Source: Candidula unifasciata (lineage: Eukaryota; Mollusca; Gastropoda; Stylommatophora; Geomitridae). From it: a stretch of 64,000 nucleotides of DNA. Made by a program: the position numbers and the translations under genes. The notes below the pieces were generated by a model. The model was not told the DNA's origin, made no database searches, and saw nothing but the letters and a program-made list of their open reading frames with translations. Shown here one piece after another: positions 1-64,000 of the stretch (the stretch's first letter is position 1; every line of letters starts with the position of its first letter). The DNA lies in the NCBI GenBank assembly GCA_905116865.2, contig CAJHNH020002020.1, forward strand, positions 62,001 to 126,000. The letters run 5' to 3'.

Positions 1-19
1 AGACAATCTCTTAACCTTC

Positions 20-235
20 CCCATATGGGTTCGGACCCCCATAAAAAAGACCCGCTGCCCGACTAATTAAGGGTTTCTTCCGAAGACAGAGCACTTTTGC
101 CTGACAGGCAAGGAACCAACAGTCTGCATACAAATAAGCCATATTAGTGCACGCAAAACTGAAGTTGTGGAACAAGACTTAAGTCCAGAAGTGGAGGAAC
201 AATAGCAACAACGGCCGGTAAACACAAAGCAGAAA
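20..235 (+). repeat. GAA-family SINE copy, degraded, no tail
   Basis: Matches the body of the GAA-tailed family best seen at 9951-10237 (GGTTCGGACCCC start, GACTAATTAAGG, GCCTGACAGGCAAGGAACCA), with several small changes. Confidence 0.7.
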
Positions 236-279
236 CAGATTTCCTAATTCTCTCTACTTCTTTCTATGAGTGCCCTTTG

Positions 280-283
<4 letters not shown>

Positions 284-318
<35 letters not shown>

Positions 319-355
319 TATATATGTATATGGTTATATATATATACATACATTT
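284..355. repeat. (TA)n microsatellite
   Basis: Uninterrupted TATATA run followed by an imperfect TATATG/TATAC tract. Confidence 0.9.
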
Positions 356-459
356 ATATTTATATTTCTACAGCTTCAAGGGTTCCCCCTCCATTTATTT
401 ATGGCAATGACGTGTAACACAATGGAACCTGCCAATAAAATCTCGTCTTTTTTTTAAAT

Positions 460-660
460 TATGAAATTTCCAGAAGCCATGAGTTGTTAACCCTTTGGAT
501 CGCTACTATTGATATCGCAACCCTTCGGCCTTAATTCTATGATAGATAACGTAAATCTGGGAGCAATGTGACTTTTCTGCCGACCCCCGGACCACAAGAA
601 GTTCGCCACCCGGTCGCCGCGCAGTCAGGTTTAATCATCTGAGCTAGTGAGCCGGGCAAT
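460..660 (-). repeat. tRNA-derived SINE (second copy at 61755-61958)
   Basis: On the minus strand it starts GCCCGGCTCACTAGCTCAGA, a tRNA-like head with box A, and ends in a pyrimidine-poor tail. The copy at 61755-61958 is about 85% alike and shows box A TAGCATAGTTGG and box B GGTTCACGCCC. Confidence 0.7.
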
Positions 661-689
661 CTCTTTCCTAAATGTTTGTGTATTCTATA

Positions 690-1000
690 CAAAGCATTAT
701 TGTCAGCTGTGCTTGGTAGTTATTGCTGTGTTTGTTATTCGACTCATGCTTCGTTAATACAAATTTCTGTAAAAGGTGCCATTTAAATAGTTTGGAAATA
801 AATTCTGTCCGTATTCCATAGTTGTGGGTTTCAGGCTGTATGATAGACATGCCAACGAAGCCACCCTTTGGTGGGGGGGGGGGGGGGGGAGTGCATAGTT
901 GGTTGTGTTTTTAGTACCCTTATTTTCATGGCGATTTTTATGTTGTCTAGTGTGTTCTTCTATCTCTCTACTTCTTTCTATGACTATGAGTGCCTATCAA
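690..1000. repeat. Dispersed repeat, copy 1 of 3 (family D3)
   Basis: Shares TTGTTATTCGA, TTCTGTCCGTATTCCATAGT and GTACGATAGACAT blocks with 5280-5690 and 44090-44444. A run of G interrupts it at 872-889. Class unknown; no ORF. Confidence 0.65.
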
Positions 1001-1375
1001 TACGTCTATCTTCTATCTTCTTTTACCCCACCAGGACATCACACATGCGATAAACACCAGATGACACAATGTGCCACCATGCGAATGAGAATCACCCGTG
1101 GAGAGGTTCTAAAAACCACGTTCAGCCATTAGACCATATTTATGGCCGGGCTATATTGCGGCCCTGGCAAGAGCCAGAGTAGGGCTTCAAATAACGAAAA
1201 ATTGCATCTCACAAGGAGACGACTGGATAAGCAATACGTTTTTGTTAGTTATATATATTCCTAATTTTGGTGATCATTTGGGAACGAAAAGCGGTGAAGA
1301 TGGTAATCATTGTCCCCATTTGGAGAAAAATAAAGGGGGACAAACTAGACTAAAACATACAGGGACATCACCATT

Positions 1376-2020
1376 TTGAGCTATATTGGGGGGAAAAAAA
1401 TCTACACAGGTGGATCCGTTACACGCAAAAAGAAGCGCATGGGCTCAGCGGGCAGAACAGTCAAAGAAACCAACGGCGCTTTCTCCATGACAAGCAGCAG
1501 CATGACGATGAAGGTGATGGCAGTGACGCAGCGTTCGCTTGGCTCGAAACACAAAACTACACCCGCGTATGTATAGTTAGTGATTCAATGAGTATGATCC
1601 AGAGGGTTCAGGCAGGTTGGGTGCGAAGACAATGGCTTAAATCATTACAAAAGTCCTGTGTGTAGAGTCGCCTTTATTTTTGTTCCGGGATACGAAGGCG
1701 TCGATGGAAATAAAAGAGCTGAAGGTTGGCTGGATCCGCTATCACTACCGACGGTCAGCCTATGGATCATGCTGATATTATTAATGCCCTCAGAGAAATG
1801 GAAATGATAGAGGACTTTGGGGGCAGTGAATCCACATCACTCGCCGGAATGTCAGACTTAGGAATTAAGATCGGCATAGCAAAAAACGAGACACACACCA
1901 GAAGACTTGTTAATCAACATAGAACTGGTACTAATTGCCATCGGACGTTGGGGTTCATACAGAGGGAAAGATCTGAGCACCTATGGACATGTGCGGAGTG
2001 CAATAATGATATCCCAACTA
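1376..2020 (+). pseudogene. LINE fragment: RNase H domain and C-terminus (broken)
   Basis: Contains an RNase H start (YTGGSVTRKKK for YTDGS), SDSMSMIQ, a broken GYEGVDGNKRAE (for GHAGVxGNERAD) and a C-terminal EHLWTCAECN zinc-knuckle-like motif. Frames change several times, so it is dead. Same family as 19137-19712. Confidence 0.7.
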
Positions 2021-2510
2021 ACTAACTACTTGGAAAAAATAACTGCAAAAATACTAGAATTTAGGGCTCGACTAGTAGGCCTACTAGAACCCCACTTACG
2101 TAAGAGGCAGTTTGGTTTCAGGAAGGAAAGGAGCTATACAGATGCAATATTTTCTCTTAGGCACATTTGTGAACAATCTATTGAATATGATAAAAGACAA
2201 CACCTTATACTTATAGATCAAGAGAAGCCATTCGATCAAGTCAATAGATGCAAACTATTGAAAATTCTAGAAAAATATGATAATCAAGATCCACTACTGA
2301 ATATCATCATCACTCTTTATCAATTTAGTCAGCGCTCAGTAAGAACAAAGGAAGGAATGACAGACTGGTTTTCCATCTCAACAGGTGTCAGACAGGGATG
2401 TGTTCTCTCATCATTGCTGTTCATTACTTACACGGATATAATTACACAGGAGGCAAATACAGACACTGAAAAAAATAAACTTCTTTTTGCAGACGATCGG
2501 TGTCTAATAA
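2020..2510 (+). pseudogene. LINE reverse transcriptase fragment
   Basis: One open frame includes QFGFRKERSYTDAIFSLRHI, a degraded DLEKAFD (DQEKPFDQVNR), TGVRQGCVLSSLLFITY and LLFADD, the palm motifs of non-LTR reverse transcriptases. The frame ends at 2632 inside the following SINE. No endonuclease precedes it. Confidence 0.85.
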
Positions 2511-2545
2511 ATACATCACGAATAACAGGATTTACAACATGTACT

Positions 2546-2832
2546 TCCCCGTGTGGGTTTCAGGGCCCCATTGTGGGGAAAACAAGAATAGACCCACTGC
2601 CTCCCCAAAAGCATGTCGTAAGAGTCGACTAATTGGGGAGCATCCTTTGAAGTCGGAGTGCATCTGCCGGAAAGGCAAGGAACCAACAGTCTGTATTCAA
2701 GAGAATGAGATCTGTAAAACTGATGCACACGCAACACTCAGGTTCTGGAGCAGGACTGCAGTTCAGTAGTGGACGAGCAAACAGAACTTTCCGCCAGAGT
2801 GTACATCTGGTGAACGCGAAGAAGAAGAAGAT
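2546..2832 (+). repeat. GAA-tailed SINE
   Basis: Complete body from CGTGTGGGTTTCAGGGCCCC to a GAAGAAGAAG tail. It is fused directly after the RT fragment and provides that frame's stop codon. Confidence 0.85.
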
Positions 2833-2844
2833 AACATGTACTCG

Positions 2845-4690
2845 GTCGGCACCATGTGAACTGAAGTTGCCTAGCGACTAGATGCTTATCTGCCAGCCCG
2901 AAGGTGAAAATCTTATCGAGTCAGATTTCTCTTCTTCCAGAACTGACCTTCGCTTCCAAATCGACCGAGCCAAAAATGAGTTAGTGCCAGGTGATGTCCT
3001 GCAAAGTAAAGACGGCCAGTATGGTTGCCTTCGCCTGGTTACATGGCCCTCAGAACCATGTAATTCAGCCCCGGGACTACCCCAGGGTTCTGCAATTTCA
3101 ACGGTGCTCTTTAATGTGTATACAAGCAAGACTGCAGAACTTGAAGCACCAGGTGTTGGAAGGATATTGACATTTGCTGATGATGTTCTTGCATATGGGC
3201 GAGGGAGTGACAGACAACGGATGGCCCAAGAGCTTCGGGCAACTGTAGACAAAGTGACTGGTATGCAGAAATGAGTGCCGTCGTCAACCTAGAAAAGGCG
3301 GATGTTTTGTGGTGCTCTCTGGACAATAGAATTGTGAGAGCTAATGTTCCAAGCCTCACAATTTATAACAGTAATATCAAAAGAGAAAGCAAACTGAGGT
3401 ACCTGGGTATCACTTTCGATAGACGCTTTTCCTATAGGGAACACGTGGAGGCAGTTGCGGTGAAATGCCAAAAAGGACTAAATGCTCTCAAGATTATGGA
3501 CATGGAACAAAGAATGCTGTTCATAATGTTCCAGCATGTAATCCTGTCGGTGATAGATTATGGACTTGGCATGCTTACCATATCAAAGAGTCAGCTGATA
3601 AAACTCTAATCATACAGAGTGAAGCTATGCGGATAATTCTGGGATGTACAAGAGATACTACAGCAGTATGTATGCGATATAAACTTGCACTGCATACTAC
3701 TGCAGATAAGCTCAAAGTTCAGCAGGCAAAATCATATCTCAGAGGCTGCAGAAAAGAAGCACCTCCTGCATGAAGCCCTGGGTAGAGCTAAGGGTCATAG
3801 ACTGAAAGAGGAAGGTCTTGGATGGCCCAGGCTGAAGACACAATCGAACAAATGTGCAGGCTTGATACATTTGAGTGAGGAGAGGAGATGGTCAAGGTGT
3901 CCGAACAAGTTTCAGACTAATGTAGGGTTCTAATAACTTTAGGTCGTAAGTGCAGAGACTGGCCATCTGGTGCTGCAGAATCATAAGTTCAACTAATGAT
4001 TCATGACAATTCCCGCCCAGGTGATGTGATTATCTATACAGATGGCTCTGTGTCAAGGGGCAGATCACGCGCATGGGGGTTCATAGCAAAGTCGATGGAC
4101 GTCGCTTAGTGCAGCAAAGCTTTGCATATGATATCACAATGTCTGGTTTGAGAATGGAGGTGGAGGCGGTCTCTGCTACCTTCCGCTGGCTTGACAATCA
4201 GCTGTACACACATGCCGTTTTTGTAAATGACTCACAGAGCATGTTGAGAAGGGTGAATACAGGCATGCTTCGTGCAGAGTGGCAAGCATCACTTCAGAGG
4301 TCCCGGGTAGTTAGCACCCTTTGGATATTTTCTCCAGGAAATGCCGGTGTGTTGGGAAATGAGCAGACAGACAGACTGGCCGGTTCTGCACCACTTAGTG
4401 GTGAATTGATGTATGAAAGGCTAGATATCGTGAAGGCCCTTTGGAAAAGAGTGAACAGTGTGGATGCGCTGATAGATCATTACGGTCTAAGGAGAGTGGG
4501 GCTGCGAGGAGTTATCAGGGATCTGGCAGACGCTCAGCACTGAGGGGAAGGATGAGATGGAAATACAATCAGACGGCTACTGGTGCCATCGGAATTTGAA
4601 CTTTTCGCTTGCTGCTGAAGATGGGGACTGAACACTTATGGGAGTGTCCCGAGTGCTGTAATGCCGATTCTTAATTTAACATTCAACAAA
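2845..4690 (+). pseudogene. RNase H-bearing LINE (I/Jockey-like), 5'-truncated and frameshifted
   Basis: In order: RT palm (TGLPQGSAISTVLFN-type LPQGSAISTVLFNVYTSK, ILTFADDVLAYG), thumb (LRYLGITFDRRFSYREHVEA), RNase H (YTDGSVSRGRSRAWGF at about 4036; VNDSQSMLRR; FSPGNAGVLGNEQTDRLAG) and a C-terminal TEHLWECPECC motif near 4635. Domains lie in different frames with stops between. Other copies of its tail are at 6480-6600, 7180-7370, 9710-9835 and 17440-17600. Confidence 0.85.
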
Positions 4691-4795
4691 CATTCGAGAG
4701 AAACGAAAGCTGTGGGCTGGATTCCATCCGTGATATCGAAGTGATTGCACGGAATATAATGAAGTGGAGAAATAGTATACCAGTTCTATGTGACA

Positions 4796-4990
4796 TATTA
4801 TGGTACATCATAATCATATGGTGTCTTGCCGACTGGCATGGGCGATCATGCCTCTCCATAATCTACGATCTCCTGCAGCATGTATCAGTTCATGTGCCGA
4901 CACACCTCCATGCCACGCAACAAGACTGTCAAGAATCTTCTCTCGTTGTCTACCTCTATCCCTCCTTCCACAGATATTTCCAATGGGCAT
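4796..4990 (-). repeat. LINE/SINE 3' fragment of the TCATCATCA-flanked family
   Basis: Block with CCGACTGGCATGGGCGATCA, TGCCTCTCCA and AGACTGTCAAGAATC shared with 33535-33740; short pieces recur at 61670-61720 and 63885-64000. Orientation is inferred from the (TGATGA)n end. Confidence 0.5.
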
Positions 4991-5279
4991 ACATACGCTT
5001 CTACTTTACCGTCAAATTACCCCCCCCCCCCTCCCCCAGACCAAAAAAAAAAAACTTGGAAGGTTATGAAAACACTTCACCGGTCACCGTTGACAGAAGC
5101 AGACGAACTGTTTCGTGCCGATGAATACATTGTCTGTTTATCATATACAATATTTCTACGGCTTCAAGGGCCCTCCATCTGGCAGTGTATGATGTGAGTT
5201 ACTTGTAACACAGTCCAGCTTACCAATCAAATCGCTTTCTTAAATGTTTGCTTATAATTTGTTTTGTAGACACACAGCG

Positions 5280-5690
5280 TTAAAGTTAAAGTCCGATATG
5301 TTTTTAACTGTTGTTGTGTTTGTTATTCGACCGATGCATATATTTATATTATATTTGATTGATGTAAATTTCTGTAACCTATGGTGCCACTTCAATTGTT
5401 TAAGATGAATTCTCTATCCCGTATTCCATAGTTGTGGATTTCAGGCTGTACGATAGACATGGCTAATGAAGACACCTTTGTTTAGGAGTGTCTAGTTGAT
5501 CATGTTCTTAGCAGACTTGTTTCCATATCGAGGCACACACACACCATTTGGTGGTGACAGGTTAGATTCTCGGTATGGTAACTATAGCTGTTGATTTTTA
5601 TGTTGTTTAGTGTGTCCTGCTATCTTTCTGCAACTTTCTACGAGTGCCTATTAATACATTGTCTGTTTGTTTATTATGAATACAATATTT
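5280..5690. repeat. Dispersed repeat, copy 2 of 3 (family D3)
   Basis: Same ordered blocks as 690-1000 and 44090-44444: TTGTTATTCGACC, GTATTCCATAGTTGTGG, TACGATAGACATGG and TGTCCTGCTATCTTTCT. Confidence 0.65.
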
Positions 5691-5729
5691 GGCTCTCCTT
5701 TAAATACCGATCGTTAGCTAGAAGACCGA

Positions 5730-6470
5730 CGGTCGCTTAGTGGGAGTTTACTCCCTTGGTTGCAGTGCAAATACGGACTGTACAGAGGGAACGAAACAAA
5801 TGACATACTTACTTATCATCATACGGTTGCGTATACAGTTGCGTAGTCATCGTACGGTTGCGTAGGGTTTGGGTTAGGGTTAGGGATAGAGTTAGCGTTA
5901 GGGGTAGGGTTAGGGTTAGATGTGAAAACTTTGACGTAGGAGTTCTAAATATTGGCCGACAATGTGATGCTTGTGGGAGTGGCGCCACTGGAATTATCCT
6001 TAATATGTCGGCAATAGCGCGCAGCTAGTGCCCAATTGATGGCGAATTGTCCGTGTGAATAGCATCCACAGTCCTTCAATTGTTTGGGTGTGTATGTCAC
6101 TGTGTGCGATTAGTTGGAACTCCTGCATCAAATTTGTCACATCTAACCCTACCCCTAACCCTACCCCTAACCCTACCCCTACCCCTAACCCTAACCCTAT
6201 CCCTAACCACGCAAATTTATCGGTCATTAAGGCATACAGATCTGCAGGAGTCACATCCGTAGCAGCTAACAGCACCATTATTTAAGGATATATTTACAAC
6301 AACAAAAAAAAACCCAGATGTCCCCGAGGAGTCAAATAAACACCCAGATCTGGGGGACACACCCAAGCATTGGCAGCCCTGATGTCAACCTCACTGTCTG
6401 TTTTGATTCGTGACTTTTCCGCTCCGTATTTGCAATGCAGCCAAGGAAGAGAACTCCAACTAAGCGACCG
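5730..6470. mobile_element. Foldback/MITE-like element with telomere-like repeats in both arms
   Basis: The ends are inverted repeats: CGGTCGCTTAGTGGGAGTTT at 5730 and its complement ending at 6470, matching over about 48 bases with roughly 6-7 differences. Inside, TTAGGG-type repeats (5863-5917) face CCCTAA-type repeats (6145-6208), and a third inverted block (5918-5946 against 6116-6144) closes on a loop of about 170 bases. No transposase and no clear target duplication. It abuts a minus-strand LINE tail at 6480. Confidence 0.75.
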
Positions 6471-6479
6471 TGCTCAGTC

Positions 6480-6600
6480 CCCATCTTCAGCAGCAAGCGA
6501 AGAGTTTAAATTTTGATAGTACCAATAACCCTCTGATTGTATATCCATCTCATCCTTCCCCTGAGTGTTGAGCGTGGCCAGAACTCTATGTCAAGGGTTC
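6480..6600 (-). repeat. LINE 3' tail, inverted copy
   Basis: Reverse complement of the 4530-4640 tail of the RNase H LINE (CAGCAGCAAGCGAA, GAGGGTTATTGG region, CTCATCCTTCCCCTGAG). Confidence 0.7.
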
Positions 6601-7180
6601 CCCGTCTATCTGTTTATTATACATTGTCTGTTTTGCTTATTATGTATACAATATTTCTACTACCTCAAGGCTTTTCCCTCTGTTTATTTATGTGAATTAG
6701 GGATTTCAAATCACGTCCAATGTGCTGTTTGATGCCAGCTCGTCATGTTCATGTTTCTTGTTTATTTCACAGAGTACAGTACATCTGTGAGTTTTATTTT
6801 ACTTGATGAAAATGCTAAAATCATTCATACTGATCAAGGAACAAGCTCAAAACTTGCTTTTCATTACTGCAGTACTAATGTGATAATCATCTTTGTCAGT
6901 AGGGGGTTGCCGTGAGGGGCTTCCTAACTTGAAGACTCAGGAGCAGCAGTTCAAGAAGAACAAAAATCTCCCACCACTATCCCCCCCCCCACCCCCCACC
7001 CCTCCCCACCCCCACCTTTTAGGATTGCAGTCTGTAGTATTAACATCTCAAAGATGAGAATCAGACAGGTACAAATCCGGGTCAATCATCAAGCCTTATA
7101 CAGAAGCACAATTATATTGGAGAATCTGCAGAGAAACAAGATTATTATGGCCTGGAGAGAATGAGGCACCTGGTGTAACC
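6600..7180. other. Intergenic stretch, no gene seen
   Basis: A short diverged repeat similar to 5150-5180 lies near 6600-6690. A C-rich tract is at 6975-7015. Nothing coding is supported. Confidence 0.5.
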
Positions 7181-7370
7181 AGAGGGTCTGTCTGGCTCAC
7201 TACACTCAGAGGAAAGGCAAAATGGACATATAACCATATTGTGACGGGTACCATCAATATTGGAACTCTGTGCTGACTGCTGAAAATGAGGACGGAGCAC
7301 ACATGGAAATGCTTCGAGTGCTGTGATGTTAATTCTTGGCTCAAGTCAACTGAACTCAGTTATATTGGAG
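7180..7370 (+). repeat. LINE 3' tail
   Basis: Same tail as 4530-4660, with GGTACCATCAATATTGGAAC and a broken EHTWKCFECC reading before GTGATGTTAATTC. Confidence 0.65.
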
Positions 7371-7854
7371 CACCACAAACAGGTTACAAAGTAAACAGTT
7401 GTCCAGTGTACGTGAGTGCGTTCACTAGCTGAGAACACCACATATTTTATATAACTTTGTCATTTATTTTTGTTTTCATGTTTGTAATAGGTTTACTGGT
7501 AGAATATTTAGTTCAGCTATCCCAGTGTCATAGTTCCTTCCTTCTTGTGCTTGTTTGCTAGTACAGTCCTGTCCTGCAAGAGTCTTATGTTTATTTGTCA
7601 AGTCTTTTCTTTGAAGCTGATAATTAACATATTAACTGTGCAATAGACCCTTGCTATGTCATACATACTACAGCTTTTCAAGAGACTCAATTTATTCTTT
7701 CTTACATTATTTTTCTACTGAATGAGAATATTTGTTTATGTGATTTACGTATTTATTAATCTTTTCTTGCCATGCACCAAAGCTGTCTTTTAACAGTTTC
7801 TTACTCACTTATTCTTTAGCTTAGCTCTAGATACAAAATTAGACAGTTTTGAGA

Positions 7855-8225
7855 ACAAATATATTAGAAGAATACTAAATCTCCGCTGGACTGATTTTAG
7901 ATCAAATACGCAAATAAGACAAAAGAACAAGCAAGAAAATGTATCCAATTTTATAAGAAAGTGCTGCTAGAACTACATCGGCAGTGCACTCAGAATGGAT
8001 TAGACAAGACCACCTCATCAAGCTCTAATATGGGCATTATAAAGGAAAAAGAAAACGGGAAAGACAAAGAGAAACTCTTTATAGAACCATTATCAGGGAA
8101 GGCTCAACCATGGGTCTAATGAATATCCAAGACCTAAAGCAGGTAGCAATGAACTGCCAGACATGGAGAGCTGTGACCTCTGCCCTGTGCTCCGCCCTAG
8201 GCCCAAGAGGAAAGACTAACTAATT
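7855..8225 (+). pseudogene. LINE C-terminal fragment (GKRSRGRPRET type)
   Basis: The degraded reading corresponds to RGRPRET-type RT C-termini: repeats GGAAAGACAAAGAGAAACTC, ATTATCAGGGAAGGCTC and TCCAAGACCTAAAGCAG, ending GGAAAGACTAACTAA. The better copy is 22385-22640, reading GKRSRGRPRETLRRTIIREG. Confidence 0.75.
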
Positions 8226-8587
8226 CTTCACCTGTTTATTCCTATTGAAGCATAGACCCTCAACCAACTCATGCAATCTCATCCATTTGCATCTATTGCA
8301 GCTGTCCCATGTCCTTGCCCATTGATGTCAAATTCTTCCCTTTTCTGTTGCTAACAAATATTACTTCATCTTCTGCCACTCAAACAAGAACCCTCAACCA
8401 AACCATGTTATCGGTCGCTGTTTTCCCGCAGCTCTCTCCATACACTCCCTATATTTGTTTCAGCTCAGTGGCTTCCATTGGAAGGACTTGTAATTATAAT
8501 ACTGAGTTTTCACAATGTTTGTCTTTGTCCAGCACTATCTTCATCTCATTCACAGATTGTTTCATCTGGTATTGCATAATTTTCAGA

Positions 8588-8651
8588 ATGCAAGACACTG
8601 ATGATGAAGATGGCGCAACTAGTCACTTCAGCTCACTACGACATGCAGAAG
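8588..8651 (+). CDS. SLC15A: SLC15A exon 1 (start codon exon)
   Basis: An acceptor (tttcag, to 8586) is followed by one base and ATG at 8588. The reading MQDTDDEDGATSHFSSLRHA runs to a GAAG/gtaagt donor, ending in phase 1. It encodes an acidic cytosolic N-terminal tail. The acceptor directly before ATG implies at least one non-coding 5' exon upstream, which I could not place. Phase and joined reading fit exon 2. Confidence 0.8.
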
Positions 8652-11600
8652 GTAAGTGTCTGTTCATAAAAGATCACCTTCATTGCATATTAACTTGAAA
8701 AGGTGCTGTAATTGCTATTCCCCCCTCCCCTCCCCACCCACTCCTTTTTTGATGATGAATCTCTTCACAGTGAACAAACTCCACAGCATTGATAAGGATC
8801 CCAATATTTGCACCAGTTACACGACTACAGTAGATTTGATGGGTTATCTAGAGGAAAAAGCAGAGGAGGAAAAAACCAGCCTTGGCAATTGACTATTCTA
8901 GGGAAATAAACTGGTTATTCATATAACACATTATGAACAAGCGTATTTTGAAATTTGTAGAAGCAGTTGAAATTAGGATGGACAGACTCACATTATGTAA
9001 ACAAAATGATCATGTAGTTAATCTCAGATATGCATGACAAGATGTATATTGTTTCAAGACTATCCGATTTGTTTATTTTAGTTGAAAAGATTTGTCAACT
9101 TCAATCATGTTTTTTTTTCAATATGTACCTATGCACCTGAAAAAAATACAGCAAAATATGCCAGCCAGTAAATTGTGCAGTATATTGTTTGTGTCCTCAT
9201 TTGAATTGATAAAAAAATTTACAGTTGTAATTAAAGGTCCCCTTTTCTTGCCTGTAGGCTCCTTAGACACATGTTTAGACTAAGAACTTGGTGGGTGGTA
9301 TGATCAGTATGATGCTGGCTGCCTCTAATATGCAGAACCTTTTCTAGTGCACAGTTTAAGCCTAGGTTAACCTGGGAGACCAGGTCAAGTTTTAAAAACC
9401 CTTTACCGTATGAATTTGAACCTTAGACCACAGGGTGACAGGCAATCATGTTAGCAGCTGTGCTATCCAGATTGAGGTTCCGATGGTAGCAAAAGTTTGG
9501 ATTAAAAAAATACAATTTTTTGTCCATTAACTCCATCATGTTTTTAGGATATTTGAGTAAAGGTAATTCTCAAAGAAAATCATTTACTCAGTCAAGATAA
9601 TCCACATTGGCCACATCATTAGTTGAAAACTGGAGTACATCATGACATCAGGAAAGTTGGTAGAGGCCGAAGGGCAAGGGAAACCAAGTCAGATATTACT
9701 TTGGTATCATGTCATGGACTGATACCATCAGTATTGAAACTCTGCGCTGGCTGCTGAAGATAAGGACAGAGCACAAATGGGAATACCCCGAGTGCTGTGA
9801 TGTCAATTCTTGACTCGACTCGACTCAACTCATGTCATGGAGGTTCATGTATATTAGAGACAGCTGGCACAAGAGACAGAAGTCTGGATAGACATGCTGA
9901 TGCCCCATGGCATGGGCTTTAAGAAAAGCATCATATTGCTGCTTGTGTTTTTCCTGTGTGGGTTCCAGGTCCCTATTATAGGGAAAACAGGAATAGACCC
10001 ACTGCCTACCCAAAAGCATGTCATAAGAGTCGACTGATTGGGAGCTTCTTTCGAAGTCGAAGTGCATCTGCCTGAGAGGCAAGGAACCAGCAGTCTGCAT
10101 ACAAATGAGTCAGATCTGTAAAATGGATGCACACACAACACTCAAGTTCTGGAACAGGACTGCAGTCCAAAAGTGGATGAACAACCAGAACTTTCCGCCA
10201 GAGTTTACAGCTTGGGAATATCGAAGAAGAAGAAAAAGCTGCTTGTGTTTACCAAGACTTAGGGGATATGATCTCTGGCTGTAGTCTCAAAACACTGTTT
10301 TTAAATGACTTTTGTTGCTTTTGTCTGGTAGATTAATTGCGTGTGCAGCTACTGACCCCATTGTAATTGCTGCTTTCCTCATCGTAAACTGCATATCTAG
10401 TGTTAGACTGTTTGTGTTGGCATTTCTGATGGCTGTCTTATGGATTTGACCTGTATATATGGTATCAGATTTGCTGAGACTGCAGTCTGTGTCAGTTTTT
10501 TTCACAATCAGCAATGATGCAGATTCTGTGGTTTTCTTTCACACAGGAGCAGAGCAACTATGGGGTGACCCATTTGCTATGAAATTGGAACTCTGATTAC
10601 CTGATTGGTAGTCTTTTCATTTCTGGCAGTCAAGTGCACTGGACTTGTTTTAGTATTTAGTCTGCCAGATTTTAAATCCAGGTTTTTCATGACTCTTTCC
10701 TTGTAAAAAAAAAAAGGGGGGGGGGGGATGATATTAACAGCATAAAAAAATATAGTTTGTGATGGAGTTGTTTTTTTATAGCTTTAGTGTTGTCATAACT
10801 GGTAACATGGATGTTTGAATGATTTACAGAAGAGAGCCTGTTGAGTAAGATGTGTAATGACATGGAGATCAGTCGAGAGGAACCTGTTTGTGTAAGTGAT
10901 ATTAAATAAAATATAGAGTCTTGTCATGGGATTTGTCTGTCTTTTTTTATGTTTCTAGTGTCTTTTTATTCTGTATCCTCTTCATGTCTTTTGACACATA
11001 AGGCATTCACAAGTGATCTCCATTGTTTCTGGTCTGCTTCTTTCCCTCTCTTTCCTACTGTTACAGTGTACTCCAGTTGTCTCCTCCTTGTGATGTGACC
11101 AAAGAATATAGTGTAAACTGGGGCAAACAGTTCTGGTTGTTATTCACCTCTGAACTTGTCTTATACCTCAACCTGAGTATTGCATGTACATTGGTTTGAC
11201 AGATCTGACTTATTTGTAAGCCGATAATTGGTTCCTCACTTCTTAGATGTTGGCATCTGTGGCTAAGGCTATGCAAATGTGCTTTGTAATACCAGATTTG
11301 ATCCCAGCTGCGGACAATTTGTCGTGCATTGGTTTCAAAAGTGGTACCGAGAGCTAACCGTTGAGAAAGTAATCGCAAACTGCTGAATTTAAAATTTACC
11401 TAGAAAAACTGCAACAGCCAACCCCCCAAAAAAATGCGAGAGTTGGTTTTGCAACGTCCTGTAAAGGATACACGATTAACTTACGACATTCTTATAGGGG
11501 AGGCAGAGGGTCTATTTTTTGTTTTCCCCACAGTGAGCCTCGAAACCAACTCAGAGAATCTAGGACCTACAGATCATGTGTTAAACACACTAGTTAAACT

Positions 11601-14600
11601 ACTAGGATCTACAGATTATGTGTTAAACACACTAGTCAAACTACCAGGATCTACAGATCATGTGTTAAACACACTAGTCAAACTACCAGGATCTACAGAT
11701 CATGTGTTAAACACACTAGTCAAACTACCAGGATCTACAGATCATGTATTAAACACACTAGTCAAAATACCAGGATCTACAGATCATGTGTTAAACACAC
11801 TAGTCAAACTACCAGGATCTACAGATCATGTGTTAAACACACTAGTCAAACTACCAGGATCTACAGATCATGTATTAAACACACTAGTCAAAATACCAGG
11901 ATCTACAGATCATGTGTTAAACACACTAGTCAAACTACCAGGATCTACAGATCATGTGTTAAACACGTTAAACTACCAGGATCTACAGATCATGTATTAA
12001 ACACACTAGTCAAACTACCAGGATCTACAGATCATGTGTTAAACACACTAGTCAAACTACCAGGATCTACAGATCATGTGTTAAACACACTAGTCAAACT
12101 ACCAGGATCTACAGATCATGTGTTAAACACACTAGTCAAACTACCAGGATCTACAGATCATGTGTTAAACACACTAGTCAAACTACCAGGATCTACAGAT
12201 CATGTATTAAACACACTAGTCAAACTACCAGGATCTACCAATCAATACACTTATATATGTATGTGCTTTATTTAATGGGTGCTGGCTGATTGGTAACACA
12301 GATGTTGCAGATAAACGTACAGATGGTCTATTGATTTTTGGGGATTCTAGTGCAGTTTGCTATTTAATTGTGCTTGAGGACAATTACGTTCTTCCACAGC
12401 TGTGTTTCTTTTGTTTTTGATCAATATAATGTCTCTTATGTTCTTCTCAGCCAACCCATATAGCATTATCTTCCTTTGTCTTCTGTCTAAATACACTTAC
12501 CTTCCAGGTTGTCACCATGTGCTCCATTCTCATCATATAACTGTGATTATCTTGTCCTGATGTGGGTACTGAGCTGTCATGTCAGTTTTCCTCCTGTACT
12601 GTTATTAGGAGTTATAATAATGTAATTTGACTGTGACTCCCTAGTAGTCTTAAACGAGTACCATGCTATTTCCTGGGAATTAAAGGCAGCCAGTGTTATG
12701 TATACCACATCACCGACCGAGTGCCGATTGGTGTATAAAATATGACTTTAGCCTTAAATGCCCAGCATGCCTAATTACAGGAAAAATGTTCTTGTACTGT
12801 TACTAGGAACTATGCTAATTTTATGGCTAAATACTTGCCTCCTGGCCCAAAAGTCTTTGGTTCGAATCCAGTTTTTTTTTCTTCAGAATTAAATGTGGCC
12901 AGCATATGTTGACCATGTCACCCACAGAGTAGAGACTGGTCTAGAAAAAAATTAGTCTAGCATCACATGCTCACTGCACCTCTGGCCTTAAAGAGTCCTT
13001 TCACTTTTTACTTTTTTTTAACTGGGCCCATATGGGAAGCACATAATAGGAACAATGTAACTTCAAATGGGACAGTAAAGGTCATTTTGTATGATTCCCA
13101 TTATCACAAGAACGAAGCAATTATGAGGTCATCCATCTGCACTGAAGTTGCAACCTCAGCCAAAAACTAACTGTAACCTATCATCATCATTATCATCATC
13201 AACCAGGTGCCGTCTCCACAGTGAATGTTGGCTGCAATGGATCTCCAACATGCCCTGTCCCTTGTCCTGGTCGTACACTATCTCATACTGCTGCTCGTCC
13301 ATCTCTTGATGTTGTCCTCCCACTTGTATCATTGCCCACCTCTTGCTCTCTTGTAACTAATATATACTCCCCGGCTTATTTTGGCCCATGTGGGGAAGAA
13401 ATAAATAGTAATTAGTAACACTCACTCACTTGTGGATCGCCATCATGATATGAAACCCAACTTCCCACTTCTGCTTATGCCCTTTTGTATTGTCATTTAC
13501 AGCTTGGCTGTGATATCTGTGCCCTTTGGCCCCCCAAAAAATCAGTCTTTAGCAGATTCTTTGTTGCCTTTTACAACATGCTTATTAAGCAGCAGTGGGT
13601 CTATTTTACTCACACCCAACTAATTGGGGCCCCAGAACCCACACAGCGAATTTTCCACCTGATAGTGATGATCTCTGGTGTGTATAATAAGTAGTTTTAA
13701 CAAAGACATATTTTCTCCTAGCTTTGTTTCTTATGTCAGCTCTGTGGCTAAGTGGATGCGAACACTTTGTAATGCTGGGATGCTGGGTTCGATCCCAGCT
13801 GCAAGGCCATGTGCCTTGCGTTGGTTTCGACAGTGGTATCAAGAAAGCCGACCGTCCAGAAAGCAATGGCAAACTACTGGACATAAATTTGCCTAGAAAA
13901 ACCACACAACAGCCTGGGTCTGGCTTATGCTTAGGCCTTTGACAAAGATTAGCAGTATTGCTTTTTTAGAGTGTGAATTGATCAGTATCAATGTACATAA
14001 CCTTCTCAGTTGTAGTCAAACATGTATAGTACAGATTTAATGAGTTTGGTGATCAGGAATTATTTTTTTTTCACCCACCAGGTTATCCTCATAACCCATT
14101 TGTGTCGACTCACATTTTCACCTTTGACCTAGGCAGCAGTATAATTTCTGTAGTGTGAAAAAAGCCTGTGTTAGTATAGAGCACTAGTGCAGGTGTTTTA
14201 CACTTGGGAACATGACAGCTTGTTATCTGATGTGTTGTGTGCTCTGCTTTATGTATGCCACCACTAAATGCTTTATGATAATGCCACCACTAAATGCTTT
14301 ATGATAATGCCACCACTAAATGCTTTATGATAGTTTCATGCGCTGGTTTTGTATTGGATTGTTTTTCTGATTGTGGTGTTGTTTTCCTTCTAGAAAAGTG
14401 ATATTTCTGGTAACAGTGGTTTCTGTGGTTTTAAAAAAAAGTTGGTTTTCCTGGTAGAAATTGGTTTGACTGGTGGAATGGTGGTTTCCCATGTTGAATG
14501 GTTTCCCTGTTGGAATGTTAAGTTCTCTGATATAATAGTGGGGTTTCTGATATAATATTCAGTTTCAATGGTAGAATGATGGTGTCCCTGATAGTAAAGT

Positions 14601-17600
14601 GGTTTCTTTGGTAAAAAAGATTTCCCTAGTAGAAGTTGGTTATACTTTTGGAATGATGGTTTCCCTTTAGAATGGTTTCCCTGATTTATTACTGTTTTTT
14701 TAAACTAGGATTTCTCAGTTTAGAAAACTAACCTAATATGTCTTAACATACCCTCAGAACTGGAACATTTTAATTGGGACTTTCCACATAATTTTTATCT
14801 TTGTTGCTGAAAACCTTCAGTAGCTGTGCTGTGATGTTTTTTCAGGGGGCGTTTTTGGTTCTTCATTAACTGGTACTTCACTTCTACTTGACAGTTCAAA
14901 CGAACAAAGGGTTACAACACGCAGGCCAGTCTTACATTTGGCCTTTCCAGCCACTCATCTTTGAGACCACAATTGCATGTTGTCAGTAATGCATGTTATG
15001 CTTAAATAATGAAATAAAGCAAACACACATCATATATACATAGTCAAACACACTCAAAATATATACACACACACATACACTCTTGCATGCCCATACATAC
15101 ACAGACACATGCACACTCATACATATACATACATGCAAAGGCACACACACACACACTCATGCATACACCCTCATACACATACATACGTGCACTCATGTTC
15201 AGACACATACTCATGTGTATATATACATAGACTCACACACACATACACACATGCACAAACACCTTTATTCACACATGCACCAATACATACAGAAGTGCAT
15301 ATCCATACACTTATGTGCATCCAGACACATGCACTCACATACATGCAGTCACATGTATACATTCAGACAAATACTCACACATAATTATAAGTCCACATAG
15401 ATATCACCAGTACACATACATACATTCTTAATAAGATGCTACCTCGGTTCTTAATTATGTGGTCCCTGGGTTGTTCTCGCTGTGGTACATCAAGATATTG
15501 TTCACACTTTGGTACCTCAGGCATTCGTGCTATGGTTTCTTGGGTGATGTTCACTGTGTGGTACCTCAGGTAGTGTTCACACTGTGGTACCTTGAATGTT
15601 GTTGATGAGGTGGTAAATTGTGTTGTTCACAGTGTGATACCCTAGGTGTTGTTCACAATCTGGTACCTTGGGTGTTGTTCACTCTGTGGTACCTTGGGTG
15701 TTTTTCACACTGTGGTACCTTGGGTGTTGTTCACACTGTGGTACCTTGGGTGTTGTTCACACTGTGGTACTTTGGGTGTTGTTCACACTGTGGTACCTTG
15801 GGTGTTGTTCACACTGTGGTACCTTGGGTGTTGTTCACACTGTCGTACCTTGGGTGTTGTTCACACTGTGGTACCTTGGGTGTTGTTCACTCTGTGGTAC
15901 CTTGGGTGTTGTTCACACTGTGGTACCTTGGGTGTTGTTCACACTGTGGTACCTTGGGTGTTGTTCACACTGTGGTACCTTGGGTGTTGTTCACACTGTG
16001 GTACCTTGGGTGTTGTTCACACTGTGGTACCTTGGGTGTTGTTCACACTGTGGTACCTTGGATGTTGTTCACACTGTGGCACCTTGGGTGTTGTTCACAC
16101 TGTGGTACCTTGGGTGTTCACACTGTGGTACCTTGAGTGTTGTTTACACTGTGGTACCCTGGATGTTGTTCACACTGTGGTACCTTGGGTGTTGTTCACA
16201 CTGTGGTACCTTGGGTGTTGTTCACACTGTGGTACCTTGGGTGTTCACACTGTGGTACCTTGGGTGTTGTTTACACTGTGGTACCCTGGGTGTTGTTCAC
16301 ACTGTGGTACTTTGGGTGTTGTTTACACAGTGGTACCTTGGGTGTTGTTCACACTGTGGTACCTTGGGTGATGTTCACACTGTGGTACCTTGGATGTTGT
16401 TCACACTGTGGTACCTTGGGTGTTGTTCACACTGTGGTACCTTTGGTGTTGTTCACAATGTGGTACCTTGGGTGTTGTTCACTCTGTGGTACCTTGGGTG
16501 TTGTTCACAATGTGGTACCTTGGGTGTTGTTCACACTGTTGTACCTTGGTTGTTGTTCACGCTGTGGAATCTTGGGTGTTGTTCACACTGTGGTACCTTG
16601 GGTGTTGTTCACAATGTGGTACCTTAGGTTTTGTTCACACTGTGGTACTTTGGGTGTTGTTCACACTGTGGTACTTTGGGTTTTGCTCACAGTGTGGTAC
16701 CTTGGGTGTTGTTCACGCTGTGGTACCTTGGTTGTTGTTCACATTGTGGTACACTGGTTGTTCATGAAGCAAAATTGTTGGTAACTGAACACAGCAATAC
16801 ATTTTCAATTTTAAACTGCTGTAGCCATCCAGAAGTAATTAACCAATGGGATTGAATTTCAACCCAATGTAGATTGAAAAAAAATGGTAACTGGCTTGAA
16901 AACAGCGACACTGAGAGTCCTGTGCCATTGTGTTTGTTTTATTGCATCTCTGTGTGAAGTAACATGTGGTTAGTTTCTGGGTATGTAAATATATCATCTT
17001 TTGGAAGTTAGTACACACTTTTGTGTTTCTGTTGGTAGAAGAGCTGTGCTTTAGAGAATGGTGAGTTTTTGTGTGTTTAAACAATTTTTGTTCTAGTCAT
17101 TTTCTATCCTTTTTGCCATTTTACCTTTATTGTAGAATAGTGATAGTGTTAAAATAAAATTGTGGAACAGGGGAAGATACAGCAGTAGCTGGGATGGAGG
17201 AGGTTACTATAACAACTGTGTGGGACAGATGTAAGTTAAAGTGACTGGTGAGATGGACATAAAAAAAAGGGGGGGGGGGGGGGGGGTGAAGAGGGCGTTG
17301 AAGGGAAATGTTACAGATGTTTTCAGAATACAATTTGTCAAGAAGAAGAAGAAAGAAAATATACAGAATCTGATCATCAAAGATGGCTTCTAAAAAGCAT
17401 CCTTTCTGAGTCAAAATGCTTCAGTTGAGGTAAGCTGAGTTATGAACCAAGATCACAGCACTCAGGATTTACCTATAAGTGCTCCATTCCCATCTTCAGC
17501 AACCAGTATAGTTCCAGTTCTGAAGTTATCAGCCACAGTCTGATTGTCCCTCTGTTTTGCCTTTCCTCTGAGTATTTAGTGTCAACCACATGCTTTGGTC

Positions 17601-20600
17601 ACTACCTGCTGTTGTTCCTTAGAAAGAAAAAAAAACATATTGTTCCTTTAAAAAAAAAAAAAAAAAGCCCAGACACACCTGCAAACACTTAGTGTCACCA
17701 ACTGAAAAGAGAAGGCAAACCAGAGAGATGAATGGAGGTGGGTGTATCTGCAGCAAAGAAACTCAAGGGCTCAGAATGCTGAAGAAGAAGAAGAGGAAGA
17801 AAAAAGAGGTCAACTAAAGCAAAGGTGGACACAGTATGTTGGAGTCACCTTGGTCAGAGATGTGCTGGATCCTGGGAGTTTAGGCACCTTGGGCTGCCCC
17901 TAAAAGGATAGTTGGCATATTATGTTGTACTTTCTGGTGGTATCTGTGCCTTTTGGTCCAAAACATCTAAATTCAGCAAATCCTTCATCAGTCACCTTTT
18001 AGGACATGTTTGTCAAGGAGCAAGGGGTCTGTTGTTTATTTCATGGCAAAATGAAGCCCTGAGACCCGTTTGAGGATCCTAGGAAGTAACATTGGCCAGC
18101 ATGATGTTGATCACAATACTCATCAAATACCAACTGATCTATTGAAACAGTTGGTTTAGCGTATTAGGCTCAGTGCACCAATAACTAGAATTCGTTAACA
18201 AAAAAAAAAATAACTATCCATAATGCACAGTAAATTCTGTACAAGCTGGCTCGCATACATAATTTCAAAGTATAGCAGTAATATTATGTTTATGTATTTG
18301 TCATTATAGGCAATTATTTTATGGGTGGATAATATGGATATTTATTCTCTTCTTTAGAGGGAATCAAAGTATCCAAAGTCTGTCTTCCTGATCCTGGGAA
18401 CAGAGTTCTGTGAGCGGTTCAATTATTATGGCATGAAAAGTGAGTACACTTTCGTTCTAAATTTGGTAGATTATCAGTTTGCAGAGGTAAGTAGAATTCA
18501 CTGTGTAGAGATTAGTACCAGTCTTATAGAGGTTAGTACCAGTTACTTTATATAGTTCAGTACCTGTCACTTTATAGAGTTTAGTACCTCTCATTATCCT
18601 GGCCAAGATGGCGGCGTAAACAACATTCCCCAAAAATTTTGACAAAAAGATGTTTTATACCTGGAAAGAATGTTAAATGTGTTAGATTCGTGTAGTTGTT
18701 CAGTTGAAGATGAATTTGCCACAGGCCCGGCAAGTCGGCAGAGGATTCAGTGGTTCAAAAAGAAATGCCCAAGATGAAAATAGGAGATGTTTTAGAATGA
18801 ACATCAGTCTTAATAGTGCTCTTGACAGAGCTCATCAATGAACGTTATATCTCCCCCCCCCCCCCCCCCCTCCATCCCCGACACTTTGATGAGGTACAAG
18901 GTGAAAGATGAGAAAAAGAAGAAGAAGAAATACGTGTAACTTTATAGGGCTCAGTACCAATCACTTTTTAGGGCTCAGTACCAGTCATTTTATGTAGCCC
19001 AGTACCAGTCACTTTATAGGGCTCAGTACCTGTCACTTGATAGAGCTTAGTACCAGTCACTTCATGAAGTTTAATACAAGTAACTTTATGGAGCTTAGTA
19101 CCAGCAACTTCATAGAGTTTAATACAAGTCACTTGGGAAAAACAATCAAAGAGGATAGCGGCGCTTACCAGACGACTACGTCAAGCATGACCATGGAGCT
19201 AGATGCTGCTACAAAAACACTCGCGTAGGTAGTAGAACAAGTGGCCACACATGTGGTAATTGTTTCAGACTCTATGAACATGCTTCAGAAAATCGCACGT
19301 AGTCTCCGCTCCCAATGGTTAGAAAGCATTTGGAAGTCGCAGTTGACCTCCATCATCTGGATCTACACACCTGGGCACGCAGGAGTAAATAGTAATGAAA
19401 GAGCTGACCATCTGGCAAGCAATGCACCAATGCAAATGGGAAAAAGCATGGACAGAGCTGATATCATCAACGCCGTACAGATTAGGTTGGCAGATAATGG
19501 CTTTCCCTGACGCTAACACAACTTTGTGACCGAGAAGTTGAGCTTGGCGAAGCACAACTATGCCGTCTTAGAGGTAAAGACAGGAGATTCCATAACAAAC
19601 TTCTCATGGGAACAATAAGTAGAGGTACCTTGTGGTGGCTGCTGCATCAGAGGACTGAGCACGCATTGGGATGCCTAATGTGCAAAGACGTTGATTATGA
19701 TAACATAACATAACAAGTCACTTTATAGGGCTCAGAACAGTCACTTTATAGAGTTTTGTACTAGTCACTTTATAAGGCTCATTACAAGTCACTTTATCGA
19801 GCTCAGTACCAGTCTCTTTATAGGGTTCAGTATGAGTCACTTTATAGAGTTTAGTACCAGTCACTGTTTAGAGTTTAGTACCAGTCACTGTATAGGACTC
19901 AGTACCTGTCACTTTATAGAGTTCAGTACCAGTGACTTAATTGTTTAGCATCAATCACCTTTTAGAGCCCAGTACCAGTCACTTTATAGAGTTCCGTACC
20001 AGTCACTTTATAGAGCTCAGTATCAGTCACTTTATAGTGCTCAGTCCCAGTCACTTTATTGTTTAGTACCAGACACTTTACAGAGATTATTACTAGTTAC
20101 CCTGGAAGTGCTTCTGCAGACACCATAGTGGATTCTGAGTGTTACATAGATTAGAGGCCAACTAAAATGCAGTGATGCCTGGTGATGGGGACATGACTAT
20201 TGACCATGTATTTGTTACTTAGTGAGCTGTGTTGGCTAACCGACATAGGCACCAGAACATGTGGGGTCAGGGTTCGTGACACCCCCTGCCCCTCCACATA
20301 TAAGTTATATATAGAACATATATGAAAAAGCAGGGAGTTTTGGGCTCAATTATTTTGAAGAATAGACCCCCTGCACCCTAACAAACATGTTGTAAAAGGC
20401 AACTAATTAGGAGTTTGCACTTATCGGATGTGCTGGGCTAAAATACGCATGCATCGCAGCCTAACTGCAAACAACATCTCAGTATGCAAATGCGCCCTTT
20501 TAAGGGCAAACTCACAGTTTACTTTTACCATCTTGTATGATGTTATCACTGAATGCTCATCTTTGTTCACCAGCAATTCTAGTGATATATCTGACAGAAT

Positions 20601-23600
20601 GGTTGGACCTGGCCTATCACAGAGCTGTAGCATTGTTCCACATGTTCAGCATGCTGGCTTATTTTTCCCCAATTCTTGGGGCAGTTATTGCTGACGGATA
20701 CTTGGGAAGATATCGGTAAGGTAAATTGTGTGGTAGCAAGTTGTTCTTTGGATTCTGGGGTTAACATTGGTGAAGTGGTTTGGTAGTTTGCTTAAATTAT
20801 CCCTCGTGATAGCACGCAGCATATTGCAACATGACCTTAATTTTTATCCCAGGGGATGCTGGTGCGAAAAAGGAAACAGCAGATGCCCTGGTTGGCAGTG
20901 CGACTATCAGGAAGGGGCCATCTATGGACAGGAGAGATATCATCAAGGCCAAATGAGGGACTAAACGCTGTGATTTTTTACTGAACAGGTCTATGAGAAA
21001 TTCTACTAGGAATCTCCTTGCTCTAAATGATGTGTCTTTGGTACAGCCAAGTATGATGTGCATTGCTTCATTTTGTACTTTTCCAGTCTGTTGATTTGTG
21101 TCTTGCTGAGGATGAGGATTGCCAGTGCATATTCTGTGACAGAGAGGATCAAATCCTGATAGAGGATGGCTTACAGTCCTTACAGCCAAATCCTTTCTAG
21201 TCTTTTTGATCATTGTGTCAACTGGGACTCTTTAGCTAAGGCTTTGATCAAAACTTACTCCCAGGTATTTTAAAAGTTCAGTCCTTACTACTATTTCTTT
21301 ATCATTTATGTGCACAGAGAGCGTTTTTATGTGTACTATGGAGTTGTTCAAAGAGAACCAAGTTTCAGACGAGTCAGCTCTCAAGGAGTAATGTGGTTAG
21401 ATTCACACCCGCTGCCTTTTTTCCCTAGACAGTTTCTTGCTACCCATTTAGGGTGGGTTGACCTGGGAGTGGAGCGGAAGTCAGTTCATTCAAATCTGCC
21501 CTGATGTGAACTTCAACTTGTGGCAATAGGCAAGCATCTAGTCTTTGTACTACCACCACATCTCCCTGTGGTTTAGCATTAAATAGTATATTTTATTTTC
21601 ACAACAAACTTATTTATAGTTTTACATTTAGATTTTTTCTCACTAGAAATTATTTGTGTTCAGAATAATTTTTTGCTTTTAGGTTTAGCTCTTTCTCCTC
21701 ATTATTATTAGGTGTTGGTTTGCCCTTAAAATTTAGTTTAGATGTTGTTTTGCTAACAGTTTACTTGATTTAGACACAGCTGTCTCACAGTGAAAAGTCT
21801 CTTAGTCAGAGCTTTTTACTTAAATCTTTATCTCGGTTTAATTTTATGTCTATGTCTTTATTAGCTTTTCCCTCACAGCTCATTTATTTTTAGATTAAGC
21901 TTTCAGGTAAGTCTAATTTGTCGGCAAATGCCTGGTCATGTGTATCAGCTGAAAGGTTGCTGCTTTTTATAGAGTAAACAGGCCCAGTAATTACATTCTA
22001 AACCATATGATAAAAATATCAGACAAAGAAAGATTTATCTTTGTCCTTATTCTATCTGTGTTTAGATTGATCTTTTTTTTTGTCTTCCCAGTCTGTTTTT
22101 AGATTTAGTTTTATACTTAAAATCTCATTTTTAGATTTATCTTGTCCTTGAAGACACATTTTTTTTAAAGATTTAATTTTGTATGCCTAATCTGTTTTCA
22201 GAACTATATTATACATCTCTATAGTGTATGGGATCGGTACTTTGGTTATTGCTCTAACAGCATTGCCACCTCCAGAAATGTAAGTATTGGGCCTCAAGGT
22301 TTTACATAACAGTACCTTCTTCCTTGTGTTTTTCTTTGTTTTGTGTGTGGTTTGTTTGCTAACTATCTTCATTCTACTATGTCGGCCACGCCCTCAGAAT
22401 GGATAAATCAAGACCTCCTTACCAAGCCCTCATTTGGACACCACAGGGGAAAAGATCTCGTGGAAGACCAAGGGAAACCCTACGTAGAACTATCATCAGG
22501 GAAGGCTTGCTCATGGGCCACTCAAACATCCAAGACCTACAACAGATTGCAACGAACCGCCATGCATGGAGAGTCATGACCTCTGCCCTATGTGCCGCAC
22601 TCGACACAAGAGGAAAGACTAACTAACTAACTTCATTCTTTGTCTTCCTTAGTTTTGTTTACCCTCATTTGTCATATAAAAACTGTCCCATAGCAGATAA
22701 TGCACCTGGAATGTGCCGGGTTAGACCTTTACATATTCTAGGCTACCACGTCTCAGAGTGGCTGGCCAGTTATTTTCATCATCTTTCCTTTACCTTTACT
22801 TCTAAGAATTGTAAGGCACACATTTTTGTAGCTGGGGGGAAAGAAGGAGGGGGGGGGGGGGGTCTCCTTGCTGAAGTGGTCAAGCCATTTGCCCATGAAA
22901 GTCATGCGTTCATTCTTTGAATGCTTCATTTATTTAATGACCTCAATTTTTTTAATGGAGATTCAATGGAGATTCCTGGGGATCATCGCTGGAACTATGA
23001 AGTTCATACTTTGTGTGATGATCTTGGCAGGCAGCTAGCCATTCTGCAGAGAAGACAGAGCATTACAGGAGGCTGATGCAGTCCATCCTCTTGCCTTTAA
23101 CTTTTAACTTTTCAATCACTCCTCACCTATGCTTTTTAATTGAGAAAATAAACCTGTCTTTCTTATAGTTGGAACATGGACCACTGTCTAGCCACATCCC
23201 TACATGCATAGAACTTCAGAATACACCGGGCTGGTGTAGCCACTGTGGGTGCCCTAATTATATTTCTTTGGAGGTTGAACAGGTTTTCTGGGCTTATCCT
23301 GTTGGTCTGTCACCAGCACTGAGTCATTTTAAGTCTTATGTTGTCACACATTTTGGTCCTGTTGGTCTGTCACTAGCACTGAGTCATTTTTAGTCTTATG
23401 GTGGTAGACCAACAAGACCTAAAGGTGTATGACATACAGGGTGGGCCACATTGATATAACACATTTCAAATGCATGTGTGGAGTGTGAAGGAAGCAACAT
23501 TTCTTACCAAACATATGGAAAACACTACCAAAGGACTGGAGTTTTGCACTGTGTTCAGTGTTTGAAGATTACATCCCTGAGATGGACACCACCTTGACAA

Positions 23601-26600
23601 GAACATTTTTTGGCTCTAACGGTCATGTTCAGCATTGTTTCACACAGGGTTTCAGCTGGGATGGCTGCTGTTTACCTTCTGATGTTGTCTTTCAGTTCAC
23701 TGTTGGTAGTGGGCAATGATAGAAACATGTAACTTCCATCCTTACACTTCCTGTTAATCTATGTCTGAAATATGCCTGGCAGTTATTGCTCGTAGTGATA
23801 TAAACATAAGTGTGTCCAATCAATATGATCCAAACGGTATACCGCATTCACAGGTGATCTCTATAACTACAATATAAATATCAATGTGTCCCTTCAATAG
23901 GGCCAACCCTTTATAAGGCATTCACAGGTGATCTTTATTACTGGAATATAAATATCAATGTGTCTCATCAATGTGGCCCACCCTGTATAAGGCATTCACA
24001 GGTGATCTCTATTACTACAATATAAATATCAACGTGTCCCATCAATATGGCCCACCCCCTGTAAGGCATTCACAGGTGATCTCCATTACTACAATATAAA
24101 TATCAATGTGTCCCTTCAATAGGGCCCACCCATGCATAAGGCATTCACAGGTGATCTCTATTACTACAATATAAATATCAGTGTGTCCCTTCAATAGGGC
24201 CCACCCTGTATAAGGCATTCACAGGTGATCTTTATTACTGCAATATAAATATCAATGTGTCTCATCAATATGGCCCACCCATGCATGGGGCATTCACAGG
24301 TTATCTCCATTACTACAATATAAATATCAATGTGTCCCTTAAATAGGGCCCACCCATGCATAAGGCATTCACAGGTGATCTCCATTACTGCAATATAAAT
24401 ATCAATGTGTCCCATCAATATGACCCACCCTGTATAAGGCATTCACAGGTGATCTCCATTACTGCAATATAAATATCAGTGTGTCCCTTCAATATGGCCC
24501 ACCCTGTGTAAGGTATTTATAGGTGCTCTCTATTACTACAATATAAATATAAACGTGTCCTTTCAATATGGTCCACCCTGTGTAAGGCATTCACAGGTAA
24601 TCTCCATTACTGCTGGTCTGCTGCTTTTCTGCCTGTGGTATACCATCTCTTTTTGCATTAATTCATCTCTTTTTCCCATCTGCCGTCCACCAAAGAGCTG
24701 GGCCTTGCCACAGTATCGCAAGGTATTCGGCATACATATCCAAGCCATATCCATCTTTTCCCCTTGATAACATTAGCCAATAATTTTTGCCCTCATCTCT
24801 TCATTTATGGTTTTGTTTGGTCACAATATTTGCAGGACTCTCCTTAGACATTTGTTTAAAAAAGTCTCTTTTGGTTTATGTGTAATTCCTGCTGGCTTTT
24901 TTCCAAGACTTAAGCCATTATCCTACTTGCAGATAAAATGACATCTCATCTTTAACACATAATTTTTAATGTACACATAAATTAGTAACCTATATATCTT
25001 ATGGCCTTTATTTGGTATACGTGAATCAGTAACATTGTATATGTCACAGCATTTATCCTGTACGCATGAATCAGTAACATTACATATGTCACAGACTTTG
25101 CTCTGTACACAGGAATAAGTAACATTACATATGTCACAGCATTTACCCTGTACACATGAATCAGTAACATTACATATGTCATAGATTTTACCCTGTATAT
25201 GTGAATCAGTAACATTACATATGTAACACAGCCTGTACCCTTACACATGAATCAGTAAGAATACATATGTGACACAGCCTGTACCCTGTACACATGGATC
25301 AGTAAAATTATATTTGTCACAGACTTTACCCTGTATAAATGAATCAGTAACATTACATATGTCACAGCATTTTTCCTGTACACATGAAACAGTAACATAA
25401 TATATAGTAATATTACATATGTCACAGCCTTTACCCTGTACACATGAATTGGTAATGTTACATGTGTCACAGACTTGGCCCACGACACAGAAATCAGTGA
25501 TATTACATGTGTCACAGCATTTACCATGTACACGTGAATTACACATAGAGGGCTGAGTGGTCTCGAGGTATGGTCTCCGCCTCGAGTGCTGGAGGCCCTG
25601 GTTCAAGCCCCGGGAAAGGCTGTGATTTTTTCACATGGACTTCTAGTAATTTCCTCTCATCTCTGGATAGTAAGATAGGACACTGGTGTGTATTCTTGCA
25701 CACATAAAAAATCCCTTGGCAGTTGGAAATAAAAAAGAGTAGCCTAACGACCCTGCCCAGGCAAAATTTAGAGTTAAAAATCTACCCAAAGCTGGTGCAA
25801 CAGAGTTCGTGCACTGCAGTGAGATTCTTCAGACTCAGGTTTCAGTTATAAGTAGAACAGAGCACTTACAGGTTACACCCATGTGCCATGACGTTGAATT
25901 AGTAACATTACATTAGTCACATACTTTACTCTGTATACATAAATCAGTAACATTACATATCTGACAGCCTTTTTTCCTTTACACATTAATTAGTAACATT
26001 ACATATGTCATAGCATTTACCCTGTAATCAGTACACATGAGTCAGTAACATTACATATGTGATACAGCCTGTACCCTGTACACATGAATTAGTAACATTA
26101 CATATGTCACAGCCTTTATTCTGTACACATTGAATCAGTCACACTACATTTGACCCCTTTATAAGGCAGCAGATGAAAATGCAGTTAACAATGTTTTCCA
26201 GCTATGGCCCATTGTGTGGCCTGCTGTTGGTCAGCTTGGGGACAGGAGGCATCAAACCATGCGTTACAGCCTTTGGTGGTGACCAGTTCTCTTCCAGCCA
26301 GGTGAGCCCATTTGTGTTGCAGCCAAGATAACACATGTACAGTTGTTGCCTTGAGAATTTGGCAAATGTGGAGAGATCTTCTTCATGGCAACATGGCGTG
26401 CTTCTGTAACTTTCAGTATTCTTATTATCATTTTGATAACTTTGGAAGATCATTTGTTTGTGGTAAATAGATCCTTTTAACATCATTGGCACACCAGGCA
26501 TATGGAGTCAAGACTCATATTTGTATGGATTTTGGGGATGTAATCAATGTCTGGCCAGCCATTTTTTAATTCCGATATCAGACGGTCTGGATCTGAGAAT

Positions 26601-29600
26601 GAAATAAACGCTACTGGACAAAAAAGAATGACAGTAAGCATTAGGATTAAATGGATTCATGTACTAGCTTGAAGAGTAATAAGGAGACAAGAAAAAAGGA
26701 TATCATGTGTGGGCTAACCAATAAATGCACAATGAGTTTCTTAGTGCTAAAAATGTTAATGGAGTCGCCGTGGCAGAGCGGCTAGACGCGCGCCGCGGAT
26801 CGGAAGGTCGTGGGTTCGCTTCCTGGCGGAGACGGACTTTTCTTCAAAAATGACCTTGGCTCCCAGGTCGACCCAGCCTTGAGTGGGTCCCGGGTGCAAT
26901 CCCGGGAAGTAGAGGTGGCCGGCGTGATGCTGACCACAACACCCATCTTGTGCCGTTGGTCTATAAAAATATAGGTCTAGCCCTATATACCCTGTACGCC
27001 TAAAGGCGTGGAAAGGGTCCTTTACTTTACTTAAAAATGTTAATAAATGCAATCAAAAGAAACAAAGAAATAATACATTAAACGTACAAAGGACGGGTCT
27101 CTGCGGCGAAGTGATCAAGCCGTTTGCCTCACAGTCTGAAGATCATACATTCATTTCATAGCTGCTTCGTTCAGTTCACAAGTGACATTTTTACGAAGAT
27201 CCCTTGGGATCATCACCAGAGCTAGGGAGTTGGTGCTCTGTGTGATGCTCTCACCAGGGGGCTCACTGTTCCGAGGAGAGAGACCGAGCCACATGGAATA
27301 AAACCACTTGCTATAAAGTCAATCCTCTCGACTTTAACCTTAATTTTTCTTGGTACTGAAAGCGTTAATAAATGCAATCAGAAAAAACTAAGAAGTAATA
27401 CCTTAAAAGTACAAAGGATAGGGGTCTCCATGGCGAATTGGTCAAGCAATTTGCCTTGTGCTCTGAAAGTCATGGGTTCATTTCACAGCTGTGCCGTTCA
27501 ATTTACGAGTGCAGTTTTTACCGAGATCCCTGGGGATCGTCACCAGCGCTACGGAGTTCATGATCTGTGCAATGCTCTCTGACTGAGCCACATGGGATAA
27601 CACCCGGTGCATTGAAGTCAGTCTTCTCTACTTCAACCTTATACATTAAAAGTTTTGTAGTAGTGAAACAATTTCATAGTACACTATATAAAAGGCCTTG
27701 TCAAGAACAGTGGAAGGTATGGTTCTGGGAAGAAGTTGGGGTCAACTCTCCTTATGGTCAACATAGGATATTATTCACTGTCGGCATCAAAGTTTATGAG
27801 GTCGGAGAGCCAGAGAGGGATCTAGTCTCTTTCAGGTTATGTTATGTTATCACAATTGACATTTTGCACAGTGGGCATCCCCATGTGTGCTGAGTCCTCC
27901 GATGCAGCAGCCATTCCAAAGTACTTCTGCTGATTGTTCACATGAGGAGTTGGTTATAGTATCTCCTGTCTTTACCTCGAAGACGACATAGGCGTGCTTC
28001 ACCCAGCTTAACTCCTTGGTCACACAGTCTTGTTAGCTTCAGAGATTCGCTGTTATACCCCAATCTAGTCTGTACATTGCTGATGTCAGCTCTGTCCATG
28101 CTTCTTCCTGTTTGCATTGGTGCGTTACTTGCCAGCTGGTTAGCTCTTTCATTACCCCGTACTCCTGCCTGCCCAGGTGTGTAGATCCAGATGATGGAGG
28201 TTAACTGCGACTTTCGAATGCTTTCTACCCATTCGGAGCATAGACTACCTGGAGAGATTTTCTGAAGCATGTTCATAGAGTCTGAAATGATTACCGCATG
28301 TGTGGTTGCTTGTTCGCTCTATCAGGTATGCTGGATAATTGCTGTGTTCTGCAAAGGATTTTCTACATGATAATCCATGGTATTCAAAATATCTTTTTCT
28401 TCTTTAGATGTTAGTTTTCAACTGCTTAACATATCCATTTTGTCTTATGTCAGGAAAAGGAGAGGATGGCATTTTTTTCTGCATTTTACTTCATGATCAA
28501 CTTAGGGAGTATGCTGTCCACATTTTTAACCCCAATTTTGAGAGGTAATTTTTTTTTTTTTAAATTAAAAAAAAAAAATGTATTTTAGTTGTTAATGAGG
28601 GTGCCATGGATACATAGCAGCAAGATGCTTGCTTTCTGGCTTGAAGGCATTGGGTTTGAATCCTCAGTGAGATGGATTTGTACAATTGACCTAAGTTTCT
28701 CAGATGACCCAGTCTAAAATGGGTACCAGAAGGGGTTCTAGGAAGTAAATATGGCTGGCGTGATATTGACAGTATCTGCTTTCAGGGGTCAGCTGGTCTA
28801 ACAATAATGGACCCCCCCCCCTTCCCACATGTGTGAGGAATCCAGTTGCCTGAAAAGGGTCTTTTTTTCACATTACTTGAGAGCTGAGGTATGATAGTAA
28901 TACCATTTTGCAGCCTCTTTTTCCTGTGTCGGTTCCTGGGCCACATTTTGGGAAGGAAAAAAAAAATACATCCACTGCCTCCCTCTCAGCATGTCCTAAA
29001 AGATGACTGATTAAGAATTTTTCGTCCGGCGTTGGAACGCATCTGCCTGAGAGGTGGGGAACTAACAGTTTGCATACAAATAAGCAGATCGGTAAAAGGG
29101 ATGTACATGCAAAATTCAAGTCCTGGAACAAAACTGAAGTCCAGAAGTGGATGAACAACCAGCATTTTCTGCTGGAGTTACCAGCGGGTGAGCAGTAGGA
29201 AGAAAAGAGAAAAGCAGCTTGTCTTGCTGAAGTCAATGCACCTAACAAATGTTATTCTCACCAATCTGGGGAACTGTCAGAGTTAATGACAGATGTTACA
29301 AATGCAAAATCCATGCTTTCTGTCAAGAGGCAGCATCTAAATAGGAATTTGCACTATGATCAAGTATGCAGTGTAAAATTACTTGCACTTTGACATTTCA
29401 CGCTTAGCCACTCATTTGATCATGCATCAGACAGATATGAAGAGGATGGGCTGGGGAATGAGAGGACGACATGGGTGAGAGGTTACAGTGTCTGCCTCCC
29501 GGCTCAGAACCTACCAGATTCCACTCACAGCACCATTATGTGCCACACCGATACTTGTAGGTGGACATAGTTTGCCATCTCATTCTATTGCTTGTCTGAG

Positions 29601-32600
29601 CTCGGGTCCGTCATCTTATCCCAGTTGTGCCAGGTTGCTAAACTATCCTGGAATTTATGTGTCTGCCTTTTGGTCTTTACCCATAAAGTTTGTTAAATGT
29701 CAAATTTATTCCTACACTTTTTTTTTCTTTTTTAAAATCTTTTTAAATCCCCAAAATGTCTTGATGGTTCTTCTTCTAATTTCTGTTATCAATTTATGAT
29801 TTGTATCTGTTGCATGAAGAACTGCCTCAGATTTGTTGGTCCACCCATGATATTCTCTGCAGTTCCCTCAGAAACCACATTTAAGCTGCCATGAGATGCT
29901 TACTGAGAAATATTTGGTATTGTTTTCTTAATAGTTAGTGTTCCTGTTAAAATGTGATGTAATTATAAGACTTATTCTTAGCTTTTTCTGCTCAAGCTAA
30001 CCTCACCTGCTTTGTCAGTGTTCACTTTCAGAATGGTGGTTTACAGCAAGGCTGTGATATCTGTGCTTTGGCCCAACACAGTAGATTTCAGCAAACTTCT
30101 GATTAGTCGCCTTTTACAGCATGCTTGTTAGGGCACAATGACCTATTCTCCCCGACCCCTTTTTCCCAAAATGGGTCCTGGTGTTCTGTTGATGGTATTC
30201 CCGCATGCCACCATTATTATTAATCATACAGTTTATTTATCAGTCTGCCTCTATCGCTTCTGTCCTTCAGTCATTACAATGTTCCACAGTGCCTTTTGTC
30301 TCACAAAATGAATAAAAAATTTCTTTATTTGATAAAAGTATGGTAGGGCCTTTCTCCTGCCATTTGTACATTAGGCACATGGGAGCTAGACCAATATTTT
30401 TATGGACCAGTTGGCACTTAGTGGGTGATGTCATCATCCTGCCAAAGCACCTTTACTTCCCAGGATTTTGCCTTGTATCCATGTTAGGCTAGCTTGACCA
30501 GAAGCTCATTTCCTGTCTCTTTCTTGTTTGAGTAAGTGATGTCTTCCTTCATTTGGCTTTAGCAAGATAATCGTTAAACCCTAGCTGTCCAGTGTATTTA
30601 TATAATTTATATGGGAAGCAGCAATTCCACACTCCCCAAGCTCATCCTGATTTCTGTTTTCACATTCTACGACTTACAGGAGAACATATCAGTAAAATTA
30701 TTTCCTCTCATTATGCTTTTTGTTTTTCAGCTGATGTACACTGTATAGGGAACAGCTGCTATCCCTTAGCTTTTGGAGTTTCCACAGTTCTGATGTTTCT
30801 TGCCATTGGTAAGTAGGACTTTAAGGTTTTGCTAAGTTGACTATCGTACAGTAAAGTCTTGTTAACACAAATTCCAAGGAACCAAAGCATCAAGAGTTTG
30901 CCTTAAAAAAAATGTGTACTAACCAGGGACTAATAATAATACACATCCTCCCTGTGTGGGTTCCGGAGCCTTTTTGTAGGAAAAACAAGAATAGTCCCAC
31001 TGCCTACCCAAAAGCATGTCGTATGAGTCGACTATTTGGGAGCTTCCTTCGGACTCGTAGTGCATCTGCCTGAGAGGCAAGAAACCAGTCAGTACTGTAA
31101 ACTGATGCACACACAACACTCAGCTTCTGGAACAGGACTGCAGTCCAAAAGTGGCTGAACAACCAGAACTTTCCGCCAGAGTTTACAGCTGGTGAATGTG
31201 AATAAGAAGAAGAAGAATACATATCCATTTTGTTTAACTGAGTGTTCTTCTTAAGTGAGTTAATGTTAACAAGGTTTTACTACATAATGTCATGAGTTTA
31301 GAAAATGATTTGATTTCACATGTTGGCTTATTTTATGTCAAAAGTTGTAATGGCCACTTGAATAAAAATTGTTTTAAGTTCTGTCATGGGGGTAGAGTCG
31401 GCTCTGTGGCTAAGTCGATGCGAACGCTTCGCTTCGTAATGCCGGGATGCCAGGTTCGATCCCAGCTGCGGGCAAAGCGCTTTGCGTTGGTTTCGACAGT
31501 GGTATCAAGAAAGCCGACCGTCCAGAAAGCAATGGCAAACTACTGGATGTAAATTGCCTAGAGAAACCACACAACAGCCAGGGGCTGTTAGGGTTGGTTC
31601 TGCAACGTCCTGTAAAGGATACGCAACTAACTTAAACATGGGGGTAGAAATATAATTGATTGAGTGTTGTATTGTACAATGGCATGAGTTTAGAAGACCA
31701 TTTGAGTGTACATGTTTCTCTGTTGTGTATTGTCCTGAGAAGGAATACTCCCCAGCAGGAGCATGCACAGCAATAGCCTACTAATCCTCAGTAGGAGTCC
31801 CATGTCAACAAATGTTTAGGCTCTTGACCTCCTAGGCATTCGAGGAGAAGGTGGGGAAGGAGGGGGGCAGACCGGGTCATGATTCCCGCGCCTCAGACTT
31901 CTCCTGCCGTGCTGGTGCTGATCAGACAAGATGAGACATGGTAATTGCAACAGGTACTGAGGTTATGGTGATTGTTGCATGGTAGCAAATTAACCTTTTA
32001 GTTCAGGAAGCAACTGTGAGCATCTGTATTTTCCCTCTGGTATGAAGGTATGACCACCCCTGGCACTTCAACAATTTCCACCTGGATGGCAATCCAACAT
32101 GGTGGATCTCTTCTTCTTTGCCTTCACCAGCTGTAAACTTTAGGGGAAAGTTTTGATTGTTCGTCCAGTTCTAGACTTGAGTCTTGTCAGATCTGACTTT
32201 TTTGTATGCAGACAGTTGGTTCCTTGCCTCTCAGACAGATGCACTTTGTCGTTGAAAGAAACACCTTAATTAGTCTACTTTTATGACCTGCTTGTTAGGA
32301 AAGCAATTTTTGTCCCACTTCCCCCAAATGAATGGGACCCCAGAACCCACACAGGGGAAATCTTCTGTTCAGCCTCCAAAGAAGTTAGTTTTGGAGCACT
32401 TGTATATATTTCAAATCATGACTGTAAAAAAAAAAGTAATTTGTGTGAACATCTTTGTGTACTGTATGGCCATGAGATAAGTCAGCCAGTTGGATTAAAA
32501 ATGTCAGCAGCACAAAAAACATGAAGTGTTTCATTTAAGATTATCTTCTTTCTACAGGAAACAGCTATGGCAGAGTAGTTAGTTCATTTTGTTACCAAGA

Positions 32601-33133
32601 CACTGATCAGGGTTCTATCCCTTACAGTGTCAGAACAATTTTAACATGCACGACTCTGGTATACACACTGGAGGATCCACACCAGTGCTGAGTTTGTTTG
32701 CTGACCATGCCTCTCATTTTGGACCTAAAGAAATGGAATATCAGATCACTAGTGAATAGTTTTTAGTCAGATAAAGATTCTTGGCCCTGTTGAATCAGTC
32801 GTGCAATAATCTATCAGTAATCCAGTCAGTTATTGTTACTTTCACTCTTTGCTTGGTAATAACTATTTTGACCCCAGCCTTTAGTTGCAACTATTTCTTA
32901 TATCCTGAGAAGTTCTCGTTTAAAGTAGTCCATATCTAAGTCCAGAGTAATTAAAACAAGATCACTGTGGGCAGGAAGAAAAAAGTAAAAATGCAGATTG
33001 GTTTAATGTAACAACGATCTGCGATACAAGAGTCAGAAATGTGAGCTGACTGTGGACTAATAAACTTGTGATGCATTACATGTAACGACTGAGTCAAGTC
33101 ATTCTCTAAGTCATTCTCATTTGTCAGTCCACA

Positions 33134-33185
<52 letters not shown>

Positions 33186-36100
33186 CATGCACCCATTTAT
33201 AATTTATCACTTTTAATTCTGATACTAAGATGCTATTGCTGTCTTCAATCAGTTATCTTTGTGAGTGGGCGGAAGCACTACAAGCATGTACCACCCACAG
33301 GAAATCTGTTTGGATCTGTAGTAAGATGTGTTGGGGTAGGTTTATGTATATCTTCTCTTTTTAGGTAACAGAAGATTATTTTTCTCACTCATGCTGTGGA
33401 AGTGTGTGCACTGTGTGGAGTCTCCTTCTGTGAGAATATCTGTGAGGAGACCAGAGCACTTATGGAAATATAACATTGTGCTTTGATAGGAACTAAAAAG
33501 GTGCATCTGTGTAGTCGTTTATATATTTGAATGTGTATAATTTCATCATCATCCAGTGCCTTGCAAATTGTTGTGGGTTATCATGCCTCTTCACATCTGA
33601 CAATCTCCAGCTGCATGTATCAGCTTGTGTCCTGGCACGCTTCTGTGCCAGGACAAAAGACTGTCAAGAATCTTTTCATGTTGTGTTCCGCTGCCTCTTT
33701 CCATATATCTTTCCGATTGTTACATGTGTGTTCTTGTTTTCTTTTCATAACATGACCAAAAAATGACTCTTTCTGTTATTTATGATAAGTTAACTTCAGG
33801 TTTTTATCTCTGTAAAAACATTAACTTCTACATATAGTAATCATTCTTCAAGCCAGTGACCATGTTTGTCTACCGTTACTTTGGCACATTCTAACTGAAG
33901 TAGTCATAAGTTGAAAGTACTGTGTCTAGAAAAATTCAGATAATATCTGAGTGCACAAAGAATGGGGAACTTGTTTTCCTTTGCCATGAGGGCCTGCTGG
34001 ATATCATTTGCAGACTGATTACAGTTAACTTTACAATTAGCCAGCTATATTTGGTCAAACATTTAATTGTAGCTGTCTTAGTAGGTCCATTCCAATTGAT
34101 TTCTTGGGCCATATAGGAACACTGGCTAGATGTACCCCAGTGTGATACACATAGTGCTGAGTTACTGATTTTATTATTTAAGACTAGATAACATAGCACA
34201 TGGGCTTACCCATAGATGCTCTGTCTCCTGCGTAAATGTGTTAAGGTGTAGATGCTGACTGTTTCAGTAGTAGGAAGGTGTACTTTTCCTCTCATATGTC
34301 CTTCCTTTCTGGATCCATGCTTAGTTCCAAACTCACTCATTCTTTACATTGTTTTTTTATTATATCTTGTGTCTGTTATCAGCATTCATTCATAAATGGC
34401 CTTTGCAATGTCTCACTTGTCCAATATGAGTGTTCCTGTAGTTATTGCATTTGCAGCAAAAAAATCTGCTCTGTCATTCTCTGGCACTCGTGCATATTCC
34501 AGATAGTATATCCACATGGGTCCCTGTCATGTTGACGTGCTGATGCAGGGTACACACTCATGCCACATTTGTCCATTATTAACTTTTTACAGTAGGCACT
34601 GTCACTTATACAGTATGATTTCTCTGATAACTGTTTTCAGCTTTCCACTTCAGAGCTGCAGTGATTGTGTCCACCTCCATTCTCATGCATGAAGTTGTGG
34701 GTACAAAATCACTGTTTTTTTCTACCACAATCTCACCCTTCATTCTAGCTGAAAACCCCCAGCTAGTTTTTTTCACCCTGATAAACATAACTATTGGATT
34801 ACACATCTGGGTCATCTAGTCCCTTTATGATTTAGTTTGCTTTAGATTGCTTGTTACAGTGTGTAGGACCCATTGTGACAGCAGACAACAAACTAGCAAA
34901 CATCACCAATTTAGTCCAGTGTTTTCATCTATCAGTTGTTGTACCCTAATTCTGCCATACCATTACACCATTCTCTAAATTATAATTCTAATGTCTTCTT
35001 CTCCTTATTCGTTCACCTGCTGTAAGCTCCTGTGGAAAGTCCTTGTTGTTTGTCCCTTTAAACTTTGGCTTTGTGCCAGGGCCTGAGTTTTGCGTGTACA
35101 TCAGTTTTACTGACCTATTTGTGTGCAGTTGGTTGTTCCTTGCCATTTGGGTAGATGCACTTCGACTTCAAAGGAAGCCCCCATTTATTCGACTTCTTTG
35201 ACATGCTTGTTGAGGAGGCAGAGGGGCTATTCTTATTTCCCCCACAATGGGACCCCAGAACCCACACAGGTAATCATCAGGTGGAGTTAACTGACACATT
35301 ATTGGTTGAGGCGCAAGAACTGTCAATAATCAACACATCATGAATTGTTTATGGCCAAACAAGATAAGGCCAACCCTTTGTTAAATTTAGAAAAAGCAAA
35401 TCACATGAGTAAACTGTACCAAAATAAAGAAAAAAAAAAAAAAAAACTTCTGTGAAATATGAAAAAAGCTAAATCGCTACTTCTCATTTATAATTCTGTT
35501 ATTGTTATTTGTGTTGAAATATTTCAAATATTTTGTGTTCTGTTATCAGCATGGATTGAAGTTGAGATTTAGTCTTGGAAAATATCAAGGCAAAGATAAC
35601 CACTGGCTGAATTATTCTGAGGGGAAATACGAGGTGAGACTTCTGATTGACTCTTGTCTAAGATCATACTAGACTCTGATTCATTGTGGGGAAATGTGAA
35701 GGGAAAATCTGCACATCTGTTAATGGTTATTGTTGGGATATTCTTCTATGTTCACCCTTAAAAGTGTGGTTGGCATATTGTTTTGTAGTTTACAGCTAGG
35801 CTGTGATCTCTGTGTATTTAGACCAAACACATCCAGTTTCATCAAAATCTTAATAAGTGACCTTTTTTTTGACATGTTTATTAACGGACAGTGCGTTTGT
35901 TCTCTCTTAACTCTTTCAGTCCCAGGGGGTTTAGCATGCAGAGGCCGAAGGGGTGGTACAGAGAAATGTATAACTGGCAGCTCTCTGTACCACTGTTGAA
36001 ACCAACGCAAGACATTCTGTAGCTGAAATCGAATCTGGTACCCCGGCATTACGAAGTGCACTCGCAACACCTAAGCCACAGACGCCGACTTTCTGCCATT

Positions 36101-39100
36101 ACCTGTGTTCTAGGCACTCTATTATCAGCAAGTAGATCTCTATTTTTTTCCCAAACCCTTTCATTTCTAAGCAACTTACTATGGGTAGGTATAGTTTAAA
36201 AGGATGTTTTCTTGGCTTTTTAACAGTGGTATAAGAGTCACATCATGAAAGATTTGAGTGCCTCACCATATAATATTTCCAAAGACTTTGGTGGCTGCAT
36301 TGCAGCCATCCTCTGTTGGGGAAAAGGCACAATAAAGAAAAGTGGAATAAAGTTGAAAGGATTGGTTTCACTGTTGGGTTTCTTCTGCGTTCATCCAAAG
36401 ATGTAATTGGGTTGCACCAGTTTACAGCATGGCTGTGATATTATGGGCCTTTCAGCCAACACATCCTGCTTCTGCAGTTGACCAGGTTAGCCTTCCTGGT
36501 CTGTTGGGTTTTATGCCATATGGTTTGGTATCTCTCCGCAGAGCTGCTGGTAACATCAAGAGTGTTGCAAAAAACATGAACTGTATAGCTCGAGTGACTG
36601 CTCCCATGCTGCCCATGCTGTGCCTGGTAAAAAGCAGGCTGATTGACTGCTTCCTCTGAGCAGCAAGCTACTTTATAAGACAGACATAACAAAGACTGTC
36701 TGGAATCATGTCAAAAATACAACAGAACAAGTTCAGTATTCATACCTAGAGAGACTGAGGATCTAGATGACATTGAACGCACACGGCAAATATGGGCCTA
36801 ATTACCTTTAGTCAGATTGCATCTAGTTCAGTGGTTCTCAACCTGTGGGTCGAACAACCCTTTCACTGGGGTCGCCAAAGACCAATGGAAAACACATATT
36901 CACTGAAGTTATGAAGTAGCAACGAAAATAATTGTATGTTTAGGGGTCGTCACAACATGAGGAACTGTATTAAAAGTCGCCGCATTAGGAAGGTTGAGAG
37001 CCACTGATCAAGTACAGTTGTATGCGAACTTTTGGTTGTATGTAGAATTTGTTATAAATGCGATAACACTATGAATAATGGTTTTATTTGACTTCTCACA
37101 TAGGAACACTTTGTTGAAGATGTGAAGGCTTTGCTGAAAGTACTATGGCTGTTTCTGCCATTACCTGTGTTCTGGGCACTGTATGATCAGCAAGTAAGTC
37201 TCTCTATTTTTTTCATTGTTTTGACAAGAAATCATGGGTCACTTTCTAGGCCTCTCTGGACTGGATTTGGCTCGCAGGTCTCAAGTAATTTAACCCTGTC
37301 ATAGTTGCTCTGTCTTCTGATGCAGCAGCCACTGAAGGCACCACTGCTGACCATTCATATAAACTTGTTGCATAGACATTGGTATATTTACACTTTGAAT
37401 TTTATACAGCTGTCTTGTAGTATCTTCTTCTTTGCCTTTATCAGTTGTAAACTTCGGCAGAAAGTTTTGGTTGTTTATCCACTTTTGGACTTTAGTCTTT
37501 TTCCAGAACCTGAGTTTCACAGATCTGGCTTATTTGTAGTCAGACTGTCAGTTTCTGGTCTCTCAGGCAGTTGCACTACGACTTCGAAGGACATATCTCT
37601 AATCAACTCTTATGACATGCTTGTTAGGGGGCAGTGGGTCTATTCCCCCCCCCCCACCCCCTTTTCCCCTAAACCACTATGGGGCCCTGGAACCTACACT
37701 AGGATATCACTTCTAGTATAATTCATTGTAAACATCATTGAGAACATCATCTTGTCAAACTGGCATGCGAGATCATCTTGCAATCTTTGCCAGCATGCAT
37801 CACTTCAAATGGTGCCAACTTTCTGTTCCAGACCACCATTGTGTTTAGTCAATGACCTTATAATGGGTTTACAGTGCTAGATAAATTGGCATTCACTTGA
37901 TAAACACAATTGATAAAGATCGGGTTTTTATGTTAACTTGAAGGGGAGCTCTAGACCCATTAGGAGGAAGGGAAATGGTTAGCCTCTCATGAATAGCAGT
38001 GCTCTTACTCTCATTACGACGTGTATTAAGATTCAGCATGTAAAACAGAACACTGAAATTATGAGTCACAAAAAACATGTATATTCTGGTTTTAATTCAC
38101 ATGCCATACAGTTAAGTGTAAAATATTTTAATACAACAATACATTAGTGTGTATGCAAGGAAAGCTTGGAAGAAATTTGCACTACACCGCTTTGGGGTGT
38201 CAGTGGAGATAAAGGTTCTGATTACTTGAAACAGTTGCATATATATAAATTGTAGTGTTCCAAAGAGGACATTTCACATACAGAAATTGCTCATATTTTA
38301 CCGGCACCATTAGGGGAAGCAAAGAATTTGAACAATGTCTAGTGGCAACTAAGGCTAAGGCATGCAGAACTGGACGTAGGCTGCACTCTCCTAGGATATA
38401 GGCTGCACTTTCTTGTGTGACATAGGGGGATTGGGGTTAGGGCCGATTCTGCATGTTTCAGGGCTGTTAAAAGTGGTAACATACTGTAATATAGAACAAA
38501 CGATATCGCCGGCCAGTGACAACATCTAGTAAAACGCTGCATGTTGTTGGCCGGCCACTAAGCTTGACACCCCAGCAACATAGCACAAGCCCTGCGACAC
38601 AGCAATTTATAAATGGAAAGGGAAGTCGGTCTCTTTCTGGGCCCGAAAACGTGAGATGTTCTGCAACTCAGTGATTGTGAAATGGTCTACTTTCATGGCT
38701 TCCTGAACTACTTGTATTTATTAACCGCTGTTGAAACTATTTTTATGCTACTGTCCAAGCTAGTTATTCAATTCTCCTGTCCAAGCTAGTCATTAAATCC
38801 TACTGTCCATTCTAGTCTTTAAATCCTACTGTCCAATCTAGTCATTAAATCCTACTGTCCAAGCTAGTCATAAAATCCTACTGTCCAGTCTAGTTATTCA
38901 ATTCTCCTGTCCAAGCTAGTCATTAAATCTTACTGTCCAATCTAGTCATTAAATCCTACTGTCCAAGCTAGTCATAAAATCCTACTGTCCAGTCTAGTTA
39001 TTCAATTCTCCTGTCCAAGCTAGTCATTAAATCCTACTGTCCAATCTAGTCATTAAATCCTACTGTCCAAGCTAGTCATAAAATCCTACTGTCCAGTCTA

Positions 39101-42100
39101 GTTATTCAATTCTCCTGTCCAAGCTAGTCATTAAATCCTACTGTCCAATCTAGTCATTAAATCCTACTGTCCAAGCTAGTCATAAAATCCTACTGTCCAG
39201 TCTAGTTATTCAATTCTCCTGTCCAAGCTAGTCATTAAATCCTACTGTCCAATCTAGTCATTAAATCCTACTGTCCAATCTAGTCATTAAATCCTACTGT
39301 CCAATCTAGTCATTAAATCTTACTGTCCGAGCTAGTCATTAAATCCTACTGTCCAAGCTAGTCATTAAATCCTACTGTCCAAGCTAGTTATTAAATCCCA
39401 CTGTCCAAGCTAGATGTAAAATTCTACTATTCCAGCAAGTAATAGAAATTCTACTGTCTAAGCAATTAATAGGAATTCGCCTGTCTAAGCAATTAATAGA
39501 AATTATATGGTCCAAGCTATCACTTTGGGAGGACCAGGCTTTTCTCTTCCATTTCCTGCACAAGCAGTTAATGTAGGCTTGGTGCAAGTTAACGTCATAG
39601 CTGCCTGGGCTGTTGATGTAGCTTGTGTGCAAGTTAATACCAAAACAGAGCTCCAGACTTCATGCCCTGCCTTGAAATTCTCTTTTTTTTATTCTATGCA
39701 AAGAGACTAAAGCATTCAGTAACTGCCTAAGCATACACTGAAACCTGTAGAAATCCATATTTTAAAAATACATGCCACAGGTAGAAAGAGTGACCAAAAA
39801 ACACATGAAAGAACAACAATTCTGTATCCTGGGATGCAAGGTGTAGAATGTTGTATTCTGTGATTATTGGGTTACTCCCTGTTATATTTAGAAACTACTT
39901 GAAACAAAGTTAATTCCCGATGGCAATCCAGTATGCTGTGGGAGTAATTTGACTCAATGAGCAGTAATAAATAAAACCGGTCGGACTCACTTTCTGTACT
40001 GTTATATTTGCACTCCCAGTTGAGAAAGATAGTGATAGACCACTCAGTGCTACAAAAACTGTAGGCTGGCTATTGTAGGGCCTTTGAAAAGGCACATATT
40101 GATTAATCATGCAATTAATAGGCCCTGTTTGGATGTTCTGGACCAAGGTTTGATTTCCGTGCATAGACCCTGTAAGATGATTCAGTGCCAGTGCATTCTG
40201 ATCGCTTTGAGACTGCAAATTTGCAGTCTGGTTTCTCAGTTCAGACACAGTTTGAATCAGCTCGGTGATGTGTTTGTTGCTCTGTGCAATTATTGAAGCT
40301 AGTTCAGATGTGGTTGGTTCTGAAGCTGTGATATAAACAACTTCTGATGTAGAAACTGGGTGAAGGTTGGCATCCAGTGCATTTATCTCGCAGGTGTATG
40401 GACCTGACTGATCACTAACTGGAAATGTCCAGGTAATTTCTAGATACCCTAGTTCACCGGCAATGGGCGATGAGTTTGAGTGGCCGTTTACTGTTATCTT
40501 GTCGAGGTCAGTGAAGGCTGTTGGGGGATCAAATGATGAGAGGCTGGCAACCTTTCGTTGAAGTCCAGTGTTTCTGTCTGTTCTGGATACAATTATAGAA
40601 ACAATATGGGACACCTCCACTTGAGTGAATATGGGGGACTTTGTTGTTGAATGTGTCGAGGAGGTTGTATATATTGTTGTTGCTGCTGTTGATACTTTTA
40701 TTGGTGTAGTTGCTGTAGTTGATGCAGGGCCTGCAGTTGCTACAGTTGCTGGGTGTGTTGTCCTTAATGTTGTTGCTGTTTGGGTAACCTGTCTTTTAAC
40801 AATCCTAACATTATGCTGTACAGCACATCGAAGTTGTAAGGTCTGAGTTAAAACTGGATAAATATTGCCTGGGGTGGCTTTGAAGTAAGCTCTTGATCCT
40901 TGTGTTGGTGGATAGAAGCAGTTCAGTAAAAAATTAGTGAAGTCATTAAGGAGTAGGGATATGCTGTATTGTTTATATACACATAAAAACAAATAAGATA
41001 TATTAAGAGAGCTGCTGGAGTAACAAGAAGTGATAAAATAAACTTGTTCAGTACCAGCTCATTGTTACTTCAACTCTTTCTATTTCTATTCAAAATGCAA
41101 TAAATGGAGTACTCTAACAACGCATATTTAGGAAGAAGCGTGGACAGAGCTGATGTCATCAACGCTGTATGGACTAGGTTGGGGGTTAATGGCGAATCTC
41201 TGATGCTAACACAACTGCGTGATCGAGGAGTTGAACTTGGAAAAGCTCATCTGTGTCATCTTCGATTTAAAAACAGGAGATAACTATAACCAACTCCTCA
41301 TGGGAACAATCAGTAGAGGTACCTTGGAGTGGCTGCTGCATCAGAGGACTGAGCATGCAGGGGGATGCCTGATGTGCAAAGACGTCGATTGTCATAAGAT
41401 AACATAAGATTTTGAGTTGCTAGGTACTCAGAGAGTTTAAATTAAAAGGCAGTTAGGCTAGGACTGAAACCAGTTTGACAGTTAATTTAAGATGAAATGT
41501 TATGGCTGCATTCTCATTAGATGGCTGAACCATTTCATTCTTTGTTTGTCAGTTTAATCAGATATGGCCTTATTCTAATTCCAATTTTTCTCTCTAATAC
41601 TGGTATTCGTAACCATGTCCTTTTGGTATTGTTAGACCTTTCGAAGACAGCACATTTTATGAAAATGATCAAATGTTAATAAAAATGACCAAATGTAATC
41701 AAAAAGATTACATCTGATAGAGGTTGACAGACTGCAGTGGCTGGGGCATATAGACAGGATGGTAGACAACAAGAGACAAAAATAGCGCACACAAAGGAGT
41801 TAAATGGGAGTAGACCATGAAGCAAATCAAAAAGACAGTGCAGAGATAATATACAGGCAGACATTTATCAGTTGGAAAGAAAAGACCAGTCACAAAGAAG
41901 AATAGTGAGTAATATCTGCAGCAGTAATAGAATGCCAGCCTTCTGTGATAAAGGTTGACTCAAAAACTTGCTAATGACTTACAAGATTTGTGGAAAAAGG
42001 GCAAGGGAGAGGCATAAATACCTGGATGGCTTACCCATGCGGATGGGAGGAGATACAAATACTCACCTCATCTGTGATTCTGGTGATTGTGTGAGATGAC

Positions 42101-43800
42101 GAAACATGACAGCCTACACTTATTGGATGACAGTGATGACAATGTAATGTTATAAATTGTACAAAAGGATGCTGATGATGGATTTAACTTGCAGTGGATG
42201 TCAGGGAGGTTAAAGATATGTTAGTTGAACCTATTCTCTTTTATCTTGAAATGTGATTGATCGGACTAGAGCTCAGAGCTGAGCTACCAGACTCTTCATG
42301 TTGATGACACACTTTTTAGCCAAACATAATTTCAAGACACAGTAAATCAGTCTACAAGCAAACCTGAGTTTTGTTTATGTTTGTGTTTATCTTTATTTAA
42401 CGGATCAACATCATGGCACACAGGTGTAACCCATAAGTGCTCCGTTTTTCTTCTAACTCTAGCCTGAGTCTGAAGAATCTCAGTGCAGTTCACAAACTGT
42501 GTTGCACCTGCGAGGATCCTGAAATACTTTGGTCGATTTTTTCTTAAACTCAAAATTGTGCCTAGGTAGTGCTGTTAGGCTACTTTTTTTCGATTTCCAA
42601 CTGCTGAGGGATTTTTACGTGCACAATATTACACACAGTCGTCTGGTCTTGCTACCCAGAGACCAGGGGAAGTTACTAGAAATCCACTTGAAAAAATCCC
42701 AACCTTCACCGGGGCTTGAACCCGGGACCTCTAGCTTCAAGGCGGACACCATGCCTCGAGACCACGCAGCCCCAAACTAACCCCTGACAAGAGATAAAGA
42801 CACATACAGAAATTATGTTTGTGTGGCACACCTTCACACTGCAGCTGACACACTGTGTTGTGACATACAGTTTGGAAAGCTCTGGCTGAGAGGCACTGGA
42901 GGTATGGTTTCTGATACAACTCTCGCGAATAGCCTGGATAGATACAGTAACCAGTGAATCCCTGGAAAAAGCTAATGAATGAACCATTTGCAACTCAGTG
43001 TTCTTCATTCAGGTGATGAGAGAACATTGTGACAACTGGAAATGTCAGTGGTAGAAAAGGCAAAGGCAGAGTATAAAATGATGCAGGATGGTCTAAGACA
43101 GTGGCATGCTGGAACTTTACGAATAAAATTGTTCCAGAATCTGATTCAGTAAAGCAAACTAAGTTACATACTGGGACAACTAGCCATTTTTGCAACATTT
43201 GACAGTCCAAATCAGGAAAAACATCTTATACAAAGCATTTTCATCCCCACCCTATTCTGCCAGTGCCAGACATGGTCACTCACAGCAAACCAGAAAAGAC
43301 AACTAGTAACCAGTGAAAAGTCTGAGAAATTCTGCAGTAGTGACCAAATGAGATAAAATGAGGAGTGAAGACAATGAGAGAAAAAAGAGAAAAAGTTTTT
43401 ATAGAGCCAGTACTGAATAACGTACTCAGACAGCAGTTAAAATGAGTTACCCACTTGGAATACATTGATGCCATTCCGTACAGAGCATATACCATAAGAG
43501 GTGAAGGGCATGGAGCACAAGGTAGAAATAGAACAAGATGAAAAGTTGGCGTTTCCCCTGTGGGTTCCAGGGCTCAATATGGGAGGGAAAGGAATAGACC
43601 CACTTGACCCCTAACAAGTATTTTGTAGAAGATGACTAATTAAGGCTGTTTCTTAGGGCCTGAGATGCAAGGAACCAACAATCTGCATATAAATAAGTAG
43701 GATCTGTAAAATAGGTGTGCATGCAACACTCATGTTCTGGATCAAGGCCAAAGTTCAGAATAACCAGAACTTTCTGCTGGAGTTTACAGACGGTGAGCAC

Positions 43801-43831
<31 letters not shown>

Positions 43832-46800
43832 AAGAAAAGATAGTATCAGAGAAAGTCTACAACATTACAGTGTCTATCATCGAGATGCCAAAAGAGCAAG
43901 AAGCAAAAATGTCATTTCCCTTGACACCTAAAGCAGAAAAAGAGGAAGTGAAGATTAATAATTAAACTTCCAGAGACACAAACACCCACACCATCTGGCA
44001 AGGCAAATGATTGTGAGGAACTGCTGGATTTGTAACTACCTGATAAACCTGATGTTTGTCTTGTATTCTAGGCACAGCATTATGGTCCAATGTGTTTATA
44101 ATTATTGTTGTGTTTGTTAATCGACCTATGCTTGGTAAATATAAATTTATGTAGCCTTTGGAGCCATTTCGATGGTTGGAGACGAATTCTGCCTGTATTC
44201 CACAGTGTGAATTTTAATCTGTACGATAGACATTTCCAATGAAGACACATTTTTTGTGTGGGTGTCTGTTAAGTCTTATAGCTTAGCGAGGTGCATACAT
44301 CATTTGGAGGTGACAGGTTTGGTTTCCAGCACAGTAACTGAAGCTTTTGATTTTTATATTGTCTAGTGTGTCCTTCTATCTTTCTTCTTCTTTCTATGAG
44401 TGGCGATGTATAAATTGTCTGTTCGTTTACTAAATATAACCTACCTGATGAACTATGGCAGAGTACTAGAAAGATGGCACAAGTGAAAACTCTTGTCATC
44501 ATCATCATTATGTTGCTTTTCATCTATAGCCCACAGTATAGATTTTGATGTCACAGTCACAGGTTGTAAAAACATGCGAACTTTTCTTGGCCTAATCAGC
44601 CTCTATATATATACTACTGGCCTTTCCACATAAGAGAAAATGCCATACTTGTTGGTTCTCAAGGAGTCCTGTTGATTCTGTCCTTTTTTTCTCAGCATAC
44701 TTGTTCAGTTATTCTTGTAGTGTACTTATACTCAACTGAGAAGCTTCTGCTGATGCATCTTGAAGATAAAGTTGAGAGGATTTTGGAGCACCATGTCTTG
44801 AAAAACTTATCTTTGATATTGGTTGGCTGGGTGATATCAAGGGTCCTTCCATTCTAAAGTGTTATCAGTAAGATTCGTCTGTAATGTTGTTTTTTATAAC
44901 CACCGTCATGATAGTACTAAGAAAACAAAAAGCCCGTCTTAGGCCATCTGTGCATTGGACAGATAGTGCGAGACCTGTACTTTAAAAGCAGTTGTCACTT
45001 GAGAAATAATGAGGTCAACATCACGGCCGCCGTCTGTACTTCTTGGTTCCCTGGGAACCAAGGTCAGTTGTAACATTCAACTCAGTGGGGATTAAGACCC
45101 AAGACCTTTGGACCAGCAGACAAGTGCTTAGTCAAGGTTTCCTCATAAACGTCACCATAATCATCTTTTACGACAATTACTACCATTAGTTTTCTTATCT
45201 GTGTTCATCCTTAAAATGGCAGTTGGTTTACGGCTAGGCTGGGATATCTGCACTTTTGGGCCCAAAGCATCCAGTTTGATCAAACTCTTCATTACTTGTC
45301 TTTTATGTCATGTTTTGTTGGGGGGGGGGGGGGGGAATGCAGTGGATCTGTTATTGTTTCCCCCAAAATAGGACTCTGGGACTCATATAACATACACTTA
45401 CTTGTCTTTAGCAAAATCCATGACATTTGGAAATTCAAGAGCAGGCTGAATTGGCCGCCTACCCAGGAAACATTTCTAAGCTTCCCACACCCAAAAAAAA
45501 ATGGAGTGCTGCCTTAAGATTACTCTTGTCTGGTCTGTGGAGAGAGACTGAAGCTCTTAAGGAGCTATTATTGTGCAATGACAGTGATTCTTTAAACACC
45601 AGATTGACTAAATCAGTGGAGCATATGTAATATTTATTGTCATCATTGTTGTAATTCACATCTTCATTATCATCTTACAGTAGTCATCTTATAGTAATCA
45701 GCTTATTGTAGTAATGATCTTATATGAACACCCTATGATTATTATCTTATAATAGTAACCATCCTTTTGTAATCGTATGAGCATCTTACAGTAATCTTAT
45801 CATAAATGTCTTTATCATAATAATCATCTCATCATAATCATCATCTTATAATAGTAATAATATTATTATAATCTTATTATAATTATAGTTATCTATCATC
45901 TTCACCAGCTAATAATGAGGGTACTGCTGGGGTGACCGTTTATTAACCCTCATTTAATTCTTCCGGTCAAAATGGACGCTAGGTACGGCCACCCTTTTTT
46001 TTTTAAAGCTGTGGCAAATATTTATTTTTTTTGCCAGACGGTGGCCGTTGCATTTTTGCTCCATTTGTAGACTGGAAGGATGTAGTTTCGTCGCCCAGCT
46101 TCTGAGTTGAGTGCATGGTGTGACACTGTGAGCTGCGTTTGTTTTTCGTTGGCACAGGAGGGGAGCATATGTGGGGTGACCCGTTTGCTATGAAGCTGAA
46201 ACTAGGATTACCAGATTACCAGATTACCAGATTATCTATCATCTTATCATAATCTGTCGACTGATAGTCTTAACAATCATCTTATGAGAAATAAATGTTT
46301 ATTTCAAAGAATTTAAATACAGTGGAAGTGGCTGCTGCAGAAGGCAGATTTCTTTACTTATACTGTGACCAAATATAAAAAGTACAAGAACTCATAACAC
46401 GATGGTTGAGATTCACATGACAGCTAGTTAACACAGCACACATGGATTGGGATTAAGCAAACCACAGAGCATGTCTTACAAGATATTTTGCCAGCCGTAG
46501 GAAATTTGGCAGACAGGAGCAACCCTGAAGGATAGAGCAGTAATAAAGACCTTAAGTGTGCTATCCTGTTTGTGATCCATGCAGGAGTGGATGCATAGCA
46601 ACAGTTGGTTGCTGAAGAAGAATAGTGGATGGACAGAGGAAAGTATTTCCTATATATAGAATGCATGAATTTGGAGTTTTTTTGTTAAAATTTTTTTTTC
46701 TAAATTCTCTTGTTTTGTTTCAATATTTTATTGATACTATGTAGTTATGGATAAAACAAATCAAAGTATTAATAAGAGAAAGAAAGTTACTAGCTGTGAT

Positions 46801-49800
46801 TACTAATGACTTCCCATCATTGGCTGGTTTGTCAGCCTTTAGCACCTTAAGTTTCCTTTGAAGTTGCTGTGCATCTCCTGGTTTGCCAGCCATTCCTCTA
46901 TTTAGTCTCCATTTAATCTGTCTGTTAAAATTCAAGATCTACATTGACAGCTTCTTAAATTGCTTTATTTCATTAACAGATTGTTTCACTATGATCAGAA
47001 ATGAGATCCTATTATGGATTGTAAAAGTTAGGTAAGCTCACTGGGTGGAAAGAGCATACATAGAGGAAAAAGTTGAAAAAGCAAGGAATTCTTATTTTGT
47101 TTGCTTTCTGATTTACACTGACAGACAAGTTAAGCAAGAAAAAAAAAACATGCCATAGTAACTATCATACAATAGTGGGTGTTTGAAAATGACAGCGGGA
47201 ATTACACCTAACTATACTTTTTTAATGTTTTAGGAGAATTCTTAAAAATTTTTTGCCAGACAAGATCAAAAATGAACAACTGATGAGGAAAGTCCATCAC
47301 TGGTAATTATTATGGAAGCAGGAGATAGCTAGGACATATTTGCAGTATGCCTGCTGACACTGTGGCAAGGGACAGCGCTTTGGTGGATGACAGGTGTAAA
47401 AAAAAACCAGGATAATGGATGACCTAAGGAAACCTGGAAGATGTCAAAAAGTAAAATGAAAGAATGTAAAATGACAAGAATTACCATAAGTAGAAAAAAA
47501 AACAACAACTGCAGACTGGCAGCAGGGGAGATCACCTATGAATGCCTTATGTGTCAACAATGACATGAAGAGTGTGCAGATATAGTTATCAACTGAAGAG
47601 TCCTACTACTGGGTGCAGAAACAATGAACACAACAATGACCACCCTAAGCATGTAACTTATAATACCCCCGTTTCGAGGAGCAGTCAAAAAGTAATGTCA
47701 TGAATAATTTTTAATTGCATTCAAAAGGCAAGAAAGCAGATAAAGTTCACATTGAAATGTAGCCCAGAGTCTGAACTTCAAAAGTTTGTTTCTCAATATA
47801 GTCTCAATATTTGTTACAGTTTTTATTCCATCTTTTCACAAGGAAATGTATGCCCACATGGTAAAAATATGTGTCTTTTTTTTTTTTTTAACCACTGGCG
47901 TACAGTGGGATCTCAGGGTTCTCAAAATATGTCCATGAAGATCTTATTTCAATCGTCCAAACAAATGGAAGTCTGAAAGTGCAAAATCGGGACTGCAATA
48001 ATGTCCAGCCGAATTCTTCTATCATATCAATCGTGCATTAAGCACTGTGTGGCAGGGAATTATCTTACAACAGTAGTTCTCTGATCGTTTAATAGGTAAA
48101 GGTGCCAAAGACGACTTCTAAGCTTCATCAAAGTTTAAAAATAACTGTAAGCATTCACCATGTTTCCCTGTTCCAAGAAATCAGATGGTGAACTTTTGAA
48201 CTTCTTTCTTGTCATTTATACAGTGTGATGCCATTCCATTGACGACCTCTTCGCTTCTAGTTTTAAAAAAAATGAACCTGAGTCTTGTCACTTGTTACAG
48301 TATTCGATAACAACTCCTCTCCTTCAGTTTGGTAATGGTGCAAGAGATTGATGGCTTGATTCTTCAAACACCGGTGGATGCAAATTGGGGTCTTGCTTTC
48401 AGCTTTGAGTAATTCTATGACATTACATTGTTTACACCGAACAACCTTAAAAGCCATTTTAAAACTGTTACAGTGGTGCCACCTGTTACTAAAACAGGTC
48501 TGTAGTGCTATAGTGTTTGAGGAACCCTGCTAAATTTACAAACTGCACACCTTCACAGTATTATAATGATGAATCTCTTATGCTAATCCAATCACATGGC
48601 TTAGAAGTAAAACCAGGTGAAGCATATCAGTGTGCCATTGAGGTCAAGATAGGAGCTACTATAACAGTCTTTAATATTGGAATCCAGGAGAGGTTCCATA
48701 GGATGGCTGCTGCAATCAGAGAACTGATAGGGGAATGCCAAATTTGCAGTGACATCAATTGTAATACAATAGCAAAACATCCTCTGTGTAGTGGAAGCAG
48801 ATTATACATTGGCACTGTCTAGAAAGCTCGTTGCCATGAAACAAAAATAAGGAAACCTGAAAAAGGAAAAAAAGGGCAGTGACATTAGCGTCATCACATC
48901 TGATCACCAACAGCAATCCAGCTAACATTGAACGAAACTGAAGCTGACTGACAACTGATGAGGAAGCCTGTGGCATTGACGTGCTTGACTGGAGCTGTAA
49001 CTGTCAGGTAGGTGTTGTAGTAGTCCCTCACTTTACTGAGACCTGACAGAGCAGTGACAACTTGAGGTGTGCTGTTGTATGGCACGGGGAAACTGATGAA
49101 AGTATCTGGTTTCGTTTCTTCACACAAGTGGAGCCCGGTTTGGATGTGGGGAATTTTCTGATGATCTATTGTTGATGTCAATCTGGCTATTTCTTGCTTT
49201 AGCTCAGCAATGTTCTTGTTGTTGGTCTCCACATACTGGACAATGTCCGTCACAGTTGGTTCAGATGCTGTGATATGTTGCGATGCCGTGAACGACACAG
49301 GGAATTTAGCATCATTAAGCGCAGACACCTGGCATACATATGTTCCTGAATCCTGGCTGTTGGGGCTAATCCTGATGACTTCCAAGAAGCCTTGTTCTCC
49401 TTTAGCCGACAGTTCCGTGTTGCCAGCGACTATAATCTCCCCTGTATGCGAGGTCTCGACAGAAGCAGGATCAAACGAGGTGACACTAGCTATAGTTTTG
49501 TTGACTCCGGTGACGTTATTTGTTTTATATACGACGATTGATACCACATGATGCACATTGGGTTGTTTTGTCTTTGCAGAAGGTGGGTGTTCTGTTATTG
49601 TCTCTGCATCCAGTAACTCCCCTGTTTGTAGGGAACAGCGTAGATGTAAAGTCGAAGTTAGGACTGGGCTGATGTTTCTGGGTCTTGCAGTAAAAATTAT
49701 GTGGGAGGCTGTGGATGAAATTAACATGTTGATTGAAAAAAACAACTGAAATCTCTTTTTTTGATTGATTTTTTTCTGATTGATTAAATTTTCTGATTTC

Positions 49801-52646
49801 TGTTTTTGATTGATTTCCTTTCTCTTTCATTACTCTTTATGGTTTTCTCTTTCTGATTTCTTTACGATTGTATCATTTTCTCTGACTGATTGATTTCTCT
49901 TTGCTTGATTTGCTCTTTCTTATTGATTGCTCTTTCTTATTGATTGCTCTTTCTCATTCTGATTCTATTTTATTGACTTTTCTGATTGATTGTTCTTTAT
50001 GATTGAATAATTGCTTCTTCTAATCATTTTCTCTCTGATTGATCATTTTCTATTTCAGATTGATTTCTTTCTGATTTTGTTTTTCTAATTATCTCTCTGT
50101 TTTTGGCGATACCTTGCATGCGATCAGCTATTGTTCACATGCCGCAGACAGTGTACGTTGTGTTATGTTGGGTCTGAGTCAAACAGACACATCTGGCTGG
50201 GTGTTTATAAACTTGCTGTACATTATGATTATTACCTCAGTGGCATAGTGTTTTCAATGCCATGGACCATGTTGTGTGAAGGGGGGACATCAGGAAGGGA
50301 ATGAGAATGAAGGAAGAAATGATTGCAGAAAGGATGAGAGCTGAGCATCAGAGAAGAAACACACTAAACACAAATGTTGACAACAACGGTTCTGAAATCC
50401 CCTGCTATAATTGTGGAAGACTTTTCTTAACCAGGGCGGGTCTTGCTAGTCACACTCACCATCATCATGGACTGTGAGTCCCTTACTTACTACTTAGTCG
50501 CTCCTCTTCTACCTTGGGGTGTAGAGGTTTGCCAGAGAGATCACCAGACGTCTCTATCAGCAGTTTTATTTCTGGCTTTGTTCCATTCCAGTCCTCTGTC
50601 AGTTAGGGACTGTCGGATGTTGTCTTCCCAGCGCACCCTGGGTCGTCCTGGAGGTCTGGTTCCCTGGTTCTTAGCCTCCCATGCCTGCCATGGTGGCCAA
50701 TTTTCTCCCATTCTGCATACATGTCCAAACCATTGTAACTGTGACTGATCCACTCGGGTTTGTAAGGGCTGGGTATCAAGATCTTGACGTATTGTCTGAT
50801 TGCGGACTTTGTCCCTTCTTGTCACTTGGACCACCTTTCTCAGATATCTCATTTTGACTGTGAGTCCCAAGCCTCCTAATAGTGCAATATAATCCTGTCA
50901 TCTGGAAAAACAGGACATTGCCAATCATAGTGTTTAGTGTGCGCACCTGCTGAGGTAGAAGTCTGGGTCCACATTAAAAAAAAAAAAAAACTGATGAAGG
51001 CATTTTGTGAGGTTCTCACCCTTCCCCACGAGATTTAGCAGCCCCCCCTTCCCCACTGTGCCACCCTCTCCCTTTCAAACCATGTATAGAGCTTGTCTAA
51101 CTTATTTTAGAGGAATTTATTGAAAAACAACCCCCCTATTTTGAATTTCATTTCCCTGTGTGGGTTCCTGGGCCCTATTATAGGAACAAAACAAGAATAG
51201 ACCCACTGCCTACCCAAAAGCATGTCGTAAGAGTCGACTACGTGGGAGCTTCCTTCAAAGTCAGAGTGCATCTGCCTGAGAGGCAAGAAACCAGCTGTCT
51301 GCGTACAGATGAGTCAGATCTCTAAAAAAGGATGCATATGTAACACTCAGCTTCTGGAACAGGACTGCAGTCCAAAAGTGGATGAACAACCAGAACTTTC
51401 GACCAGAGTTTTACAGCTAGTGAACACGAAGAAGAAGAAGAAGAAGAACTTTATTGACCTTAAAAAAAACTTTTTAATAGCTTACACAGAACATCACTGA
51501 GTGGAATTTTGGAATATTGTGATATACCAATGACAATAGTAAATATTGCCAAAACAACTCATGAAGGTTCAGAGTGTGCAGTGCAAACATATAATGCAAA
51601 CATATAATGGTATAATTAAGTGATTGGTTTGCAGTTGAAACTGAGATGTACTTTATTTTCCCTGTTATTTGCCATAACCATTGACTGGGTGATTAAAAAA
51701 AAAAAAAAAGTTGTGGTAGAAATACTGGCATTGACAGAGAGGCAAACACACAGTTGTTAGATCTCAGTTTAGCTGATGATATTGTTGTGCTAAGTAACTA
51801 ACATGTGAAGAAAAACAGATGATTTAGCTGTCATAGGATCAGAATGTCAATACATTTCAGTGATGAGCAGAGCCTGCAAAAAAGGAATATACATGCTGTA
51901 CAAAGTCAAAGAAATTTACAGACTGTAGACATTATTCTGCTACTTTTACTCCCACTTAGCTCAGGCTGCCTCCAGCACAGAGAGATAGATGGCGAACTTA
52001 TTGAAATGATGGATTCGCACCTGCAATCCAGTATATCGTCCAGACATTTCTGAGGCATTATTGTATCACTAACCACGGCAGCTGTGTAGTGAAATTTTGT
52101 TCTCAGTTTTAAAAAAATCCCCACTAGTGTGTTAAATTCTTTGCTTCATGAGATGAACATCAAGAAACCTTCCACTGTCTCACAGCCTTTAATGTATCGA
52201 GAGGTAAATATCCAGTTGATCTGTATATGTGATGTCTGAAACGGAATCTACACTTACTGAAAAATACTTTCTCTTTTATTTCTTCAAGGAAAGTACGAAG
52301 AACCTGTTGTCCCATTAATTCAATACATTCCTAACAAATATTGGCAGATAAATATGACAGATTCCCTTTTCCAGGACCATACGTTTTGAGATGCTCTCGA
52401 AGAAAGAGGCTAATTTACTCAGCACCTCTAGCATACCTAAATAGCTGTTATTTATGTCTTGACCTGGTCAGTATTCTGATTTACTCCACGAAATGGCAAA
52501 CCTCTGGGGGCAAGAAAGCTAATTACAGAAATCACACATGTCAACGCTTTTTGAGAATATTCCTGCTCTGGGCGATGTCACGCACACACAGGTGTGTGTG
52601 TGTGTGTGCATGCCCACGAGTACATGCATGGGCTGGGGTGTGTGTT

Positions 52647-52677
<31 letters not shown>

Positions 52678-55600
52678 AAGAATGGGAAATATAATTTCGG
52701 TTTGATATTAAATAGATTTAATTTAAACGTCAGATATATGTTTACTTATGGCAAGTCACCTTACATGCACAGATGAGCATGATGCCTCTAGGCTCATGGG
52801 GCCCCTGGGCAAGTGCCTCGCGAGCCCATGCATTAAGATGGCCCTGCAAATGAGACGCCTATTACCTTGGATTTTCTTCAAATTTTTAAGGCCAGTCCCA
52901 ATGTTGGTTTGTGACAAGTGATTCAACAGCAGCGTAAACATTGACTAAATTCCAGGTTGTTACCCCATTATCTATCTGTATACCCTGAACCTCTAGTGTA
53001 CTATGATTCCACTGGTCCAGATCAAGAACCACGTGCTTCACCCTATTCTTCACCAGCAGACATTGCCCATGTCTTCCCTTTCTGGTAGGATTTATATATC
53101 TAATGTATCCAGGACACTCATGTCTATCAGTGTTTAATTCCTGCATCATGATGATATCAGAGTCATAAATCAGTCTCTCCAGTACAGATCCTCTCTGCCT
53201 GGCACTACGACAATTTCAGTAGCCCACTCTAATATGCTTTAATCCTAGACGCTTTTACCTGACTCTCTGGGCTCTGGCTGTCCTATATCTATGCCTTCTT
53301 CTCTCTCCATTTCCTCGTCTTCTCCTCTTCCCACTCTCTTTGTTGGCATCTGAAGATGGTGTCAAGCACAGAGCACGCAGTCCTTAGCTCAGGTGATGAT
53401 TCTTTTTATTATTCTTTCTCCTGTTCCCACCCTCTACCTGTAAAAATACTAGATATAAAAGTGTAACAGTAGTACCTGAAATGTAGCAGAATAGAAAGAA
53501 ATGTTTTTACCTGAAATGACACCAGCCAGCAGAGCAGTATAAAGATAACACAAATTCATGTCTGCAGTTTTGTCTGGAAGCCTCTATAAGCTTTGCTTAG
53601 CTGAAAGTGAAAGTATGTGATGCACTGACGACAGCTTGCCACTAGTGTTTGTAATCTAATTAGGGAACATGACAGTTTAGTGATCAATGGATGTGTTAAT
53701 GACTTTCATTCAACATAGTACAGCTAGCAACATTTAGGAAGTTTTGTTACTAACAGGCAGGTGTTTGATTTCCCTTTCTCATGCTCATCTGTAAAAAAAA
53801 AAATAAAGGACTTTTTATTTAAATTGTCAGTGGTGCATCATTTTGAGCTGGCTGAACAGTTGAAAATGCTGGCCTCTCATGTACACCTTGGTTTAAATCC
53901 TCTGTAAGGTTATGAATTTTTTTTTCTATCAGGGGCAAAAGTAAAATCCTAACCTGCGCAGTCTGTGGCAACTGCACTAGCTCTTCAGCCCTAAATCCTC
54001 AGATTATACCCCCCACCCCCCAAACACACACACACACACACCCCGTGCTTGCACTGCAAAAGTGGTAAATACATGCAGTAATGGTGACCTTTATTGGCGC
54101 ACTGGGCATATGATGCTAGACTCATATTTGTATAAACCAATCAGCACTCTGTGGGTGATATGGTCAACATCAAGCCAGCCACCTTTGCTTCTCTGGATAT
54201 TACCAGTTATCTATTTTCGGCTGTGTCGATCTGGAACGGAAGTCAAGTTTGAAAAAAAAAGTCTGTCTTTATGCGGGTTCAAACCCAAGACCTTTTTGCA
54301 GCAGGCAAGAGTCTGTCCATCTTGGTACCACGGCTCTACTAGCAACTTCTACTTACCAAGAAATCCCTAGTACATGTCTGAGGATAGTTTGACCTGGGAG
54401 CATCTGTTAGAGAATTCAAACACATAACCACAGTCTCACCACAAAGAGCTATCACATGTTACAGTTTTAGGAGTTGTCTTAGTTTATGTTTGTTTTCTCC
54501 TCAATAACAGGGTTCACGATGGACGCTACAAGCTGTAAGAATGAATGGAGATGTGGTAAATACTGTTGTTATTGTTGTTGTTGACATTATAGATTCATAG
54601 AGAAAACATATCAACAAGGCAGCAACCAAAGCCATGAGGAAGACAGCATTACTAAGAAAACTAAGTGGAACCACACGGGGAGCCAGTGGGAAAATACTCA
54701 ATAAAGTATACAAGCAGAGCATACAACCACACTTGGAATATAGGTCAACTGCATGGTGTTCAGCATCTAGTACCACATTAAAAGAGTTGGACAAAGTGCA
54801 AAATCAGGGGCTCAGAGTCATCACAGGAGGGATGAAATCAACCCCCCATATTAGAAATGGAGAAAGCTGGGAAAACACAGGCACTGAGAGAACGCAGAGA
54901 TACAACGTTGCGAATACAAGCTGAAAAGTTCCTCAGTATGCCAGATCACCCCATGATAAATATATTTCAGAACCTAGCCTTGGGACGGTTAAAAAAGAAG
55001 CAGCTTTATACACCAAGCAAAAAGAATATGTAGATAAACTACTGACCTTCCAGAAATTGGTTGTTCACTTAAAAGTATTCCAGAACAAACCCCATTGAGA
55101 GAAAAATGCAAACTAACAGTACAAATCCAGACAAATGTGAAAGGAATATTTGACGAGAGAACAAGATTGTGTTCAACCCAGAATGGCCACCCTCAGTTAT
55201 ATTGATGAAGAGTACCCACAAAAACAATGGGTCCCAGTCTATACAGATGGGTCGGCAGAAAGTGCAGTTAGAAATGGTGGCGCTGGAGTGTACATAGAAT
55301 TCCCAGATGGTACTAGGGATAAGTCCAGCGTACCAACCGGGAAGTACTGCCATAACTATGATGCAGAAACTCAGGCTATCAAGATAGCAACAGAGAAACT
55401 GCTAAATACCAATCTTGGCTCACAGTATGTGATAATGCTGACGGATGCAAAATCCGTACTTGAAGCACTCCAGTCTAGGAAACTACCAGAATTGTAAGCA
55501 CTGCTGACACAACTCAGCCTTTAGCGAAGAGTTGTAATGCAATGTAAACCGTCCCATTGTGGAGTGCCTGGAAATGAGAAAGCTGATCAACTGGCAGGGG

Positions 55601-58600
55601 AAGGTTCGACAAAAGTGCAGCCCGATGTACCCGTCACATACCACCAAAAGAAAAGAATCATTAAATAGATCAGGAAACCACCAGCCCCAGCACAAGACGA
55701 TTACTTCATTATCGACAGATCAGAACAAGTCATTATCCTCCGCCTCAGAACAGGGCACAACCGATTACATAACCACATGTACACAAAATTCAAGATAGGC
55801 GTATCAGCCATGTGCACCTGTGGAAAGATGCCCCAGACAGCAGAGCATGTACTCCAGGACTGCACCGAATTTGACACATTAAGGCAAACCTTTTGGCCAG
55901 AAAGTGCAACAGTGGAATGTAAACTCTATGGACCACTGACTGAATTAACAACAACAGTGAAATTTATACACGAGACAAAATTGCTGATATAGACAACTTC
56001 TTTCAGGCGAATGAAAGAAGAAGAAGAAGAATAGATTCATACTATTACATGGATCAGTATTCTAGTGGTCGAGGTAACTGTCAAGAGGTTAATGAAATTG
56101 TTTCGTAATCCAGTCTTTCTTGGATCATAGTGCCATTTCTGTGATCTGCTGTGTAGAAAAATACCACTTTTGTTGGTTTTAAGAGATTAGAACCTAACCG
56201 TATAATATCCCAAAAAAAAGCAGTGGGTGCACTGCAGATGACCTCCATTCTGAAAATAGCACATTTTAAAAAAAAATCCATATTTTTGAGGTTTTTTGTG
56301 TGTGAATTAGCCGCCAGCTTGTCCGTGATAAAATATCTCTTTTTTTGCCAGCTGGCATATGAAAAATGTTTGAAAAACATTGATGTAAAGAACATGTTTT
56401 ACGCAGTCGATAATACATTGTTTGCTCAAATTATGAGAGAGAAAATACTGGAAGTTCATCAATACATCAGAAAAACTGGATGGTACAAAAGGCAGATGGA
56501 AGGTAGGCCTAGATTAGAATCATGGTATAGGGAAATCTATAAGAAATTATTGGCAGTAGACAAGAAAGAAGCATGGACAAATGTGGCTTGGACTAGGAAA
56601 GTGTAGTGTTTTCATTTGTGTCTGTAGTTTTCATTTTACTCCATTATCTTATTGTGAAGTAGCTGTTTTGGTCCCAAAACCATTTTTTGAGCAGTTCACA
56701 TAATTTTTAGCCAGCTAGCACACTCACTTGTCCAATCACTGAATTCACCACCAGGGACCTCTAGGCCGGATTAAACCTGACCAGTTACAAGTGATAAATC
56801 CTCTGTTGATCCTACTGCTGATACCTGTCTTTGAAAAGTTGGTCTATCCATGCCTCAGCAAACTTCACATTCCTAACAGGTGACTTACATTCTAGTTATT
56901 TTGTTCTCAGTTTTTCTCAGCATGTGTCCTATCCAACACCAGTGTATTTTCTTAATCTATTTGTCCACTGGAACTTGTTTAGTTCTGTCCCAAAGCTCAA
57001 CATTAGTGATTCTATCAAATCATTGAATTTCCTCTATTCTGATCAAGCACCAGTTAATGAATGTTTGTAGTTTATTAGTAATTGCCTTAGATTTTTGAAA
57101 TAATCTCAGTTTTAACATATGCCAGAGAAAGTAGGAGAACCATTAAAGATAGAGCAAAATAGTTTCAGAAAGAAATGCCTGAGTGAACTGAATTTTGGAT
57201 GTGATAATTCAAGAAAGGCAAAGAAATCTGAAATGTCTGGAGAACCATTGGCATCAAATGATAAAACAAAGTAGGTGGTATTTTGGGCACATCCTGGGGT
57301 TAAGTGGTCAGAGATCCACAAAACAGACACTAAAATGGGATAAATATGGATTGACCAAGTGATGACACTCAAGAAAAATCCCATGGCAAATGTTGAGGCC
57401 AGATGCACTGGTTTGGATCAAAAGGATTGTACAGAATAAAATAGACTGGAAGAATTGACGGAACCCTGTGTGACATAAATCTCACAACAGATAGTTGGGA
57501 GATGATCACTTGCCAAACTCATCAAGAAGACATGTCAGCTGTTTGTGACTGAACCCGATTGTGTTATTATTTGAGAAACATCAGCCTCATTACACTTAGT
57601 GCAGCCATTTTAGTTTTATCATAGGCCTCAGGGCAGGACATAGCAAACTTAACAACCACATGCACAGGCGTTGTCTAAGTGGTTCACCATTGTGCTCATG
57701 TGGGCTGTATGTGCAGACTTCAGAACATGTCCTGTAAGAATGTCCCTTGTACAGCCCATTAGGAAGGAAATACTGGCCCATTTAGTCAACATTGCACAGA
57801 GAGTTGTATGGAACTAAAAGGGAACTCCTAAAAACAGTTAAGTTTATCGCAAGAACCTGTCTGTCAGTGTAAACTGAAAAGCGAACACAAGCAGAAGAAG
57901 AAGAAGATGGCATAATAATTTTACCATGTTGTGTTTGTGACCCTTCTTATATCTTTCATTTTATATTTTTGTTACTCTTGTTACAAAAACAACACACCCA
58001 AATAAAGGTGCATGCAGCCAAGCTGATATTAAGTACTGTATTTCCCCAAGTATACTTACTTTTCCCAAAAATATAGGGTCTAGAAACATTGTGCATCTTA
58101 TTCAATGGTATTAGAGATTTTATTAAATGATTGATTAGAAATATTCTGTAAAGGGCCTCATTTGAGAATGCTGGTTCTCAAAAAAAAAAAAAAAAATTAT
58201 TATGAAATGAAAAGTTCTTATTTACCCTTTGCGCTCAATGTTTTGCGTCTTCGCACCCAATGTTTAGAAAATCCTGTGTCCACTAAGATTCGACCGCTTG
58301 TTGTCAGCATTAACAAACCCTTCAGAGTTGTCATGAGAGATGATGGAACTAATGGACAGAGTCTTCTGGGGATAATTTGACAGCAGCATGTGGTGTGAAG
58401 AAACCAACTGTAGGAGAAGTTTGTCAAACTGTCACTACTGTCTGTTTTTACCACCTTTTTAGGGCAGTGTAGACAGGGAAGTTGTAAGCCTGAGCATTGA
58501 GGGCTGCATGGCTAGTGCTGTTGCCACAGACTGTGCAGGTTAGGATGTTTAATTTGGTCCCCGACAAAAAAACATTATCACCATTTTTAGGGTTGAACAC

Positions 58601-61600
58601 GGGTCTCCTGCATGACAGCCCAGCGTTGTAACCACTTGGTCAGCCATTCCGCAGAGAAGTTTGTACCAGGGGGGAAAGTTCTTGGAATAATGTGAAGACT
58701 TGGATTGTTGTCAAAGCATTCAAGAAGTGGGGAATTTTAAGGGCCACAGATGTAACTGAGGATAATACAATATATGAAGACAGTGATTTGTCATCAGGCA
58801 CAGAAGAGGACAAGCTAAAGAACAGTAGTATGGATGAGTTTTGACAGTGATGAGTTTTCTGGATTCTGTGATGAATACAACCTGAGTTCAATAACATGAA
58901 CATATTATTTTTGTGCAAATTTCTGGTTCCAAAATCATGTTGCGTCTTATTATTTCATTCTATACTTAAGGAAACATGGTAACTTAACAACACAACACGG
59001 ACCAGAAAACTTAACACAGGGAAAGGAAGAAATGCTCATAAATGCAACTGACATTGTCCCCTTCCCTCCATGGAGCTCTCTAGTCAGTCTGTGTTTGGTT
59101 ACTTCTGGATGTGCACAGACTGATTGATTGGCACCTTTTTTTCTTTCCAGATGATAGAGTTATATTGCGCTATGAGGAAGTACTTGACTCACAGCCCATG
59201 GCGATGTCAAGTGTGACTAGCAAGACCCACCCACATTAAGGAAATTCTTCCACAATTATATCGTGGGATTTCAAGACCATCGTTGTGAACATTTGTGTTA
59301 TAGTCTGTTTCTTCTCAGATGGTCAGCTCTCATCCTTTCTACAATTATTTCTTCTTTCATTCTCATTCCCTTCTGATGTGCGCCATCCGCACAACACGGT
59401 CCATGGCATTTTTTTGAAACCCCGAGTCCACCTCAATACCTGTCTCATTCATGTCCTGCTTGCACACATCTTTATATCATAGTAGAGGTCAGCCTCTTTT
59501 CCCCATCTTTAATTCACCATAAAGACTGTCCTTAGGGACTCTGACATCCTCCATTCTCCAGGTGTAACAAAACTATCCTGTTTATTTCTGTACTGTGAAT
59601 ATATTTGTACCTGCTTACATCTCAACAGGCCACTACAGCGAATGTGTGTAGGAATGACTCTCTGCAGTGTGGCCTTTGTAGTAGCAGGATTTGTACAGTT
59701 GAAAATGGATGTAAGTGTTGTTTATAATATGTTGTGTCAGGGAGCTGGGGTAACATGATAGCTAGATGCTTAGCTGTCTGCCTGAATGTTTTGGGTTCAA
59801 ATCTGCATTGAGGTGGATGTTTTGAATTGTCCTGATCCCTCTAATTGACCAACCCTAAAGGAAATATTCTGGAAAATAAAGACAACTAATGTTTTATTGA
59901 TTCATATTCCTTGTTTAGTATTAGTAATTTTCTCCAAAATATCATATTCAACACTTAGGGTTAGTTGATTAGCAACTTCCATCTTTCCAAATGATAGTAT
60001 TATATTGCGCTATGAGGAGACATGGGACTCATAGTCCATGGCGATGGCAAGTTTGACTAGCAAGAAATGCCAGCGTAATAAATTCTTCCACAATATTAGC
60101 GTAGGATTTCAGAACCGTTATTGTCAATATTTGTGTTTAGTCTGTTTCTTCTCAGACACTCAGCTCTCATCCTTTCTGCAATCATTTCTTCCTTCATTCT
60201 CATTCCCTTCCTGATGTGACCCCTCCACACAACACGGTCCATGGTAGTTTGTTTCCATGAGTCCACCTCACAGATCTTTATATCGTAGTAGAGGTCAGCC
60301 TCAACATCTTCTACCTGTCTTAAATTCACCATAGAGGATGTCCTTAGGGACTCTGCCGTCCTCCAATCTCCAGGTGTGACCCAGCCACCTGAGCCTTCAT
60401 GGTTTGAGTATTGGGAAGACTGTTGTAATACCTGCTCTTTCCAATACCTCAGTGTTTGTGATCTTGTCCTTCCACTTAATGCCAGGTATTGTCAAGTAAT
60501 TGTAACAATTAGGATTGAGGATATAAAGCATATTATTCTATCTATAGAATCTCTGTAAATGATTTGTTATATTCCCATGAAATACAACATATTCTTCTGT
60601 ATTTCTATGCCTCTAGGGCTTTAATTTCACTTTATAATCCCCAACTGTAATGAAGAATATGTGGGCTGTAATTCCTGTGCCTTTACGCAGCACAGTGAGT
60701 CAGGACCTAGCTACACCTCTGTACGGTCATCCTAGAAAACAGGTTTCCCTTCTGGGGGCCTGGTTACTGTAGTCATGATCAATGTTTCCTTGAAAGTCTG
60801 AAGGTGTACAAAGGATTCCTGGGTCTAGAATGAGTTGACACTGTCAGTGCAGATCGTCTGATAATAATTTCTGGAGCGGGCAGCTATCAGGAACATGTGA
60901 AGGTGTACGAAGAATTTAAGTCTAGAATTAAAGCTGCCACATGAGTTTCAGGGCCCCAGTGGTGCAGTTGGGTGGAAAAAAAAGGGGAGGGGGGAGGCGG
61001 GTGCTCAGAACTGCTGCCCCCAACAAGCATGTTGTAAAAAGTGTGGCCTGCTGAAATCAGATGTGTTGGACTGAAAACTACATATAAGAAATATTGCAGC
61101 CTAGTTGTCAACCACAGCACAACATGCCAGCTCTCCGTTCAAGGGCAAAAGCAGAAGAAGAATTAGTTAAGCAAATTGTGCAGATTACCTGCTAATGTTT
61201 TATGAAACAAATGACTTTTGTGATATATCCACAGTATCTGAAGGAACCCCCATTAAAAGATGAGAGTGGGCTGACGTTTATCAACACAGTAAACTGTTCG
61301 ATTCACATCCAGTCAGCATTTTATAATCACTCTCTTCCGGCTTTTCAGGTAACTTGTGTTTTGTGGAAACCAAGATAAAGCCACCAGATTGATCTCCTGA
61401 GTATAAGTTTCCACAGTTTTTAGTGAAATGAACTATGGCTAGCATGATAAAAGCAATTGTTTAAGGTAACGGGGTGTGTTTTGGAGGTCAAGGGAAAACC
61501 GCCAGATTAATTTTCCTGAGGATTAGTTTACCACAGCTTCTAGTGACTTAGAACCAGAACCTATGGCCAACATGAGAGAAGCTGTTGATTTTCAACCCTT

Positions 61601-62880
61601 TCTCCCCGGATACTTGAAAACAAAAGACAGGAACCCTTGAACCAGCTGCTCTATCATCATTAAGAAGTGCCTGACTGACTGGTGTGGGCGATCATGCCTC
61701 TCCACATCCTGCAAGAGGAAGAAAAGAAGTATTTGTATGCATATTTTTTTTAATTTCCAGAAACCATGAGTTGTTAACCCTTTGGCTCTGTACTATGGAT
61801 ATCGCAACCCTTTGGCCTTGATTCTATGATAGATACTGTAAATCTTGGAGAAATGTGGCTTTACTGCCAACCCCTGGGCGTGAACCTGGACCACAAGGAG
61901 TTCGTCATCCGGTCGCAGCGAAATCAGGTTTAACCAACTATGCTAGCGAGCCAGGCTTATACACATTTAAAAATGGCATTCGCATCCCCTAACATTGTAA
62001 GCTTAGACATAGACTCGTACTGTTCCCATCATACAGGAGTGCAGGGCAAACAAATGCATGCAGCTCTGATTACATTATAAAGTATCCAATAGTTGGAACT
62101 GTAAACCTGTTTCATAATGTGACAGTCGTACTTAACCTCCCTCACCTAGATCTACACACCTGGCATAAAGGAAAATGAGCGAGCGGATCAACTGGCAAGC
62201 ATTGCACCAAGTCGTTTGGGAAGAAGCATGGACAGAGCATGATCTTCGTCAGCACGCTGTATGTGAGTGAGCTAGTGTTGTTTTGTTAATTTTGTTTGTA
62301 CATTTTTACATGCCTCTCTGCTTTTTTTTTTTGTTGTTGTTGCTTTCCTCTTCTTCTTCTTTTCTTTTCTTACATGCTGGCTTTTTTTTTCTTTATTTCT
62401 TACATATTGACTTTGTAATTTTTTTGTACATTTTACATTACTGACATTTTTCTCTCTTCCTTTCTTACATACTGCCTGTTTTCCTTTTCTTTCTTACATA
62501 CTGCTTGTTTTCTTTTGTTTCTCTTTCTTTCATATTGCTTTGTTGAATCCTTATTTCTTACTTTGTTTTATTTCTTACTTTTTCTTTCTGTCTTACTTGT
62601 TTTTCTTTTAAGTATCTTTCTTACATTTTCTTCCTTTGTTTCTTGCTTTTTTCTTTCTAAAAAAAAATTGTTGTTGATTCCTAGCTTCCTTTTGTTTCCT
62701 TCTTTCCTTCCTTTATTTTCTTTGCCAGGTTTTTCTCTTATAATGTGGCAAAGTATGACTGCCTCTTTTTCATAGTTGTAAATTGTCATGTCTTAACCTT
62801 TGAAAACATTTAGGTGACTCATGTTGGCTGTCAATGAGAAGAGTTTTAACAAATATATTTTAAAAAAAAGGTACTGCTTG

Positions 62881-62927
<47 letters not shown>

Positions 62928-63770: not shown

Positions 63771-63874
63771 GCTGAGGTTTCATTTCCAAGAAGATGGTGA
63801 CTGTTAATTTCACATATGTGAGCTTCTGATATTGAGCAAATTTGGCACTGGTAGCACAGTGTCACTGGCGAATA

Positions 63875-64000
63875 ATAATATCATCATCATCATCATGTGC
63901 CCTGCCAACTGGCGTAGGCACTCATGCGTCTCCACAGATCACGATCCCTGGTTGCCTGGAACAGCTCTCTTGATGATATCCCTCCATGCCATCATTTCAG
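63875..64000 (-). repeat. TCATCATCA-flanked repeat, cut by window end
   Basis: TAATATCATCATCATCATCA, then CAACTGGCGTAGGCACTCAT and CGTCTCCACAGATCACG, as in 4796-4990. Confidence 0.5.

Follow-up and report, generated by a model that had tools for sequence, protein, structure and literature searches.

Ig and H-type lectin genes in tandem within a peptide-transporter intron of the land snail Candidula unifasciata

Introduction

H-type lectin domains occur in several protein contexts. In Discoidin I and II of Dictyostelium the domain is C-terminal, and the partner domain is discoidin (F5/8C), not Ig. The agglutinins of Helix pomatia and Helix aspersa carry it without the Ig domain and coiled coil that accompany it in the genes described here. 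H-type lectins of a mussel are reported in passages of PMC5549309 that make no mention of Ig. Gastropod proteins combining Ig-like domain(s) with an H-type lectin have already been named HREPs (Gorbushin 2019, cited in PMC8878817), and related VIgL-type names, CREP, GREP and QREP, stand alongside FREP in the excerpted literature.

The two genes presented here, A and B, were found in a window of 64 kb (64,000 nucleotides of contig CAJHNH020002020.1). They agree with the HREP description as far as it is given in the relevant part of PMC8878817, so the protein type is already named and is not a new branch. The excerpted HREP descriptions mention neither nesting in a transporter intron nor an insert in the BC loop, nor do they speak of lost contacts to GalNAc, all of which are detailed below. 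With FREPs (Ig and fibrinogen), A and B share a homologous Ig type and, in the case of two FREPs of the same genome, the placement of Ig, linker and head in one frame. They differ from FREPs in their head, which is an H-type lectin instead of fibrinogen, in having one Ig instead of two, and in the long BC-loop insert carried by A and by the copies on contig C4232.

Results

Organization of the gene pair

Gene models and flanking host exons confirmed that A and B form a tandem pair of Ig and H-type lectin genes, placed antisense within a single intron of a peptide-transporter gene, as the initial annotation had suggested. Upstream, the intron is bordered by an exon of the PTR2/SLC15 host gene at 37104..37193 (+), corresponding to PTR2 profile positions 195-229. 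The downstream flank is a 45-nt exon, GSRWTLQAVRMNGDV, at 54511..54555 (+), fitting in phase and in its AG/GT borders and followed by the next host exon at 56755..56879 (+; PTR2 profile positions 240-274). The 45-nt exon has no profile match of its own, and was assigned to the host gene by what we take to be a transporter motif. An additional transporter exon between A and B was considered and rejected, the 45-nt exon lying outside the pair.

Both genes begin with a hydrophobic signal exon that ends in phase 1, and a single further exon encodes the entire mature protein and the stop. Exons of gene A are located at 44445..44523 (-; donor GTAGGT) and 39910..40898 (-), and those of gene B at 53511..53559 (-; donor GTAAAA) and 48894..49708 (-). 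The same phase-1 hydrophobic exon exists in the Bradybaena proteins P0004 and P0008. Sequence comparison relates the start region of A to P0004, and the N-terminus of B matches that of P0008. Inspection by eye revealed no hydrophobic stretch at the C-terminus of A or B, and both proteins are probably secreted. No Rfam element reached the gathering score in the 64-kb window.

The H-type lectin head and the GalNAc contacts of Helix agglutinin

The Pfam family H_lectin (PF09458), anticipated in the initial annotation, was found in both genes, at 39913..40143 (-) in A (23.9 bits, and 27.1 bits in the genome scan) and at 48897..49151 (-) in B (28.7 and 30.5 bits). Gene B exceeds the PF09458 cut-off and A, taken as a whole protein, is 0.1 bit short of it, while the genome scan puts both above. 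Pfam also detects H_lectin in two copies on C4232, two copies on contig C4774 and two homologues; for a fibrinogen domain, there was no match in A or B up to E 10. A plain search of PDB sequences with A or B alone gave nothing under E 0.1. The family profile reached the Helix agglutinins HAA and HPA (PDB 2ccv, 2ce6, 2cgy, 4q56) at E 2.1e-14 to 2.5e-13, and the same profile matched Discoidin (2vm9, E 7e-4). The head of A and B is, by this comparison, homologous to Helix agglutinin, an assignment based on sequence and not on structure.

The framing cysteines of Helix agglutinin, C9 and C80, are retained in A and B. Both differ from the agglutinin in having no 20s loop, no Arg63 and no Trp83-His84, and in the column of its third cysteine, C42, each has Asn. 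Residues of HPA that we take to contact GalNAc are G24, D26, R63, W83 and H84; on this list, 0/5 are retained in A and 0/5 in B. As these residues are absent, A and B are unlikely to bind sugar in the manner of Helix agglutinin, and the GalNAc binding assumed in the initial annotation is unsafe. Contig C5917 has three H-lectin places in the same genome, and the one examined, exon L036, is HPA-like, with four of the five presumed contact positions kept and N in place of D26.

The Ig domain, the linker and homology with FREPs

The N-terminal domain of A and B is predicted to adopt a V-set Ig fold, according to AlphaFold2 models and structure comparison. Pfam reports no Ig in A and in B only a match at E 0.23, and structure prediction was therefore used in place of Pfam. 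All matches listed for the whole models were Ig or antibody structures and none was a lectin, because one domain filled the lists. Since the Ig part is below the Pfam threshold, domain-based annotation can overlook it in HREP-like proteins.

In gene A, the V-type domain extends over 40315..40896 (-), including an insert in the BC loop, at the CDR1 position, at 40615..40824 (-). The insert comprises 70 residues, 44% of them Thr, Ser or Pro, mostly with pLDDT under 50, and a long insert is also present in the C4232 copies. In gene B, the domain is located at 49257..49706 (-), with a BC loop of 27 low-confidence residues at 49554..49634 (-). A single helix of coiled-coil type is predicted between Ig and lectin, 52 residues long in A (40156..40311, -) and 31 in B (49161..49253, -). 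Exon models, AlphaFold2 and PF09458 together support the previously suggested order of Ig, coiled-coil-type helix and H-type lectin behind a signal exon.

A profile of HREP Ig built from 14 sequences matched two fibrinogen-headed exons of the same genome, L048 and L047. For L048, E was 1.2e-22 over the whole protein and 1.3e-9 in the best single stretch; for L047, the values were 3.3e-16 and 8.5e-7. In both, a single open frame contains the fibrinogen head together with two stretches of Ig type. As a control, 1000 shuffled copies of L047/L048 were used, of which three scored E <= 10 (best E 0.5); against the remaining non-HREP frames the best E was 0.05. Alignment of a 12-sequence family profile with L047 by hhalign gave E 3.7e-10 and probability 96.7 over its second Ig. 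Out of 81 fibrinogen matches in the genome, 30 loci were searched with the Ig profile, and 28 had no Ig match within about 1.5 kb. The single locus examined among the other 51, L071, has by eye no Ig of HREP type. From these profile matches, at two of the 30 fibrinogen loci searched, the HREP Ig is homologous to the FREP Ig, which upholds the placement of A and B in the snail Ig-lectin family. Poorly documented HREPs are in this way tied to FREPs by sequence, both within one genome. The one-exon layout is common to A, B and both of these FREPs.

Relatives in the genome and in other snails

Searches of public proteins returned two matches with A and seven with the A/B alignment, and no Candidula record for either gene. 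Both genes may be missing from the published annotation, although this is a weak indication, as the alignment search also missed annotated C4774 proteins. Homologues of A and B disclosed by the alignment search belong to Bradybaena and Lymnaea. In a scan of bacterial and archaeal genomes with B, none of 65 pattern-matching stretches encodes a relative. In the tree, A groups with Bradybaena P0004 and P0003, and B with P0008 (support 98/98 and 99/100), while P0009 and P0010 are flagged as long branches of unsure position. A recent tandem duplication was rejected as the origin of the pair, A and B being grouped with different Bradybaena proteins. The Bradybaena orthologues of A and B come from two different contigs. 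Contig C4774 carries six genes with the lectin domain, including a frame-broken one at 1289 kb; another frame-broken relative is at 0.7-1.7 kb of C4232.

Proposed function and alternatives

We consider it likely that A and B are secreted HREPs of the VIgL/FREP family, probably multi-chain, with heads that most likely bind non-self glycans. In each chain a V-type Ig would be followed by a coiled-coil stalk and a C-terminal H-type lectin head. The stalk probably joins several chains, and the clustered heads would then most likely bind microbe, parasite or other non-self glycans with avidity. By analogy with FREPs, Ig ends may point outward to partners such as other VIgLs, or haemocyte or plasma factors.

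Snail H-type lectins also serve eggs and mucus, and defence is not the sole reading of A and B. It is conceivable, if rather unlikely, that proteins of this same type act in reproduction or mucus, as an egg-fluid (albumen gland) component or a mucus cross-linker and not as a defence receptor in circulation. In that case, O-glycans would be carried on the Thr/Ser-rich loop and the heads would link mucus glycans. According to excerpts of PMC4795696 and PMC8878817, H-type lectins contribute to snail egg defence, and an excerpt of PMC10475054 describes those of Cornu aspersum in protective mucus only. Against this, the Ig is homologous to that of FREPs, known in the excerpted literature as defence factors of Biomphalaria, and the HPA-like lectin L036 could serve the egg role in the same genome.

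We regard as improbable a relocation of recognition in one-exon HREPs, where the H-type head is without the GalNAc pocket and the V-type Ig loop binds or baits. The head would mainly hold the oligomer, or read a different ligand, and the mucin-like, length-variable insert at the CDR1 position would serve either as a loop for variable binding or as an O-glycan bait within the protein itself. If true, a V domain would be used antibody-like in a snail lectin.

One genome holds a plain Helix-type agglutinin domain, HREPs with a partial agglutinin site and HREPs without it. With these side by side, it becomes testable which ligand is bound by heads without the GalNAc pocket, and if the V-domain loop takes over.

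It is highly improbable that A and B are decayed copies, or an assembly misjoin with frames open by chance. The missing Candidula records, the two frame-broken relatives and the two contigs of the Bradybaena orthologues would agree with a relict or artefact, but at 52-66% identity to Bradybaena the frames remain open, the splice sites are canonical and the starts and all four cysteines are conserved, and the 64-kb window has no N. Convergent fusion of an unrelated Ig with an H-type lectin, resembling VIgLs in look only, would fit the lack of a Pfam Ig family common to A, B and the two FREPs, but the shuffle-controlled profile matches and the hhalign result have largely refuted it, and its probability is minimal.

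Variation among copies

On C4774, five genes (10 pairs; the frame-broken gene was left out) were compared over three regions of exon 3, and pN/pS was 0.19-0.71 in all pairs and regions. For the single C4232 pair, the ratio was 0.55 over the whole exon, 0.18 in the A-B strands, 0.76 in the BC loop, 0.34 in the rest of Ig and 0.42 in the lectin; in the coiled coil, where two replacements but not a single silent change occurred, there is no ratio to report. Diversifying selection, sought in these 10 pairs and this one, was not found in either set, and with ratios below 1 the "variable" receptors of the initial annotation are unsupported. In the BC loop of the C4232 pair pS is 0.32, compared with 0.04 in the rest of Ig, and gene conversion outside the loop, or a poorly aligned loop, is as good an explanation of this divergence as selection. 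In a table filled by hand after seeing the replacements of this one pair, with codons assigned by visual matching to the sugar loops of HPA, seven of the nine replaced lectin residues fall within 21 of 77 codons (Fisher p 0.001), a hint that replacements may be concentrated in those loops.

Gene models and position within the transporter gene

Both genes are located on the minus strand. Gene A is comprised of exon 1 at 44523-44445 and exon 2 at 40898-39910 (product of 355 aa in all), and gene B of exon 1 at 53559-53511 and exon 2 at 49708-48894 (287 aa in all). In each of them a phase-1 signal exon, as described in the initial annotation, precedes the rest of the gene across a GT...AG intron. 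One AATAAA/ATTAAA signal per gene was observed in the 700 bases inspected past the stop, at a distance of 217 bases in A and 219 bases in B, and the 64-kb window is free of N bases. P0004 and P0008, two public proteins from Bradybaena similaris, open with a signal stretch of the kind seen in A and B and run on into the same mature sequence, and this continuity supports the proposed splice models. Frames resembling, by eye, tail and endonuclease pieces of non-LTR retrotransposons were seen in the intron of gene B (50541-50897 and 52886-53215, minus strand).

Exons of the PTR2/SLC15 peptide transporter flank the two genes on the plus strand, at 37104-37193 and 56755-56879 according to profile matches, and at 54511-54555 (a 45-nt exon) according to motif and phase. 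Both genes are therefore placed antisense within a single 17.3-kb intron (37194-54510), which agrees with the nesting initially suggested. The next transporter intron, downstream of A and B, contains a piece of a retroelement RNase H domain (55231-55608, plus strand; PF00075, E 1.4e-8).

Kinship with FREPs and with proteins of other snails

Fibrinogen_C matches in the C. unifasciata genome number 81, and 45 of them, by manual count, belong to large clusters of fibrinogen-domain exons on contigs C2490 and C224. Of the four loci inspected, two can be classified as FREPs by their domain content: L047 (510 aa) and L048 (527 aa) each form one long frame that combines Ig-type stretches with a fibrinogen head. 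An Ig profile built from 14 HREP sequences was compared with 1624 frames from the window and genome loci, covering 30 of the 81 fibrinogen loci, and with 1000 shuffles of L047 and L048 as a control. With three matching stretches in each, the profile hit L048 at a whole-protein E of 1.2e-22 (best stretch 1.3e-9) and L047 at 3.3e-16 (best stretch 8.5e-7); the top shuffle reached E 0.5, the top other frame E 0.05, and none of the remaining fibrinogen loci among the 30 was better than E 1. In addition, hhalign gave E 3.7e-10 against L047, over the second Ig. These matches, viewed against the shuffles, show at the sequence level that Ig domains of HREPs and FREPs are homologous, and uphold the assignment of A and B to a branch of the snail Ig-lectin family.

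A and B are further members of an already known protein type, the gastropod Ig + H-type lectin proteins that PMC8878817 reports under the name HREPs. In the accessible part of the searched literature, “HREPs” and “lectin” occur together only in PMC8878817, while the available text of PMC9334734 lists five H-type lectins in Aplysia and gives VIgLs as FREP, CREP and GREP, leaving HREP unnamed. The transporter-intron nest, the insert at the CDR1 position and the loss of the GalNAc site are unmentioned in the accessible portions of this literature, whose scope excludes most subscription papers.

Public relatives of A and B are P0003, P0004 and P0008-P0012, from Bradybaena, Lymnaea stagnalis and other sources. 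In the tree, A groups with P0004/P0003 (98/98 support) and B with P0008 (99/100). The two Bradybaena proteins are encoded on separate contigs of 60.8 Mb and 74.6 Mb, so the pair is not adjacent in that snail; together with the tree pairing, this places the A-B split before the split of the two snails. The contigs behind P0009 and P0011, 1063 and 1389 bases long, carry signal and mature parts together and would fit spliced transcripts of relatives. Lymnaea stagnalis P0010 and P0012 are two divergent HREP-type proteins whose source contigs are both 195,678 long, and they probably represent one cluster.

H-type lectin loci in the genome

A whole-genome H_lectin search (E <= 0.01; counts are lower bounds for large families) disclosed at least 14 places: two in the window, three on contig C4232, six on C4774 and three on C5917. 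The HREP type, with Ig or its C-terminal half beside the lectin, accounts for 11 places on C2019 (the contig whose bases 62001-126000 form the window), C4232 and C4774, two of them frame-broken (C4232:0.7-1.7 kb and C4774:1289 kb). The former (C4232:695-1727), at the very start of its contig, is almost identical to the gene at 6.9-8.0 kb, and this broken copy could reflect decay or an assembly fault. A twelfth HREP-type Ig locus (L033, C4774:1173064-1173402) consists of an Ig half followed by a 452-aa long helical-looking frame; the lectin head is absent, with no H_lectin match at C4774:1173 kb.

Ig, stalk and head share one exon in A and B, and also in both intact copies on C4232. In the C4774 genes, comparison of P0005-P0007 with the frames suggests that a new exon starts at the C-terminal half of Ig. 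The public C. unifasciata protein P0006 is 100% identical to a C4774 frame.

Three H-type lectin domains are found at C5917:259-292 kb (L036, L072). L036, the one examined in detail, is HPA-like and a candidate for the classical agglutinin of this snail; a stop interrupts one of the others.

Lectin head, BC loop and selection

GalNAc is contacted in HPA at five positions, G24, D26, R63, W83 and H84. Four of the five are present in L036, while the six C4774 genes carry W83 (6/6) and R63 (5/6) and none of the other three. Unlike HPA, A and B retain none of the five (0/5 in each), and the two compared C4232 copies likewise none. With these residues missing, GalNAc is not the default guess as a ligand of A and B.

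In protein A the BC loop, which occupies the CDR1 position between the first-Cys strand (B) and strand C, is 70 residues long, 44% of them Thr/Ser/Pro; in protein B it has 27 residues, and across the 14 proteins measured its length spans 9 to 70. It is mostly below pLDDT 50 in both structure models.

Anatomy and ancestry are the directly established part of this account; the mode of working we infer. By analogy with FREPs and agglutinins, the chain would most likely be secreted and its stalk would drive oligomer formation, the lectin heads of the oligomer would read glycans with avidity, and the Ig end would recruit partners.

The description of these proteins as “variable”, in the sense of positively selected rapid variation, is unsupported: pN/pS is below 1 in all regions and all 10 pairs of five C4774 genes, and is 0.55 in the C4232 pair, with two replacements and no silent changes in its coiled coil. 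Differences in the C4232 pair concentrate in the BC loop and close to sugar-loop positions, and the BC loop is strongly diverged at silent sites too.
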